Position numbers and translations under genes: made by a program. DNA of 64,000 nt, taken from the NCBI RefSeq assembly GCF_947503795.1, contig NZ_CANNEZ010000001.1, forward strand, positions 1,169,001-1,233,000, written 5' to 3'. This stretch comes from an uncultured Jannaschia sp. GTDB lineage: Bacteria > Pseudomonadota > Alphaproteobacteria > Rhodobacterales > Rhodobacteraceae. Of the stretch, positions 1 through 64,000 are shown in pieces (positions within the stretch are counted from its first letter, which is position 1; each line of letters opens with the position of its first letter). The notes under the pieces were generated by a model that ran no database searches, was not told the origin of the DNA, and saw nothing but the letters and a program-made list of their open reading frames with translations.

Positions 1-31
1 AACAAAAAATGAAAATCCGTGGACAAGCGAG

Positions 32-51
32 ATTTTGGAGAATATCAAAAT
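32..51. promoter_or_regulatory. Small inverted repeat before the GntR gene
   Basis: ATTTTG (32-37) and CAAAAT (46-51) form a 6-base inverted repeat with an 8-base spacer. It lies in an AT-rich stretch 24 bases before the preferred GntR start, which stands out against the GC-rich surroundings. GntR-family proteins often bind short palindromes at their own promoter, so autoregulation is possible. This is inference from symmetry and position only. Confidence 0.3.
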
Positions 52-74
52 TATGGAAGGGGGATGTCAGGCCG

Positions 75-731
75 ATGCCCGACACGAAATCACGAACCGA
101 TACGCCCGCGATCTATGCGGAATTGCAGCATCGCCTGCTGACGGGTGGATTCGTCCCCGGCGACAAGATCATGTCCGGTCCGCTGGCGCAGGAGTTCGGC
201 TGTTCGGCCAACACCGTGCGCGACGTGCTCCTGCAACTCTCCAAGGTCGGGCTCGTGGATTTCGCGATCCAGCGCGGGTTCCGCGCCCGCCAGGTCAGCC
301 GCGAGCGGCGCTCCGACATCGCGCGCTTCCGCGTCCTGCTGGAGCAGGAGGGGGCCGTCCGTTCGATGCGCAACGGCGGCCTGACCTGGGAGGCGAGCCT
401 GACCGCGGCCCATCACAGCCTCGTCCACATCGAGAACCAGATCGCACGCGCGGGTGACGGTGCGCCCATCGTCGGCATCTGGTCGGATGCCGAGCTGACC
501 TTCCACCGCACGCTGATCTCGGAATGCGCGCTGCCACCGCTGATCGAGACCTTCGAGAGCGTCTACATGCAGTTCCGCCAGCAGATGGTGGGGCTCGAGA
601 ACAATTGCGTGCCCGACTACTTCCACCAGATCATCGCGCATCATCAGCTTATCATGGACGCGGCACTCTCGGGAGACGAGGCGCGTCTGCGCCGCGAGAT
701 CGAGCATCACCAGGCGCGGCATTTCCTGTGA
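75..731 (+). CDS. GntR-family transcriptional regulator (FCD subfamily)
   Basis: This is a DNA-binding regulator of about 218 residues. The N-terminal winged helix (about residues 10-75) carries the GntR pattern, with LLTGGFVPGDKI followed by a helix-turn-helix (LAQEFGCSANTVRDVL). The C-terminal all-helical part has the FCD look, with FHRTLI, a histidine-rich HQIIAHHQLIMDA helix and a terminal EIEHHQARHF, which in this subfamily bind a metal and the effector. The ATG at 75 is preferred over the one at 9 because family proteins begin just before the helix-turn-helix and a purine-rich GAAGGGGGA precedes it. It sits beside a sugar-acid catabolic operon and probably controls it. The effector cannot be read from sequence. 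Confidence 0.88.
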   Translation: MPDTKSRTDTPAIYAELQHRLLTGGFVPGDKIMSGPLAQEFGCSANTVRDVLLQLSKVGLVDFAIQRGFRARQVSRERRSDIARFRVLLEQEGAVRSMRNGGLTWEASLTAAHHSLVHIENQIARAGDGAPIVGIWSDAELTFHRTLISECALPPLIETFESVYMQFRQQMVGLENNCVPDYFHQIIAHHQLIMDAALSGDEARLRREIEHHQARHFL

Positions 732-748
732 CTGCCGCGCGGCCCGGC

Positions 749-1609
749 TCAGATCCCGTTGCGACGCCGAAGCTCGAGGTAAAGCGCCGAGTGATCCATG
801 TCGGCGCCGTCCATCTCGTCGCGCAGCACCTTGAACCGGTCGTTGACCGCGGTCACCGCTGGCAATTCAAGGCCGAGCGTCCCGGCCTCGCCCAGCACGT
901 TGTTGAGGTCCTTGATCTGGAACTTGGTCAGCCCGCCGGGGACGAAATTGCCCTCGGTCATGCGCGCGCCATGCTGTTGCAGGATGACGCTGTCGGCGAA
1001 TCCGCCCTTGAGGGCCTGACGCACGGCCGCCGGGTCGGCGCCACCGCGCTCCAGCAGAAGCATCGCCTCGGCCACCGCGCCGATGGTGCAGGCGACGATG
1101 GCCTGATTGGCGAGCTTGGCCAGCTGCCCCGCGCCCACGGGCCCGACATGAACCGGCGTTCCGAGATCGGCCAGCACCGCCTTCACCGCGTCGAAATGCG
1201 CCGCGTCGCCGCCCGCCATGATCGCCAGCGTCGCGCCCTCGGCGCCCTTGGTGCCGCCGGAGACCGGCGCGTCAACATAGCCCATGCCTCGCTCGGCGAA
1301 GCGCGCGCCGTGATCCCGTGCTTCCTCGGGCTTGATCGACCCCATTTCGACCCAGATTGCACCCACGGCGAAGGCGTCCATCGCATCCGACTGTACCCGG
1401 TCCGAGGTCGCGCCGTCCGACAGCATCGAGATCACGATCGCCTTCCCCGCCACGGCCACGGCCGGGCTTTCGGCGACGGTCGCACCTTCGATTGCGCGGG
1501 CCTTTTCGGGCGAGCGGTTCCAGACGGTGACGTCATGGCCCGCGGCGATAAGGTTGCGGGCCATCGGAGCGCCCATCAGGCCGGTTCCGAGCAATGCGAG
1601 CGGGATCAT
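749..1609 (-). CDS. NAD(P)-dependent 3-hydroxyisobutyrate dehydrogenase-family oxidoreductase
   Basis: This is a beta-hydroxyacid dehydrogenase of 286 residues, close to the usual family length. The N-terminal Rossmann fold opens with LALLGTGLMGAPMARNL, and a WNR stretch at the end of beta-2 suggests NADP(H) preference. The conserved GQLAKLANQ segment supplies the family's catalytic lysine. The C-terminal helical domain is complete. Relatives reduce tartronate semialdehyde or oxidise 3-hydroxyisobutyrate or other beta-hydroxyacids, and the substrate here is unknown. The start at 1609 is chosen because GGAGAGA lies just before this ATG; an upstream in-frame ATG at 1633 lacks such a site. It is divergent from the SDR gene, with 65 bases between the starts, so the two probably share a control region. 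Confidence 0.88.
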   Translation of the reverse strand: MIPLALLGTGLMGAPMARNLIAAGHDVTVWNRSPEKARAIEGATVAESPAVAVAGKAIVISMLSDGATSDRVQSDAMDAFAVGAIWVEMGSIKPEEARDHGARFAERGMGYVDAPVSGGTKGAEGATLAIMAGGDAAHFDAVKAVLADLGTPVHVGPVGAGQLAKLANQAIVACTIGAVAEAMLLLERGGADPAAVRQALKGGFADSVILQQHGARMTEGNFVPGGLTKFQIKDLNNVLGEAGTLGLELPAVTAVNDRFKVLRDEMDGADMDHSALYLELRRRNGI

Positions 1610-1674
1610 GGGTCTCTCCGTGTTTGCGCTCACGGTAGAAACGAAATAGCCCCAGATACAACCGGGAGAGTGAC

Positions 1675-2415
1675 ATGACGGACCGCCTGAAGGGGAAACG
1701 CGCCCTGATCACCGCCGCCGGGCAGGGGATCGGGCGCGCCACCGCAGAGATGTGGGTTGCCGAAGGGGCCGAGGTCTTCGCAACCGACCGCGACGCGGCA
1801 CTTCTGGACGGGCTCGACTGCGAGACCTTCGCCCTTGATGTGCGCGATCCGGCCTCGATCCGGGACGGCGTCGCGAAGGCGCGCCCGACGGTCCTCTTCA
1901 ATTGCGCGGGGTTCGTGCATCACGGCGACGTGCAGGCCGCGACCGAGGACGAGTGGGAAATGGGGTTCGACCTGAACGTCCGCTCGATGTTCCGAACGAT
2001 CCAGGCGTCGCTGCCCCACATGCTCGAGGCCGGCACGGGGTCCATCGTCAACATGTCGTCCGCCGCATCATCCGTCCTCGGCGCGCCGAACCGCTTCATC
2101 TACGGCGCCACCAAGGCCGCCGTGATCGGGCTGACGAAATCGGTCGCGGTCGACTACATCAAGCGCGGAATCCGCTGCAACGCGATCTGCCCCGGCACCG
2201 TGGAAAGCCCGTCCTGGCATGAGCGGGTGAAGGCGCTGGGCGAGGAGATGGGCAGCTACGACGCCGCCCTCGAAGCCTTCGTCTCGCGGCAGCCGATGGG
2301 TCGCGTGGCCCAGGCGACCGAGATCGCCGCGCTCGCCACGTATCTCGCCTCGGACGAGAGCGCGTTCACCACCGGCCATCCGCATGTGATCGACGGTGGC
2401 TGGTCGGGTCAGTGA
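1675..2415 (+). CDS. SDR oxidoreductase, 2-keto-3-deoxy-sugar-acid dehydrogenase-like
   Basis: This is a classical short-chain dehydrogenase of 246 residues. The dinucleotide motif TAAGQGIG occupies residues 13-20. The NAG motif is altered to NCAG, the catalytic serine lies in NMSSAAS, and Tyr143 and Lys147 lie in YGATK. The C-terminus has the HVIDGGW signature. Its overall pattern resembles 2-keto-3-deoxy-L-fuconate 4-dehydrogenases, which oxidise the C4 hydroxyl of a deoxy-keto acid. The downstream FAH-family hydrolase would cleave exactly such a diketo product, which supports this role. It is the first gene of a plus-strand catabolic operon. The precise sugar is inference. Confidence 0.85.
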   Translation: MTDRLKGKRALITAAGQGIGRATAEMWVAEGAEVFATDRDAALLDGLDCETFALDVRDPASIRDGVAKARPTVLFNCAGFVHHGDVQAATEDEWEMGFDLNVRSMFRTIQASLPHMLEAGTGSIVNMSSAASSVLGAPNRFIYGATKAAVIGLTKSVAVDYIKRGIRCNAICPGTVESPSWHERVKALGEEMGSYDAALEAFVSRQPMGRVAQATEIAALATYLASDESAFTTGHPHVIDGGWSGQ

Positions 2416-2463
2416 TCCAACTTGAACGACATGCCGTAACGAACTGATACCGAACGGAATCCC

Positions 2464-4239
2464 ATGACCAAGCTTCGCTCCCGCCTTTGGTTCGACAACC
2501 CCGACAACCGAGAGATGACGGCGCTCTATCTCGAACGCTATCTGAACTACGGTCTGACCCGCGAGGAGTTGCAGGGCTCGAAGCCTATCATCGCCATTGC
2601 CCAGACGGGCAGCGATCTGAGCCCCTGCAACCGGCATCACCTGGAACTGGAAAAGCGGGTCCACGACGGCATCATCGCCGCCGGTGGCGTACCCCTCCAG
2701 GTGCCGGTCCATCCGATCCAGGAGACGGGCAAGCGCCCGACCGCCTCGCTCGACCGCAACCTCGCCTATCTCAGCCTCAGCGAGACGCTGAATGGCTATC
2801 CCCTGGACGGCGTTGTCCTGATGATCGGGTGCGACAAGACCACGCCGGCCCTGCTCATGGCGGCCGCGACGGTCAACATTCCCGCCATCGCGCTGAGTGT
2901 CGGGCCGATGCTCAACGGCTGGTTCAAGGGCGAGCGGACGGGGTCGGGTACAATCGTCTGGAAGGCGCGCGAGATGCATGCCGCCGGCGAGATCGACGAC
3001 GCGGGCTTCATGGAGATCGTGGCCTCCAGCACGCCGTCGGTCGGTTATTGCAACACGATGGGCACGGCCACGACGATGAACTCGCTGGCCGAGGCGCTGG
3101 GAATGCAGCTTCCGGGTGCGGCTGCGATCCCCGCGCCCTATCGGCAGCGGGGGCATATCAGCTACCAGACCGGTCAGCGCATCGTCGAGATGGTGCACGA
3201 GGATCTGAAACCCTCGGACATCATGACGCGCGCAGCGTTCGAGAACGCCATCGTCACCAACTCCGCCATCGGGGGGAGCACGAACGCGCCCATCCATCTG
3301 AACGCTGTCGCGCGCCATCTGGGCGTCCCGCTCGACAACGACGACTGGCAGGCGCTGGGCCATCACATCCCGCTGGTGGTGAACCTTCAGCCCGCCGGCG
3401 CATATCTGGGCGAGGATTACTACCACGCGGGCGGCGTGCCTGCGGTGATGGGGCAGTTGATGGCCGCCGACCTTCTGCCGCATCCGGGCGCGATGACGGT
3501 CAACGGACGCACGATGGGCGAGAACGTCGAGGGCCTTGCCACCCAACTGCCGGATGTCATCAAGCCGATCGACGCGCCGATGAAGGACGCGGCGGGATTC
3601 CTCAACCTCAAGGGCAACCTCTTCGACTCGGCGATCATGAAGACCAGCGTGATCTCCGAGGCGTTTCGATCCCGTTACCTCTCGAATGCGGACGATCCCG
3701 AAGCCTTCGAGGGACGCGCCATCGTCTTCGACGGCCCCGAGGACTTCCACGCGAAGATCGACGACGAAGCGCTTGGAATCACGGAGGATTGCATCCTCAT
3801 CATGCGTGGCGCGGGGCCCATCGGCTATCCCGGCGCGGCCGAGGTCGTGAACATGCGGCCTCCGGCTTACCTCATCAAGCGCGGCATCCACGAACTGCCC
3901 TGCATCGGCGACGGGCGGCAGTCCGGCACCTCTGGCAGCCCCTCGATCCTGAACGCCTCGCCCGAGGCGGCGGCAGGCGGCGGGCTCGCCCTCGTGGCAA
4001 CAGGCGACCGGGTGCGGATCGACCTCGGCCGCGGCACGGCGAACATGCTCGTCCCCGACGACGAGCTGACCGCTCGCCGACAAGCCTTGCCGCCGCAGCC
4101 CTTCACCCCGCCCAGCGAGACGCCGTGGCAGGAGATCTTCCGCGAGCGGGTCGGACCGCTCTCGGAGGGGATGATCCTGCGTGGCGCGGATGCCTATCGT
4201 GGGACCGCCCAGAAGGGCGTCGCGCGCGACAACCACTGA
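2464..4239 (+). CDS. IlvD/Edd-family sugar-acid dehydratase (L-arabonate/L-fuconate type)
   Basis: This is an iron-sulfur dehydratase of 591 residues, the usual size for pentonate dehydratases of the IlvD/Edd family. Three cysteines fit the [2Fe-2S] ligands of that subgroup: Cys55 (SPCN), Cys123 (GCDKTTPA) and Cys196 (GYCNTMGT). Lys125, next to the second cysteine, corresponds to the carbamylated metal-binding lysine. The QSGTSGSPS segment near the C-terminus supplies the catalytic serine. Such enzymes remove water from an aldonic acid to give a 2-keto-3-deoxy acid. The next genes encode an FAH hydrolase and a 2-hydroxyacid dehydrogenase, and an SDR lies before it, as expected for a non-phosphorylating sugar-acid route. 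Exact substrate unknown. Confidence 0.9.
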
Positions 4240-4270
4240 CACGAAGACAAAGAATACAGGGAGATACCAG

Positions 4271-5119
4271 ATGAAGCTGTGCCGTTTCGGGGCGCCGGGC
4301 GCCGAGAAGCCCGGACTGATCGATCACAATGGCGACCTGCGCGACCTGAGCGCCGAAGTGGCCGATATCGCCGCCGAAACCCTGTCGGACAAAAGCCTCG
4401 AGATCCTCTCGAAGCTCGATCCGATGGCGCTGCCGAAGGTGGACGGGCCGGTGCGCTACGGCCCCTGCGTCGCGGGCATCGGCAAGTTCATGTGCATCGG
4501 CCTGAACTACTCCGACCACGCCGCCGAGACGGGCGCCGACATCCCCGAGCATCCGATCCTCTTCATGAAGGCCACCAGCGCCGTGGTCGGTCCCGACGAC
4601 GATGTGGTGATGCCGCGCGGCTCGACCCATACCGACTGGGAGGTCGAGCTGGGCGTCGTGATCGGATCGGAGTGCAAATACGTCTCCGAGGAAGACGCGC
4701 TGAACCATGTCGCCGGCTACTGCGTCATCAACGACGTGTCCGAGCGGCATTTCCAGACCAAGCTCACCGGCCAGTGGACCAAGGGAAAGTCCTGCGACAC
4801 ATTCGGCCCCACCGGCCCGTGGCTCGTGACCCGCGACGAAGTCGGCGACGTCCAGAACCTCGCCATGCATTGCGACGTGAACGGCAAGCGCATGCAGACC
4901 GGAAACACCAACACGATGATCTTCACCGTGGCCCAGTGCATCAGCCATCTGAGCCAGATGTTCACCCTGCATCCCGGCGACGTCATCTCGACCGGCACGC
5001 CGCCCGGCGTCGGCATGGGGATCAAGCCCGAGCCGGTCTACCTGAAGGCGGGCGACGTCATGGAGCTGTCGATCGAGAAGCTCGGCTCCCAGCGCCAGAC
5101 GGTGCGCGCCGATGACTAA
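4271..5119 (+). CDS. Fumarylacetoacetate hydrolase-family protein (2,4-diketo-3-deoxy acid hydrolase-like)
   Basis: This is an FAH-superfamily C-C hydrolase of 282 residues. The core begins around FMCIGLNYSDHAAETG (residues 76-91) and includes the metal-binding acidic residues in TDWEVELGVVIG and NDVSERHFQ. The C-terminal STGTPPGVGMG loop is typical. Close functional relatives cleave 2,4-diketo-3-deoxy-L-fuconate or -rhamnonate to pyruvate and a small hydroxyacid, which fits the SDR and dehydratase beside it. The ATG at 4271 starts the typical MKLCRFG N-terminus, with AGGGAGA shortly upstream. The 3' end overlaps the next gene by 8 bases, so the two are translationally coupled. Confidence 0.88.
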   Translation: MKLCRFGAPGAEKPGLIDHNGDLRDLSAEVADIAAETLSDKSLEILSKLDPMALPKVDGPVRYGPCVAGIGKFMCIGLNYSDHAAETGADIPEHPILFMKATSAVVGPDDDVVMPRGSTHTDWEVELGVVIGSECKYVSEEDALNHVAGYCVINDVSERHFQTKLTGQWTKGKSCDTFGPTGPWLVTRDEVGDVQNLAMHCDVNGKRMQTGNTNTMIFTVAQCISHLSQMFTLHPGDVISTGTPPGVGMGIKPEPVYLKAGDVMELSIEKLGSQRQTVRADD

Positions 5120-6068
5120 GGTCAAGCTGCTCCAGATCGGAGAGATTACCGACCGGATGCGCGACGCGCTGTCGCCCCATTTCGAGATCGACATCCTGTT
5201 CGACCAGGATGACCGCGCGGGCTTCCTGCGCGACCATGGCGCGGACTACCTGGCGATCCTGACGAATGGCCATTGGGGCGTCCCCGAGGATGTCGCCGCA
5301 GCCACGCCGAACCTCAAGGTCGTCTCGTCCTACGGCGTGGGCTACGACGCGATCGATGCCGATGACTACGCCGCGCGCGGCATCCTCGTGGCCCATACGC
5401 CCGACGTCCTGAACGACGAGGTGGCGAACACCTTCGTGATGCTCTGGCTCGCCGTCTCGCGGGAGCTCATTCCGTCGGACCGCCACGCCCGGTCGGGTGA
5501 ATGGGAGACGGGGGGCAACTATCCCCTGACGCGCTCGGTGATGCACCGGAGGGTCGGCATCCTCGGGCTGGGCCGGATCGGTCAGACCATCGCCGATCGC
5601 TGTGCGGCCTTCGACGCCGAGATCCACTACCATTCCCGCTCGCCCAAGGACGTGCCCTACACCTATCACGACAGCGCGGAGGCCTGCGCCGCCGCCGTCG
5701 AGGTCCTCGTCGCGATCACGCCGGGCGGCCCGTCGACGCAGCACATGGTCAATGCTGATGTGCTGCGCGCCCTCGGCCCCGACGGGCTGTTCTTCAACGT
5801 CGCGCGCGGCTCGGTCGTCGACGAAGACGCCCTCGTGGCGGCCTTGCGGGACGGCACGATCGCGGGCGCGGGGCTCGACGTGTTCGAGGCCGAGCCGAAG
5901 ATTCCCGACGCGCTCAAGGACATGGATAACGTCGTGCTGACGCCCCATGTTGCCTCGGGCACGCACGAGACGCGGCAGGCGATGGGGGACCTCGTGGTCG
6001 AGAACCTGACCCAGTGGCTCGCGGACGGCACCGTGAGCACGCCGGTCCCGGAATGCCGCGACCTGTGA
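5112..6068 (+). CDS. D-isomer-specific 2-hydroxyacid dehydrogenase (hydroxypyruvate/glyoxylate reductase-like)
   Basis: This 318-residue enzyme has the two-domain D-2-hydroxyacid dehydrogenase fold. The nucleotide motif is ILGLGRIG, followed by an HYHSRS segment whose Ser-Arg usually marks NADPH preference. The catalytic arginine ([10 protein letters not shown]), glutamate (FEAEP) and histidine ([11 protein letters not shown]) are all present. It reduces a 2-keto acid such as hydroxypyruvate or glyoxylate. In this operon it could handle the small hydroxy- or keto-acid released by the FAH hydrolase. It starts inside the last codons of that gene and ends 1 base before the next start, so expression is tightly coupled. 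Confidence 0.88.
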
Positions 6069-6069
6069 C

Positions 6070-7155
6070 ATGACGGCCGTGATCGACCGGGTCACGGCCC
6101 GTCTGTTCGACGTGCCGCTGGACGAGGTGCTGGTGGATGCCAAGCATGGCGATCATACGCATTTCCAGCTGGTGACCTGCACCATCGGCACCTCGGACGG
6201 GGCCGAGGGGACGGGCTACACCTACACGGGCGGCAAGGGCGGCACGGCCATCCTCGCCATGATCCGCGACGACCTCGCGCCCTTCCTGATGGGCCGCGCG
6301 CCTGCGCCCGAGGCACTGCACGACGCGATGCAGTGGCACATGCATTACGTCGCGCGGGGCGGCGTCGCGAGCTTCGCGATCTCGGCGGTGGATATCGCGC
6401 TCTGGGACATCCGCGGCCTCGGGACGGGAAGCAGTCTCGTCGAGATGGCGGGGGGCCATTCCGACCGGTGCGGTGCCTATTGCGGCGGGATCGATCTCGG
6501 CTTCGATCTGCCGAAGCTGCTCGCCTCGGTCGAGGGCTACCTGGAGCAGGGCGTCGACGGGGTGAAGATCAAGGTCGGTCGCTCCGACGACCAGCAGCGC
6601 GCCGAAGCCGTCCGCAGCCTGATCGGGCCGGACCGGGCCCTGATGGTGGACGCGAATTACGCGCTCGACCGTGCCACCGCGATCGAGGCGGCGCGCGGCT
6701 TCATGGATCTCGAGATCCGTTGGTTCGAGGAGCCGATCGAGCCCGATGACTATGCGGGCTATGCCGCCATCGCCGACGCGACGGGCTGCCCGCTTGCGAT
6801 GGGGGAGAACCTCCATACGCTGCACGAGTTCGGCTATGCCGTGGCGCAGGCGAAGCTCTCGTACCTGCAACCCGACGCCAGCAATTGCGGCGGCATTACG
6901 GGCTGGCTCCGGGTCGCGGCGCTGGCCGCCGAAGCCGGTCTTCCGATCTCGAGCCACGGGATGCAGGAGCTGCACGTCTCGCTCGTGTCGGCCCAGCCCC
7001 ATGCCGACCGGATCGAGATCCACAGCTTCCCCATCGACCGCTACACGACCCGTCCGCTCGTGCTGGACGGCGCCCAGGCCGTGGCCCCGTCGCAACCGGG
7101 GATCGGGGTCACCTTCGACTGGGGCCGGCTGGCCCCTCACGAGCGACACGGATAG
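6070..7155 (+). CDS. Mandelate racemase/muconate lactonizing enzyme-family dehydratase
   Basis: This 361-residue protein belongs to the enolase superfamily. Catalytic residues of the mandelate-racemase subgroup are visible: Lys166 and Lys168 (KIK), metal ligands Asp194 (DAN), Glu220 (FEEP) and Glu246 (GEN), and the Asp269/His296 dyad ([12 protein letters not shown]). This set fits acid-sugar dehydratases or racemases rather than muconate cycloisomerases. It follows the 2-hydroxyacid dehydrogenase by 1 base and ends the operon. It provides a second dehydratase of an unrelated fold next to the IlvD/Edd enzyme, so the locus may accept two epimeric sugar acids. Specific substrate not assignable. 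Confidence 0.88.
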
Positions 7156-7193
7156 GGACCGGCGCGCACCGAACGCCACGGGCGCGAAGAATC

Positions 7194-8321
7194 TTAGGCT
7201 AAGATTTTTGGCACCCGGGCGATCCGGGCGCGCAGGGTGGCGACCCGATCGGCGACGTCGGATCGGACCGGCCCGCCGCGCGGCGGATCGACCAGTGTCG
7301 TGTACCAGTGTGTCGGCGGCGCCTTGCCGCGCCGGTTTCCGCGCCATTCCAGTCCGCGCAGCACCGCCTCCGCCGCCGCGGGCAGGCGGTCCGGCAGGTC
7401 GCGGCCCGAGAGCGTGCCCCAGGCGGCCGTCCAGAGGCGCCCCACCGACCAAGGATTGTAGCCGCCACCGCCCAGAAGGAGTAAGCGCGGGGCCAGCGGC
7501 ATCAGGCCGCGCAGCACTGCGAGATGCGCGCGGTTCGAGAGGGCGAGTCGCGAGAGCGGGTCCTCCTCGACCGCGTCCGCGCCGCATTGCATCACGATGG
7601 CTTCCGGACGGAAGGCCTCGACCGCGGGCAGGATGAGGCGGTCTCGGGCCAGCGCCATCTCGTCGTCGTTGGTCCCGCGCGGCAGCGGCAGATTGAAGAC
7701 TTGACCCAGCCCCGCATCATCCAGCGCGCCGGTCCAGGGCCAGCGCCGTTCCTCGTGCGTCGAGATCAGGAGGATGTCGGGATCGTCCGCGAAGGCGGCC
7801 TCGACCCCGTCCATGTGATGCGCGTCGATGTCGATATAGGCGATCCGCCGGATGCCGCTCGCGCGCAGCGACAGGATGCCGAAGACGCAATCGTTGAGAT
7901 AGCAGAACCCGTTCGCGCGGTCGGGCATTCCGTGATGCGTGCCGCCGCCGGGCACGTGGACGCGCCCGCCCTGCGCCAGGAGTTCGCCCGCGAGGATCAC
8001 GCCGCCGACGCCTGTGGCCGGGCGGCGGAACATCTCGGGGAAGACCGGGTTCGACACCGTCCCGAGCCCGTGGCGCGCCGTGGTCGCCTCGTCGACCCGT
8101 CCCTCGGTCTCGGCGCGCATCAGCGCCTCGACATAGGCGGCGCTGTGCCAGACGCGGAGTGCTGCGGGACGCGCGCGAGGCGAGGTGCGGAAGTGGCCCG
8201 GCGGCAGCCAGCCCAGCGCGCGCGAAAGGTCCATGACCGTCGAGACACGCGGCACCCGGAGGGGATGCCAGTCGCCATAGCTCGACCCGCGATAGATCTC
8301 GTGCCCGAGCAGCAGCGTCAG
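7194..8321 (-). CDS. Histone deacetylase-family (AcuC-like) deacetylase
   Basis: This zinc-dependent arginase/deacetylase-fold enzyme removes acetyl groups from protein lysines or polyamines. It has the paired-histidine GGGTHHG motif, the metal-binding IDIDAHHMDG segment and the GGGGYN loop. The N-terminus (LLGHEIYRGSSYG) resembles AcuC-type proteins. The start is unusual. The only ATG/GTG/TTG start before the conserved region is a GTG at 8435, deep inside the peroxidase gene and without a ribosome site. A CTG at 8321-8319 overlaps the peroxidase stop as CTGA and fits the family N-terminus, so coupled initiation at CTG is preferred. With that start the protein is 375 residues. Confidence 0.85.
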   Translation of the reverse strand: MTLLLGHEIYRGSSYGDWHPLRVPRVSTVMDLSRALGWLPPGHFRTSPRARPAALRVWHSAAYVEALMRAETEGRVDEATTARHGLGTVSNPVFPEMFRRPATGVGGVILAGELLAQGGRVHVPGGGTHHGMPDRANGFCYLNDCVFGILSLRASGIRRIAYIDIDAHHMDGVEAAFADDPDILLISTHEERRWPWTGALDDAGLGQVFNLPLPRGTNDDEMALARDRLILPAVEAFRPEAIVMQCGADAVEEDPLSRLALSNRAHLAVLRGLMPLAPRLLLLGGGGYNPWSVGRLWTAAWGTLSGRDLPDRLPAAAEAVLRGLEWRGNRRGKAPPTHWYTTLVDPPRGGPVRSDVADRVATLRARIARVPKILA

Positions 8322-8821
8322 GGCAGGGCGCTTTCGACGAGGTCGATCATGCGGGGCGAGAGCGGCTTGGTCGAGGACGGCTCGAAGGCCAGAAGGTCCC
8401 CGCCGGGTGCCAGAAGCGCCTTGTAGAAGTTCCACCGCGGCGCTGCACCGTGGGTTTCGGCCAGCCAGCGGTAGAACGGGTGCGCATCGGCGCCGGTGAC
8501 ATCGGTGATTGTCGTCATAGGTAGGGTCAGGCCGTAATTCACCTCGCAGAATTCGGCGACGGACTCCGCATCGGCCAGTTCCTGCCGGAACGCGTCCGAC
8601 GGCACCGCGAGGACGGTCAGGCCCTGCTCGCCGTATCGCTCGTGCAAGGCCTGGAGCCCCGCATACTGGTCGGTGAAGCCGCAGAGCGACGCGGTATTCA
8701 CCACCAGCACCGGCCCGTCCGAAAGCGCGGCGAGGTCGATCGTCCCACCCTCCAGCGCCTCGAATTCGAAGGCGCGCGCGGGCAGCGCGGCGAGGAGGAG
8801 AAGGGCGAGGATGAGGCGCAT
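8318..8821 (-). CDS. Exported glutathione peroxidase-family protein
   Basis: This is a 167-residue thiol peroxidase. Residues 1-17 form a hydrophobic signal peptide ending in PARA, so it probably acts outside the cytoplasm. The peroxidatic Cys47 (TASLCGF), Gln79 and the Trp129-Asn130 pair of the catalytic tetrad are present. The second cysteine seen in many bacterial and plant homologues (in PCNQF) is replaced by Ser in PSDAF, so a thioredoxin-type two-cysteine cycle is not obvious. It reduces peroxides using a thiol donor, which is not identifiable here. The 3' end overlaps the deacetylase start. Confidence 0.85.
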   Translation of the reverse strand: MRLILALLLLAALPARAFEFEALEGGTIDLAALSDGPVLVVNTASLCGFTDQYAGLQALHERYGEQGLTVLAVPSDAFRQELADAESVAEFCEVNYGLTLPMTTITDVTGADAHPFYRWLAETHGAAPRWNFYKALLAPGGDLLAFEPSSTKPLSPRMIDLVESALP

Positions 8822-8940
8822 ATCCCCGAGGTAGCCGGGCGCGCCGTCAGTTCAACCGGCGGCATCTCCGCGGGCCTTGGCATTGCGCAGGGACGGGAAA
8901 CCCCTAGATTGCAAAGCCAGACGAAGGACACGCACCGCCC

Positions 8941-9348
8941 ATGATCCGCTACGCCCTCCGCTGTGCCGCCGGCCACGATTTCGAGAGCTGGTTCGCCTCC
9001 GCCGACGCCTATGACGCGCTGGCGGCGAAGGGTCTGGTGAGCTGTGGCTGCGGCTCGACCGATGTGACAAAGGCGTTGATGGCGCCCAAGGTCGCGGCGA
9101 AGGGTAACCGTTTGTCGACGCCGACCACGCCGATCGAGACCAGGATCGCCGAGCTGCGCGCCAAGGTCGAGGCGGAGGCGAGCTATGTCGGCCCGCGTTT
9201 CGCCGAAGAGGCCCGGCGCATTCACGCCTCCGAGACGCCCGAGACCCCGATCTACGGCGAGGCCAATCTCGCCGAGGCGAAGGCCCTGATCGATGACGGG
9301 ATTGCGGTCGCGCCGCTCCCGTTCCGCCCAAGGGCGAAGGCCAACTGA
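8941..9348 (+). CDS. DUF1178 family protein
   Basis: This 135-residue protein has the DUF1178 pattern. It starts MIRYALRC, followed by GHDFESWF, then a CGCGS pair that with the first cysteine may bind a metal, and KALMAPKVA. The C-terminal part is charged and helical with EEARRIH. The family is widespread in alphaproteobacteria and has no established function. Its stop overlaps the ATG of the next gene by one base, suggesting joint translation with the SDR and then the molybdate transporter. Confidence 0.85.
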   Translation: MIRYALRCAAGHDFESWFASADAYDALAAKGLVSCGCGSTDVTKALMAPKVAAKGNRLSTPTTPIETRIAELRAKVEAEASYVGPRFAEEARRIHASETPETPIYGEANLAEAKALIDDGIAVAPLPFRPRAKAN

Positions 9349-9980
9349 TGCGCGCCCTCGTGACCGGTGCGAATCGCGGCATCGGCGCTGCGCTGATGAC
9401 GGAAGGCGCCGCGCGCGGTCATGCGATGGTCGGCACCTCGCGGGCGGGTGCGGACGGGCTGATGCGGCTCGATGTGACCGATACCTGTCTCCAGACCGCC
9501 TGCGCCTCGGCCACGGGACCTCTCGACGCGGTGATCTGCAACGCGGGCGTCTATCTCGACAAGAACCGCGATCTGATGTCTCTCAACGCCGCCACCCTGA
9601 ATGCGACTTTCCAGGCCAACGTGACGGGCGTGTTCCTGACCGTGCAGGCGCAACTGGCCAACCTGTCCGAAGGGGGGCGGATCGCCATCATTGCCTCCCA
9701 GATGGGGTCGAGCGCGCGGGCCGGGGGCAACGCCTTCGCATATCGCGCCTCGAAGGCGGCGGCTCTCAATCTCGGCCGCAGCCTCGCGGTGGCGCTGGCC
9801 CCGAAGGGCATCGCCGTGGGCATTTACCACCCCGGCTGGGTCCGCACCGAGATGGGGGGCGACAACGCGGATATCGATGTCGCGACCTCCGCGCGGGGCC
9901 TCTGGGACCGCATCGAAGCCCTGACCCTCGACGACAGCGGAGCGTTCCTCTCCTATGACGGCACCGCGCTTGCGTTCTAG
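9348..9980 (+). CDS. Short-chain dehydrogenase (C-factor/carbonyl reductase-like)
   Basis: This short SDR has 210 residues. The NADP motif TGANRGIGAAL lies at residues 6-16, the CNAGV segment follows the fourth strand, and the YRASK active-site motif is present with the serine in IASQMGSS. The compact length fits the C-signal/carbonyl reductase subgroup. Its substrate is unknown. Its start overlaps the DUF1178 stop (TGATG) and its 3' end overlaps modA by 26 bases, so it belongs to the same transcript, although a link to molybdate is not established. Confidence 0.85.
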   Translation: MRALVTGANRGIGAALMTEGAARGHAMVGTSRAGADGLMRLDVTDTCLQTACASATGPLDAVICNAGVYLDKNRDLMSLNAATLNATFQANVTGVFLTVQAQLANLSEGGRIAIIASQMGSSARAGGNAFAYRASKAAALNLGRSLAVALAPKGIAVGIYHPGWVRTEMGGDNADIDVATSARGLWDRIEALTLDDSGAFLSYDGTALAF

Positions 9981-10719
9981 GCCCACGCGCCGCGCGCTGC
10001 TCGGGGCGGCGGGGGCCGTTCTGGCCGCGCCCCGGCTCGCGCGGGCGGGCGCGGATCTCGTGACCCTTGCCGCCGCCAGCCTGAAGCCGGCGCTCGACGC
10101 GGTGCTCGACCGCTGGGACGGGTCGGTGCGGGTCAGCTATCTCGGCTCAGGCGCGGCCGCGCGGCAGGTGGCGGCCGGCGCGCCGGTGGACCTCGTGATC
10201 CTCGCGGCCGTCGATTGGATGGACTGGCTGGCGGGGCAGGGCGTGCTGGCCGGACCGCCGGTACCGGTCGCGGGCAACCGCCTGATCCTCGTTGGGCCGC
10301 CGGGATCGCCGCCGCTCGCATTGGACCGGGCCGCCGTGCTCGACCGTCTGGGCGACGGGCGCTTCGCGATCGGCGACCCGATGTCGGTGCCCGCCGGGCG
10401 CTATGGCCAGCAGGCGCTCGAGACGCTGGGCCTCTGGGACGCGATCCGCCCGCGCGCCGTGCTGACCGAGAATGTGCGTGCTGCACTCGCCCATGTCGTG
10501 CGGGGCGATCTGGCGATGGGTGTGGTCTATGGATCGGATGCAGAGGGCAGCGCGGTCGCGACGCTCGCGACCTTTCCGCCCGCGTCGCATGCGCCGATCA
10601 CCTATCCGGCGGCGATCCCGGTCGGCGCAGGGCCGGACGCGGCGGCGCTCCGCACGCATATCGTCGGAGCCTCGGACATCTTCGCGGCCAAGGGCTTCGC
10701 GCCCGCGCCCATCGCGTGA
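9955..10719 (+). CDS. modA: Molybdate ABC transporter substrate-binding protein ModA
   Basis: This periplasmic oxyanion-binding protein of 254 residues delivers molybdate or tungstate to ModB. The N-terminus has RPTRRALLGAAGAVLAAP and a likely cleavage after ARA, a twin-arginine-like export signal that is unusual for ModA. The mature part has the ModA features AAASLKPALD, the SGAAARQVAAGAPVDL anion pocket, and GDPMSVPAGRYGQQALE. The gene starts 26 bases inside the SDR and shares GTGA with modB, so modABC form one translationally coupled operon. Confidence 0.9.
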   Translation: MTAPRLRSRPTRRALLGAAGAVLAAPRLARAGADLVTLAAASLKPALDAVLDRWDGSVRVSYLGSGAAARQVAAGAPVDLVILAAVDWMDWLAGQGVLAGPPVPVAGNRLILVGPPGSPPLALDRAAVLDRLGDGRFAIGDPMSVPAGRYGQQALETLGLWDAIRPRAVLTENVRAALAHVVRGDLAMGVVYGSDAEGSAVATLATFPPASHAPITYPAAIPVGAGPDAAALRTHIVGASDIFAAKGFAPAPIA

Positions 10720-11408
10720 TCGATCTGCCGCCCGAGGCATGGGAGGCACTGGCGCTTTCGCTCCGCGTGTCGATGGTGGCGACGCTGGCCGCGCTGCCGC
10801 CCGCGATCTGGGTCGCGCATCTGCTGGCGCGGGGACGCTTCGGGGGCCGAGGGCTGCTGGATGCGGTGGTTCACCTGCCGCTGGTCCTGCCGCCGGTCGT
10901 CACGGGCTATGCGCTTCTTCTCCTCTTCTCCCGCGCCGGGCCCATCGGCGGCCTGCTCGAGCCGCTGGGCCTCGGGATCGCTTTTCGCTGGACGGGGGCC
11001 GCGCTGGCCGCCGGGATCATGGCCTTCCCGCTCATCGTCCGCGCCATCCGGCTGGCGATCGAGGCGGTCGATCCCGCGTTGGAGGAGGCGGCGGCGACGC
11101 TTGGGGCCTCGCGCTGGCGCATCTGGTGGACGATCACCCTGCCGCTCGCCGCGCCGGGCCTTCTCGCGGGGGCCACGCTCGGGTTCGCCAAGGCGTTCGG
11201 CGAGTTCGGTGCGACCATCACCTTCGTCGCCTCCATCCCCGGCGAGACGCGGACGCTCCCGGCGGCGATCTACGCGTTCCTGCAGGTGCCTGACGGCGAT
11301 GCGGGGTTGCGCGGACTGGTCCTGATCGCGGTGGGCGTTTCGGTCGCGGCGGTCCTCGTGTCGAACTGGCTGGCCCCGCGCGTCGCGGCCCGGATTGCCG
11401 GTCGATGA
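10716..11408 (+). CDS. modB: Molybdate ABC transporter permease ModB
   Basis: This 230-residue inner-membrane permease has about five to six membrane segments. The ABC-permease coupling loop, which docks to ModC, is visible at EEAAATLGASRWRIWW. The GTG start at 10716 overlaps the modA stop as GTGA. The stop overlaps modC as ATGA. It forms the membrane channel for molybdate uptake with ModA and ModC. Length and motif fit ModB/CysT-family permeases. Confidence 0.9.
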   Translation: MIDLPPEAWEALALSLRVSMVATLAALPPAIWVAHLLARGRFGGRGLLDAVVHLPLVLPPVVTGYALLLLFSRAGPIGGLLEPLGLGIAFRWTGAALAAGIMAFPLIVRAIRLAIEAVDPALEEAAATLGASRWRIWWTITLPLAAPGLLAGATLGFAKAFGEFGATITFVASIPGETRTLPAAIYAFLQVPDGDAGLRGLVLIAVGVSVAAVLVSNWLAPRVAARIAGR

Positions 11409-12439
11409 CGCTCTCGGTCGACATTCGCCACCGGATCGAGGGCTTCACGCTCGACGCGGCCTTCGACGCGCCAGGCGGCGTGACGGCGCTGTTCGGCCCG
11501 TCAGGCGCGGGCAAGACGACGCTCGCCCGCGCGGTGGCGGGTCTGTTGCCGATCGACGCGGCGCGGATCGCGGTGGGGGACAGGGTACTGTCCGATGCAC
11601 GGACCACTCTGCCGCCGCAGGCGCGACGCATCGGCTACGTCTTTCAGGAGCCGCGTCTCTTTCCCCATCTGAGCGTGCGCGCCAACCTGCTCTATGGCGC
11701 GCCTGCCGGGGCCGATCCGGCCGCCATGGCCGCGATGCTGGATATCGCGAACCTGCTCGACCGGCGTCCCGGCGGCCTTTCGGGGGGCGAGGCGGCGCGG
11801 GTCGCCATCGGTCGGGCGCTGCTCCGCGACCCGGACCTCCTGATCCTTGACGAGCCGCTCGCCGCGCTCGATGCCACCCGGCGCGCGGCGATCCTGCCCT
11901 ATCTCGAGCGCATGCGCGGTCGGGGCACGCCCATCCTCTATATCAGCCACGCGATGGACGAGGTCGTGCGGCTGGCCGACACGCTTGTCCTGCTCGACGG
12001 TGGGCGCGTCGTGCGCGCCGGGCCGGTGGCCGAGGTGCTGGCCGATCCGGGCGCGACCGCGGCGCTGGGTCCGGGCCAGGTGGGAACGCTGCTCGACGGG
12101 CGCGTCACCGCGCGGGGCGGGGGGCTGGCGACGGTCGAGACTGCCATCGGCGCGTTGCGCATCGCGGCCGATCTGCCGGGCGACCGCCTGCGCTTCCGCA
12201 TCCGGGCCGAGGACGTGACGGTCGCGATCACCGAGCCCACGGGCCTGTCCGCGCGGAACGTCATGGCCGGGCGCGTGGCGTCGGTGGAGCCGCTGGGCGA
12301 GGCGATCCTCCTCGGGCTGTCCGTCGGGCAGGGTCGGCTCTTGGCGCAGGTGACGCCGGAGGCGGTGGCCGTTCTGGACCTGGCACCCGGTCGCGAGATC
12401 TGGGCGATCGTGAAGGCCAGCGGCGTCGGCTCGGCCTAG
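11405..12439 (+). CDS. modC: Molybdate ABC transporter ATP-binding protein ModC
   Basis: This 344-residue ATPase energises molybdate import. Walker A is GPSGAGKTT (residues 31-39), the signature is LSGGEAARVAIGRALL, Walker B is LLILDEPLAALD, and the switch histidine lies in YISHAMDEV. After about residue 230 comes an oxyanion-binding TOBE/MOP region (VTARGGGLATVETAIG, GRVASVEPLGEAILL), as in ModC. Its stop shares the palindromic CTAG at 12436 with the convergent DUF2244 gene. Confidence 0.92.
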   Translation: MTLSVDIRHRIEGFTLDAAFDAPGGVTALFGPSGAGKTTLARAVAGLLPIDAARIAVGDRVLSDARTTLPPQARRIGYVFQEPRLFPHLSVRANLLYGAPAGADPAAMAAMLDIANLLDRRPGGLSGGEAARVAIGRALLRDPDLLILDEPLAALDATRRAAILPYLERMRGRGTPILYISHAMDEVVRLADTLVLLDGGRVVRAGPVAEVLADPGATAALGPGQVGTLLDGRVTARGGGLATVETAIGALRIAADLPGDRLRFRIRAEDVTVAITEPTGLSARNVMAGRVASVEPLGEAILLGLSVGQGRLLAQVTPEAVAVLDLAPGREIWAIVKASGVGSA

Positions 12440-12948
12440 CCCTTCACGCGACCCAGAGCGCGCAGGATGCGCCGTTCCAAGCCCCGACGCTCCGCCGGGG
12501 TCAGGAAGGCGCCGATCTCGACCGCACGGGGTCCGCCTTCGAGCGTGAGGTAATCCTCGACCGTGCCGACCTTCTCGTGCCGCTCGACGCGGATCCAGTA
12601 GGGATTGGCCTGCCAGTCGCGGGTGCTGCCGTCGGGGTCGCGCCGCTCCAGCCGCGCGGCTTCGGGCGTCAGGACGAGATGTTCGAGGATGTCGCGGTCG
12701 CGCCATGACCGTGTGAGCCCCAGCCAGAGCAGGCCCAGCGCCGCGAGGCAGAAGGGGAGCACACCCCAGAGCACGGCCGTCCCGATCAGCCCGACCATCG
12801 GAATGCAGAGCATCGCGAAGGTCGCTCCGATCATCCAGACGAAGCCAGTGCCCGTCATCGACTGGTGCGGCCAGAGCTCCAGCTCAAGCACGGAGGCCCC
12901 GGAGTGATCCGGGGCCTCGGCGCTGTCATGGATGACGTGGATGGGCAT
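12436..12948 (-). CDS. DUF2244 membrane protein
   Basis: This 170-residue protein has two adjacent hydrophobic segments (about residues 36-73). A cytoplasmic C-terminal part includes EHLVLTPEAARLERR and DWQANPYWIRVE, the DUF2244 pattern. The family is often found beside cytochrome oxidase genes in alphaproteobacteria and its function is not established. Here its ATG overlaps the ctaD stop by one base (TGATG), so it is translated together with oxidase subunit I. The region further upstream in the same frame is a shadow of ctaD. Confidence 0.85.
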   Translation of the reverse strand: MPIHVIHDSAEAPDHSGASVLELELWPHQSMTGTGFVWMIGATFAMLCIPMVGLIGTAVLWGVLPFCLAALGLLWLGLTRSWRDRDILEHLVLTPEAARLERRDPDGSTRDWQANPYWIRVERHEKVGTVEDYLTLEGGPRAVEIGAFLTPAERRGLERRILRALGRVKG

Positions 12949-14621
12949 CAGTGATGCGGCTGGCGATCCCACATCTCGCGCGTCGGAAGCTCCTCGAAGG
13001 TGTGCTCCGGCGGCGGATTGGGCAGCGTCCATTCCAGCGTGTCCGCATGCTCGCCCCAATAGGCGTTCTCGGTCACCTTCCGTCCGGCCATGATCGTGTA
13101 GAACACGACGCCGATGAAGAAGAGGAACGAGGCGAAGGACAGGAACGCCCCCCAGCTCGACACCGCGTTCCAGAGCGCGAAGGCGTCCGGGTAGTCGATA
13201 TAGCGGCGCGGCATGCCCTGACGGCCAAGGAAGTGCTGCGGGAAGAACGTCAGGTTCGCGCCGATGAAGAACGTCCAGAAGTGCAGCCTGCCCGCCCATT
13301 CCGGGTATTGCCGGCCCGACATCTTGCCGATCCAGTAATAGATTCCCGCGAAGATGCCGAACACGGCCCCGAGGCTCATCACGTAGTGGAAGTGCGCCAC
13401 GACGTAATAGGTGTCGTGATAGGCCCGGTCGATGCCCGCCTGGGACAGGACGATGCCGGTCACGCCGCCCACGGTGAAGAGGAAGATGAACCCGATCGCA
13501 AAGAGCATCGGCGTCTTGAAGCTGATCGAGCCGCCCCACATCGTCGCGATCCACGAGAAGATCTTCACGCCCGTGGGCACCGCGATGATCATCGTGGCCA
13601 CCATGAAGTAGGCCTGCTGCGTCAGCGACATGCCCACGGTGTACATGTGGTGCGCCCAGACGACGAAGCCCAGGCCGCCGATGGCGATCATGGCGTAAAC
13701 CATCGGCAGGTAGCCGAAGATCGGCTTCTTCGAGAAGGTGCTGACGATGTGGCTGACGATGCCGAAGGCCGGCAGGACCACGATGTAGACCTCGGGGTGA
13801 CCGAAGAACCACAGGATGTGCTGGTAGAGCACGGGGTCGCCGCCACCCGCCGGGTCGAAGAACGTCGTCCCGAAGTTTCGGTCCGTCAGCAGCATGGTGA
13901 TGGCACCGGCGAGGACCGGCAGCGCCAGAAGGATCAGCCACGCGGTCACGAAGATCGACCAGGCGAAGAGCGGCACCTTGTGCAGCGTCATGCCCGGTGC
14001 GCGCATGTTGAGGAACGTGGTGATGATGTTGATCGCCCCGAGGATGGACGATGCGCCCGAGACGTGGACCGCGAAGATCGCGATGTCCGTGGACATGCCG
14101 GCCTCGGTCGTCGACAGCGGCGGGTAGAGCACCCAGCCGATGCCAGAACCCGACTGGCCGTTGCCGCCCGGCACCAGGACCGACAGCACGGCCAGCGACG
14201 TGCCCGCCACGAAGAGCCAGAAGCTGAGGTTGTTAAGCCGCGGGAACGCCATGTCCGGCGCGCCGATATGCAGCGGCATGAAGTAGTTGCCGAAGCCCCC
14301 GAAGAGCGCGGGGATCACCACGAAGAACATCATCAGGATGCCGTGGCCGGTGATCAGGACGTTCCAGAGATGTCCGTTCGGGGTGCAGTCCCCGGCAGCG
14401 GCGGCCGTCAGGCGCGCGCCTTCCATGCACATGTACTGCACGCCCGGATCCATGAGCTCCATGCGCATGTAGACCGTGAAGGCGACCGAGATGAACCCGG
14501 CGAGGCCCGACACGAAGAGATACAGGATCCCGATGTCCTTGTGGTTCGTGGACATGAACCAGCGCGTGAAGAAGCCGGGCTTCTCGTGATTGTCCTGGCC
14601 CGAGATGGCGGCGTCAGCCAT
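12948..14621 (-). CDS. ctaD: Cytochrome c oxidase subunit I (aa3-type)
   Basis: This 557-residue catalytic subunit of the respiratory heme-copper oxidase reduces oxygen and pumps protons. It begins near [13 protein letters not shown] and has about 12 membrane segments. Visible landmarks are the D-channel entrance ([16 protein letters not shown]), the CuB site with the His-Tyr crosslink ([10 protein letters not shown]), the K-channel lysine in GVKIFSW, and the heme ligands in [12 protein letters not shown]. This set identifies the A-type family. AGGAG lies 9 bases before the chosen ATG. Genes for subunits II and III are not in the window, as is common for the split ctaD of this group. Confidence 0.96.
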
Positions 14622-14850
14622 GCGGATGCTCCTGTGGTCTGGTCTGTCGAATCCCCGAATGGCGTCCAGCGCCGGTCGTTCGGGTTGCGTTCTAGAGGGC
14701 CTGCCCCGGCAGGGCAACGACACATTGGGTCGCGGGGGGCGGCGTCCTGTCGCTGGGGCCGGCACGCACCGCGTGGCGGCGGGCAAGGCCGCCGCTAGGC
14801 AGTGCGCGTGTCGCTCAGGGCCCGCCGGTAACCGGGATCGCGGTTCCGGA

Positions 14851-14891
14851 CAAAAGAACTCCGCCGACCGTGGGGGGAGCGGTCGGCGGAG
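14851..14891 (-). terminator. Rho-independent terminator of the pilin-like gene
   Basis: A perfect 12-base inverted repeat (14859-14870 with 14880-14891, 9-base loop) lies just past the stop of the minus-strand pilin-like gene. Read on the minus strand it is followed by a T-rich tract (TTCTTTTG), as expected for an intrinsic terminator. Confidence 0.8.
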
Positions 14892-14918
14892 CGGGGTCGT
14901 CTCGGAATTTCGGTGCGG

Positions 14919-15587
14919 TCAGCGGGTCTTATAGAAACCCACGGAGTCGATATAGGTGCCGACATTGTCGACGGCCCCGGTCTCGCGCAGCTCGAGCGTA
15001 TTGGTGCCGTCGCCGGTGCCGCCGGTGACGTCGAATTCATAGGTCTGCCAGACGTTCTCGCCCGGTGCGGCCACGCCGACGAACTCGCCGCCCCAATAGA
15101 CCTCGACGGCGTTGTTGCCGATTATGTCGGTGGCGGCGAAGGCGATGCGGTAGGGCTCGTCGGCCTCTGCGTTGTCGAACGTCTGTGTGATCTGGAGGTT
15201 GCCGGGCGACTCGCCCATGTCGAGGAACCAGCTTCCGTCATGGACATCGGCGCCGCGGTAGCCGTCCCACTTGATCTCGAAGTTGAGGCCGTTCGCTTCG
15301 GTCCAGCCTTCGATCGACTCGGCATCGAAGCCCCAGCTCGCGGTTGGCAGGCCGAGCACGGTCTCGAAGGAGCCGTTGTTGATGTCGACGGTCAGATAAT
15401 CCTCGTCGCTTTCGCCGGTTACGGCTTCGGAGACGGTCGAGGCGAAGACCTGCGTGCCGCCGTTGACGAGGCCGCTGGACGCGATGGCGAGGGCTGCGCC
15501 GAGCGCGGTCAGAAGCACCCACTCGACGGTGACGGTGCCGTCTTCGCGGCGCAGGAAGCGGCGGATGGCAAGAGGCGTGGCAGACAT
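14919..15587 (-). CDS. Flp-type pilin-like protein fused to a lectin-like beta domain
   Basis: This 222-residue protein has two parts. Residues 1-40 look like a type IVb (Flp/Tad) prepilin: a basic leader (RRFLRRED), Gly17 as cleavage site, Glu22 at +5 and a hydrophobic helix (WVLLTALGAALAIA). Flp pilins normally end soon afterwards. Here about 160 more residues follow, acidic and beta-rich, with NGSFE, DGSWFLDM, ITQTF and a terminal SVGFYKTR, resembling DUF642 or carbohydrate-binding jelly-roll domains. It is probably exported, cleaved by a prepilin peptidase and either incorporated in or anchored by the helix. No Tad assembly genes are nearby. A strong terminator follows. Function is inferred. 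Confidence 0.75.
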   Translation of the reverse strand: MSATPLAIRRFLRREDGTVTVEWVLLTALGAALAIASSGLVNGGTQVFASTVSEAVTGESDEDYLTVDINNGSFETVLGLPTASWGFDAESIEGWTEANGLNFEIKWDGYRGADVHDGSWFLDMGESPGNLQITQTFDNAEADEPYRIAFAATDIIGNNAVEVYWGGEFVGVAAPGENVWQTYEFDVTGGTGDGTNTLELRETGAVDNVGTYIDSVGFYKTR

Positions 15588-15677
15588 AAGGATCGTCCGA
15601 TTCGGGTCAGGTGGCAGGGCGTTAACCGTCTCTTTGCCAGCCGACCGGGGCGAAGCTTCGCAGGAATCGTGACGTTC

Positions 15678-16352
15678 CTAAGGCAAGGCGTCGCCACCCA
15701 TCCGCGCCAGCGCGACCGGCATGCTCCGCCGCAACGCGTCGTCGAGGTCGCCCATCGTCACCGGCAGGCCCAGATCGACCAGCGACGTCACACCGTGCCC
15801 GCTGATGCCGCAGGGGACGATTCCGTCGAAATGGCCGAGATCGGGCTCCACGTTGATCGAGAGCCCATGAAAGCTGACCCATTTGCGCAGCCGGATACCG
15901 ATGGCCGCGATCTTGTCCTCGCGCGGGGTGCCATCGGGCAGGGGCGGCTTGTCGGGCCGCGGGACCCAGACGCCGACCCGGCCCGCGCGAATCTCCCCCC
16001 GGATGCCAAATTCGGCCAGCGTGTCGATCACCCAGGCTTCCAGCGCGGCCACGAAGGCCCGCACGTCATGCCCGCGCGCGCCCACGTCGAGCATCGTGTA
16101 GACGACGCGCTGGCCCGGCCCGTGATAGGTGTACTGCCCGCCGCGCCGCGCCTCGTGGACGGGAAAGCGGTCGGGATCGACGAGATCCTCGATCCGCGCG
16201 CTGGTCCCGGCGGTGTAGAGCGGCGGATGCTCCAGAAGCCACAGCGCCTCGGCCGCCGTCCCGGCACGGATACCCGCGACGCGCGTCTCCATCTCGGCCA
16301 GCGCGGTCTCGTAGGGCACGGGGGCCGGGGAGGTGATCCATTCGGGCAGCAT
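15678..16352 (-). CDS. lipB: Lipoyl(octanoyl) transferase LipB
   Basis: This enzyme transfers octanoate from acyl carrier protein to lipoyl domains of 2-oxoacid dehydrogenases and the glycine cleavage system. It has 224 residues. The signature [12 protein letters not shown] lies at 70-81, Lys147 lies in the [12 protein letters not shown] segment, and Cys181 ([13 protein letters not shown]) provides the acyl-cysteine intermediate. The ATG at 16352 starts the typical MLPEWI region; the longer in-frame extension would run towards the tRNA. The gene is divergent from tRNA-Leu. Confidence 0.93.
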
Positions 16353-16459
16353 CGGGTGCGGTCTAGGCGGCGCGGGCCGTCGGGGGAAGGGGGGCGAGAT
16401 TTCCACTTTCCTTCCTCCTGCGGCTTCGCTAATCCCCCGCCACGGCCCAAGGGCGTCAC

Positions 16460-16546
16460 GCGGTCGTGGCGGAATTGGTAGACGCGCAGCGTTGAGGTCG
16501 CTGTGGGGTAACACCCGTGGAAGTTCGAGTCTTCTCGACCGCACCA
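16460..16546 (+). tRNA. tRNA-Leu (anticodon GAG)
   Basis: This 87-base class II tRNA has an acceptor stem GCGGTCG (16460-16466) pairing exactly with CGACCGC (16536-16542). The anticodon loop TTGAGGT gives anticodon GAG, for CTC and CTT leucine codons. A long variable arm and the GTTCGAGTC T-loop region are present. The CCA end is encoded (16544-16546). A strong terminator follows. Confidence 0.95.
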
Positions 16547-16566
16547 CCGCCCTCGAGGTCCATGAC

Positions 16567-16599
16567 ACGCCGCCCCATCGGGGCGGCGTTCGTCGTTCT
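16567..16599 (+). terminator. Rho-independent terminator after tRNA-Leu
   Basis: A perfect 10-base stem (16567-16576 with 16580-16589) closes a 3-base loop and is followed by the T-rich TCGTCGTTCT. It lies 21 bases past the encoded CCA and should end the tRNA transcript. Confidence 0.8.
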
Positions 16600-16624
16600 G
16601 GGGGACGGTCGGGGACGAATCCGA

Positions 16625-17497
16625 TCAGGCCGTGCGCGGCTTGAAGAGGCGGAACGCCGGTCGCGTCTCGGTCAGCTTGATCTCGCCATGACGCTGGTTG
16701 CCCAGGGCGAGCGTCGCCTCGCGCAGGACCTCGATGCCGTCATGGGCGTCCTTCGGGAGCGCGGCACCGTCGATCGGGCGTCCGACGGTGACGTGGTAGG
16801 GTTGCACGTCCTTGTTGAGCGTCTCGTGGAAGAGCGTGATGTCCCGCAGCGTCGGGTGGATCGCGTCGAAGCCGTAGAACATCGCCGAATTGCGCGCACG
16901 GATGTGGACGGGGATCACCGGCAGCTCGAACTTGCGGGCGATCATCGCCGCACTCGCCATCCATTCGCGCTCGTGCAGGCGCAGGCCGCGGCGCTTTGCC
17001 AGGCGGCCGGCGGGGAAGATCACACCCAGACGCCCGGCCTCGAGCGCGCGACGGGTCGCGGCCATCGTCTCGCGGGTCTTCGAGACGCTCCGCTTCTCCT
17101 CGCGCCACTCGACCGGGACGATGATGTCCTCGAATTGCGGCAGCACGCGCAGAATGTCGCTGTTGGCGTAGTAGAACGCGTCCGCGCGACGCCGCATCAG
17201 AAGGTCTTGAAGGATGATGCCGTCGGCGATGCCGGTCGGATGGTTCGCCACGATCAGCGCGGGGCCGGACCGCGGCACGTGATCCAGCCCGTCCGAGGTC
17301 ACCCGGCGGGCGATGCGGCGGGCGAGGTCCGCCATGATCGCATCGACCGGCAGGTCGAGGTAATGCGTCCCGATCTCGACCGACCGCTCATACGCCAGAA
17401 GACGCCCCAGCACGGTCCACGCGGCCCGCGACGTCAGGCTGCGATCGAACAGCCAGGGCGCGCGTTCGGCGATCAGCGGGTCGAGTCGGTCCTTCAT
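16625..17497 (-). CDS. Lysophospholipid acyltransferase-family protein (PlsC/OlsA-like)
   Basis: This 290-residue acyltransferase has the active-site motif [10 protein letters not shown], with His86 and Asp92 in a histidine-x5-aspartate form. A substrate-binding [14 protein letters not shown] block corresponds to the EGTR motif of glycerolipid acyltransferases, and [11 protein letters not shown] follows. The family transfers acyl chains to lysophospholipids or lyso-ornithine lipid at the inner membrane. No obvious membrane helix is present. A G/C hairpin (17562-17576) lies between this gene and the SDR upstream, so it may have its own promoter. The exact lipid substrate is unknown. Confidence 0.82.
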
Positions 17498-17632
17498 GGT
17501 GCACCTTGGATCGGGCAGACGTGACGGGATCGTGACGCTTCGTCCTTCATGTGCTGAAATAGGGGGCAGGTCCCCCCGTTTCTACCGCAAATTGAGTCGC
17601 TCGCACCCGCAGGCCGCCCATTGCCGACGGGT

Positions 17633-18364
17633 TCACCGTCCGCCCGAGACGTCTAGCACGGTGTCCGTGACGTAGCCGGCATGATCCGAGAGAAGCCAGA
17701 GAATGGCGCGCGCGACCTCCTCGGCGGTGCCCGCGCGGCCCATCGGTACGGTGGGGCCCAGCCGGTCGACGCGATCCGCCTGACCGCCCTTGCCGTGGAT
17801 CGGGGTCGCGATGATGCCGGGGCGGACGGCCGTCACGCGGATACCCTCGGGCGCGAGTTCCTGCGCAAGGCCCTTGGAGAACACCTCGAGCCCGCCCTTG
17901 GTGGCCGCGTAATCTGCGTACTGCCCGGGCGATCCGAACCGTACGGCGGCCGACGAGACGTTTACGATGGCCGCCCCAGACTTCATGCGCCGGACCGCGC
18001 CCCCCGCCACGAGGATCGGCGAGGTCAGGTTGATCGCCACCATCCGGGCCACGCGGGCTGGGGTGAACTCCGTGGCGCGGGCGGCTGCATCCACGATGCC
18101 CGCGTTGTTCACGAGGCCGTCCAGGCGGTCGAATTCCGCATCGAATGCCTCGAAGAGCGGTGCGACGTTCTCGGGATCGCCCAGATCGGCTTGCAGGATT
18201 GCGACGCGCGCACCGGCCGCGCGGCAGGCTTCGGTCGTGTCCTTCACCCCCTGGACGTTGGCATTGTAGTGCAGCGCAAGGTCGTGATCCGTCGCGGCCA
18301 GGCGCGCTGTCGCGGCCCCGATGCCCGAGGATGCGCCGGTGATGAGCAGGGTCTTCCGGGTCAT
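17633..18364 (-). CDS. SDR-family oxidoreductase
   Basis: This classical short-chain dehydrogenase has 243 residues. It has TGASSGIGAAT near the N-terminus, NNAGIV, the serine in NVSSAAV, the YAATK active-site motif and the C-terminal VLDVSGG. The sequence is close to enoyl/3-oxoacyl-reductase-type SDRs, but the substrate cannot be read. It lies 31 bases after pepN on the same strand and is likely co-transcribed with it. Confidence 0.88.
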   Translation of the reverse strand: MTRKTLLITGASSGIGAATARLAATDHDLALHYNANVQGVKDTTEACRAAGARVAILQADLGDPENVAPLFEAFDAEFDRLDGLVNNAGIVDAAARATEFTPARVARMVAINLTSPILVAGGAVRRMKSGAAIVNVSSAAVRFGSPGQYADYAATKGGLEVFSKGLAQELAPEGIRVTAVRPGIIATPIHGKGGQADRVDRLGPTVPMGRAGTAEEVARAILWLLSDHAGYVTDTVLDVSGGR

Positions 18365-18395
18365 GTCGTCTCCGTTTCCATCCGGGCCGTGCGCG

Positions 18396-20945
18396 TCAGT
18401 CGCCCAGCATCCGCGTCGTCATCTCGATCAGGTCGCGGCTGGTCGCATCATCGCGCATCCGCTCGAGCGCGGCACGCATCAGGTCCTGGCGGTCCGCGTC
18501 CCAGCGGCGCCATGTCTCGAAGGCCGTGGACATGCGCGCGGCCGTCTGCGGGTTGGCGCGATCGAGCTCGATCAAGCGGTCGGCGACGAAGGCGTAGCCC
18601 CGCCCGTCGGGCGTGTGGAACCCGGCGGGATTACCGGCCGAGAGGCCGCCGACCACGGCGCGGAAGCGGTTGGGATTGCCCGCGTCGTAGTCGGGATGGG
18701 TCGTCAGCCGCTCGGCGGTGCCGACCGCATCGCGGGGTGCCGCATGTGCGATCTGCGCCATGAACCACTTGTCCATCACCAGGCGGTCGTCCTTCCAATC
18801 GGCCTCGAACCGGCCCGCGACGGCCTCGTCCCCGGCTTCGAGCAGGCAGGTGAACGCGGCCATCCGGTCGGTCATGTTGTCCGCCGCGTCATAGGCAGCC
18901 CGCGCAGCGGTCCCGCCGTCGGTCATTGTCCGGAGGCGGAGGAGCGTCGCGGCGAAGGCGCGTTTGCCGGCATCCTCGGCCTTGGGGTCGTAGGCGCCGG
19001 GCACGCGCATCGCGTCGCGCAGGGCGTCCAGATCCGGGCCCAACCGTTCGGCGATGGCAAGCTGTGCGCGCCGCCGGATGGCGTAGATCGAGTCGGGATC
19101 GGGCACCACGCCCACCGCGTGGAGCGATCCCGCGAGATCGTCTTCGGACGGGAGCGCCAGCGCCAGCGCGCGGAACGCTGGATCGGCCGCAATGTCGGTC
19201 GCGAGAGCGGCGATCGCGTCGAGCCAGGCCGCGTCGAACGCCCGGTCGTCGGACACGGCGCGCATCAGGCGATCCTTGGCGAGCGCGCGCCCCGCCTCCC
19301 ACCGCGCGAAGGGATCGGTGTCATGTGCCAGGAGCACCAGACGATCGGTGTCGGACTGGTCGTGCTCGAGGATCACGGGCGCCGAGAACCCGCGCAGCAT
19401 CGACAGGACCGGCCGCGCGTCCATCTCGAATTCCAGCACTTCGGTCGGCATCTCGAGGACATGGACGCGCGTCTCAAGCACCTCGGCCCCCTCGGCATCC
19501 AGCGCCCCGAAGGCCAGCGGGATCGCCATCGGCGCCTTGTCGGGCTGACCGGGTGTGGGCGGCACGTCCTGTGTCAGTTCCAGCCGCCAGACGCCATCAG
19601 CGTAGCGTTCGGACACACCGATCCGCGGCGTGCCCGCCTGCGCGTACCAGAGTTTGAACTGCGCGAGGTCGACCTTGCACGCCTCCTCGAAACAGGCGAG
19701 CCAGTCCTCGATCGTCGCCGCGTCCCCGTCATGCCGCTCGAAATAAAGCGCGCAGCCCTTGGCATAGCCTTCGTTCCCCACGATCCGGCGCAGCATCCCG
19801 ATCACCTCGGCGCCCTTTTCGTAGATCGTCGAGGTGTAGAAATTGTTGATCTCGACAAAGCTTGTCGGTCGCACCGGATGGGCCAGCGGACCCGCATCCT
19901 CGCGGAACTGTCGCGCGCGGAGCGTCAGCACGTCGCCGATCCGCTGGACGGCGGCCGAACGGGCGTCCGCCATGAACTGCTGGTCGCGGAAGACGGTCAG
20001 CCCTTCCTTCAGGCAGAGCTGGAACCAGTCGCGGCAGGTGATGCGGTTGCCGGTCCAGTTGTGGAAGTATTCATGCGCCACGATCCGCTCGATATTGGCG
20101 TAATCGGCATCGGTCGCCGTCTCGGGCGAGGCGAGAACGTAGCGCGAGTTGAAGATGTTGAGGCCCTTGTTCTCCATCGCGCCCATGTTGAAGTCGTCGA
20201 CGGCCACGATGTTGAACACCGAGAGGTCATAGGCCCGGCCATAGACCTTCTCGTCCCAGGCCATGCTGCGCTCCAGCGCGTCGAGCGCGTAAGCCGTGCG
20301 CCCCTCGTCGCCGGGGCGCACCCAGACGTTCAGCTCGACCTCGCGGTCCTCCATGGTGGTGAACCGGTGCGTCGTCGGCACAAGATGGCCCGCGACCAGC
20401 GCGAAGAGATAGGTCGGCTTGGGCCAGGGATCGTGCCAGACGGCGTGGCCTTCGGTGATCTCTCCCACGGGATCGCCGTTCGACAGGAGCACCGGCAGGT
20501 CCGCGTCGATCTCCACGTCGTAGGTCGCCATCACGTCGGGGCGGTCCAGCATCCAGGTGATGCGCCGGAAGCCCTCGGCCTCGCATTGGGTGCAATACAT
20601 CCCGTTCGACATGTAGAGGCCCGAGAGCGCGAGGTTCCGCTCGGGCGCGATCTCGACCTCGGTCTCGAGGAGGAACGCGTCTGGGGCATCGGAGATCGTC
20701 ATGCGGTCACCGTCGATCACGGGGCTGATCTCGGCCCCGTCGAGCGTAACGCGAAGCGTCTTCAGGCCCTCGCCGTCGAGCACCATGTCGCCCGGTCCCC
20801 GCCGTTCGCAGGTCAGGCGAGCGTGAACCCGCGTCGCCAGCGGATCGAGCCGGAACGACAGGTCGACATGGGTCACCGTGACCGGGACGGGCGCGTAGTC
20901 GCCAAGATGGATCGTCTGCGGGGCGGGGGTGTCGGTGTCGCGCAT
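18396..20945 (-). CDS. pepN: Aminopeptidase N (M1 family)
   Basis: This cytoplasmic zinc metallopeptidase removes N-terminal residues from peptides. It has 849 residues, close to the family norm. The exopeptidase motif GAMEN is at 255-259 and the zinc site HEYFHNWTGN starts at residue 291, with the downstream glutamate in LKEGLTVF. The C-terminal helical domain is complete. The start at 20945 is followed by MRDTDTPAPQ and precedes the first beta domain correctly. Confidence 0.95.
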   Translation of the reverse strand: MRDTDTPAPQTIHLGDYAPVPVTVTHVDLSFRLDPLATRVHARLTCERRGPGDMVLDGEGLKTLRVTLDGAEISPVIDGDRMTISDAPDAFLLETEVEIAPERNLALSGLYMSNGMYCTQCEAEGFRRITWMLDRPDVMATYDVEIDADLPVLLSNGDPVGEITEGHAVWHDPWPKPTYLFALVAGHLVPTTHRFTTMEDREVELNVWVRPGDEGRTAYALDALERSMAWDEKVYGRAYDLSVFNIVAVDDFNMGAMENKGLNIFNSRYVLASPETATDADYANIERIVAHEYFHNWTGNRITCRDWFQLCLKEGLTVFRDQQFMADARSAAVQRIGDVLTLRARQFREDAGPLAHPVRPTSFVEINNFYTSTIYEKGAEVIGMLRRIVGNEGYAKGCALYFERHDGDAATIEDWLACFEEACKVDLAQFKLWYAQAGTPRIGVSERYADGVWRLELTQDVPPTPGQPDKAPMAIPLAFGALDAEGAEVLETRVHVLEMPTEVLEFEMDARPVLSMLRGFSAPVILEHDQSDTDRLVLLAHDTDPFARWEAGRALAKDRLMRAVSDDRAFDAAWLDAIAALATDIAADPAFRALALALPSEDDLAGSLHAVGVVPDPDSIYAIRRRAQLAIAERLGPDLDALRDAMRVPGAYDPKAEDAGKRAFAATLLRLRTMTDGGTAARAAYDAADNMTDRMAAFTCLLEAGDEAVAGRFEADWKDDRLVMDKWFMAQIAHAAPRDAVGTAERLTTHPDYDAGNPNRFRAVVGGLSAGNPAGFHTPDGRGYAFVADRLIELDRANPQTAARMSTAFETWRRWDADRQDLMRAALERMRDDATSRDLIEMTTRMLGD

Positions 20946-21134
20946 TCGGAGCTCCGGGGCCTAGGGGTTCGCCAGAGGTAGGCGGTGGCGCGCGTGCTGC
21001 CAATGCGAAAGGCTTCTGGGCCAACGGCGCATCGCGAACTATCTGACGAGCATGCGCGCCCTGCGTATCCTGACCACCGGAGGTCCGATGTCCGTCCTCT
21101 CCGCATCTTTCGCCGCCCCTCGGCGGTTCGCCTG

Positions 21135-21287
21135 ATGGCGCGGATGCTGCGCAAGGGCGACCTGCCGCAGAAGACCTGCGCGACCTGCGGCAAGCCCTTC
21201 GCGTGGCGCAAGAAATGGGCCAAGGTCTGGGACGAGGTGCGCTATTGCTCGCAGCGGTGCCGACAGGCGCGATCCATCCAGGAATGA
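21135..21287 (+). CDS. DUF2256 small zinc-ribbon-like protein
   Basis: This 50-residue protein has the DUF2256 pattern: [16 protein letters not shown], a [19 protein letters not shown] stretch and a basic tail. Four cysteines (CxxC and CxxxC) probably bind zinc. The family has no established biochemical role and is often near photolyase/cryptochrome genes, which are absent here. The ATG at 21144 is an alternative start three codons later. The longer upstream extension in this frame is not supported. Confidence 0.8.
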
Positions 21288-21418
21288 CGCATGTCCAAGG
21301 GGGTGAGACGCCCGCGTCATGGGCCGATCCGCTGGGCGGTCAAAGAACCTGACCAATTTCGGTTGCCGCCGGAAAACCGACGCTCTAGCTAAGCCGCATC
21401 GCAGCCGAGGAGGGACGC

Positions 21419-23566
21419 ATGCGCACGGAGAAGTACGGCCTGGATGTTGCCACGGAGCTCGTCCGCTTCATCGAGGACGAGGCTCTGGCCGGCACCGGCG
21501 TCGCGGCTGACGATTTCTGGTCCGGGCTGGCCACGCTGGCCATCGATCTTGCGCCGAAGAATGCCGCCTTCCTCGCCGAGCGGGCCGAACTCCAGCGCAA
21601 GATCGACGACTGGCACATCGCGCGGCGGGGCCAGCCGCATGACGCGGCGGCCTACACCGAATTCCTCTCCGAGATCGGCTACCTCGTGCCCGAAGGCGTG
21701 CCCTTCACGATCGAGACCTCCAATGTCGATCCCGAGATCGCGTCGACGCCCGGCCCGCAACTCGTGGTGCCGATCACCAATGCCCGGTATGCCCTGAACG
21801 CCGCGAACGCGCGGTGGGGGAACCTCTTCGATGCGCTCTACGGCACAGATGCGCTGGGCGACCTGCCCGACGGTCCGGGCTACGACCCCGCGCGCGGGGC
21901 CCGCGTGATCGCCCGCGCCAAGGCGTTTCTAGACGAAGCCGTCCCGCTGGACGGGGCGTCCTGGGCGGACGTGACCCTGCTCGACGAGGTGGACGGCGCG
22001 CTGGTCCTGAAGGCCGGCGACCGCGACCTGACGCTGGCGCGGCCGGACGCCTACGAAGGCTGGGTGCGCGACGGCGCCACGCTGCGCATCCTTCTGCGCA
22101 ACAACGGGCTGGGCATCGTGCCCGTCATCACCCGGAGCGGCGATATCGGGCGCGACGACGCCATGGGCCTCGACGCGCTGCATCTGGAATCCGCCGTCTC
22201 GGCGATCATGGATTGCGAGGATTCCGTCGCCTGCGTCGATGCCGAGGACAAGGTCGTCGCCTATCGCAACTGGCTCGGGCTGATGCGCGGCGACCTGACC
22301 GAGGAGGTGGCCAAGGGCGGTACGACCTTCACGCGCGTCCTGAACCCCGACATGGAGTTCAACACGCCGGACGGCGGGCGGCTGACCGTAAAGGGCCGCG
22401 CCCTGATGCTGATCCGGAATGTCGGGCACCTGATGACGAACCCGGCGATCCGCCTGCCGGATGGCAGCGAGATCCCCGAGGGTCTGATGGATGCGGCGGT
22501 CACCACGCTGATCGCGATGCACGATCTGGCCAAGCAAAACGGTCCGCGCAACTCGGTCGAAGCCTCCGTCTATGTCGTGAAGCCCAAGATGCACGGACCC
22601 GCCGAAGTCGCCTTCGCCAACGAGATCTTCACGCGGGTCGAGGCGCTGCTGGGCCTGCCGATCCATACCGTGAAGCTGGGAATCATGGACGAGGAACGCC
22701 GCACCTCGGCCAATCTCGCGGAATGCATCCGGGCCGCGCGCAACCGCGTCGCCTTCATCAATACGGGCTTCCTCGACCGCACGGGCGACGAGATCCACAC
22801 CTCGATGGAAGCGGGGCCGATGCTGCCCAAGGGCGAGATGAAGTCCACGCCGTGGATCGCCGCCTACGAGGATCGCAACGTCGATATCGGGCTGGCCTGT
22901 GGCCTCAAGGGGCGGGCGCAGATCGGCAAGGGCATGTGGGCGATGCCCGACCGGATGGCCGAGATGCTGGAGCAGAAGATCGGCCATCTGGAGGCCGGGG
23001 CCACCTGTGCCTGGGTGCCGTCGCCCACCGCCGCGACGCTTCATGCGACGCATTATCACCGCATCGACGTGCTGGCCCGACAGGACGAGATCGCGGCGGG
23101 CGGGCCGCGCGGAACGCTGGCGGATCTGCTGACGATCCCGGTCATGGAAGGGCGCAACCTGTCCGAAGGCGAGGTCACCGCCGAAATCGAGAACAATGCG
23201 CAAGGCATCCTCGGCTACGTCGTGCGCTGGGTCGATGCGGGCATCGGATGCTCGAAGGTGCCGGATATCAACGATGTCGGGCTGATGGAGGATCGCGCGA
23301 CCTGCCGCATCTCCAGCCAGGCGCTGGCGAACTGGCTGCATCACGGCGTCGTCTCCGAGGACCAGGTCGAGACCGGGATGCGCAAGATGGCCGCCAAGGT
23401 CGACGCCCAGAATGCGGAAGACCCGACCTATACGCCCATGGCGCCGGGCTTCGACGGAATCGCGTGGAAGGCGGCAAACGACCTCGTGTTTCAGGGCCGC
23501 GACCAACCGTCGGGCTATACCGAGCCGGTGCTGCATCGTCGTCGGCTCGAATTGAAGGCGGGCTGA
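21419..23566 (+). CDS. glcB: Malate synthase G
   Basis: This 715-residue enzyme condenses glyoxylate with acetyl-CoA to make malate in the glyoxylate and glycolate pathways. Length and architecture match the G isoform, including the long inserted alpha/beta domain. Visible signatures are [16 protein letters not shown], the [17 protein letters not shown] segment and the CoA-region cysteine-containing [21 protein letters not shown] lies just before the ATG. The downstream VOC, methyltransferase and GlcG genes on the same strand suggest an operon. Confidence 0.96.
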
Positions 23567-23574
23567 GCGCAGTG

Positions 23575-23964
23575 GTGGACCGGCTGATGGTGAACCGGCT
23601 CTGTGCCGATGTGGCCGGGGCCGCCGCCTTCTACGAACGCCTTCTCGGGCTCGAGCGGCGGTTCACTTCGGACTGGTTCGTCCTTCTGGGATGCGAGCGG
23701 GTCGCAGGGATGGAGCTGGGTCTACTGGACCGCGATCACGACACGGTGCCCGACGGCACGCGCGGTGCGGCTGCGGGCACCGTGCTCACCTTCGTCGTCG
23801 CCGATTGCGACGCGATCCACGCCCGCGCCCGCGACATGGGCGCCGAGATCGTGCAGCCGCCCGCGGATACCGCGTACGGCCAGCGCCGGATGCTGCTCCG
23901 CGACCCGGACGGGGCCATCATCGACGTCAGCGCGCCGACCGCGCCCGCACCGCGGGGGGCCTGA
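23575..23964 (+). CDS. VOC-family (glyoxalase/dioxygenase superfamily) protein
   Basis: This protein of about 129 residues has a vicinal-oxygen-chelate fold, with DVAGAAAFYERLLGL near the start, VADCDAIHARARDMG in the middle and the LRDPDGAIIDV C-terminal strand. The GTG at 23575 is preferred because relatives begin MxDRLMVN; GTG 23572 and ATG 23587 are alternatives. The gene starts 8 bases after the malate synthase stop and is probably translated with it. Metal ligands and substrate are uncertain. Confidence 0.75.
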   Translation: MDRLMVNRLCADVAGAAAFYERLLGLERRFTSDWFVLLGCERVAGMELGLLDRDHDTVPDGTRGAAAGTVLTFVVADCDAIHARARDMGAEIVQPPADTAYGQRRMLLRDPDGAIIDVSAPTAPAPRGA

Positions 23965-23968
23965 GCGC

Positions 23969-24424
23969 GTGTCCGTGCGCCGCGATTTCCCCGATATTCC
24001 GCCGGTCTGGTGGGCCGCGACGGCGCTTCTGCAACTGGGCGCATCGCTGCTGTGGCCGAGCGCGATCCTGTCCGGACCTGCGGTGGCGACCGTTGGCATC
24101 CTCATCGGCGTTGCAGGGTTGGCACTCATCGGGTGGGCGGCGCTCTGGTTCCTGCGCCGACGCACCACGATCGAGCCGCGCGACACGCCGACGACACTGA
24201 TCGTCGAGGGGCCGTTCCGGCTCAACCGCAACCCGATCTATACCGGCCTTGCCGCGATGCTGATCGGTTGGGGGCTTTGGCTCGGGAGCCTGCCTGCGCT
24301 GGCCCTCGCGCTCATCTTCCCCCTCGTCATCACCCGCCGCTTCATCCGCGAGGAAGAGGCCACGCTCCGGCGCATCTTCGGTGCCGAAGCCGACCACTAC
24401 ATCGCCACGACCCGGCGGTGGTAA
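23969..24424 (+). CDS. Isoprenylcysteine/phospholipid methyltransferase-family membrane protein
   Basis: This 151-residue membrane protein has about four hydrophobic segments. It carries the ICMT/PEMT-type signature: an acidic-polar loop (TLIVEGPFRLNRNPIYTG), an ITRRFIREEE motif and a C-terminal YIATTRRW. Such proteins transfer methyl groups from SAM, but many bacterial members have no known substrate. The GTG start at 23969 lies 4 bases after the VOC stop. It may be co-transcribed with glcB, though no functional link is established. Confidence 0.8.
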   Translation: MSVRRDFPDIPPVWWAATALLQLGASLLWPSAILSGPAVATVGILIGVAGLALIGWAALWFLRRRTTIEPRDTPTTLIVEGPFRLNRNPIYTGLAAMLIGWGLWLGSLPALALALIFPLVITRRFIREEEATLRRIFGAEADHYIATTRRW

Positions 24425-24446
24425 TCCCGACCCGCAAGGACCTGAC

Positions 24447-24875
24447 ATGCCAGAACTTTCGCTCGCCCGTGCCCGCAAGATCATCAAGGCGACCCTCACC
24501 CGAGGCCATGAAATGGGGCTGAAGCCCCTCTCGGTCGTCGTCCTCGACAGCGGCGGGCACGTGACGGCCTTCGAGCGCGAGGACGGGGCCGCTCCCGGTC
24601 GTTTCCCCATCGCCCACGGCAAGGCGTACGGCTCGATCATGCTGGGCATGGCGGGCCGGGCGCAGATGGCGCGGGCCGAAGCGCAGGCCTATTTCATGGC
24701 CGCCGTGAACGGCGCCTATGGCGGTCAGGTCGTGCCCGTTCCGGGCGGCATCCTCGTGCGCGACAAGAAGGGGACGGTGATCGGCGCGATCGGCGTCACG
24801 GGCGACACGTCGGATAACGACGCCGAGGCGGGGCTCGCAGGGATCGAGGCCGCGAACCTCGTGGGCGAAGCCTGA
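24447..24875 (+). CDS. GlcG/HbpS-family heme-binding-like protein
   Basis: This 142-residue protein has the GlcG/HbpS (formerly DUF336) pattern. It has an N-terminal helix (SLARARKIIKATL), VVVLDSGGHVTAFERED, PIAHGKAYGS, and a glycine-rich VPGGILVRDKKGTVIGAIGVTGDTS end, split here by a conserved loop. In E. coli glcG lies in the glycolate operon next to glcB, and here it lies about 0.9 kb after glcB. The role of GlcG itself is not settled. AAGGA precedes the ATG, which also excludes the longer in-frame extension. Confidence 0.88.
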   Translation: MPELSLARARKIIKATLTRGHEMGLKPLSVVVLDSGGHVTAFEREDGAAPGRFPIAHGKAYGSIMLGMAGRAQMARAEAQAYFMAAVNGAYGGQVVPVPGGILVRDKKGTVIGAIGVTGDTSDNDAEAGLAGIEAANLVGEA

Positions 24876-24970
24876 ACGGACTGTGCGAACGGGCCGAGAC
24901 GTCCCTGCGTCAGCGGGACTAGGCCCACGCCGCCGCTCGGGCTAGAACCGTTCCAATTCCGGAGGACCGC

Positions 24971-25744
24971 ATGCGCCCGATCGTCGGCATTATCTCGAAC
25001 GCCTTTCTCATCAACGACCAGTATCCCGCCCATGCCAACGGGTCGATGAACACGGATGCCATCGCCCACGTCTCGGACGCGATCGCGCTGACCTTTCCGG
25101 CCGATCCCGCCGTGTCGCGGACCGAGGAGCTGCTGGAGCTGTTCGACGGATTTCTTTTTACCGGGGGGCGACCCAACGTGCACCCCGAGGAGTATGGCCA
25201 CGCCGAAACCGAGGCCCATGGCGCCTTCGACCGCGACCGCGACCGGGTGGCCTTGCCGCTGATCCGGGCGGCGGTCGAGCGGGGGCAGCCGGTGCTTGGC
25301 ATCTGTCGCGGCTTTCAGGAGGTGGCGGTCGCCTTCGGCTCGACGCTCCATCCCGAGATCCGCGAATTGCCGGGCCGTGACAATCACCGGATGCCACCCG
25401 ACGGCACGCTCGAGGAGAAGTTCGAGCTGCGCCACGACGTGAGTTTCACGCCGGGCGGGCCCTATGCGCGGCTGATGGGGGCGGACACGGTGCGGACGAA
25501 CACGCTGCACGGGCAGGGGATCGACCAGCCGGGTTCGCGCGTGGTGATCGACGGGCGGGCGCCCGACGGCACGCCCGAGGCGATCCTGATCGACGGCGCG
25601 CCGGGCTTCTGCCTCGCCGTACAGTGGCACCCGGAATACAAGGCCGCGGAGGACCCCGCGTCCCGCCCGCTCTTCGAAGCGTTCGGCGATGCGTGCCGGG
25701 CTTGGCGCGCCGGTCGCGCGGCGCCTCTGCGCGCGGTGGGCTAG
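24971..25744 (+). CDS. Gamma-glutamyl-gamma-aminobutyrate hydrolase (PuuD)-family protein
   Basis: This class I glutamine amidotransferase-like hydrolase of 257 residues has the nucleophile elbow LGICRGFQEVAVAFG and the catalytic His-Glu pair in VQWHPEYKA. The GLFTGG-type loop (FLFTGGRPNVHPEEYG) and TNTLHGQGID are typical of PuuD enzymes, which hydrolyse gamma-glutamyl-GABA in putrescine breakdown. No other putrescine genes are nearby, so the substrate is tentative. GGAGGA is placed well before the ATG. Confidence 0.85.
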   Translation: MRPIVGIISNAFLINDQYPAHANGSMNTDAIAHVSDAIALTFPADPAVSRTEELLELFDGFLFTGGRPNVHPEEYGHAETEAHGAFDRDRDRVALPLIRAAVERGQPVLGICRGFQEVAVAFGSTLHPEIRELPGRDNHRMPPDGTLEEKFELRHDVSFTPGGPYARLMGADTVRTNTLHGQGIDQPGSRVVIDGRAPDGTPEAILIDGAPGFCLAVQWHPEYKAAEDPASRPLFEAFGDACRAWRAGRAAPLRAVG

Positions 25745-25751
25745 CCGCGCC

Positions 25752-26231
25752 TCAGGACCAGAGCGCGGGATCGCGCCACGGCGCCGGCACCGTCAGGACG
25801 CCCGCCACCGGGCGGCCCGTCCCCTGCCATGCCGCGCGCCACGCGGCGGGAAGCGGGTAGGGCGGCGCAACCGCGCGATCTTCCGAGAACCCGAACTTTG
25901 TGTAGAACGCCGGATCGCCCAGCACCATGACGCGGGCGCCATTCGCCTCGGCGATGGCCGCCTCGATCAACGCGCGGCCATGGCCTTGGCCCTGCGCGTC
26001 TGGTGCGACGGCCACAGGTCCCAGCAGATAGCCGGTGTCGTCCCCGATCTCGCAGCGCGTGAGCGCGGCATGAGCCACGATCGGCGTGCCGCGTGTGAGG
26101 TGGATGGTTGCAGGCTCGGACGCGAGAGCGGTGACGAGCGGGGCGAGATCCTCGTCGGGAAAGGCAGCATGGTAGAGCCCTTGCAACGCACTGGGATCGA
26201 CGGGACCGATCCGGGGTCGATCAGAAGCCAA
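25752..26231 (-). CDS. GNAT-family N-acetyltransferase
   Basis: This putative acetyltransferase has about 159 residues. The acetyl-CoA site is visible as VAVAPDAQGQGHGRALIEAAI, followed by VLGDPAFYTKFGF, a pattern of the YhbS-like GNAT subgroup. The start is not a standard ATG. The conserved part begins just after a TTG at 26231-26229, inside the last codons of the upstream amidohydrolase, so a coupled TTG start is proposed. The further in-frame extension is a shadow of the amidohydrolase. The acetyl acceptor is unknown. Confidence 0.78.
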   Translation of the reverse strand: MASDRPRIGPVDPSALQGLYHAAFPDEDLAPLVTALASEPATIHLTRGTPIVAHAALTRCEIGDDTGYLLGPVAVAPDAQGQGHGRALIEAAIAEANGARVMVLGDPAFYTKFGFSEDRAVAPPYPLPAAWRAAWQGTGRPVAGVLTVPAPWRDPALWS

Positions 26232-27099
26232 AGAGCCGCTCCGGGTTCGCGACCAGAACGCGGTGGCGGACCCCGTCGTCCGGGCAGACGCGGTCGAAGG
26301 CGTCGAGGGCCACGCCCGCCGGGGCCACCTTCGCCCCGCCCAGCATGATATGCGGCCAGTCTGAACCCCAGAGGCACTGATCGGAGTTCGCCGCCAGAAG
26401 GGCCGCGACATGCGCGTCGGCGGCATCATAGGGCGGCGCGCAATGGCGGTAGAGCGCCGAGAGCTTCACCCAGACCGCACCGTCGGCCACGAGGTCGCGC
26501 AGCACCCGGAAGCCGGGCGCGTCGATCCCGGCGGCGAGATCGGGCCAGGCGATATGGTCGAGCACGATGGGCACTGGCATCGCGCGGATGCGGGGCGCGA
26601 GATCGACGAGATGATCTTCGGCCCGGAGCAGCATCTGGACCTGAAGGTTTCGATCCGCGAGGCGGGGGGCCATCGCCTCGACGCCCTCCCAGCTCAGCAC
26701 GCCGCCATGAACGTAGTTCAGCCGCACGCCCACGATCCCGGCGGGACGCAGCGCGTCCAGCTCGGCATCCGTCGCGGTATCCGTCACGAGGGCTATTCCG
26801 CGCGTCCGTTCAGACCCGAGTGCCGCGATGCCCCGCGCCATCAGGCTGTTGTCGGTGCCGTATAGGATCGACTGGACGATCACGGTCCGCGCGATCCCCA
26901 GCGTGTCCATCTGCGCGCGGTAGGCGGCGAGATAGGCGTCGAAATCCCACCCCTCGGCCGGATCCTCGACGCGCCCGTCCCAAAGCGGCGCGTCCTTCGG
27001 GCCGCCGAGCATGTGAATATGCGCGTCGCAGGCGCCTTCGGGCGCCCGGCGGGCCGGCGAAACGGGAGGTGGCGGCGGGTCGGATGGTTTAAGGCTCAT
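26221..27099 (-). CDS. Amidohydrolase_2-family (LigI-like) hydrolase
   Basis: This TIM-barrel hydrolase of 292 residues belongs to the amidohydrolase superfamily. It has the first-strand motif CDAHIHMLGG, the mid-barrel PIVLDHIAWPD and the late-barrel LWGSDWPHIML. This pattern matches the branch containing 2-pyrone-4,6-dicarboxylate lactonase and sugar lactone isomerases, which cleave lactones and often work without a tightly bound metal. The ATG at 27099 is chosen because the remaining in-frame extension is unrelated and overlaps a gene with its own ribosome site. The substrate is unknown. Confidence 0.85.
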   Translation of the reverse strand: MSLKPSDPPPPPVSPARRAPEGACDAHIHMLGGPKDAPLWDGRVEDPAEGWDFDAYLAAYRAQMDTLGIARTVIVQSILYGTDNSLMARGIAALGSERTRGIALVTDTATDAELDALRPAGIVGVRLNYVHGGVLSWEGVEAMAPRLADRNLQVQMLLRAEDHLVDLAPRIRAMPVPIVLDHIAWPDLAAGIDAPGFRVLRDLVADGAVWVKLSALYRHCAPPYDAADAHVAALLAANSDQCLWGSDWPHIMLGGAKVAPAGVALDAFDRVCPDDGVRHRVLVANPERLFGF

Positions 27100-27143
27100 T
27101 GCCCCCGGTGTGCCCCGAGCGGCAGCGCCCGTCCAGCCTCGCC

Positions 27144-27329
27144 TCAGCTTTCGTTCGGGCCGCGCCGCATCCGGATGACGCGGCGGATCATCTCCCAGCC
27201 GCGCGCGGCCTCGCGGTCGCCCGCATCGCGCTCGGATCGGGCCCGCTCGGCCGCGTGGGCCTCGGACCGGTCGCCCATCAGGTCGTAAAGACGGTGGGCC
27301 TGACGCACGGCTTCGCTTTGTTGCAGCAT
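27144..27329 (-). CDS. Small charged helical protein, unknown function
   Basis: This 61-residue protein is rich in Arg, Glu and Ala and is probably all helix. It begins MLQQSEAVRQAHRLYDLMGD and ends in a basic RRVIRMRRGPNES. The case for it being real is the strong GGAGGGAGGAC ribosome site ending 4 bases before the ATG and its placement in a clean gap between two same-strand genes. I recognise no family. The HRLYDLMG helix and an EA-R-ERDAGD stretch suggest a protein-interaction or nucleic-acid-binding role, but this is not supported further. Confidence 0.65.
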   Translation of the reverse strand: MLQQSEAVRQAHRLYDLMGDRSEAHAAERARSERDAGDREAARGWEMIRRVIRMRRGPNES

Positions 27330-27402
27330 GATGTCCTCCCTCCATGGTTGACGCCGTCAGCATAGCACATTCCAGGCCCGTGGGGCAGGGCGGCCGGTCC
27401 GG

Positions 27403-29019
27403 TCAGCCGTATTGCGCCAGCATCTCCAGAAGGTCGTCATGGGTATTCGCCTCCTGCACGGGCTTGTCGGTGCGCCAGCGCAGCATTCTGGGAAAGCGCA
27501 GCGCCACGCCGGACTTGTGGCGCGTGCTCTCCTGAATGCCCTCGAAGCCGATCTCAAAGACCTGCTCGGCGGGAACCTGACGCACGGGACCGAACCGGGC
27601 CAGCGTGTTGCGCCGCACCCAGTGGGTGATCTTGCGGAACTCGGCATCCGTCAGGCCGGAATAGGCCTTGGTGAAGGGCACCAAATCGTTGCCCTTCCAG
27701 ACGGCGAAGGTGAAATCGGTATAGAGGTTCGCGCGCCGTCCGTGCCCGGCCTGCGCATAGACCATCACCGCGTCGATGGTCAGCGGATCGAGCTTCCATT
27801 TCCACCAGTCGCCCTTCTTGCGGCCAACATGGTAGGGCGCGCTCCGCCGTTTCAGCATCATGCCCTCGGACTGGCGGTCGCGCGCCTCGGCGCGGGTCGC
27901 GGCGAGATCGTCCCACGTCTCGAACGGGGCGATGGGCGACAGCTTGACCGGCGCGTCGGGCGGCAGGTCCGCGCAGAGCGCTTCGAGCCGGGCGCGACGC
28001 GCGGCGAAGGGGGTCGTGCGAATGTCGCGGCCCCCGTCCTCGAGGAGATCGTAGGCATAGAGCATCGCGGGCGCCTCGGTCAGGAGCGATTTCGGCACCG
28101 TCTTGCGCCCGATCCGCTTCTGGAGGGCGGCGAAGGACATCGGCTGATCCGCCGCGCCATCCCAGGCGAGGATTTCGCCGTCGAGAACGGTCCCGTCGGG
28201 CAGGAAGTCGCCCGCGCGCGCGAATTCCGGGAAGCGGTGGGTGATCAACTCCTCGCCCCGGCTCCAGAGGTGATGCGTCCCGCCCCTGAGGATCAGCTGG
28301 CCGCGAATTCCGTCCCATTTCCATTCGGCCAGCCAGTCGACGGGATCGCCCAGAACCTCCGGCCCGTCGCCACTCCCCGCCGCATCGGCCACACCGTGGG
28401 CAAGGCAGAACGGGTAGGGGCGCGACAGGTCCGCCTCGGGGTCGGGCGCGACGATCAGTGCCGCGTAGCTGGTGGTTTCGGGCGTCCAGTTGCCCATGAT
28501 CCGATGGGCCAGCTCGGCTTCTTCGATGCCCGTCGCCTGCGCCAGTGCACGGGTCATCAGCTTCTGGCTGACGCCGACGCGGAAGCCCCCGGTGATGAGC
28601 TTGTTGAAGACGAAGCGTTCGGCCCCGGCCAGCCCGTCCCACGCCGCCTCGATCATCGCCCGCTTCTCGGACTCCTCGGCCTTCGACAGCGCCCGGATAT
28701 CGGCGATCCAGTCCGACAGGCTGCGGTCGGCAGTGTGTTTCGGATCCGGCAGCACGAGGTGGATCGTCTCGGCCAGGTCGCCCACGACGTCGTAGCTGGA
28801 CCGAAAGAGCCACATCGGCAGGCCCGCGATCTCCGCCGCCCATTCCGCGAGACGGGTCGCTGTCACGGTCCGCTTCGGCCGCCGCCCCGACAGGAGCGCG
28901 ATGGTCCAGAGACGGTCGGCATCGGGTGCGTCGCGGAAGTAGTCGGCCAGGGCCGCGGTCTTGACGCTGGTCTTCGTCGTCTGGTCCAGCGCGGTGAAGA
29001 GGCGGGCGAAGCGCTTCAT
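27403..29019 (-). CDS. ATP-dependent DNA ligase (ligase-associated DNA damage response type)
   Basis: This 538-residue ligase joins DNA nicks using ATP. An N-terminal DNA-binding domain (1-200) precedes the nucleotidyltransferase core, whose adenylated Lys234 lies in AEWKWDGIRGQL. Further motifs are DGEILAWDG and GMMLKRRSAPYHVGRKKGDWWKWK, then an OB-fold domain. This is the bacterial family usually encoded with an exonuclease, a DEXH helicase and the PdeM phosphoesterase. Here the exonuclease is two genes upstream, separated by an alpha/beta hydrolase; all three overlap by 4 bases (ATGA). The helicase and PdeM are not in the window. The main NAD-dependent replicative ligase is also outside. 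Confidence 0.93.
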   Translation of the reverse strand: MKRFARLFTALDQTTKTSVKTAALADYFRDAPDADRLWTIALLSGRRPKRTVTATRLAEWAAEIAGLPMWLFRSSYDVVGDLAETIHLVLPDPKHTADRSLSDWIADIRALSKAEESEKRAMIEAAWDGLAGAERFVFNKLITGGFRVGVSQKLMTRALAQATGIEEAELAHRIMGNWTPETTSYAALIVAPDPEADLSRPYPFCLAHGVADAAGSGDGPEVLGDPVDWLAEWKWDGIRGQLILRGGTHHLWSRGEELITHRFPEFARAGDFLPDGTVLDGEILAWDGAADQPMSFAALQKRIGRKTVPKSLLTEAPAMLYAYDLLEDGGRDIRTTPFAARRARLEALCADLPPDAPVKLSPIAPFETWDDLAATRAEARDRQSEGMMLKRRSAPYHVGRKKGDWWKWKLDPLTIDAVMVYAQAGHGRRANLYTDFTFAVWKGNDLVPFTKAYSGLTDAEFRKITHWVRRNTLARFGPVRQVPAEQVFEIGFEGIQESTRHKSGVALRFPRMLRWRTDKPVQEANTHDDLLEMLAQYG

Positions 29020-29870
29020 TGCCGGATATGTCCCGCGATCCGGACCAGCGCGCGGTCAGCGGCGGCCGAGCGGCCCGCGAAGATGTGGTAGTCATGGGGC
29101 ACGCCGGGCTGGGCGTGCAGCGCGACCGCGACGCCGTCCGCCCGCATCCCCTGCGCGAGGCGGCGGGCGTCGGATTCGAGGAATTCGCCCTTGGCGATCT
29201 CGATCAGGGTGCGGGGCGCGCCCCGATAGGACCCGAAGACCGGCGATACGGTGGGATCGGTTGCATCGGCCCCGGCGACATAGGCGCGCTGGAAGCGGCG
29301 AAGCGTGTCTTCGCTGAAAAGCAGTTCGCGATGCGGCGCGGGTTCGCGGTCGGGGCGCAGATCGGTGCCGGGCGAGATCAGCGTGACGGATTGTGGCGCC
29401 GTCCCCCGCGCCAGCATGTCCTGCAGCACCACGAGCGCCAGCGTCCCGCCTGCGCTGTCCCCGGCCAAGTGGAACGGGCCGGGCATCGCGCGGGCGGCGC
29501 GGCGGGTGTCGTCGGGGGCGGCGGGCCAGGGATGCTCGGGCGCCAGCCGGTAGCGGGGCACCCAGACCTCCATCCCCGTCGCGCGCGCAAGGTGACCGGC
29601 AAAGCCCGCATAGCCTTCGGGCGAGCCCATCACGAAGCCGCCGCCATGGAGATACAGCATCCGCCCCGACGCCGCCTCGGGCAGTGTCACGCGGGCCGGG
29701 ATGCCGTCCAGATCGCGCCATTGTGCACGCAGCCCCAGCCGCTCCGTGATGATCGGCAGCGTCAGGGCGAAGGCCCGGCGCTGGACCGTCCATGGCACCG
29801 GCAGCGCCAGCAGCGGGCGCTCGATCCAGGGTGCGGTGACCCGGCGAAGGGCGTCGAAGGCCGCGCTCAT
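29016..29870 (-). CDS. Alpha/beta hydrolase, hormone-sensitive-lipase family
   Basis: This 284-residue esterase or lipase has the oxyanion-hole motif HGGG (75-78) and nucleophile Ser139 in GDSAGG, the hallmarks of the HSL family. A catalytic histidine is likely in VPHDYHIF. It hydrolyses short-chain esters or related acyl compounds; the natural substrate is unknown. It lies between the ligase-associated exonuclease and the DNA ligase and overlaps each by the ATGA tetranucleotide, so the three are translated as one unit. No signal peptide is visible, so it acts in the cytoplasm. Confidence 0.9.
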   Translation of the reverse strand: MSAAFDALRRVTAPWIERPLLALPVPWTVQRRAFALTLPIITERLGLRAQWRDLDGIPARVTLPEAASGRMLYLHGGGFVMGSPEGYAGFAGHLARATGMEVWVPRYRLAPEHPWPAAPDDTRRAARAMPGPFHLAGDSAGGTLALVVLQDMLARGTAPQSVTLISPGTDLRPDREPAPHRELLFSEDTLRRFQRAYVAGADATDPTVSPVFGSYRGAPRTLIEIAKGEFLESDARRLAQGMRADGVAVALHAQPGVPHDYHIFAGRSAAADRALVRIAGHIRQ

Positions 29871-30871
29871 GCCTCGGCGCCTTCCGCTTCGAGCAGCTCG
29901 TCACCGAACTCGGTCTGCACGATCTCGGCATCGAAGCCCTGCTCCTCCAGCCATCGCCGGAAGACCGTGGTGTAGCCATGCGTCGCGAAGATGCGGGTCG
30001 CGCCGGTCTCGGCGATGGCGGCATTCAGGCCCTTCCAGTCGGCATGGTCGCTGATGACGAAGCCCCGGTCGGCGGCTCGCCTGCGCCGCACGCCGCGAAG
30101 CGCCATCCAGCCAGAAGCGATCCCCTGGCTCTGGGCGCCGAAGCGCCGGGCCCAAGGCTGCGCCAGCGCGCCCGGCGGCGCGATGACCAGCGCGCCGGGA
30201 TGGGCCTTGAGGTCGGTCTCGGGAGTCACGCGGATCGTATCGGGCAGGGACACCCCTTGGCCGCGGAGCACCGCGTTGGTATTCTCGACCGCGCCATGGG
30301 TCAGGATCGGACCGATCTCCGTGTCGGCCATCGTCATGACGCGCTGCGCCTTGCCCAGCGAATAGGCCCCGATCAGGCTGGTCCGCCCGGCCTCGCGATT
30401 GGCGCGCCACCAACCGTTCAACTGATTGGTCAGGACGTCCTCCGGTTCCCAGTCGAAGACCGGCAGGCCGAAGGTGCATTCGGTGATGAACGCGTCGCAG
30501 CGCACCGGCTCCCACGGCTCGGACAGTGCGTCGGGCGCGGTCTTGTAGTCGCCGGAGACGCACCAGACCTCGCCCTTGTGCTCGATCCGGATCTGCGCGC
30601 TGCCGGGAACGTGACCGGCCGGATGGAAGCTGACCGTGACCCCGTGAATGTCGCGCCGTTCGCCATAGGCGATGCCCTCGGCGGTGATGTCGCCCAGCCG
30701 ATGCCGGATCACGGGCAGCGCCGCGTGGGTCGCGAGGTAGCGGCCGTGGCCGGGATAGGAATGGTCGGCATGGCCATGCGTGATCAGCGCCCGATCGACC
30801 GGATGCCACGGGTCGATATGGAAGCGCCCGGCGGGGCAGTAGATTCCGCTTTCGGTGAATTCGAGGACCAT
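29867..30871 (-). CDS. Ligase-associated DNA damage response exonuclease (metallo-beta-lactamase fold)
   Basis: This 334-residue nuclease belongs to the metallo-beta-lactamase/beta-CASP superfamily. The metal site THGHADHSYP lies at 31-40, with further ligands in PAGHVPGSAQI, VSGDYK and FVISDHADWKG. It is the family encoded with bacterial ATP-dependent ligases and is predicted to process DNA ends before sealing. It is the first gene of the unit and is followed by the alpha/beta hydrolase and the ligase. No SOS box of the GTTC-N7-GTTC type was seen upstream. Confidence 0.92.
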   Translation of the reverse strand: MVLEFTESGIYCPAGRFHIDPWHPVDRALITHGHADHSYPGHGRYLATHAALPVIRHRLGDITAEGIAYGERRDIHGVTVSFHPAGHVPGSAQIRIEHKGEVWCVSGDYKTAPDALSEPWEPVRCDAFITECTFGLPVFDWEPEDVLTNQLNGWWRANREAGRTSLIGAYSLGKAQRVMTMADTEIGPILTHGAVENTNAVLRGQGVSLPDTIRVTPETDLKAHPGALVIAPPGALAQPWARRFGAQSQGIASGWMALRGVRRRRAADRGFVISDHADWKGLNAAIAETGATRIFATHGYTTVFRRWLEEQGFDAEIVQTEFGDELLEAEGAEA

Positions 30872-31412
30872 GCCGGACTAGCTAGGGCGCGACCGGGCCT
30901 ACGACAGGGCGGGATCGGCATGACGGTTGCGGCGGTGCCTTGAAGGCAGCCGACCGAGCACGCGGTGCGAAAGGCGGACGATAGATACAGCGGTGGGGCG
31001 GCGAGGTGCGGTCGGGCCGGATTGGCCCAGCGTCCATTGCTGAGTGTTGGCGTGCGCGCCACATTTGCCTCAGGCGTGCCTCGTCAGCGATCGGTTGGTG
31101 CGTTGAGGGCCCGGGAGCAGTGACCGAGTGCCGCGTCGAGACATTTTCACGGGTGCCCGACCGCTGTGCTGCGACCGATGCGTCAACCGACTCGCACGAT
31201 CCGATCGCCTGCGGTCATCTTCCTGAAGAACCACTCTGCGTCCGCCGGATTTCCATCAAGCTGGCTCGCACACTGCCCCTTCACGCACCTCTTGCGCTCT
31301 GTCATGGCATCCCGGAGCGGCATTCCCTCGCGCCCTGACAGCTGCCCGACCCGACATCGCGGCCCCGCGCATCATACCTGTCTCGGCCGAAGACACCCCG
31401 ATCCCCGCGCCA
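30872..31412. other. Gene-free stretch of 541 bases
   Basis: Open frames here are short, have atypical composition and show no recognisable domains. The sequence is slightly less GC-rich than its surroundings. It contains a small hairpin (TGCCTTGAAGGCA near 30936) and should hold the promoter for the exonuclease-ligase operon and the region after the fliG-like stop. No terminal repeats, tRNA or known riboswitch could be seen. Confidence 0.5.
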
Positions 31413-32453
31413 TTACCCATCGGCCGGCTTCAGCTCCAGATCGCCCGCGGCCTCCGCCTCGCGGATCGCGGCGACGATTGCGAGCATTCCGGCTTCCGCC
31501 TCTTCGGGCTGGACGTCGTCCCTGTCGGCGGCGTCTTCGCGGATCTGGGAGGCCAGGCGCGTCGAGATGTTCGACAGAAGGAAGTCGACGACCTGCGCCT
31601 GGCTTTCGGGCGCACCGGCGACCACGGCCGCCAGCTTGTCGGGCGCCACGGCGCGGAGCGCGCGCGGCACGTCGCGGGGATCGAGCCGCTGGGGCACATT
31701 CTCGAACGAAAAAACGCTGGCGCGGACCTGTCCTGCGAAGGTCGCGTCGCTTTCGTCGAGGGCGTCGAGCAGCCCCCGGCGCAGGTCGGAGCGAGCGGCG
31801 TTCAGGATCTCACCGATCCGCGCCTCGGGCGTCGTGGTGAAGGCCCGCGCGGGTGCGGCGCAGGTCTGGCGTCCAAGCGCGAGGCCGATCCGGGCGAGGG
31901 CTGCGGGCCCGATCTCGCGGGTGCGCGAGAAGGCGGCGGTGACGCCATTGGCGCGCGTCTCGTCCATCTGGCCCAGCAGCCGGGCGGCGCGCTCGGGGAC
32001 GAGCTTCGACAGGATGATGGCGCAGATCTCGTCGCTTTCCTCGGTCATCATCTCGGAGATGTCGGCGTCGGGCTGTGCGGCAAGCTTCGCCCAGGTCGCG
32101 TCGCCCACCACGAGATTGTCGCCCAGCTCGGCCGTCATCGCCTCGACCACCTCGAGGGAGAGCGCGCCGTCGAACCCGGCGATGATCCGGGCGGGATCGC
32201 GCGGGAAGTGGAGGCCGATCGAGTCAAGCTCGCCCGCGAATTCGCGCACCACCGCGGCCAGCGTCCGGCGGTCCACGAAGCGCAGATCCGCGAGATCGGA
32301 GACGAGGCGACGCTGCTGATGCGCGGGCAATTCGCGGATTCCGGGGTCGACGCCGCCCGAGACGAGTAGGTGGATGACCACGGCCGCCTTCTGGCGCGGC
32401 GACAGCCGCCGGATGGGCGCGTCGGCGCCAAGGGTCGGGGTCAGGTCGGACAT
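31413..32453 (-). CDS. fliG: FliG-family flagellar motor switch protein, divergent
   Basis: This 346-residue protein has FliG architecture: an N-terminal helical domain (RLSPRQKAAVVIHLL), a middle ARM domain and a C-terminal charged domain (SVFSFENVPQRLDPRDVPRALRAV, then SNISTRLASQIREDAA). In flagella FliG links the MS ring to the stator and generates torque. The middle-domain EHPQ motif, which contacts FliM, is replaced by ESDE, and no other flagellar gene is in the window. It may be the genome's only FliG or a second copy. It starts just after a sequence with few coding features. Confidence 0.8.
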   Translation of the reverse strand: MSDLTPTLGADAPIRRLSPRQKAAVVIHLLVSGGVDPGIRELPAHQQRRLVSDLADLRFVDRRTLAAVVREFAGELDSIGLHFPRDPARIIAGFDGALSLEVVEAMTAELGDNLVVGDATWAKLAAQPDADISEMMTEESDEICAIILSKLVPERAARLLGQMDETRANGVTAAFSRTREIGPAALARIGLALGRQTCAAPARAFTTTPEARIGEILNAARSDLRRGLLDALDESDATFAGQVRASVFSFENVPQRLDPRDVPRALRAVAPDKLAAVVAGAPESQAQVVDFLLSNISTRLASQIREDAADRDDVQPEEAEAGMLAIVAAIREAEAAGDLELKPADG

Positions 32454-32532
32454 CGGCGCAGGCAGCCTTCGGGTCGCGGGGGGGTGCCCGGATCTCTAGC
32501 GGCCGCGCCTTAACGTTCCGTTGCCGCCGTCC

Positions 32533-33057
32533 TCAATATCCAACGGTTTCGCCCGCGATGGCGGCGGCGAGTGCGATCTCGGGCCAGGTGCCCCGCGCCC
32601 CGTGCGCGCGCAGATGCGCCAGTTGCAGACGCGCCTCATCCATGCGGCCCGCTTCGGCGAGGCCCTGACCCATATAGCTTCGCGCGAGGACGTGGCCCGG
32701 ATCGAGCGCCAGCGCAGCCTCGTAGAGCACCATCGCGCCGGCGAAATCGCCGCTCTTGCGGGTTGCGAAGCCGCGAACGGTCAGCGCATCCGCCGCCTCG
32801 GGGTGGTCGAGCGTGGCAAGGACGGCCAACGCGTCATCGGCGCGCCCGAAGGCGGCCAGCTCGCGTGCACCATCGAGGCGGGTGGCATCGTCGAGGCGGC
32901 TGTCGCGCGCATCGACGCAGGTCTTGGTCCTAGCGTCGAAGACCTGCGCGCCGGTGCAGCTCTCGGAGGTCTGGGTCGGCGTGGAGGGCTCACCGCCGGC
33001 CGCAAAAGCGAGGCCGGGCAGGGCGGTCAGGATGGCGGCGAGGGCGAGGGGGCGCAT
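32533..33057 (-). CDS. Exported tetratricopeptide-repeat protein
   Basis: This 174-residue protein has a signal peptide (MRPLALAAILTALPGLAFAA), a short cysteine-containing segment (ESCTGAQVFDARTKTCVDAR) that could form a disulfide, and about three TPR-like helix pairs (REL..FGRADDALAVL; SGDFAGAMVLYEAALALDP). It probably works in the periplasm as a protein-interaction scaffold. Its partner is unknown. The ATG at 33057 is chosen because it starts the signal sequence; the longer frame runs into the argC end. Confidence 0.78.
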   Translation of the reverse strand: MRPLALAAILTALPGLAFAAGGEPSTPTQTSESCTGAQVFDARTKTCVDARDSRLDDATRLDGARELAAFGRADDALAVLATLDHPEAADALTVRGFATRKSGDFAGAMVLYEAALALDPGHVLARSYMGQGLAEAGRMDEARLQLAHLRAHGARGTWPEIALAAAIAGETVGY

Positions 33058-33115
33058 GGCATTCTCCGGGTGCGGGTTCGCCACGAAGCCTAGCACGTCC
33101 CCCTGCCAAGTCGCA

Positions 33116-34033
33116 TCACATCGTGGCGAGCCCGGCATCCTCGGGCGCGCCGACCATCAGGTTGAGGTTCTGCACCGCCGTCCCGGAGGCCCCCTTGCCG
33201 AGATTGTCGAGCACCGCGATCACGGTCACGCGGCCCGCACCATCCCCCTGCACCGTCAGGACCATGCGGTTGGTGCCGTTGAGCGACTGCGGGTCGATGC
33301 GCTCGCCCGGAAGCTCGACGGACACGAAGGGATCGCCCGCGTAGAAATCACGCAGCGCGGCCTCGATCCGGGCATGCCCCGCGATTTCGCCCGGCAGGTG
33401 GTCGGCATGGAGATGGAGCTGAACGGCCATGCCCTGCGCGAACGCGCCGACCGAGGGCTGGAAGAGCGGCATGCGGTCGAGCCCGCCATAGGCGACGATC
33501 TCGGGCAGGTGCTTGTGGGATTGACCGATCGCGTAGAGGAAATAGTCCGGCAGCGTACCGCCGTCGTATTCCTCAATCAGCGCCTTGCCGCCCCCGGTAT
33601 AGCCCGAGATGCCCGTCAGGGTGACGGGATGGTCGGCGGGCAGGATGCCGGCTCCCGTCAGGGGGCGGATCATCGCGATCGACCCCGTGGCGTAGCATCC
33701 GACATTCGCGACCCGCGCGGCCGACCGGATGCGGTCCCGCTGGCCAGGGAGTTCGGGCATACCGTAGACCCAGCCCGCGGCGGTCCGATGGGCCGTCGAG
33801 GCGTCGATGATCCGGGTGTCGCCCGCAAGGTCGATCGCCGCCCGCGCGGCGGCGTCGGGCAGGCAGAGGATCGCCACGTCGGCGGCGGCGAAGGCGTCAC
33901 GGCGGGCGGCGTCATCCTTGCGGCGCGCGGGCTCGACCTGGACGAGGCGGACATCGTCGCGCCCCTCCAGCCGCTCGCGGATCTGAAGGCCGGTGGTTCC
34001 GGCCTCGCCGTCGATGAACACCGATGTGGTCAT
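33116..34033 (-). CDS. argC: N-acetyl-gamma-glutamyl-phosphate reductase (short type)
   Basis: This arginine-biosynthesis enzyme reduces N-acetylglutamyl phosphate to the semialdehyde with NADPH. It has 305 residues, matching the shorter ArgC type. FIDGEAGTTGLQI forms the nucleotide-binding N-terminus, and catalytic Cys113 lies in NVGCYATG. The HxxxxxGxxGG-type end of the domain (GISGYTGGGK) is present. It lies between an aminotransferase (70-base gap) and the TPR gene. Other arg genes are not visible here. Confidence 0.93.
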   Translation of the reverse strand: MTTSVFIDGEAGTTGLQIRERLEGRDDVRLVQVEPARRKDDAARRDAFAAADVAILCLPDAAARAAIDLAGDTRIIDASTAHRTAAGWVYGMPELPGQRDRIRSAARVANVGCYATGSIAMIRPLTGAGILPADHPVTLTGISGYTGGGKALIEEYDGGTLPDYFLYAIGQSHKHLPEIVAYGGLDRMPLFQPSVGAFAQGMAVQLHLHADHLPGEIAGHARIEAALRDFYAGDPFVSVELPGERIDPQSLNGTNRMVLTVQGDGAGRVTVIAVLDNLGKGASGTAVQNLNLMVGAPEDAGLATM

Positions 34034-34103
34034 GGCTCGCCTCCAAATTGTGCCGCGGGGATACGCCGCGCCGCGCGCCGTCGCAATGGGCGCGGGCCAG
34101 GCC

Positions 34104-35228
34104 CTATTGCGCGGCCCGTCGCCGTAGGAAGGCCGACAGCTTCGGCAGTGCCGCCCGGAGCGTCTCTGCGGGGTTGCCGAAGCCGATCCGCAGGTAGCCT
34201 TCGGCTCCCATGACGGCGCCGGGGGTCAGGAGCACGCCTTGCTCGTCGAGGAGGTCGAGGCAGAGCCGCTCGGAGGGCAGGTCGAGGTCGTAGCGCAGAA
34301 GGCCGACGGTCCCGGCGCGGGGCCGCACCCAATCGACCAGCGGCTCGGTCGCCAGCCAGTCGTCCACGATGGCGAGGTTGTCGCGGGTGATGGCGCGCGA
34401 CCGCGCGAGGATCCGGTCCGCCTGTTCGAGCGCGATGGTCGCCAGATGGTCGTCGATCCGCCCGACCGAGATGGTGGTGTAGTCGCGGTGATGCGAGACG
34501 GCCTCGAGGACGTCGGGCGGGCCGACGACCCAGCCGAGCCGCAGTCCCGCCATCGAGAACGCCTTCGACATTCCGCCCGTCGCGATGCCACGCTCGTAGA
34601 GATCGACGACCGAAGGTGTCGCGCCGGGTCCCGTCTGCGCCGTGCCGCGATAGACCTCGTCCACGAGCAGATCGGCACCCGCCGCCCGCGCGATTCGGAC
34701 GATCTCGGCCAGAAGGTCGCCGTCGATCAGGCTTCCTGTCGGGTTGTTGGGGTTCGTCAGCGCGATCATCTTCGTGCCCGGCCGTGCCGCCGCCTGCAGC
34801 GCATCGAGATCGGGCAGCCAGTCCTCGGGGCGGAGCGGAACCTCGACCACCTCCGCGCCGAGCGCCTTCGGGATCGAAACGTGCTGCTGATAGGTCGGCA
34901 CGAGTGTTACGACCCGGTCGCCCGCACCCACCATGGCCTGCCAGACGAGTGCGTTGGCCCCGGCGGTCCCGTGGCAAATCATGACATCCGCAGCCGCCCG
35001 ATCGGCATAGAGCGCGGCGATGGCCCCCCGGAGGGCGTCCGAGCCGGGGATGGCGCCATACGTCATCTTCATCGCCAGGAGTGCCGACAGATCGTCGTCG
35101 TTTCGCCCTGCCAGCCGCAGCAGTTCGCCAACCGTCAGGCTGTCGACGCAGGTCTCGGCGATGTTATGGCGGCATCGCGTCTCATGGGCGTTCATCCACA
35201 TCTCAACGCCGAATGGATCGATCTGCAT
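34104..35228 (-). CDS. PLP-dependent class I/II aminotransferase
   Basis: This fold-type I aminotransferase has 374 residues. The PLP-binding features are ALTNPNNPTGS, Asp190 and Tyr193 in VDEVYRG, and Lys222 in GGMSKAFSMAGLRLGW. The arginine that binds substrate carboxylate is likely the one in YLRIGFG. The amino-acid partner cannot be assigned; its N-terminal segment resembles capreomycidine-synthase-like relatives. It starts at 35228 (MQIDPFGVEMW). It is oriented with argC but a direct pathway link is not shown. Confidence 0.85.
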   Translation of the reverse strand: MQIDPFGVEMWMNAHETRCRHNIAETCVDSLTVGELLRLAGRNDDDLSALLAMKMTYGAIPGSDALRGAIAALYADRAAADVMICHGTAGANALVWQAMVGAGDRVVTLVPTYQQHVSIPKALGAEVVEVPLRPEDWLPDLDALQAAARPGTKMIALTNPNNPTGSLIDGDLLAEIVRIARAAGADLLVDEVYRGTAQTGPGATPSVVDLYERGIATGGMSKAFSMAGLRLGWVVGPPDVLEAVSHHRDYTTISVGRIDDHLATIALEQADRILARSRAITRDNLAIVDDWLATEPLVDWVRPRAGTVGLLRYDLDLPSERLCLDLLDEQGVLLTPGAVMGAEGYLRIGFGNPAETLRAALPKLSAFLRRRAAQ

Positions 35229-35613
35229 CGCGGTCTCCCTGTTCCGCCTTCGGACGGCTCGCGATGGGTTTGGTCGAGGCGGCAGCGATGGGCAAGCGGC
35301 GGGGCGTGCCCCAACGTCAGGTGGCCCGATCCCTCGTGGCGTGTCTGCGGACTGGCGCGGTCGATCTTTTGGCAAGCGATCTCGCCGCGTCCGACCGCGC
35401 GCGACGTCAATTCACACAGGCTGCGGCGCTTCATATACGCGTGGTGCGCCCCGGTATTCGGCGCGACCGCGCCCTCCGGCGGGCGGCGTTCAAAAGGGTT
35501 CGAGATCGACAAATGTTGCGCTAGATGGGAAGAAAATCACCCGGTTAGCCCTTCCGTTGCATACCGCGGAAGGGCTATGAAGCCGCACCCAACCGGTTGC
35601 ATGAGGCAGGCCC
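35229..35613. other. Intergenic region before the phytochrome gene
   Basis: This 385-base region is divergent between the aminotransferase and the phytochrome. Plus-strand frames here lack domains. It contains the 10-base inverted repeat at 35547-35576 and AT-richer stretches near 35430 and 35510-35540. A promoter for the photosensor operon is expected but cannot be pinned down. Confidence 0.5.
35547..35576. promoter_or_regulatory. Perfect 10-base inverted repeat before bphP
   Basis: AGCCCTTCCG (35547-35556) and CGGAAGGGCT (35567-35576) are perfect inverted arms with a 10-base spacer. The second arm ends 37 bases before the GTG start of the phytochrome. CCGGTT just before it and AACCGG at 35591 form a looser outer pair. 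It could be an operator or a hairpin in the leader RNA. Confidence 0.45.
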
Positions 35614-38190
35614 GTGAACGAATGGATCGACCCGAGCGACCTCGCGCTCGACAATTGCGACCGCGAGCCGATCCACCGGCCGGGCCGCATCCAGCCCTTC
35701 GGCGCGATGCTGATCGGGCCGCTCGATCTGTCGCGGATCGACTTCGCCAGTACCAATCTCGCCGAGGTGCTCGACCACGACGCCAAGTCCGTTCTGGGTC
35801 AGTCCTTCCACACCGTGCTTGACCCGAAGGTCCTGCACGACATCCGCAACATGCTGACCCTCCCGACCGCCAAGACCCAGCGCGAGCGCGTCGGCGTGGC
35901 CGAGGTCGCGGGGCGTCGCATCGAGGTTTTCGCCCATCGCAGCCCGGACGACCGCGCCGTCGTCGAGCTCGAACCGGTGCAAGCCCCAAGCGTTGGCGAT
36001 CGGGAACACCCGATCGACCGGATGCGCCTGTTCCTGGCGCACGCGTCGCGGCAGGACACGCTGAACCGCTTCCTGCAGTCCTGTGTCCACGGCCTGCGCG
36101 ATCTCCTGGGCTACGACCGGGTCCTCGCCTACCGCTACTCCGCGAACGGCGATGGCGAGGTTGTGGCCGAGGCGCGCATGCATGACATCGAGAGCCTGCT
36201 TGGCCTGCGCTACCCGGCCTGGGATGTGCCGACGCAGGCGCGGACGATGCAGATCAAAGCCCCGCTCCGGATGTTGAGCGATGTCCACCAGACGCCGGTC
36301 GGCCTGCTGGGGCACACCGAAGATCCCGAATCCGTCGACATCTCGCTGGCGCATCTCCGCGGCGTGTCGCCGATCCATGTCGAATACCTCGCGAATATGG
36401 GTGTCCACGCGACGCTGACGATCGGCTTGATCGTCGAGGGACGGCTCTGGGGCATGTTTGCGTGCCATCACCGGCAGCCACGCACCACGCGTTCGGATGT
36501 CCGCATCGCGGCCGAACTCTTCGGCCAGATGGTGTCACTACTTATCCAGCAGCGGACCGAGGTCGAGATGCTGGACGCGCGCAACAAGGCCGAAGCGGCG
36601 CGGCGCCGGATCCTCGCCGAGACCGATGCCGCGACGGACCTGCTGCACTCGTTCCCCGAAATGGAGAAGATCCTCGCGAAGGTGATCGCCTGCGACGGAC
36701 TTGCGATCATCCGCGACGACAAGCTCCAGACCTCGGGCTCCGTGCCATCGGCCGAGGCGATCCGGGCCATCGGCAACCGGCGCCCCAGCAGCTTCGACCT
36801 CGTCGAAGGGACCACCACGCTGGCCGCCGAGGGCTGGGCGGGGTCGCATGACCTCGGCGCAAGTGCCGGGTGCCTGATTATCCGCTGCGCGGCCGTGGCC
36901 CCGCTGCAATTGCTGTTCTTCCGGGACGAGAAGCTTCTGCAGGTCACATGGGCCGGCAAGCCGCAGAAGGACGTGTCGATCGGGCCGCACGGCGCACGGC
37001 TCAGCCCGCGGGGCTCGTTCGAGGCCTATTCGGAGGAGCAGAAGGGCCGGTCGGTGGACTGGACGGGGTTCGATCTGGAAGCCGCGAGCGAGTTGCAGCG
37101 CCTTCTGACCCAGATCACCGCGCGCGGCGAGCGGGCCGAGATGAACCGGCACAAGGACCTGATGAACTATCAGCGTCAGCAGGACCTTATGATCGCCGAG
37201 CTGAACCACCGGGTGAAGAACATCCTCGCGCTCATCCGGTCGCTGTCACGGCAGGCCAAGGCGTCGTCGGCGTCGCTGGAAAGTTACGCGCAGGCACTGG
37301 AGCAACGGATCGCGGCGCTGGCCGCGGCGCATGACCTCGCGGTATCCAACAGCATGAGCGGTGTGTCGCTGCGCGGCATCCTCGAGACCGAACTGGCGCC
37401 CTTCCTCTCCGAGGACAGTGCCCAGGTCCTGATGAGCGGACCCCTCATCGGGCTCAGGCCCGACGTCGCCCCGATGATCGCGCTCGTCTTCCACGAGGTG
37501 GTCACCAATGCCACGAAATACGGCGCACTCAGCACGTCCGAGGGTCTCGTCCGCACGAAGTGGACGATCGAGGGCGGCGAGCTGCAATTCTCATGGAAGG
37601 AACTCGGCGGACCCGAGGTCAAAGAGCCCGAACGGCACGGCTTCGGCCGCACCCTGATCGAGAAGGCGATCCCCTACGAATTCGACGGCACGGTCGAGAT
37701 GGATTACGCACCAAGCGGCGTCACCATGTCGTTCCGTCTGCCGGCCGATACGCTGATCCAGATGACGGAAGAGACGCCGTCCAAGGTGGTGGGCAAGATC
37801 ACCGAGATCCGGCAGGTCGCGTCGGGGGCGCGCATCCTTCTGGTCGAGGACAATATCGTCCTTTCGATGGATATGGTCGAAAGCCTGACCCGGCGCGGGG
37901 CCGACGTGGTCGAGACGGCCGCCACCGTCGAGGAGGCGCTGCGCCTGATCCGCAAGGAGAAATTCGACGCGGCTATTCTCGACATGAACCTGCGCGGTGT
38001 CGTCAGCTTCGCGGTCGGCGACGAACTGATGGCCAAGGGCGTGCCCTTCATGTTCGTGACGGGCTACGGCTCGACGGTTGACGTGCCGCCATCGTTCAAG
38101 GACGTGCCCATCCTCACCAAGCCGGTGGATGACGGAACGCTCGCCGCGAGTCTGGCCGAGCTTTTGCCATCCGACCTGTCCCAGCCTTGA
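35614..38190 (+). CDS. bphP: Bacteriophytochrome hybrid histidine kinase
   Basis: This 858-residue red/far-red photoreceptor has PAS (about 15-115), GAF (140-310) and PHY (325-500) domains, an HWE-type kinase with phosphorylated His532 (ELNHRVKN), and a C-terminal receiver with Asp790 and Lys836. The biliverdin-attaching Cys15 (NCDREPIH), His255 (SPIH), His285 and the PHY tongue PRGSF (465-469) are present. The PASDIP chromophore motif is PAWDVP (201-206): the aspartate is kept but a bulky Trp replaces Ser. The start is GTG with AGGCAGG upstream. The downstream heme oxygenase overlaps its stop and would supply biliverdin. Confidence 0.93.
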   Translation: MNEWIDPSDLALDNCDREPIHRPGRIQPFGAMLIGPLDLSRIDFASTNLAEVLDHDAKSVLGQSFHTVLDPKVLHDIRNMLTLPTAKTQRERVGVAEVAGRRIEVFAHRSPDDRAVVELEPVQAPSVGDREHPIDRMRLFLAHASRQDTLNRFLQSCVHGLRDLLGYDRVLAYRYSANGDGEVVAEARMHDIESLLGLRYPAWDVPTQARTMQIKAPLRMLSDVHQTPVGLLGHTEDPESVDISLAHLRGVSPIHVEYLANMGVHATLTIGLIVEGRLWGMFACHHRQPRTTRSDVRIAAELFGQMVSLLIQQRTEVEMLDARNKAEAARRRILAETDAATDLLHSFPEMEKILAKVIACDGLAIIRDDKLQTSGSVPSAEAIRAIGNRRPSSFDLVEGTTTLAAEGWAGSHDLGASAGCLIIRCAAVAPLQLLFFRDEKLLQVTWAGKPQKDVSIGPHGARLSPRGSFEAYSEEQKGRSVDWTGFDLEAASELQRLLTQITARGERAEMNRHKDLMNYQRQQDLMIAELNHRVKNILALIRSLSRQAKASSASLESYAQALEQRIAALAAAHDLAVSNSMSGVSLRGILETELAPFLSEDSAQVLMSGPLIGLRPDVAPMIALVFHEVVTNATKYGALSTSEGLVRTKWTIEGGELQFSWKELGGPEVKEPERHGFGRTLIEKAIPYEFDGTVEMDYAPSGVTMSFRLPADTLIQMTEETPSKVVGKITEIRQVASGARILLVEDNIVLSMDMVESLTRRGADVVETAATVEEALRLIRKEKFDAAILDMNLRGVVSFAVGDELMAKGVPFMFVTGYGSTVDVPPSFKDVPILTKPVDDGTLAASLAELLPSDLSQP

Positions 38191-38822
38191 CCGCGGCCGC
38201 CGATGGCGGGCGCATGCCGCCGGATGGGCCTGCGGGTGCGACGGTCGCGGCGGGCGCCCATTCGGCGCTGCGCGCGGCGACGGATGCGGCCCATGTCGAA
38301 CTCGACACGAGCATGTCCGCCTTCGATCTGGCCACGCGCGAAGGCTACCGCCGATTTCTCGGCGTCCATGCGGCGGCACTTCCGCCACTGGAGGCGGCCC
38401 TGACGGCGGGCGGCTTTGCGGCCATCTGTCCCGGCTGGGCGCCACGCATGGCCCCACTGACCCAAGCGCTCGACCGCATGGCCATCCCGATGCCGCAGGC
38501 GCCTTCGCCCGAGCCGTTGGGGGCGGCGATGCTGTGGGGCGTGGCCTACGTACTCGAAGGTTCGCGACTGGGCGGCCGGATGCTGGCGCAGACGGTTCGG
38601 GGCGGCGAGGTGGGAGAGGACGCCGATGCGACGGCGTTCCTGACCGATCGCCCGCACCTCTCGTGGCCCGCGTTCAAAACGGCGCTCGGCGCGGCCCTGC
38701 CGGATCGGGCCGAGGTCGACGCGGCCATAGACGGGGCGCGGCTTGCGTTCGACCAGTATCTCGATGCCGTCCGTGTCGAGACCGCCGCCGGGTCCGTCAC
38801 CGCCGCGGGGCCGCACCGCTAG
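38187..38822 (+). CDS. bphO: Heme oxygenase for biliverdin synthesis
   Basis: This 211-residue protein is in the bacterial heme oxygenase family, which opens heme to biliverdin. The proximal heme ligand is likely His36 in ATDAAHVELD, and the distal glycine-rich helix is LEGSRLGGRML. The N-terminal 20 residues are low-complexity, so the ATG at 38214 is an alternative start; the TTG at 38187 overlaps the phytochrome stop as TTGA and supports coupled translation. Its product is the chromophore of the upstream photoreceptor. Its stop shares CTAG with the convergent gene. Confidence 0.87.
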   Translation: MTAAADGGRMPPDGPAGATVAAGAHSALRAATDAAHVELDTSMSAFDLATREGYRRFLGVHAAALPPLEAALTAGGFAAICPGWAPRMAPLTQALDRMAIPMPQAPSPEPLGAAMLWGVAYVLEGSRLGGRMLAQTVRGGEVGEDADATAFLTDRPHLSWPAFKTALGAALPDRAEVDAAIDGARLAFDQYLDAVRVETAAGSVTAAGPHR

Positions 38823-39787
38823 CGCAGGATGTCGCGGCCCATCTGGCGGAAGAGGTCGACGTAATCCAGAAGCACCCAGTTCTCGGCGATCCGCGCATCA
38901 GCGACCCTATAGATATCCATGACCCGCAGCGTCAGTTTCGCATCCTGGGCCAGCACCCCGAGATAGGGCGCGCGCATCGTCATGGTCATCGACGGCCAGC
39001 CCGAGACGGCGGCGTAATCTCCGTCTCCGATCCGGCAGTAGTGGTTGCCGCCCTTGCGGTCGGGGAAGGCCGTCAGGAACGCGTCGCGATGATCCTTTAC
39101 GAAGCCGTCCCAGCGAAAGTTCGACCCGATGCCGCAGGGCCCGTACCAGAGCATGTCGTCGGCCCAAGTGCCGCCCTCTCCGGTCTGGCCGGCGGAGCCC
39201 TTGGTCTCGGGGTCGTAGACATGCAGCGCGCCCAGCATCCGTTCGACCACGTCGAGGCTGGCCGTCCCTCCGGCACGGGGCGGGCAGAGGCCGTCCTGCG
39301 TGGCGGGGGCGGGGAAGGCGATCTCGGTCCCGAGGCCATGGCCGTCCCAGGGATCGCGCCCGGCCTGCCGCATGAGGTCGGGCAGATCGAGGATGATGCG
39401 GCTCTCGACGATGTGGCGGCCGTCATCGGACAGCCGGTGGAACTCGCCCGCGCGCAGGAAGGCGAGCTTGCCGGATGGCGCGACACCCCAGAGGGCGCCG
39501 TCATGCGTGCCGACGTAATGCGAGACGCAGACCAGCCACTCGCCCCCGGTGTCCCGCCGGTTCGGGCCGCCGATCACGATCAGGTCGCGACGGTGCAGAC
39601 CCGTCAGCGCCGCGCGCAGCGGGGCCACCACATCGGCCATGATCGCGTCGCGCCCCGCTACGTGGTCGACCGGCGCCATCATGTCCCACGCCGCCTCGGG
39701 CGCGAGGATCGACGGGTCGCCGTCGCGGAACAGGCGGGCGAGGCCTTCGGCAAGGGCAGGGCGGGGGTCGGTGGCGGTCATCGTCAT
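38819..39787 (-). CDS. Tandem SnoaL/NTF2-like polyketide-cyclase-family protein
   Basis: This 322-residue protein holds two NTF2/SnoaL-like cone domains. The first includes DGDPSILAPEAAWDMMAPVDHVAGRDAI and the second ADDMLWYGPCGIGSNFRWDGF and RVADARIAENWVLLDYVDL. Such folds serve as small enzymes or binding proteins and are often beside sugar or polyketide genes. It is divergent from the sugar-binding protein gene, and a LacI-type palindrome (39842) lies in the shared region, so it may belong to the same regulon. No catalytic residues can be assigned. Confidence 0.78.
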   Translation of the reverse strand: MTMTATDPRPALAEGLARLFRDGDPSILAPEAAWDMMAPVDHVAGRDAIMADVVAPLRAALTGLHRRDLIVIGGPNRRDTGGEWLVCVSHYVGTHDGALWGVAPSGKLAFLRAGEFHRLSDDGRHIVESRIILDLPDLMRQAGRDPWDGHGLGTEIAFPAPATQDGLCPPRAGGTASLDVVERMLGALHVYDPETKGSAGQTGEGGTWADDMLWYGPCGIGSNFRWDGFVKDHRDAFLTAFPDRKGGNHYCRIGDGDYAAVSGWPSMTMTMRAPYLGVLAQDAKLTLRVMDIYRVADARIAENWVLLDYVDLFRQMGRDILR

Positions 39788-39841
39788 GTCGGGTCCCGTG
39801 ATTTGCGCTTGCCACGGCGGGGAAGGCGCGGCTAGCGTCCT

Positions 39842-39855
39842 TGCAAACGTATGCA
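39842..39855. promoter_or_regulatory. LacI-type operator-like palindrome (site 1)
   Basis: TGCAAACGTATGCA is a near-perfect palindrome centred on ACGT, with one mismatched pair, and closely matches the consensus bound by many LacI-family sugar regulators. It lies in the divergent region between the NTF2-like gene and the sugar-binding protein gene. A related site precedes the permease genes at 42123. No LacI-type gene is in the window. Confidence 0.55.
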
Positions 39856-39991
39856 CGGGAGGGTGTGGCACGTTCGGATCGGCGTTTGAAGCGTCGATGC
39901 GTTGAAACCCGGACCACGCCCCGGCAGGGTGCCCGGGACGATAACCCGGCCCGAACCGGGAGCATGTAATGACATCGACAGGGAGACTACG

Positions 39992-41212
39992 ATGCTGATG
40001 AGAAAACTGGCCCTTGCGGGCGCGTTCGCCCTGATGGGCTCCACCGCGATGGCGGCTTGTGCTTTCGAAAACGATGTCGAGGTCAAGTCGCTCTCGGCCG
40101 GGTTCGAGGCTTGGAAGGCCGTCACCGATGCGATGGCCGAATGCGGCAATGTCGAAGCCGAGCTCGACCAGGAGTTCCGCACCAAGCAGCCCGCGGCCTT
40201 CGCCGCCGATCCGTCGCTCTATGCGCTGGGCGGCGTGTCCAACGGCACGATCACGCCCCTTCTGAACGAGGGCACGATCCGCCCGCTCGACGATCTGGTC
40301 GAGCAGTACGGCGCCAATCTCGCGGACAACCAGCTGATCCGCGTCAACGGCGAGATCATGGCCATCGCCATGATGGTGAACACCCAGCACCTGATGTATC
40401 GCAAGGACATCTTCGAGGATCTGGGGCTCGAGGTTCCGACCACCTATGACGAGGTTCTCGAGGTGGCGGCCGCCATCCGCGAGGCCGGTGTCGTGGAATA
40501 CCCGCTGGGTGCCACGATGATGTCGGGCTGGAACCTGGCGCAGGACTTCAACAATATGTTCGTCGGCTACGGCGGCACCTTCTACAACGACGACTCGACC
40601 CCGGCGGTGAATTCCGAGGCGGGCGTGCAGGCGCTGGAAATGATGAAGGCCCTGACCGAGTATATGGACCCCGAGTACCTCGTGTCCGACTCGACCTACG
40701 TCCAGCAGCAGTTCCAGCAGGGCAAGATCGCCATGGCGAACCTCTGGGCCTCGCGCGGCGGGGCGATGGACGACGAAGCCGAAAGCGACGTCGTGGGCCT
40801 TGTCGGGTCCGCCGCCGCACCGATTGCGGTCGAGGGCGGCGTGCCCGCGACGACGCTCTGGTGGGACGGCCTCGTGGTCGCGCGCAACATCGACGACGCC
40901 ACGGCGGAAGCCGCGTTCCGCGTCGCGATGGAAGGTCTCGACGAGACGATGGTGACGGCCAACAACGACGACGCCATCTGGCTCGTCGGTGGTTACCAGC
41001 CTTCGGAAATGGCCTCGGGCGCCATCGCCACGGCCACCGCGCAGCCGGCCCCGCCGAGCTATCCCTCGACCAGCCAGATGGGCCTGATGCACACCGCGTT
41101 GGGCAACGAGCTGCCCTCCTTCTTCACGGGCGAACGCTCGGCCGAAGAGGCGCTGGCCGCCGTCGAGGAGGCCTATACCTCGGCCGCGCAGGAAGCCGGT
41201 CTTCTGGAGTAG
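39992..41212 (+). CDS. Carbohydrate ABC transporter substrate-binding protein
   Basis: This 406-residue periplasmic protein is in the family 1 solute-binding group (MalE-like). Residues 1-22 form a signal peptide (RKLALAGAFALMGSTAMA). The mature protein has the sugar-binding features GVSNGTITPLL, MYRKDIFEDLGLEVPTTYDE, and the two-lobe hinge WLVGGYQPS. It captures a sugar or glycoside and hands it to the permeases at 42175 and 43228. GGGAG precedes the ATG. A strong terminator directly after the gene, before the permeases, would give more binding protein than permease. Confidence 0.9.
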   Translation: MLMRKLALAGAFALMGSTAMAACAFENDVEVKSLSAGFEAWKAVTDAMAECGNVEAELDQEFRTKQPAAFAADPSLYALGGVSNGTITPLLNEGTIRPLDDLVEQYGANLADNQLIRVNGEIMAIAMMVNTQHLMYRKDIFEDLGLEVPTTYDEVLEVAAAIREAGVVEYPLGATMMSGWNLAQDFNNMFVGYGGTFYNDDSTPAVNSEAGVQALEMMKALTEYMDPEYLVSDSTYVQQQFQQGKIAMANLWASRGGAMDDEAESDVVGLVGSAAAPIAVEGGVPATTLWWDGLVVARNIDDATAEAAFRVAMEGLDETMVTANNDDAIWLVGGYQPSEMASGAIATATAQPAPPSYPSTSQMGLMHTALGNELPSFFTGERSAEEALAAVEEAYTSAAQEAGLLE

Positions 41213-41257
41213 GACCTTCCGCAGATCGCGGGGCGGGCGCGAACCCGCCCCGGCTGG

Positions 41258-41295
41258 ACGCCCGGCCCTCGCGAAGGGGCCGGGCGTTCTTCATT
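41258..41295 (+). terminator. Rho-independent terminator after the sugar-binding protein gene
   Basis: ACGCCCGGCCC (41258-41268) pairs perfectly with GGGCCGGGCGT (41277-41287) around an 8-base loop, followed by TCTTCATT. A second GC hairpin (GGGGCGGG with CCCGCCCC) lies just before it. It separates the binding-protein transcript from the reverse-strand methyltransferase. Confidence 0.8.
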
Positions 41296-41313
41296 CGGGC
41301 CCGAGCGGTGGCG

Positions 41314-41937
41314 TCAGTCCACGCGGCGGGCGACGATGCCCCGGCTCGTCCGCGAGGGCGGCCCCGAGGGGAAGGCGTAGGTCCGCAGGACCTCGAACCC
41401 GGCTTCGCTCAAGAGCCCCAGAATCTCGTCGCGACCGAAGGTGCGATGGCGCCACTGGAGCCAGATGATCGCGTTGCACCAATGGGGCTTGGACACCACG
41501 AGATGCAGCCGCCCGCCGGGCCGGAGGATGTCGCGCATCTGCCGCAGCGCCTCGAGCGGGTCGGGGCAATGCTCGATGACGTGGGCGGCCAGCGCCTCGT
41601 CTGCCGGTGCGACGGCCGCTTCGCCGAGCAATCCATGGACGAGGCGCGGCGTCACGCCCCGAGCGCGAAGCGCGGCCTCGCCCCGTTCCAGCATCGCCGC
41701 ACTCGGGTCGAGCAGGGTCAGAGCGCCGGGGGCACCGTTGATCGCGACCCAGGCATCCGCGAGCGCCGCCGTCCCCGCCCCGATATCGACCACATGCGCG
41801 GCGGGGGACGCTTCAGCCTGCGGCGTCGACAGGAACCCGAGATAGGCGTCGTAATATCCCAGCGCCCGCATCTTGTCGCCCCAGCGGGGCGCGGCGCTGT
41901 CATAACCATGGGTGAGGGAGGGGGCGGTCTGCGTCAT
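41314..41937 (-). CDS. Class I SAM-dependent methyltransferase
   Basis: This 207-residue enzyme has a Rossmann methyltransferase fold. SAM-binding motif I is VVDIGAGTAALADA, motif II/III includes LTLLDPSAAML, and the post-region is ALAAHVIEHCPDPLEAL with RDILRPGGRLHLVV. The acceptor is unknown. It is inserted in reverse orientation between the ABC binding protein and its permeases. The ATG at 41937 is chosen because the upstream in-frame residues are proline-rich and unlike the family. Confidence 0.85.
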   Translation of the reverse strand: MTQTAPSLTHGYDSAAPRWGDKMRALGYYDAYLGFLSTPQAEASPAAHVVDIGAGTAALADAWVAINGAPGALTLLDPSAAMLERGEAALRARGVTPRLVHGLLGEAAVAPADEALAAHVIEHCPDPLEALRQMRDILRPGGRLHLVVSKPHWCNAIIWLQWRHRTFGRDEILGLLSEAGFEVLRTYAFPSGPPSRTSRGIVARRVD

Positions 41938-42122
41938 CGTGCGACCCTGCCCGACCGGGCGCGAGAGTTCCAGTTCCGGCGCGCGATCCGAGACTGCGGG
42001 GGGGGTTGGTCGACGCACGGCCTGGCCATGCTCGACAAGGCTTCGGACCTATCCGATCGCGGCTTGCTATCCGAGACGGGCCCGCCGCGATCCCGGCACC
42101 GCGCGAAAAGCCGTGACAGGAT

Positions 42123-42136
42123 TGACTACGTATGCA
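42123..42136. promoter_or_regulatory. LacI-type operator-like site (site 2)
   Basis: TGACTACGTATGCA matches site 1 (39842-39855) at 11 of 14 positions, including the whole ACGTATGCA half. It lies 39 bases before the first permease ATG. This suggests the permease pair has its own promoter under the same regulator as the binding-protein gene. Confidence 0.45.
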
Positions 42137-42174
42137 ACGCTTCCCTCGAGGGACAGCGGCCGGGGGGCGGTGCC

Positions 42175-43194
42175 ATGAAGTTCAAGACCTTCGCGATGTT
42201 CGTCGGACCGTCCGTCGTGCTGATGCTGCTCTTCATCGCGTTCCCGCTGGTCTCGGTCTTCATCAACTCGTTCCAGGTGACCAATCCGGTATTCCAGACG
42301 CAGGAGGTCGAGACCTGCACGCCCGGCTTCCTGACGCAGACCTGTACGACCGAGGTCAAGACGATCCCCGTTCTCGACGAGGACGGCGACCCGATCCGCG
42401 TGACGGAATGGGTCGGGTTCGGAAGCTATGCCAACGTGCTGGGCGGCCAGCGGGCGATCGATGCGATCACGTCCTTCGATTTCGGCGCATTGCTGCGGAT
42501 CGATTTCTGGAAGGCCCTCCGCTTCACGCTGACCTTCACGCTGATCACCCTGCCGCTCGTGCTGGGCCTCGGCCTCGCGATCGCTGTCGTGGTCAACAAC
42601 GCGACGCGGACCGTGAAAGGCCCGGTCATCTTCGTCTCGCTCCTGCCGTTCATCATCACGCCCGTGATCGGCGCGCTGTCGATCCGCTGGCTGTTCTACG
42701 GCGACGGGATCGTGACGATCTGGCTGGAAGCGCTCTTCAACACCAATCTCAGCGTCGCGGCCAATGGCTGGGCGATCGAGTTCCTGATGATGTTCTACCG
42801 CGTCTGGCACGTGGCACCCTTCGCCTTCGTGATCTTCTACGCGGGCCTTCAGACCGTGAACCAGGACACGCTGGAAAGCGCGATCATCGACGGCGCCTCG
42901 CGTTGGGAGCGGCTGCGCTACGTGGTCATCCCGCACCTGATGCCGCTGATCGTGTTCATCACGCTGATCCACCTGATGGACGCCTATCGCGCCTTCGAAG
43001 AGGTGATCGGCTTCTCGTCCGAAAGCTACCGCATCACGCTGCAATACCTGACCTACGATTACCTGACGCCGGACGATGCGGGGAACCGCGCGGTGTCCTC
43101 GGCCAGCGCTTCGGCCATGCTGACGATGATCGGGGTGGTCGTGCTGCTCGCCGCGCCGCTGCGGCGCACGTGGCGCGATCACAAGGGCGGATGA
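42175..43194 (+). CDS. Sugar ABC transporter permease 1
   Basis: This 339-residue MalF-like permease has six membrane segments plus the coupling loop (ESAIIDGASRWERLRYVVIPHL). Between membrane segment 1 and the first conserved core there is an exported-side insertion containing the two cysteines of ETCTPGFLTQTCTTE, which could form a disulfide, so the protein is about 40 residues longer than common CUT1 permeases. It works with the second permease and the binding protein. The in-frame extension upstream is a shadow of the binding-protein and methyltransferase genes. GGGGGGCGG precedes the ATG. Confidence 0.88.
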   Translation: MKFKTFAMFVGPSVVLMLLFIAFPLVSVFINSFQVTNPVFQTQEVETCTPGFLTQTCTTEVKTIPVLDEDGDPIRVTEWVGFGSYANVLGGQRAIDAITSFDFGALLRIDFWKALRFTLTFTLITLPLVLGLGLAIAVVVNNATRTVKGPVIFVSLLPFIITPVIGALSIRWLFYGDGIVTIWLEALFNTNLSVAANGWAIEFLMMFYRVWHVAPFAFVIFYAGLQTVNQDTLESAIIDGASRWERLRYVVIPHLMPLIVFITLIHLMDAYRAFEEVIGFSSESYRITLQYLTYDYLTPDDAGNRAVSSASASAMLTMIGVVVLLAAPLRRTWRDHKGG

Positions 43195-43227
43195 TGTCGA
43201 CACCCACCAGAGAGAAAGTCTGAGCCC

Positions 43228-44391
43228 ATGTCGGACGCAAGCATCCCCCGCGCCATGCGGCAGCCGTTCTCGCTCAAGCTGGCGTCGAACCTGTTCCTTC
43301 TGTTCTGGCTCTTCCTCGCGGCCTTCCCGCTGGTCTGGGTGCTGGCGATGTCGTTCAAATCGCCGGTCGATGCATTCTCCTCCTCGGCGTGGAACGTCAT
43401 TCAGGGGCCGCGCACGATGTCGGATGGCAACGGCCTGTCGATCGTGGACATCGTGCTGGGGATCGGGGTCGCGTGGCTGGCGATCAAGGCCGCGACCAAG
43501 TGGCTGATGCCGATGGCGGCGGGCGAGGGGACGCTGCAGAAGATCTTCAGCTGGGCGGTCATCGCCCTGGGCTTCGCGGTCCTCTTCATCCTCGGGTTCT
43601 TCGTGGTGATGCCGTGGATCGCCGAACCGATCGAAAGCCTGCTCGGCCCGATCGGCCAGCCGATCCTCGGGCTGACGACCGAGCATTACCAAGCCGTCTG
43701 GGTCGAGAACGCCTTCTACGAGAACTTCCGCAACTCGATGATCGTCACGCTGGGTGTCGTCACCGTCTCGCTGACCGTGGGCACGCTCGCGGGTTACGGC
43801 CTCGCCCGGTCGGGCAGCACCTTCGCCTTCTGGATCCTGATCATCGCCCTGATCTTCCGCGCGCTGCCCCACTCGGTGCTGGTTGCGGGCTATCTGCCGG
43901 TCTTCATCAACTCGGCCGAGATCCTGTCACCGATCCTGGGCGAGAACGCGCCCACCCTCTACGGCCAGCCGCTGGCGGTGATCGCCGTGCTCGTCTCAAT
44001 CAACCAGCCCTTCACGATCTGGATGCTGCGCAGCTTCTTTCAAAACATTCCCGTCGATCTGGACGAAAGCGCCCGCGTCGACGGCTGCACCCATTTCCAG
44101 GCATTCCGCTGGGTCATCATGCCGGTGATGTGGCCGGGGGTCATCACGACCGGGCTCTTCAGCTTCCTTCTGGCGTATAACGACTTCCTCGTGACCTCGC
44201 TTCTGCTCGACGCGTCGAACCAGACCATGGTTCCGGCCATCGCGGGGTATTTCAACCGCGAGACGACGACCACCGATCAGGTCGAGGCGATCGCGGCGGC
44301 GGTGTCGATCACCGCACCGCTCTTCCTCTTGGTAATGATCTTCCAGCGGCAGATCGTGTCGGGCCTGACGGCGGGCGCGGTAAAAGGCTAG
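43228..44391 (+). CDS. Sugar ABC transporter permease 2 with extra membrane segments
   Basis: This 387-residue MalG-like permease has the coupling loop [22 protein letters not shown]. Ordinary partners are near 280 residues. The extra length is a block at about residues 60-135, between the first helix (ending SFKSPVDAF) and the periplasmic loop, containing two further hydrophobic helices ([14 protein letters not shown] and [23 protein letters not shown], split here). Both permeases of this importer are therefore enlarged on the outer side of the first helix. No ATPase gene follows: the stop shares CTAG with the convergent pyrD. Confidence 0.87.
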
Positions 44392-45434
44392 GTCCAGTCA
44401 CCGCGGCCCGTGCCGACGGCCGCGGCGACGTTGTCGAAGCCGTCCCGCGCGAGCAGGCGATCGAGCCCCGTCGCGATCTCTGCGGCGAGGCGCGGGCCTT
44501 CGTAAACCAACGCCGTATAAAGCTGCACCGCCGAGGCCCCGGCGCGGATCTTGTCGTAGGCCTGCCGCGCCGATCCGACCCCGCCGACCCCGATCAGCGG
44601 CATCTCCGGCAGGAGGGTCGAGAGCTGCGCCAGCACCCGCGTCGAGCGCTCGAAGAGCGGCTGACCCGAGAGACCGCCCGCCTCGGTCGCATGGCCCGCG
44701 GACAGACCCGACCGGTCCAGCGTGGTGTTCGTGGCGATGACGGCATCAACGCCCGCGCAGGCCTCCGCCAGCTCGGCCAGCTCCGCCTGCGACAGATCGG
44801 GCGAGATCTTGAGAAAGAGCGGCACCCGCCGCGGCAGCGCATCGCGCGCGGCCCTCACCCCGTCCAGCAGCGCGCGCAACGCCGCAGCACCCTGCAGGTC
44901 GCGCAACCGCTCGGTGTTGGGGCTCGAGACGTTGACGGTCGCGAAATCGACATGCGCGCCGCAGGTCGCGAGGACGCGGGCGAAGTCCTCGGCGCGGTCC
45001 GCGCTGTCCTTGTTGGCCCCGAGGTTGAGACCGATCACCGCGTCGCGCGGCCGTTCGGCCAGGCGGACGGCGATGGCGTCCATGCCGTCATTGTTGAACC
45101 CGAAGCGGTTGATCGCTGCGCGGTCCTCCGTCAGCCGGAAGAGGCGGGGGCGGGGATTGCCCGGCTGCGGGCGCGGCGTGGCGGCGCCGACTTCGATGAA
45201 CCCGAACGCGGACCCGGCCAGACCCGCCAGCGCGGTGGCGTTCTTGTCGAACCCCGCCGCAAGGCCGATCGGGTTCGGCAGCTCCAACCCGGCCACGGTC
45301 GTGCGCAACCGCTCGGAGGTGAGCGGACCGCCGCGCGGCCCCAGCCCGGCGCGGAGCGCGGCGAGCGCCAGCCCGTGCGCCCGCTCGGGGTCGAGCCGGT
45401 GCAGAAGGGCGAGGGCGACGCGCTCCGGCGTCAT
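44388..45434 (-). CDS. pyrD: Dihydroorotate dehydrogenase (quinone, class 2)
   Basis: This enzyme oxidises dihydroorotate to orotate in pyrimidine synthesis and passes electrons to membrane quinone. It has 348 residues. The N-terminal amphipathic helix ([17 protein letters not shown]) marks the membrane-bound class, and the FMN barrel follows from [22 protein letters not shown], quoted here as the family signature. The class 2 catalytic serine lies in VNVSSPNT. Its start overlaps the DUF952 stop as ATGA, so the two are coupled. The extension upstream of 45434 is a shadow. Confidence 0.94.
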
Positions 45435-45766
45435 TCCATCCCGGCGGGAAAGTCGTGGGTGCCGTCCACCAGGGGCAGGGGCTGGGCCCACGCGACCTGG
45501 TCGCGGCGGAGCGGCGCATAGAGATGCGGGAAGTCCTCGCCGCCCCGCGACGGCTCCCAGCGCAGGTTCGGGCCAAGCGCGGTCTCGTCGACGGCGACGA
45601 GCCAGAGCCCCTCGACCCCGGCGAAGTGCTTCGCGGCCGTCTCGGCGACCTGCGCGGCGGTCGAGAAGTGGATATAGCCGTCGGCCAGGTCCACGGGCGC
45701 CCCGAGCGTCGTCTCGTCGGCCTTGAGCGCCTCCCATTCGGGCGTGCGAAAGAGCTTGTAGATCAT
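45431..45766 (-). CDS. DUF952 family protein
   Basis: This 111-residue protein has the DUF952 pattern: MIYKLF, a [19 protein letters not shown] helix, [22 protein letters not shown] and a C-terminal [12 protein letters not shown]. Members are small cytoplasmic proteins with a possible ADP-ribose or NAD-related fold, but function is not established. It is coupled to pyrD by a 4-base overlap, a pairing to note because it may be conserved in related genomes. Confidence 0.82.
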
Positions 45767-45885
45767 GGATCGGGCAGATGCCCGCGCGTCGACGCGGCGT
45801 CAAGCGCGGGCTGCCGCATATCGCTTTGACAGACCCCCGCCTTGCGCGCACCATCGCGCCATCCAACCTGAGGGGGTTTCTTTCG

Positions 45886-47463
45886 ATGAACCGTTATCTG
45901 ACCGCCGTTGCCACCCTGGCCATCACCGCGGGCACCGCCGCCGCCGACGGGCATGCGGCCTACACGCTGAACATCCTGCATATCAACGATCTGCACAGCC
46001 GGATCGAGCCGATCAACCGCTTCGACAGCACCTGTTCGGCCGAGGACGACGCGGCGGGTGAATGCTTCGGCGGCGTGGCCCGGATCAAGACCTTCATGGA
46101 CGGCAAGCGCGCCGAGCTGGAGGGCGAGAACGTCATCGTGCTTGATGCGGGCGACCAATTCCAGGGTTCGTTGATGTACACGACCTACAAGGGTGACGTG
46201 GAAGCCGAGATGATGAACGCCATCGGATTCGATGCGATGGCCGTGGGCAATCACGAGTTCGACGACGGCCCCGAGCAGCTGGCCGAGTTTGCCGGCGAAG
46301 TGGATGTGCCGATCATCTCGGGCAACCTCGATCTCAGCCAGTCGAACGTGCTGGGCGAAGATCAGGTCGCTGACCACATCGTCCTCGAGGTCGGCGGCGA
46401 GCGGATCGGGATCATCTCGGCGCTGGCGACCGACACGGTGGAGACCTCGAGCCCCGGGCCGAGCGTCATCTTCCAGGATGAGATCGAGGCGTTGCAGGCC
46501 GATGTCGACGCGCTGACCGCCGATGGCGTCACCAAGATCATCGCGCTGACCCATGTCGGCCTGCCGATGGATCGCCGGATCGCCGAGAACGTCACCGGCC
46601 TCGACGCGATCGTCGGCGGCCACAGCCACACGCTCTTCTCGAACACCGAGGAGGGGGCCGAGGCCTATCCCACGATGGTCAACGACGTGCCCATCGTGCA
46701 GGCCTATGCCTATTCCAAGTATGTCGGCCACCTCGTGCTGGCGTTCGATGCCGAAGGCAATGTGATCTCGGCGGAAGGCGACACCAACCTGATCGACGCA
46801 TCGGTCGAGGCGGACGAGGCCATCGCGGCCCGGATCGCCGAACTCGCCGGTCCCATCGAGGAGCTGAAGTCGCGCGTCATCGGTGAGGCGACGGATGTGA
46901 TCGAAGGCTCGCGCGAGGTCTGCCGGGCGATGGAATGCGCCATGGGCAACCTCGTGGCCGACGCCATGCTCGACCGCGTGGCCGATCAGGGCATCGTCGT
47001 GGCGATCGCCAATGGTGGCGGTCTGCGCGCATCCATCGACGCGGGCGAGATCACCATGGGCGAAGTCCTGACGGTGCTGCCGTTCCAGAACACGCTGGCC
47101 ACCTTTACCGCGACCGGCGAGACGATCCTCGCCGCGCTCGAGAACGGGGTCAGCGAAGTCGCTGACGGTGCCGGCCGCTTCCCGCAGGTCGCGGGCATGT
47201 CATATGCCTTCGACGCGGCCGCCGAACCCGGCAGCCGGATCAGCGACGTGATGATCGGCGGCGAGCCCCTCGATCCGGCGGCGACCTACGGCGTGGCGAC
47301 GAACAACTACGTTCGCAACGGTGGCGACGGCTACGGGATGTTCTCGGATGCCGAGGATGCCTATGATTTCGGGCCGGGCCTCGAGGTCGTGGTTGCCGAC
47401 TACATCGCGGCACAGGGCGGAAGCTACACGCCGGCCACCGATGGGCGCATCGTGGCCAAGTGA
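45886..47463 (+). CDS. Secreted 5'-nucleotidase/UshA-family phosphoesterase
   Basis: This 525-residue exported enzyme removes phosphate from nucleotides or nucleotide sugars. A signal peptide (residues 1-20, ending TAAADG) is followed by the calcineurin-like domain with the metal motifs [34 protein letters not shown] and GGHSHTLF. The C-terminal nucleotide-binding domain contains [11 protein letters not shown] and [17 protein letters not shown] precedes the ATG. A strong terminator follows. Substrate preference is not determinable; phosphate or nucleoside scavenging is the likely role. Confidence 0.92.
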
Positions 47464-47497
47464 CCGCAATGCCCTGATTTAAAGGGTATTTGAAGAA

Positions 47498-47533
47498 CCG
47501 CATGCCGGGCCATTGGTCCGGCATGCGGCTTTC
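47498..47533 (+). terminator. Rho-independent terminator after the 5'-nucleotidase gene
   Basis: CCGCATGCCGG (47498-47508) and CCGGCATGCGG (47518-47528) are perfect 11-base arms around a 9-base loop, followed by CTTTCC. It lies 34 bases past the stop. Confidence 0.75.
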
Positions 47534-47625
47534 CAGCTTGCTGATTGGAGTTGACCCTGTTACGTCTGCAAAGGCGGCGTTGCGTAACTGGCAGGGTCGC
47601 GGCGCATTACGATCAGGATCGTGAC

Positions 47626-48729
47626 ATGCTGGCTGCCACCCCATTCAATCAGATCGAGCGGCTGGCCGCGATCCGGCGCTATGACCTGGGGACCCAGCAT
47701 CATTCCGGCGTGTTCGACGGGATGGTCGAACTGGCCGCCCAGATTTGCGATTGCCCCATCGCACTCGTCTCCATCGTGCACGAGGCCGATCAGCGGTTCG
47801 AGGCGCGCTGCGGCGTCGATCTCGACAGCACGGCGCTCGACAGTTCGATCTGCAGCCACGCGATCCTCCAGGAAGACCTTCTGGAAATCCCCGACACCCG
47901 GCTCGACCCGCGCACACGCGACAACCCCTTGGTGACGAACCCCGACGATCCGCTTCGCTTTTACGCGGGGGCCCAGATCGTGACGAATACGGGCATCGTG
48001 CTGGGTACGCTCTGCGTTCTCGACCGCGTGCCGCGCACGCTGTCGAAGCGGCAACGGCGGGGGCTCGAAGTTCTGGCCGGCCAGATCATGCGGCGGCTCG
48101 AACTGCACGAGGCGATGCGCCAGCAGGACGTCCTCCGGCGCGAGGTCGATCACCGCGTCAAGAACAGCCTCGCCAACGTCACCGTGCTGACACGCATGGC
48201 CGCCCGCCAGGCCGTCAGCGAGGAGACGCGGACCGCGCTGGCCTCGGTCGAGCGGCGTATCCAGGTGATGGTCGAGCTGCATGCCGATCTCTACCAGACC
48301 GACGAGCCCGAAAAGCCGATCGCTCTGGACGGCTATCTCGGCCGCATCACGCGGCACCTACAGGCCGCCGCGCCGTCGCAGGTCGAGCTGATCGCCGAAT
48401 TCGAGCCGCTTTCGCTGGTCTCCCGCCAGGCCTCCGCTCTGGGCGTGCTGGTCAACGAACTGGCGAGCAATTCGTGCAAGCACGCCTTTCCCGACGGACG
48501 CGCGGGACAGGTCCATCTGCGCGGCGCGATCGAGGGTGGCAACCGCTACATCATTATCTGCGAGGATGACGGCATCGGCCAGGCCGCCCAGCCACCCTTG
48601 GGCGAGCGGTCGGGCCTCGGGCTTCGGATCATGCAGGCCTCGGCCACCCAGCTTGGCGGCGAGTTGAAGCTGAGCGCCGGGCCGACCGGCTATCGCGGCG
48701 TGCTGGAGTTTCCGCTCTCCGGGCTGTGA
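47626..48729 (+). CDS. GAF-domain sensor histidine kinase (HisKA_2/HWE type)
   Basis: This 367-residue cytoplasmic kinase has an N-terminal GAF domain (about 25-165, with cysteines at 41, 43, 62 and 76 that could bind a ligand) and a HisKA_2 module with likely phosphoacceptor His176 in EVDHRVKNSLA. The ATPase domain follows: LVNELASNSCKHAF, CEDDGIGQ and GLGLRIM. There is no receiver domain and no response regulator gene beside it. AGGA is 9 bases before the ATG; the TTG at 47545 is an unlikely longer start. The signal sensed is unknown. Confidence 0.87.
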   Translation: MLAATPFNQIERLAAIRRYDLGTQHHSGVFDGMVELAAQICDCPIALVSIVHEADQRFEARCGVDLDSTALDSSICSHAILQEDLLEIPDTRLDPRTRDNPLVTNPDDPLRFYAGAQIVTNTGIVLGTLCVLDRVPRTLSKRQRRGLEVLAGQIMRRLELHEAMRQQDVLRREVDHRVKNSLANVTVLTRMAARQAVSEETRTALASVERRIQVMVELHADLYQTDEPEKPIALDGYLGRITRHLQAAAPSQVELIAEFEPLSLVSRQASALGVLVNELASNSCKHAFPDGRAGQVHLRGAIEGGNRYIIICEDDGIGQAAQPPLGERSGLGLRIMQASATQLGGELKLSAGPTGYRGVLEFPLSGL

Positions 48730-48733
48730 CGCG

Positions 48734-49387
48734 ATGTGCGGCCGCTACGCCCTGACCTTGCCCCATGACGCGATGGCGCAGGCCTTCGCGGCGAAACCGG
48801 CGAACGATCTGCCGGACATCCCCAACTACAACGTCTGCCCGACCGTGCAGGTGCCGGTCGTCGTCGCGGGCCGCCGCCTCGTCTCGATGCGCTGGGGGTT
48901 CCTGCCGCATTGGTACGACACGCCCACCGACGGGCCACTCATCATAAACGCGCGGGCCGAGACGATCGCCGAGAAGCCGGCCTTCCGCGCGGCGGTGCGC
49001 GAGCGGCGATGCCTCGTGCCCGCGACGGGGTTCTACGAATGGACCAAGGGACCGGACGGCGCGCGGCTGCCGTGGTATTTCCACCCGGTCGAGGCGGAGA
49101 TGATGGTCTTCGCGGGCATCTGGCAGGACTGGGGCGCGGATCGCATGCCGACCTGCGCCATCGTGAGCTGCGCCGCCGGGCCGACCATGGCCGAGATCCA
49201 TCACCGCGAGCCGGTCACGCTGGACCCGGCCGACTGGGGCCTCTGGCTGGGCGAGCAAGGGACGGGCGCCGCGCCCCTGATGCGGGCCGCGCCCGAGGGT
49301 CGGATCGCACGCTACCGCGTGGCGCCGACGGTCAACTCGAACCGCGCGACGGGCCCCGAGCTGATCGACCCGCTGATCGAGGATTAG
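48734..49387 (+). CDS. SOS response-associated peptidase (SRAP/HMCES family)
   Basis: This 217-residue protein matches the SRAP family, which crosslinks to abasic sites in single-stranded DNA through Cys2 and protects them. It begins MCGRYALT. Other conserved residues lie in IINARAET, ATGFYEWTK and AEIHHREPV. It lies 4 bases after the GAF kinase stop, so the two could be on one transcript. No SOS box was seen before it. Its stop overlaps the convergent SOUL gene. Confidence 0.92.
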   Translation: MCGRYALTLPHDAMAQAFAAKPANDLPDIPNYNVCPTVQVPVVVAGRRLVSMRWGFLPHWYDTPTDGPLIINARAETIAEKPAFRAAVRERRCLVPATGFYEWTKGPDGARLPWYFHPVEAEMMVFAGIWQDWGADRMPTCAIVSCAAGPTMAEIHHREPVTLDPADWGLWLGEQGTGAAPLMRAAPEGRIARYRVAPTVNSNRATGPELIDPLIED

Positions 49388-49998
49388 TCCGCCACCGCGA
49401 TCCGAACCTCGTGCAGCTTGAAGGGCGCGGGCGTCACCGGCGGATCGTAGGAGGCGAACTCCACCGCGCCGTCGGCGGTCCAACCCTGCGCGGCCACATG
49501 CGCGCGCAGCGCCGCGGCCTTGCTTCGCAGCACCTCGTCGGTCGCGGCCCCCTTGAATGACAGCACTGCGACAGTGCGGGCCGGCACCTCGCGGATCGAG
49601 ACGCGGGGGTCACGGGGGCGGGGCAGGGTGTCGATCGTCCACTCGGCCGGCATGACGAAGCGCATCGTGTAGGCCTCCGCGCCCGTTGGATCGTCCGTGA
49701 CCGAAAGGCCCTCGGGTGCCAGCTGGACGGGCGTGGTCATGTCGATCTCGGGGCCATCGCGCTCGGAGGCGAAGATATACGCGGCCAGCCGCGGGAAGAG
49801 GTCGTCGTCGACCTCGGACTTGGTGCCGGTCGCGGTCGTCTCGGCGACGATCTGGGCCGCGTAGCGCCGCAACTCGACCTCGCCCTCGGAGGACAGCACC
49901 TCGTAGGCCGGGCTTTCGGTTCGGTCCCGCGCGGTGGCGGGCGCCACGATATGCAGGCCGAGATCGAGCATCTGCTCGAGCGCCGTGGAGATCTTCAT
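49384..49998 (-). CDS. SOUL-family heme-binding protein
   Basis: This 204-residue protein has the SOUL/HEBP pattern: YEVLSSEGEVELRRYAAQIVAET, FPRLAAYIFASERDG, IDMTTPVQLAP and RFVMPAEWTIDTLPRP, each a family block. Such proteins bind heme or related tetrapyrroles. No signal peptide is clear; residues 8-20 are only mildly hydrophobic. The ATG at 49998 is used because the earlier in-frame start adds only charged residues. A physiological role is not established. Confidence 0.86.
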   Translation of the reverse strand: MKISTALEQMLDLGLHIVAPATARDRTESPAYEVLSSEGEVELRRYAAQIVAETTATGTKSEVDDDLFPRLAAYIFASERDGPEIDMTTPVQLAPEGLSVTDDPTGAEAYTMRFVMPAEWTIDTLPRPRDPRVSIREVPARTVAVLSFKGAATDEVLRSKAAALRAHVAAQGWTADGAVEFASYDPPVTPAPFKLHEVRIAVAD

Positions 49999-50303
49999 GC
50001 CGTGGTCCTCGCGCGGGTCAGGGGTCTCGAGCACAAGCCGCGGGCCCCCGGCGCGGTTCCAACCGATAGCACTAGCCGGATGTGGAGCGACCCGCGCGTG
50101 ACGCGCGGGCCGACCAGTCTTCAGGGAGAGAGGGTTCGGTTCAGCCGGGGGACCGTCAAAGGGGGAGGATGCTGATCAACCCCGGCCCGAACCGTTGCCT
50201 TGGTTAATAAACTGCTACTGCAATGTGGCGCGATTGCGGCGCATGTGGGGTCAATCCGCGACAATGCGCCGTTCTCTGCGCATTGTCCCGATAAGCGCAA
50301 CAT
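49999..50303. other. Intergenic region with nested inverted repeats
   Basis: This 305-base region lies between the SOUL start and the thrS stop, both on the minus strand. It holds a 9-base palindrome (CCCGCGCGT at 50091 with ACGCGCGGG at 50101) and a nested structure: GGTTCGG (50033... see 50133-50139) pairs with CCGAACC (50187-50193), and CCGGGG (50145-50150) with CCCCGG (50180-50185). It also has an AT-rich patch, TTAATAAAC near 50204. It may hold the thrS terminator, the SOUL promoter or a structured RNA. Confidence 0.45.
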
Positions 50304-52250
50304 TCAGGCGAGGTCCGGCGGCGTCGCCTCGCGGCCCAGCATCGCCACCACCTCGTCCAGCCCCAGAACCTCGGTCCGCTTCTCGCCCAAGCGACGCAGG
50401 GTGACGGTCCGGTCCTCGACCTCCTGCCGCCCGATGGCGAGGATCGCGGGGACCTTGCCCAACGAGTGCTCGCGCACCTTGTAGTTGATCTTCTCGTTGC
50501 GGATGTCCGCTTCGGCCCGCACGCCCGCCTTCGTCAGCGCGGCGACCACCTCGGCCACGTAATCGTCTGCCTCCGACACGATCGACGCCACCACGACCTG
50601 CCGTGGGGCCAGCCAGAACGGCAGACGGCCCGAGGAGTTCTCGATCAGGATGCCGATGAACCGCTCGAACGAGCCGAGGCACGCGCGGTGCAGCATATAG
50701 GGCCGGTGCTTGTCGCCATCCTCGCCCACATAGGTGGCGCCCAGCCGCTCGGGCAGGTTGGGATCGACCTGGAAGGTGCCGCATTGCCAGACGCGGCCGA
50801 TGGCGTCGGTCAGGTAGAAATCGAGCTTCGGGCCATAGAACGCGCCATCGCCCTCCTCGACGCGGTAAGGCGCGCCGACCGACTTGATCGCCGATTCAAG
50901 TGCGCCCTCGACATGGTCCCAGGCCTCGTCCGTGCCGACACGCTTCTCGGGCCGGGTCGCGAAGGCGATGTCGAACGTCTCGAAGCCCAGATCCTTGTAG
51001 ACCGACGCGAGGAACGTGATGAACTTGGCGCATTCCGCCTCGATCTGGTCCTCGGTGCAGAAGATATGCGCGTCATCCTGCGTAAAGCCGCGGACGCGCA
51101 TGATGCCGTGCAGCGCACCCGACGGCTCGTAGCGCGAACAGGACCCGAACTCGGCCATTCGGAGCGGCAGGTCGCGATAGGATTTCAGGCCCTGGTTGTA
51201 GACCTGCACGTGGCACGGGCAGTTCATGGGCTTGAGCGCATTGATCGCCTTTTCGCGCGCGTGCTCCTCGTCCACCTCGACGATGAACATGTGGTCCTGG
51301 TACTTGTCCCAGTGGCCCGACGCCTCCCAGAGCTTGCGGTCCACAACCTGCGGCGTGTTCACTTCGACATAGCCATCAGCACGCTGCTTGCGGCGCATGT
51401 AGTCCTGCAGCGTCGTGTAGATCGTCCAGCCGTTCGGGTGCCAGAAGACCTGGCCCGGCGCCTCCTCCTGCATGTGGTAGAGGTCCATCTCACGGCCCAG
51501 GCGGCGGTGATCGCGCGCCTCGGCCTCCTCGAGAAACTTCTGATGCGCCTTGAGGTCGTCGCGGTTGCGGAACGCGATGCCGTAGATGCGCTGAAGCTGC
51601 GGCCGGTCGCTGTCGCCCAGCCAATAGGCCGAGGATACGCGGGTCAGCTTGAAGGCGTCCGACGGGATCTGGCCCGTGTGCTGCAGATGCGGCCCGCGGC
51701 AGAGATCCTGCCAGTCGCCGTGCCAATACATCCGGATCGGCTCGTCGCCCGGAATGCGGTCCAGAAGCTCGACCTTGAAGGGCTCGTTCGCCGCCTCGTA
51801 ATGGGCGCGGGCGCGGTCGCGCGGCCAGACCTCGGTGCGGACGGGGTCGCGGGCGGCGATGATGCGCCTCATTTCGGCCTCGATCTGGCCGAGATCCTCG
51901 GGCGTGAAGGGTTCGGCGCGGTCGAAATCGTAGAACCAGCCGAAGTCGCGGACCGGGCCGATCGTGACCTTCACGTCGGGCCAGATCGCCTGCACGGCGC
52001 GCGCCATGACATGTGCCAGGTCGTGGCGGATCAGCTCGAGCGCCGGGGCCTCGTCCTGCATCGTGTTGATGGCGATCTTCGCATCCGTCTCGATGGGCCA
52101 GGCCAGGTCCCAATGCAAGCCGTTCACCTGCGCAGAGATGGCCTTCTTCGACAGGGATTTCGAGATGTCGGCTGCCACTTCGCCGGGCGTGATGCCGGCG
52201 GGCACATCGCGCGAATTGCCATCGGGAAAGGTGAGGGTGATCTGGGACAT
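50304..52250 (-). CDS. thrS: Threonyl-tRNA synthetase
   Basis: This 648-residue class II synthetase charges tRNA-Thr. The N-terminal TGS domain ([16 protein letters not shown]) and editing domain ([11 protein letters not shown]) precede the catalytic core, whose zinc site includes MNCPCHV and whose motif 2 and 3 regions follow ([28 protein letters not shown]). The anticodon-binding domain ends the protein. The ATG at 52250 has GAGGA before it. The AT-poor leader shows no obvious T-box, as expected for a proteobacterium. Confidence 0.96.
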
Positions 52251-52400
52251 GTCTGTCCTCCTCGTCGGTTCGGCGCCCACGGAACGCCCGGTTGCGGGTA
52301 TGTCGTGGGGGCGTTCTGGCGGCGAGGTTGATCCGCGTCAAGGCGGGTGGGCGCGGGCGCGTGGCAGATGTGGCGCCCCGACCCGAGAAGGAGCCCTGCC

Positions 52401-53234
52401 ATGGGACCGATCATCGCCGCCACGGACCTCAGCGCCAGGTCCGACCTCGCGCTTCGGCGCGCCGCCGTCCTCGCCGAACGGCTGGGGGCCGCGCTCCATA
52501 TCGTGCACGTAATCGATGACGACCTGCCCGCCGCCATCCTGCAGCGCCGCTCCGAGGAGGCCGAGGCAGAGCTGCGCGCGCGGGTGCAGGGCGACGCGAT
52601 CCTGAAGGCCGAGGCGCCGCGGATCGACGTCGAGGCGGGCCAGGTTGCCAAGCTTCTGGGCCGGATCGCCGCCGATCGTGGCGCGTCGCTGGTGGTGGTC
52701 GGCTCGCATCGCGACCGGGGCCTTGCCGAGCTGGTCGGCTCGCCCGCGCTGTCGCGTCTGATGCGCGCGGTCGCGGTCCCGATCCTCGTGGCGGTGGAGC
52801 CGGCGACGCGGCTCTATACCCGCGCCGTGGCGGGCTGGGATTTCTCGCCCGCGAGCACGAGCGCCATGAAGCTGGCAAAGGCGCTGGCTCCGCTCGAACA
52901 TGTCACGCTGCTCCATGCCTGGGCCGACATGGTGACAGGCGCGCCCTATGCGGTCGACCTTGCCAGCCCCGGCCAGCAACAGCGGCTGGAGGAGGCGCTG
53001 GATCAGGCGGTGGCCGGGCTCAAGGCCGACGCACCGGATCTCGAAGTCGCGCGCGAGGCGCTGATCGCGGCCCCCGCGCAGGCGCTGATCGAGGCGGCCG
53101 CGTCGAGCGGCGCCGACCTCATCGTCGTGGGCCGCCATGCACGCGCGGGGCTGGCGCGTTTTCTTCTGGGCGAGACGGCCGAACGGGTGGCGCTCCATGC
53201 GCCCTGCGATGTGCTGATCGCGCCACCGGACTGA
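52401..53234 (+). CDS. Universal stress protein with two UspA domains
   Basis: This 277-residue protein is a tandem UspA fold. The first half has IIAATDLSARSDLALRRA and the nucleotide-loop pattern VVGSHRDRGLAELVGSPALSR; the second half has AGWDFSPASTSAMKLAKAL and VVGRHARAGLARFLLGETAER. Such proteins bind ATP and help cells survive starvation or respiratory stress. AAGGAG sits 6 bases before the ATG. It is divergent from thrS. Which stress induces it is not visible in the promoter. Confidence 0.9.
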   Translation: MGPIIAATDLSARSDLALRRAAVLAERLGAALHIVHVIDDDLPAAILQRRSEEAEAELRARVQGDAILKAEAPRIDVEAGQVAKLLGRIAADRGASLVVVGSHRDRGLAELVGSPALSRLMRAVAVPILVAVEPATRLYTRAVAGWDFSPASTSAMKLAKALAPLEHVTLLHAWADMVTGAPYAVDLASPGQQQRLEEALDQAVAGLKADAPDLEVAREALIAAPAQALIEAAASSGADLIVVGRHARAGLARFLLGETAERVALHAPCDVLIAPPD

Positions 53235-53273
53235 CGTCGCACGCGCGGGGTTTCCATCGCGGGCGGGGGGTGA

Positions 53274-54764
<1,491 letters not shown>

Positions 54765-54767
54765 CCC

Positions 54768-55937
54768 ATGCGTCCGGGGGCCCGCGTTCAGGCGGCGATC
54801 GAGGTGCTGGATGCCGTCTTCGCCGGTGCGGCCGCCGAACGCGCGCTGACCGGCTGGGCCCGCGGCGCGCGCTATGCCGGGTCGAAGGACCGCGCGGCGG
54901 TGCGCGACCACGTCTTCGACGCGCTGCGACGCCTGCGGTCGTCGGCCTGGGCCGGTGGGCTCGGAGATGTCGCGCCCGAGGCGATGAACGGCAGGCAGGT
55001 CATGGCGGGCCTTCTCGCGGGGCAGGGGGCCGATCTCGCGACTCTGTTCGACGGCAGCGGACATGCGCCCGCGCCGCTGGATCGGATGCCAGACCCCGGC
55101 CCGGCACCCGAGGCGGTGGCCCTCGATCTGCCCGACTGGCTGCTCGACCGGCTGCGCGCCACGCTGGGGGCCGATGCCGATCCCGTCGCGGCCGCCCTGC
55201 GCGACCGCGCCCCCGTAATCCTTCGCGTCAACACCGGCAAGACGACGCGCCCGGTGCTGATCGATCGGTTGGTCGCGGTCGGTCACGCCGCCGATGCGCA
55301 CTCCCTCTCGCCGACCGCGGTCACGGTCGAGGGCGCGCCCCGTGGCCTGACTGCGCTGCCGGAATTCGAGATGGGCCATTTCGAGCTGCAGGATGCCGGC
55401 AGCCAGGCCGTGATCGACCGTCTGCCGGAGGCTGCGCGGGTCCTCGACCTCTGCGCAGGGGGCGGCGGCAAGGCGCTGGCCTACGCGGCCCGCACTGGCG
55501 CCGAGATCATCGCGCACGACGCCGATCCCGCCCGGATGCGCGATCTGCCGGTCCGGGCCGCCCGCGCCGGGGCCGGCATCGAGACCACGACCACGCCCGA
55601 GGCGCTGGCGCCCTTCGATGGCATCATCGCCGACGTCCCCTGTAGCGGATCGGGAAGCTGGCGTCGCGCGCCCGAGGCCAAGTGGCGCCTGACGCCGGAG
55701 CGGCTTTCCGAGCTGACATCCCTGCAGGACACGATCATTGACCGCGCGGTCACGATGCTGGCGCCGGGCGGGTGGCTCGCCTACGTGACCTGCTCGCTCC
55801 TGCGCGAGGAGAATGACGCCCGCATCGAGGCCGCGCAGGACCGCCATCCGGGCCTCGTGCGCGGGTTGCGGTGGGAAACGACGCCGCTCGACGGCGCCGA
55901 CGGCTTCCATCTGAGCCTTCTGGGGCGCCCCGCCTGA
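54768..55937 (+). CDS. RsmB/NOP-family RNA (cytosine-C5) methyltransferase
   Basis: This 389-residue protein is in the RsmB/Sun family that makes 5-methylcytosine in rRNA or tRNA using SAM. The N-terminal helical part resembles NusB-like domains. The SAM site is VLDLCAGGGGKALAYA, and the two catalytic cysteines are in DVPCSGSGSWRR and YVTCSLLREEN. The target RNA is not clear: alphaproteobacteria usually carry more than one family member. It starts 3 bases after guaB. Confidence 0.9.
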   Translation: MRPGARVQAAIEVLDAVFAGAAAERALTGWARGARYAGSKDRAAVRDHVFDALRRLRSSAWAGGLGDVAPEAMNGRQVMAGLLAGQGADLATLFDGSGHAPAPLDRMPDPGPAPEAVALDLPDWLLDRLRATLGADADPVAAALRDRAPVILRVNTGKTTRPVLIDRLVAVGHAADAHSLSPTAVTVEGAPRGLTALPEFEMGHFELQDAGSQAVIDRLPEAARVLDLCAGGGGKALAYAARTGAEIIAHDADPARMRDLPVRAARAGAGIETTTTPEALAPFDGIIADVPCSGSGSWRRAPEAKWRLTPERLSELTSLQDTIIDRAVTMLAPGGWLAYVTCSLLREENDARIEAAQDRHPGLVRGLRWETTPLDGADGFHLSLLGRPA

Positions 55938-56027
55938 CCTCAGCGGCCGGATCGCGCCGCTGCCGGATTCACGGACGTTAATGCGACTTTAACGATTTTC
56001 GGCCCTATATTATGGAGCGATTCTTTC

Positions 56028-58868
56028 TTGGAGGGGTGGGCCGACGGCCATCCTGCGGGCACGCCATTGGGCGAGACGGCCATCTTATTGCGACGGTTGC
56101 AGGCCGGATCCGCAGTGTTTCTCGTGGTTGCGCTGGGGGCGCTCGGTGTATCGCTGGCCACGGCCTCCGACGCGTCCCGTGACCTGTTGATCGCCGCCGC
56201 CGCAGCACTCGGCGCGATCTTCGTGACGCTCCACCTGATCTCCTGGGGCATGGCGCGCGCATCGCATCGGCGCCTCGACATCGTGATGGAGTTTCTCGAA
56301 CACGACGCGGCGCCGGGTTTCTGCACCGACGAACAAGGCGCCATCTTCGCCCAGAACCGCGCGGCACTCGACCGGTTCGGGGGCCATGACGGCTCGACCA
56401 TGACCCGCGCGCTCGAACCCCTTTTCGCCAATCCGGACGCCGTCATCCACCGCCTGCGCCTCGCCGCCGCCGATACCACCTCTGCGCGCGAGGATGTGGT
56501 GACCCGGCGCGGCCAGGTCAGGGTCGCCGTGCATCGCATTCCCGGCGGCTATCTCTGGCGGCTCGAGGATCTCGTGGACCGGCCCGTCCGCGCCGCCGAC
56601 GGCATCGGCCTTCCGATCCTGACCTTCGGGCCATCCGGCACGATCCTCTACATGAACGAGATCCTGCGCTCCGTCGTCGGTCGCCGTGCCAAGCGTGTGC
56701 GTGATCTGTTCGACGATGTGCCGCTCCAGAACGGCGGTTTGAACACCTTGCGCACCAAGGACGGGCCCGAACAGGTGCGGGTCGTACTCTCGGATCCGGT
56801 GAATGGACGGCAGGAGGTGTTCGTCCTGCCCGGCGGCGAGGATGCGGACGGTCGTATCCCGCTGGATGCGCTGCCGGTCGCACTCCTGAAACTGGACGCC
56901 GGGGGCTCCGTGACCTCCGCAAACCGCGCCGCGCGCGACCTGCTGCCTCCCTCGGGCGAAGGGGCCGAACGGCGCCTGGCCGCGATGGTCGAAGGGCTTG
57001 GGCGCTCGGTGCGCGAATGGGTCAGCGAGGCGGCGGCGGGCCGTGGTCTCAACCATGCCGAGATCGTGCGCGTCACCGGGGCGTCGCCCGAGCGGTTCCT
57101 CCAGATCACGCTCGGACGACCCGTCGGCGGTGGCGGCGAGGGGCTGATCGCGGTTCTCAACGACGCGACGGCGCTGAAGACGATGGAAGCACAGTTCGTG
57201 CAGAGCCAGAAGATGCAAGCCATCGGCCAGCTCGCGGGTGGGATCGCACATGATTTCAACAACCTGCTGACCGCGATTTCGGGGCATTGCGACCTCTTGA
57301 TGCTGCGTCATGGCGAAGGGGACGAGGATTATGCCGACCTCGCGCAGATCACGCAGAACGCCAATCGGGCGGCGGCGCTGGTGGGACAGCTGCTGGCCTT
57401 CTCGCGCAAGCAGACGCTCGAGATGGCCGATATCGATCTGCGCGACACGCTGGGCGACCTGACGCATCTGCTCAACCGGCTGGTGGGCGAGCGGGTCGCG
57501 CTGACGCTGTCGCATGATCCCGCACTCGTCCCGATCCGCGGCGACCGGCGCCAGCTCGAACAGGTGTTGATGAACCTCGTCGTGAACGCGCGCGACGCCA
57601 TGCCCGACGGCGGCGAGATCGTGCTCGAGACGCAGTGCCGCTATCTCGACCGTCCGATGGCCCGCGACCAGGTCACCGTGCCGGCGGGCCAGTATGTCGT
57701 CATCACGGTCAGCGACCAGGGTTCGGGCATCCCGCCCGATGCGGTCGGCCGCATCTTCGAGCCGTTCTTTACCACCAAGCGTCCGGGCGAGGGGACCGGG
57801 CTCGGGCTTTCGATGGCCTATGGGATCGTCAAGCAATGCGGCGGCTACATCTTCGTCGACAGCACACCGGGTGTCGGCACGCAGTTCAGCCTCTATTTTC
57901 CAGGTGAGCGGGCCCGGGCGGAGGACGCTCCTGCGGCGATCTCTGCCCCGGTCTTCCAACCGATCGAAGCCGACCAAAGGCCAGCGTCGGACGCGCCCAT
58001 CGCGGCGCGGCAGGCGGACGAGCCGGGATCGATCGCGGTGGCCTCGGAAGGCGACAAAGCTGACCCGGCCGTCAGTGTGTCCGATGGGGCAGACGATACG
58101 CAGATCGCGGACTTTGAGATGTCGGCTGGCGTAGCTTTCGAGGCGCTCGCTTCGGATATCCCGCCGGCATCGGATGCGGTTGCGCGCGTAGAGAACGAGA
58201 CTGACGTCAGTGCAAGCCATGCCGATGAGGAGGCCGACGATCACTCTGGTGCAACACCTCATGACGACCCTTCCGACGATGATGTCGCAGACGCAGTGGT
58301 GCAGGCCGTCGAGGCCGCCAGCGATGACGACGAGGGGGCCGTGAAACGGGCGGCCGTATTGGAGCAATCGGACGGCGGGCCGGAGATCGACCCAATCGAT
58401 CTGGATGCGACGTCCGTCGAGGAGGCGGACCAGCCCGAGGTCGCGGTCGCGCAGGATATCAAGGCCGCTCTGGGCGACATGCCGCGCAGCGCTCCAGAAG
58501 ATCGTCAGCCGATCGTTCTTCTGGTGGAGGACGAGGCACCGGTTCGCGCATTCGCGTCGCGCGCCCTAAGGCTGCGCGGCTATCACGTGCTCGAGGCGGC
58601 TTGCGCCGAGGATGCGCTGCAGACGCTGGAGGATCGTTCGATCGAAGTGGATCTTTTCGTCACCGACGTCATGATGCCCGGCCTCGACGGGCCGACATGG
58701 GTGCGCGAGGCGCTGCTCCGCCGCCCCGATGTGCGAACGATCTTCATTTCCGGCTACACCCAGGACGCCATGACCGAAACCAGCGCGCCCGTTCCGAACG
58801 CGGTCTTCCTGCCCAAGCCCTTTTCCCTCAATGATCTGACGCGGACGGTCGAGCGGGCATTGGTCTAG
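56028..58868 (+). CDS. cckA: CckA-type cell-cycle hybrid histidine kinase
   Basis: This 946-residue kinase controls the CtrA phosphorelay. Two membrane helices (about 28-45 and 53-72) precede PAS-like regions, then a HisKA domain with His408 ([15 protein letters not shown]), an ATPase domain ([25 protein letters not shown]) and a C-terminal receiver with Asp880 (VTDVMMPG). Between the ATPase and receiver lies an acidic, low-complexity linker of about 200 residues (627-825), which is unusual. The start is a TTG with GGAG 10 bases upstream; no ATG fits in frame nearby, so the exact start is uncertain. Confidence 0.88.
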
Positions 58869-58950
58869 CGCGCGGCTGATCGGCGGGGTAGTGCGCACCG
58901 AACGCGGCGCGGTGGCCGGTCCGGCCCCCGCGCGCCGATACGTGTCGGGC

Positions 58951-59532
58951 CTACCCGCGCCCGGCCGTGTCCCAGACCTCGAACTCCTCGGGCCGCTCGC
59001 GGCGAAGGCGGGCTTCGGTCTCGGGCGAGAGGTCGAGCGCGCCCGCGGGTGAGACGTTCATCCGAGGCACGTCAATTTCAAGTTCGAGCCGCTCGGCCAG
59101 GAACGGAACCAGCCCACCGTCATCATGGCGAAACAGGTGATCGACGCCCCCCCCGAGGAACTGGGCCTGCGCGCCGACGCGGGCGAAATCGGGTTGCGGA
59201 TCGGCGAGATAGGCCTTCACGAAGCCGTCGAAATCCACATGCGCCGTCGAGTTCGGCTGCCCGTCCAGCGCAGGCCGCCGCCGATATCGGTACCAGCTGC
59301 CCAGCCAGTCGACGGGCTCGCGCACCGTCGCGACCAGCTCCATCGGCCGCCGTCCCTTCTGCTCGAAGAAGTCCGCCAGCTCCCGGCGATACTTGCGGAC
59401 GGTACAGTGCTTGAGCCCCGGAGGATTGACGATCGCGGCATCGGCATGGGGCGCCAGCGTCGCCTCGAGCGCGGTCGTGCCGGTTTTCGGCACCGCCAGC
59501 AGAACGAGCCGCGCCTTCCAGAACACCAGCAT
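58951..59532 (-). CDS. Sulfotransferase-family protein
   Basis: This 193-residue protein has the 5'-phosphosulfate-binding loop of sulfotransferases, PKTGTT at 15-20, and a likely 3'-phosphate region in VATVREPVDWLGSWYRYRR. It would transfer sulfate from PAPS to a small molecule or glycan; the acceptor is unknown. GGAGG lies 6 bases before the ATG at 59532, so this start is preferred to the TTG at 59580 or ATGs at 59571 and 59562. It is divergent from recA, whose SOS box lies about 90 bases upstream of it. Confidence 0.8.
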   Translation of the reverse strand: MLVFWKARLVLLAVPKTGTTALEATLAPHADAAIVNPPGLKHCTVRKYRRELADFFEQKGRRPMELVATVREPVDWLGSWYRYRRRPALDGQPNSTAHVDFDGFVKAYLADPQPDFARVGAQAQFLGGGVDHLFRHDDGGLVPFLAERLELEIDVPRMNVSPAGALDLSPETEARLRRERPEEFEVWDTAGRG

Positions 59533-59620
59533 CGCGAGCCTCCGCGCCGCCTTCGCGGCCATTAAGCGCATCTTAAGCAAAGACGCGGATCATCGAACCA
59601 CCACGGCGGGGCTTGATTGT

Positions 59621-59635
59621 GTTCCGCATCTGTTC
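59621..59635. promoter_or_regulatory. LexA/SOS box of recA
   Basis: GTTC-N7-GTTC (59621-59624 and 59632-59635) is the direct-repeat SOS box bound by LexA in many alphaproteobacteria. It lies 80 bases before the recA ATG. It shows recA is SOS-controlled and supports the taxonomic placement. Confidence 0.85.
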
Positions 59636-59715
59636 CATATCAAGCGCAAGGAACAGGACGTGAACGGAAACCGAGATTGCCGCCTCTGCGGCAGCGTGCA
59701 ACAAGGGCCGATACC

Positions 59716-60789
59716 ATGGCAACGGCGAACCTACTCGACATGACCGACAAACGCGGCGGCGACAAGCAGAAGGCGCTGGATTCGGCGCTGGCACAGATCG
59801 AACGGCAGTTCGGCAAGGGCTCCATCATGAAGCTCGGCGGCGACAACGTGCTGCATGACATCGAGGCGACCTCGACCGGATCGCTGGGCCTCGACATCGC
59901 GCTCGGGATCGGCGGCCTGCCGAAGGGCCGCGTGATCGAGATCTACGGCCCTGAAAGCTCGGGCAAGACGACCCTGACGCTCCACGCGATCGCCGAGGAG
60001 CAAAAGAAAGGCGGTGTCTGCGCCTTCGTCGACGCCGAGCACGCGCTCGACCCGCAATACGCGCGCAAGCTGGGCGTCGATCTGGACGAGCTTCTGATCT
60101 CGCAGCCCGACACGGGCGAGCAGGCGCTGGAAATCGTCGATACGCTGGTGCGCTCGGGCGCGGTCAGCATGGTGGTGGTCGACTCGGTCGCGGCCCTGAC
60201 GCCGAAATCCGAGCTCGAAGGCGACATGGGCGACAGCTCGGTCGGCGTGCATGCCCGCCTGATGAGCCAGGCGATGCGCAAGCTGACCGGCTCCATCAAC
60301 CGCTCGGGTTGCATGGTGATCTTCATCAACCAGATCCGGATGAAGATCGGCGTCATGTTCGGCTCGCCCGAGACGACGACCGGCGGCAACGCGCTGAAGT
60401 TCTACTCCTCCGTCCGCCTCGACATCCGCCGCATCGGGTCCATCAAGGATCGCGACGAGGTGGTCGGCAACCAGACCAAGGTGAAGATCGTCAAGAACAA
60501 GGTCGCGCCGCCCTTCAAGGTGGTCGAGTTCGACATCATGTTCGGCGAGGGCATCTCGAAGACGGGCGAATTGCTGGATCTCGGGGTCAAGGCCGGTGTC
60601 GTCGACAAGTCGGGCGCATGGTTCAGCTACGGCGACGAGCGGATCGGCCAAGGGCGCGAGAACTCCAAGCAGTTCCTCAAGGATAATCCGGCCGTGGCCG
60701 AGGAGATCGAGGACAAGATCCGCGCGGCGCACGGGTTGGATTTCCAGATGGCCAAGTCGGACCATGACGAGGTGCTCGACGACGACTGA
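59716..60789 (+). CDS. recA: Recombinase RecA
   Basis: This 357-residue protein drives homologous strand exchange and LexA self-cleavage. The P-loop GPESSGKTT lies at 78-86, followed by [14 protein letters not shown], the L1/L2 DNA-binding loops (including [22 protein letters not shown], shortened here) and an acidic tail ending EVLDDD. The ATG at 59716 begins MATANLLDM, as in relatives; the longer frame upstream covers the SOS box and is rejected. A terminator follows. Confidence 0.97.
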
Positions 60790-60835
60790 TCGCGGGCCGG
60801 ACGAGCTGCGCGCCGGCATCAGGCAAGAGACAGGA

Positions 60836-60866
60836 ACGGGGTCGCCGAAGGGCGGCCCCGTTTCGC
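60836..60866 (+). terminator. Rho-independent terminator after recA
   Basis: Stem 60836-60846 (ACGGGGTCGCC) pairs with 60851-60861 (GGCGGCCCCGT), with one G-T pair and a 4-base loop GAAG, followed by TTCGCC. It lies 46 bases past the recA stop. Confidence 0.7.
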
Positions 60867-60939
60867 CTTCCGGGCCCCGGACACTGGACGGCATCGGAGG
60901 CCCCGGCTAGGACGGGCGCGCACCGATACGGGGACCGAC

Positions 60940-63585
60940 ATGGCCAGCCTGAACGACATCCGCTCGACCTTCCTCGACTATTTCGCGCGTCAGGATCATG
61001 CCGTGGTCGACAGCTCGCCGCTGGTGCCGCGCAACGACCCGACGCTGATGTTCGTCAATTCCGGCATGGTGCAGTTCAAGAATGTCTTCACCGGCGTCGA
61101 GCATCGCGACTACAGCCGCGCGACGACCGCGCAGAAATGCGTGCGGGCCGGTGGCAAGCACAACGATCTCGACAATGTCGGCTATACGGCGCGGCACCAT
61201 ACCTTTTTCGAGATGCTGGGAAATTTCAGCTTCGGGGATTACTTCAAATCCGACGCGATCCCCTTCGCATGGGAGTTGATCACCAAGGATTTCGGGATCG
61301 ATGCCTCGCGGCTCCTGACGACTGTTTATCACACCGACGACGAGGCGTTCGAGATCTGGCGCAAGGTCGGCGTGCCCGAGGACCGGATCATCCGGATCGC
61401 CACGGATGACAACTTCTGGCGCATGGGACCGACCGGACCCTGCGGGCCCTGCACAGAGATCTTCTACGATCATGGCGACCATATCCCCGGCGGACCCCCC
61501 GGCAGCCCGGACGAGGATGGCGACCGGTTCATCGAGATCTGGAACGTCGTCTTCATGCAGAATGAGCAGTTCGAGGACGGGACGTTGCGCCCGCTCGAAA
61601 TGCAGTCGATCGACACGGGCATGGGTCTGGAACGGATCGGCGCGCTGCTGCAGGGCCATCACGACAATTACGATACCGACCTGATGCGCGCGCTGATCGA
61701 GGCGTCGGCGCATGCCACCTCGACCGATGCGGACGGACCGGAGAACATCCACCACCGGGTGATCGCCGACCACCTGCGGTCGACCTCGTTCCTGATTGCC
61801 GACGGCGTGATGCCGTCGAACGAGGGGCGCGGCTATGTCTTGCGCCGGATCATGCGCCGAGCGATGCGGCATGCGCATCAGGCGGGCGCGAAAGATCCGG
61901 TGATGCACCGGCTGGTGCCAGAGCTCGTGCGCCAGATGGGCGATCACTACCCCGAGCTGGTGCGCGGCAAATCGGTCATCGAGGAGACGCTGCGCGGCGA
62001 GGAGGAGCGGTTCCGCTCGACGCTCGACCGCGGGCTGCGGCTTCTCGAGGACGAGGTGGGGCGGCTGCCCGAGGGCGGCACGCTGGGCGGAGCTGCGGCC
62101 TTCAAGCTCTACGACACCTACGGGTTCCCGCTCGACCTGACTCAAGACGCGCTCCGCGAGAAGGGGATGGCTGTCGATGTCGCGGGCTTCGATGCCGAGA
62201 TGGCCGAGCAGAAGGCAAGGGCGCGCGCGGCCTGGTCCGGCTCGGGCGAGCAGGCCGATGCGGCGATCTGGTTCGATCTGGCCGAAGAGCATGGGTCGAC
62301 GGAGTTCCTCGGCTACGACACCGAGACGGCCGAGGGGCAGGTGCTGGCCCTCGTGCGCGACGGCGATGCGATCGACGCTGTCGAGGCGGGCGAGACCGCG
62401 GCGATGGTCCTTAACCAGACGCCCTTCTACGGCGAAAGCGGGGGCCAGGTCGGCGACACCGGCACGGTGCGAACCGAGGGTGGTCGCGGGACGATCACCG
62501 ACACCAAGCGGATCGGCGGGGTCTTCCTGCATATGGTCAAGGTCGAGGAGGGTCGGATCGCGCCGGGTCAAACGGCGGAGCTGGTCGTAGATCACGCGCG
62601 TCGTTCGGCGATCCGCGCGAACCATTCGGCGACACATCTTCTGCATGAGGCGCTGCGCGCGGCCTTGGGCGATCACGTCGCGCAGCGCGGCTCGCTCAAC
62701 GCGCCCGACCGGCTGCGCTTCGATTTCAGCCATGGGCAAGCGGTGACGCGCGAGCAGCTGACCGGGATCGAGGCCGAGGTGAACGCCTTCATCCGCCAGA
62801 ACTCCGCCGTCGCGACCCGGATCATGGCGCCCGACGACGCACGCGCGCTCGGGGCGCAGGCGCTGTTCGGCGAAAAATACGGCGACGAGGTTCGCGTGGT
62901 GTCGATGGGGCGAAGCGACGGTTCTGGCAAGGGCGGCGACGGTGCGACCTACTCGATCGAGCTGTGTGGCGGCACCCATGTCGGCCGCACCGGCGAGATC
63001 GGGGCCTTCGTGACGTTGGGCGACCAGGCGAGCAGCGCGGGCGTGCGCCGGATCGAGGCGCTGACCGGACAGGCGGCGATGGACCATCTCCGGGCGCAGG
63101 ACGCGCGGGTGTCCGAACTGGCCAACCTCTTCAAGGCCCAGGCCGACGAGGTTCCCGACCGGGTGCGCGCGTTGATGGACGAGCGGAAGGCCCTGCAATC
63201 GGAAATCGCGCAGCTTCGTCGTGACGCGGCGATGGGCGCCGGGGCGGAGGCTAGCGAGATCAACGGGATGCAGGCCGTTCTTCAGGTTGTTTCGGGCGTC
63301 TCTGGCAAGGACCTCGGCGCGATGATCGACGCGCAGAAGCAGGCGCTCGGCTCGGGTATCGTGGTGCTGATCGCCGATACCGGCGCCAAGCCTGCCGTGG
63401 CGGCGGGCGTGACCAAGGATTTGGCCGAGCGGGTCTCGGCGGTCGATCTCGTCAAGGCCGCGGTCGAGGCGCTTGGTGGGCGTGGCGGCGGCGGTCGGCC
63501 CGAGATGGCGCAGGGCGGCGGCGCCGATATCGCGCAGGCCGACACGGCGCTGGCGGCGGTTCGCGGAGTGATCGAGGGGGCCTAG
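60940..63585 (+). CDS. alaS: Alanyl-tRNA synthetase
   Basis: This 881-residue enzyme charges tRNA-Ala and edits mischarged Ser/Gly. The catalytic domain begins IRSTFLDYF, with motif 2 around [16 protein letters not shown]. The editing domain has the zinc ligands [11 protein letters not shown] and [10 protein letters not shown]. The C-terminal oligomerisation/C-Ala domain is glycine-rich ([14 protein letters not shown]). It probably shares a locus with recA, as in many alphaproteobacteria. Its stop shares CTAG with the convergent SMR gene. Confidence 0.97.
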
Positions 63586-63911
63586 TGCCCCGTCGTGTTC
63601 GAGAAGAGCTGCATCACGACGATCCCGGCCACGATCAGCGCCATGCCAATCAGGGCGGGCGCATCGAGGCGTTGGCCGAAGGCGACCCAGCCGATCGCGG
63701 CGATCAGGACGATGCCCAGACCCGACCAGATCGCATAGGCGATCCCGACCGGGATGGTCTTGAGAACGATCGCGAGGAACCAGAAGGATAGCGCATAGGC
63801 CGCCACCGTCAGGAGCGAGGGCCAGAGCCGGCTGAAGCCGTCCGACGCCTTCAGGGCCGTGGTGCCGATGGTTTCGGTCGCGATGGCAAGGACGAGGTAG
63901 AGCCAGGGCAT
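63582..63911 (-). CDS. Small multidrug resistance (SMR) family transporter
   Basis: This 109-residue inner-membrane protein has four hydrophobic helices. The essential Glu13 in [14 protein letters not shown], the [11 protein letters not shown] segment of helix 3 and the final helix ([17 protein letters not shown]) are the family's signature. It exchanges protons for cationic drugs or guanidinium-like compounds as a dimer. It ends in the CTAG shared with alaS. The next gene upstream, cut by the window edge, ends 4 bases before its ATG, so they may form an operon. Confidence 0.92.
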
Positions 63912-63915
63912 GGGG

Positions 63916-64000
63916 TCACCGTCCGATATAGCGGTCGCGGCGGTGGTTCACCGCGACGATGAGGTTCACGATGACCGCGCCCAGGAGCGACGCGGTGACG
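63916..64000 (-). CDS. Partial gene, C-terminus only (membrane-like)
   Basis: A minus-strand frame enters from the right edge and stops at 63916-63918. The visible 27 residues are a hydrophobic stretch (LLGAVIVNLIVAV) followed by a basic NHRRDRYIGR tail, as at the end of a small inner-membrane protein. The stop lies 4 bases before the SMR start. The 5' part is outside the window, so the family cannot be assigned. Confidence 0.5.
   Translation of the reverse strand, partial: VTASLLGAVIVNLIVAVNHRRDRYIGR

Follow-up and report, generated by a model that had tools for sequence, protein, structure and literature searches.

The gene at the centre of this analysis, located in the window (i.e., the whole stretch of 64,000 nucleotides that was analysed), probably encodes a modular minor pilin of the Tad (type IVc) kind that displays a glycan-binding domain (Table 1). 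The cleavage, pilus assembly, surface display, sugar binding and ligand that we infer for this protein would run as follows. The Flp-type leader would put the protein into the inner membrane, where the tad prepilin peptidase (CpaA/TadV type) would cleave it after Gly17, and as a minor subunit it would then enter the Tad pilus, packed in by the pilin helix at the tip or in the shaft. Outside the cell, where it would be held, the CBM/DUF642-like beta-sandwich may bind a glycan, e.g., an algal polysaccharide or an exopolysaccharide. Together with other leader-plus-module genes dispersed in the genome, the gene would form a set that varies what the pili grip.

Table 1 Features of the modular pilin-like gene, its surroundings and the tad locus of the same genome (window positions unless a locus is named)
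Feature	Position	Strand	Basis or remark
Modular pilin-like gene: Flp-type prepilin leader plus CBM-like beta-sandwich	14919..15587	-	222 aa, ATG start; fusion alignment A2
Basic leader, residues 1-17, ending in Gly17; predicted prepilin peptidase cut after Gly17	15537..15587	-	sequence; cleavage inferred
Residues 18-43: Glu22 as the acid at +5, hydrophobic pilin-type helix	15459..15536	-	sequence, profile match
Residues 44-61: remaining pilin-like region and acidic linker	15405..15458	-	sequence; helix 45-56 modelled with low confidence
Residues 62-222: CBM/DUF642-like beta-sandwich domain	14922..15404	-	AlphaFold2 model, VIA-align, family matches of relatives
Upstream neighbour, presumed lipB (octanoyltransferase), 90 bp gap	15678..16352	-	upstream of the fusion in 11/11 loci tested
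Downstream neighbour, presumed ctaD (cytochrome c oxidase subunit I)	12948..14621	-	downstream of the fusion in 11/11 loci tested
Terminator hairpin: perfect 12-bp stem, 9-nt loop, then TTCTTTTG	14859..14891	-	repeat and fold search
Pair of short leader proteins in the tad locus of the same genome, immediately upstream of cpaB	L038:3871-4092 and 4353-4574	-	

The gene, its leader and its C-terminal domain

Codon statistics were used to decide between overlapping reading frames. A 522-aa antisense frame (window 14913-16481, plus strand), which runs over both the fusion gene and lipB, was rejected as a high-GC artefact, and the codon-statistics gene caller preferred the 222-aa minus-strand frame. 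A syntenic homologue with 67% identity was found in a congener (G007), and each of the seven pairs compared had a dN below dS in both leader and domain. Searches of the window protein, leader and domain alike, against Pfam and NCBIfam reached no family cut-off, including those of the Pfam pilin families (Flp_Fap PF04964, Flp1_like).

The N-terminus was compared with a profile drawn from 45 short Flp-like proteins, the window protein not among them. Its first 58 residues were matched at E = 2e-12, and the same profile matched 92 of the 93 long leader proteins at 1e-3, a threshold reached by none of the 713 true non-leader control proteins. The control set comprised 722 proteins, and the nine that did match were all leader genes that had slipped past the filter (eight mis-started or variant leader genes and one 64-aa remnant). 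Both residues of the pilin signature named in the original prediction, Gly17 and Glu22 at +5, are present, and the pair was kept in the homologues, which gave no sign of a plain membrane anchor in its place. Among 143 leader-bearing frames (five of them truncated or alternative forms of others), the glycine at -1 was conserved in 140 of the 141 rows that could be counted and the acid at +5 in 141 of 142, a conservation that is partly built in because the frames were gathered with the leader profile. Counted by length, the glycine was found in 91/92 long and 49/49 short leader proteins, and the acid in 92/93 and 49/49, respectively; this acid is Asp in most of the frames and Glu in the window protein. 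Judged by sequence comparison, the N-terminus of the window protein is homologous to Flp-like pilins. Since it has 222 aa and is not of low molecular weight, the protein was not classed as a canonical Flp major pilin.

The structure of the window protein was modelled with AlphaFold2 from a 58-sequence alignment, yielding a mean pLDDT of 81.5 and block means of 76-98 from about residue 65 onward. In the leader region (residues 1-60), pLDDT ranged from 41 to 54, with a low-confidence helix at residues 24-36; with values below 55, the model is therefore uninformative on packing. Of solved chains, Foldseek retrieved 193 at E ≤ 0.001, the top ones including CBM4, CBM16, CBM22 and HpiC1 cyclases. 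Alignment with VIA-align gave Z scores of 15.2 for TmCBM61 (137 residues, rmsd 2.6), 15.0 for CBM4-2, 14.7 for CBM16, 14.4 for a porphyran-binding CBM, 14.4 for meprin beta and about 14 for HpiC1 cyclases, and the best-ranked fold neighbours were mostly carbohydrate-binding modules. Model and fold search both confirmed the beta-rich, jelly-roll-like C-terminal domain that had been proposed, and a structural search that might have found no jelly-roll family returned a strong similarity, with CBM61 at its head. On the model, the jelly-roll assignment is right at fold level. The proposed resemblance to DUF642 recurred among the 58 relatives, of which, at E ≤ 0.1, 35 matched DUF642, 36 HpiC1-like, 12 CBM_4_9 and 11 CBM60.

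Further comparisons concerned the domain at the level of sequence. The NCBIfam model 'choice-of-anchor C' (TIGR04362) matched two fusion homologues at 4e-10 and 3.8e-8, below its cut-off, and in alignment A4, W95, Q135 and other residues are invariant. A sequence search of solved structures gave weak matches, the best of them (E 0.0094) to endo-alpha-N-acetylgalactosaminidase constructs. A match of residues 91-216 to MARTX_Nterm (E = 3.5e-7) amounted to 27.8 bits at a cut-off of 700; a relation to the toxin was rejected, and the match was taken as a shared RTX-type domain. Sugar binding by the modelled domain is likely, although the fold alone does not imply it, because HpiC1 cyclases and the protein-contact domains of meprin have the same fold.

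Genomic setting and recurrence of the fusion

The two neighbours of the fusion gene are presumed from their sequences to be lipB and ctaD. The strong terminator of the original prediction was recovered downstream of the gene as a perfect inverted repeat with an RNA fold of -37.7 kcal/mol (z -5.2), and judged by this predicted fold the terminator is real. A standard scan for promoters and terminators returned no site of either kind and left the hairpin unreported, probably because its loop is longer than the scan's maximum of 8. That the gene is monocistronic, as had also been proposed, is not supported here: lipB lies on the same strand and ends just upstream, and the standard scan found no terminator-like site in the gap between them. 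Taken as a whole, the earlier reading as a pilin-anchored lectin-like protein is partly supported. Upstream of the leader genes, TTAAC, presumably a CtrA-like half site, was found in 28/139 cases vs 17/232 controls, with 23.1 expected from shuffles, and was dismissed as showing no clear excess; GTTAAC was found in 13/139 vs 6/232 controls (shuffle 4.2), a weak excess.

As had been predicted, no Tad genes lie nearby. The window gene is outside any tad locus, and the tad locus of the genome is on the same contig at a distance of ~585 kb. It contains two 73-aa leader proteins, followed by CpaB and then by further genes in the usual order. CpaB was above cut-off by profile, and the remaining genes are, from their order, presumably CpaC, CpaD, CpaE, TadB, TadC and TadD. 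T2SSE ATPase and TadE were likewise above Pfam cut-off in the genome, TadE being located separately. The search for a prepilin peptidase elsewhere in the genome was successful in that two Peptidase_A24 genes were detected, one inside the tad locus and the second in another cluster resembling a T2SS. By position, the two 73-aa proteins are Flp pilins, and both share the leader type of the window protein. The residue at +5 is usually Glu in Flp and is Asp (GAVTVDW) in the lineage of these tad-locus leader proteins. One of the two was scanned and fell below all Pfam pilin cut-offs, with PF16982 as the best pilin family (0.073), while the PF04964 value of 0.04 belongs to a 161-aa paralogue. Since even a tad-locus protein upstream of cpaB fails, the Pfam pilin models miss this lineage.

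In five of the six genus genomes inspected, the flp gene adjoining cpaB has a long leader protein at a distance of 12.6-12.7 kb, a spacing that links proteins of this kind with the tad cluster itself. A 198-aa leader protein was observed in the tad cluster three genes beyond the prepilin peptidase (L037:9850-10446, minus strand), and long leader proteins at a like distance were seen in four other genus genomes.

Genome contigs were scanned with the domain, yielding 64 loci, of which 53 lie in RTX-motif frames, ten carry a pilin leader and one (L141) has neither. RTX status was assigned by a rough rule, which requires a short repeat pattern to match the open frame at least twice, and one locus (L096) was moved from the leader to the RTX class after reading its sequence. 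The ten leader-bearing loci, which answer the search for the same fusion in other Rhodobacteraceae, belong to four Nioella, one Dinoroseobacter MAG and five other Rhodobacteraceae records. All ten, together with congener G007 (11/11), repeat the arrangement of the window, with lipB, fusion and ctaD following one another on the same strand, and two or more tandem copies of the fusion are present at L078, L080 and L082. Eight plasmid records were found with the domain only, and none of the eight covers 80% of the window protein. Within the genus, the fusion adjoins lipB in 2 of 20 genomes and is therefore dispensable. Given the lipB-ctaD synteny in 11/11 loci but presence in only 2/20 genus genomes, the fusion looks, from these sequence comparisons, either old and repeatedly lost or moved together with its flanks. 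At L158 in G016, just downstream of lipB, a 64-aa leader remnant was observed where the fusion sits elsewhere, with Arg-Val-Asp after the Gly instead of the usual Ala-Val-Thr.

One leader on many C-terminal modules

The distribution of the leader was followed across 198 family genomes. The leader profile matched 169 of them and CpaB was over cut-off in 169 (leader and CpaB in 166, leader only in 3, CpaB only in 3, neither in 26), a co-occurrence that is partly trivial because the Flp genes of the tad loci are themselves counted. The majority of family genomes have 2-5 leader matches, and CpaB was present in 22/22 genomes with at least five. In a class-wide draw, the leader profile was found at 1e-6 in 5 of 240 genomes, three of the same family and two of other families. 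Eleven genomes selected for many leaders or for genus membership contained 121 leader matches, 7-16 per genome, and the window's genome contained 11, one of which is TadE-like (1.2e-5). Beyond what the original prediction had addressed, the window protein is one member of a large leader-plus-module set.

From the 143 distinct leader-bearing frames, 94 of which are longer than 92 aa, C-termini of at least 40 residues were grouped (phmmer E<1e-4) into nine multi-member groups and 20 singletons. The largest group (group 0) has 27 members, the group of the window protein (group 1) has 15, and the others have 11, 6, 5, 4, 3, 2 and 2. The C-terminal domain of group 0 is beta-rich by sequence and occurs in short leader frames, and five other genomes have it in large frames (783-2148 aa). 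A common origin of groups 0 and 1 was not supported by profile comparison (probability 2.9; group 0 vs A4 7.0). In the window's genome, two leader proteins of 238 and 229 aa with the group 0 domain were noted (L012:3478-4194 and L041:9017-9706, both minus strand).

A laminin B domain (2.7e-5, above the Pfam cut-off) ends one leader protein, and another shows a laminin G resemblance below cut-off. A 511-aa leader protein (L231, G030:C2:114300-116600) combines proline-rich DPTP repeats with an HpiC1-like domain (PF22825, 1.3e-16, above cut-off). As far as their sequences tell, the HpiC1-like and laminin-B C-termini would fit a grafting of adhesive modules. Tandem arrays were also observed, one of four leader-plus-module genes (L196, G030:C2:32600-37100) and one of three leader genes (L199, G030:C17).

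On this scale, our proposal is a tentative one: Rhodobacteraceae might run a genome-wide Tad-pilus display set, in which one Flp-type leader on many unrelated C-terminal modules is expressed as alternative minor pilins, so that the one Tad machine of a cell can be refitted for various surfaces of algae or biofilms. With the same reserve, the modules of such a set could be several glycan-binding-type beta-sandwiches, some of them shared with RTX exoproteins, together with several other groups. Its genes may, again as a speculative suggestion, be scattered over the chromosome and other replicons.

Alternative explanations and relation to known pili

As a modular pilin does, the window protein joins a pilin N-terminus to a C-terminal domain that also occurs outside pilus biology, here in RTX-motif proteins; the position of the gene outside a tad locus, its rarity in the genus, the failure to reach any family cut-off, the second prepilin peptidase in the T2SS-like cluster and the three genomes with a leader match and without CpaB count against this reading. 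The same remoteness from tad genes, the bulk of the domain on an Flp-type helix and a structure model uninformative on packing would suit a membrane-held lectin, in which the leader, cut or uncut, does not enter a filament and the helix tethers the CBM-like domain in the periplasm or envelope. A plain anchor, however, would need none of the residues at issue, whereas Gly(-1), the acid(+5) and the surrounding residues are equally conserved in long and short leader proteins, and long leader proteins lie within the tad cluster in five of six inspected genus genomes; we therefore regard such a lectin as rather improbable. A minor pilin whose beta-sandwich binds a protein, calcium or another pilin in place of a sugar, which could serve surface sensing or make the protein an adaptor at the pilus tip, appears unlikely. 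Meprin and the HpiC1 cyclases (Z about 14) are among the neighbours in a comparison of folds, but the top fold rows are mostly carbohydrate-binding modules and the relatives match CBM_4_9 (12/58) and CBM60 (11/58) at E ≤ 0.1.

Since the T2SS-like cluster contains the second Peptidase_A24 gene, the window protein might also be a pseudopilin or cargo of that cluster, served by its own prepilin peptidase. This is very improbable, as the leader is nearest to Flp-like proteins and tracks CpaB over the 198 genomes, in counts that include the tad loci's own Flp. Hardly any weight is given to a chance fusion or a decaying gene without function, to which the scarcity of the fusion beside lipB (2/20 genus genomes) and the 64-aa leader remnant at the corresponding site of G016 could point; the same fusion stands in the same place in 11/11 loci tested, tandem copies exist at L078, L080 and L082, and dN is below dS.

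Read as a modular Tad minor pilin, the window protein can be set beside several known systems. It shares the leader, Gly(-1), acid(+5) and helix with the Flp major pilins of tad loci, but these are short, those of this tad locus having 73 aa, whereas the window protein adds 160 residues forming the beta domain. The fold of that domain is common to domains of the DUF642, choice-of-anchor C and CBM4-16-61 types. Choice-of-anchor domains are known with several anchors. RTX-motif exoproteins carry the same domain as the window protein, which is instead anchored by an N-terminal pilin leader.

PilB and PilC of Streptococcus sanguinis are modular type IVa pilins with grafted adhesive domains (PMC6916266, PMC10191384, PMC12075869), and they have, like the window protein, a pilin N-terminus followed by a bulky domain found in non-pilus proteins. 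PilC carries a concanavalin A-like lectin domain and the window protein a CBM/DUF642-like module, and PilB and PilC are type IVa minor pilins, whereas the window protein has a Flp/Tad-type leader and belongs to dispersed multi-copy genes. The Tad pili of Myxococcus are described as having exchangeable tips (KilL/M/N with KilK/KilO adapters; TadE/F/G) (PMC12075869). Exchangeable tips whose genes lie partly outside the main cluster would be what they have in common with the window protein, but these tips are complexes of TadE/F/G-like or KilLMN proteins, whereas the window protein is one polypeptide with an Flp leader and belongs to a different sequence family. In the open-access PubMed Central literature, neither a Flp/Tad pilin fused to a CBM-like domain nor an expansion of genes with a Tad/Flp leader on modules was found. 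Modular pilins are already known; judged by that literature, what is new is the dispersed Tad-type set in Rhodobacteraceae, below the Pfam pilin cut-offs.

Within Rhodobacterales, tad loci are associated with a life on phytoplankton, to which many members are thought to attach by Tad pili (PMC8383342). Because standard Pfam pilin models miss the lineage, the tad-locus Flp included, pilin counts in such genomes are likely too low. If the leader-plus-module proteins are pilus subunits, modular pilins would be a feature of Tad pili as well as of type IVa pili, and with candidate adhesins named, Tad-pilus binding would become testable gene by gene.
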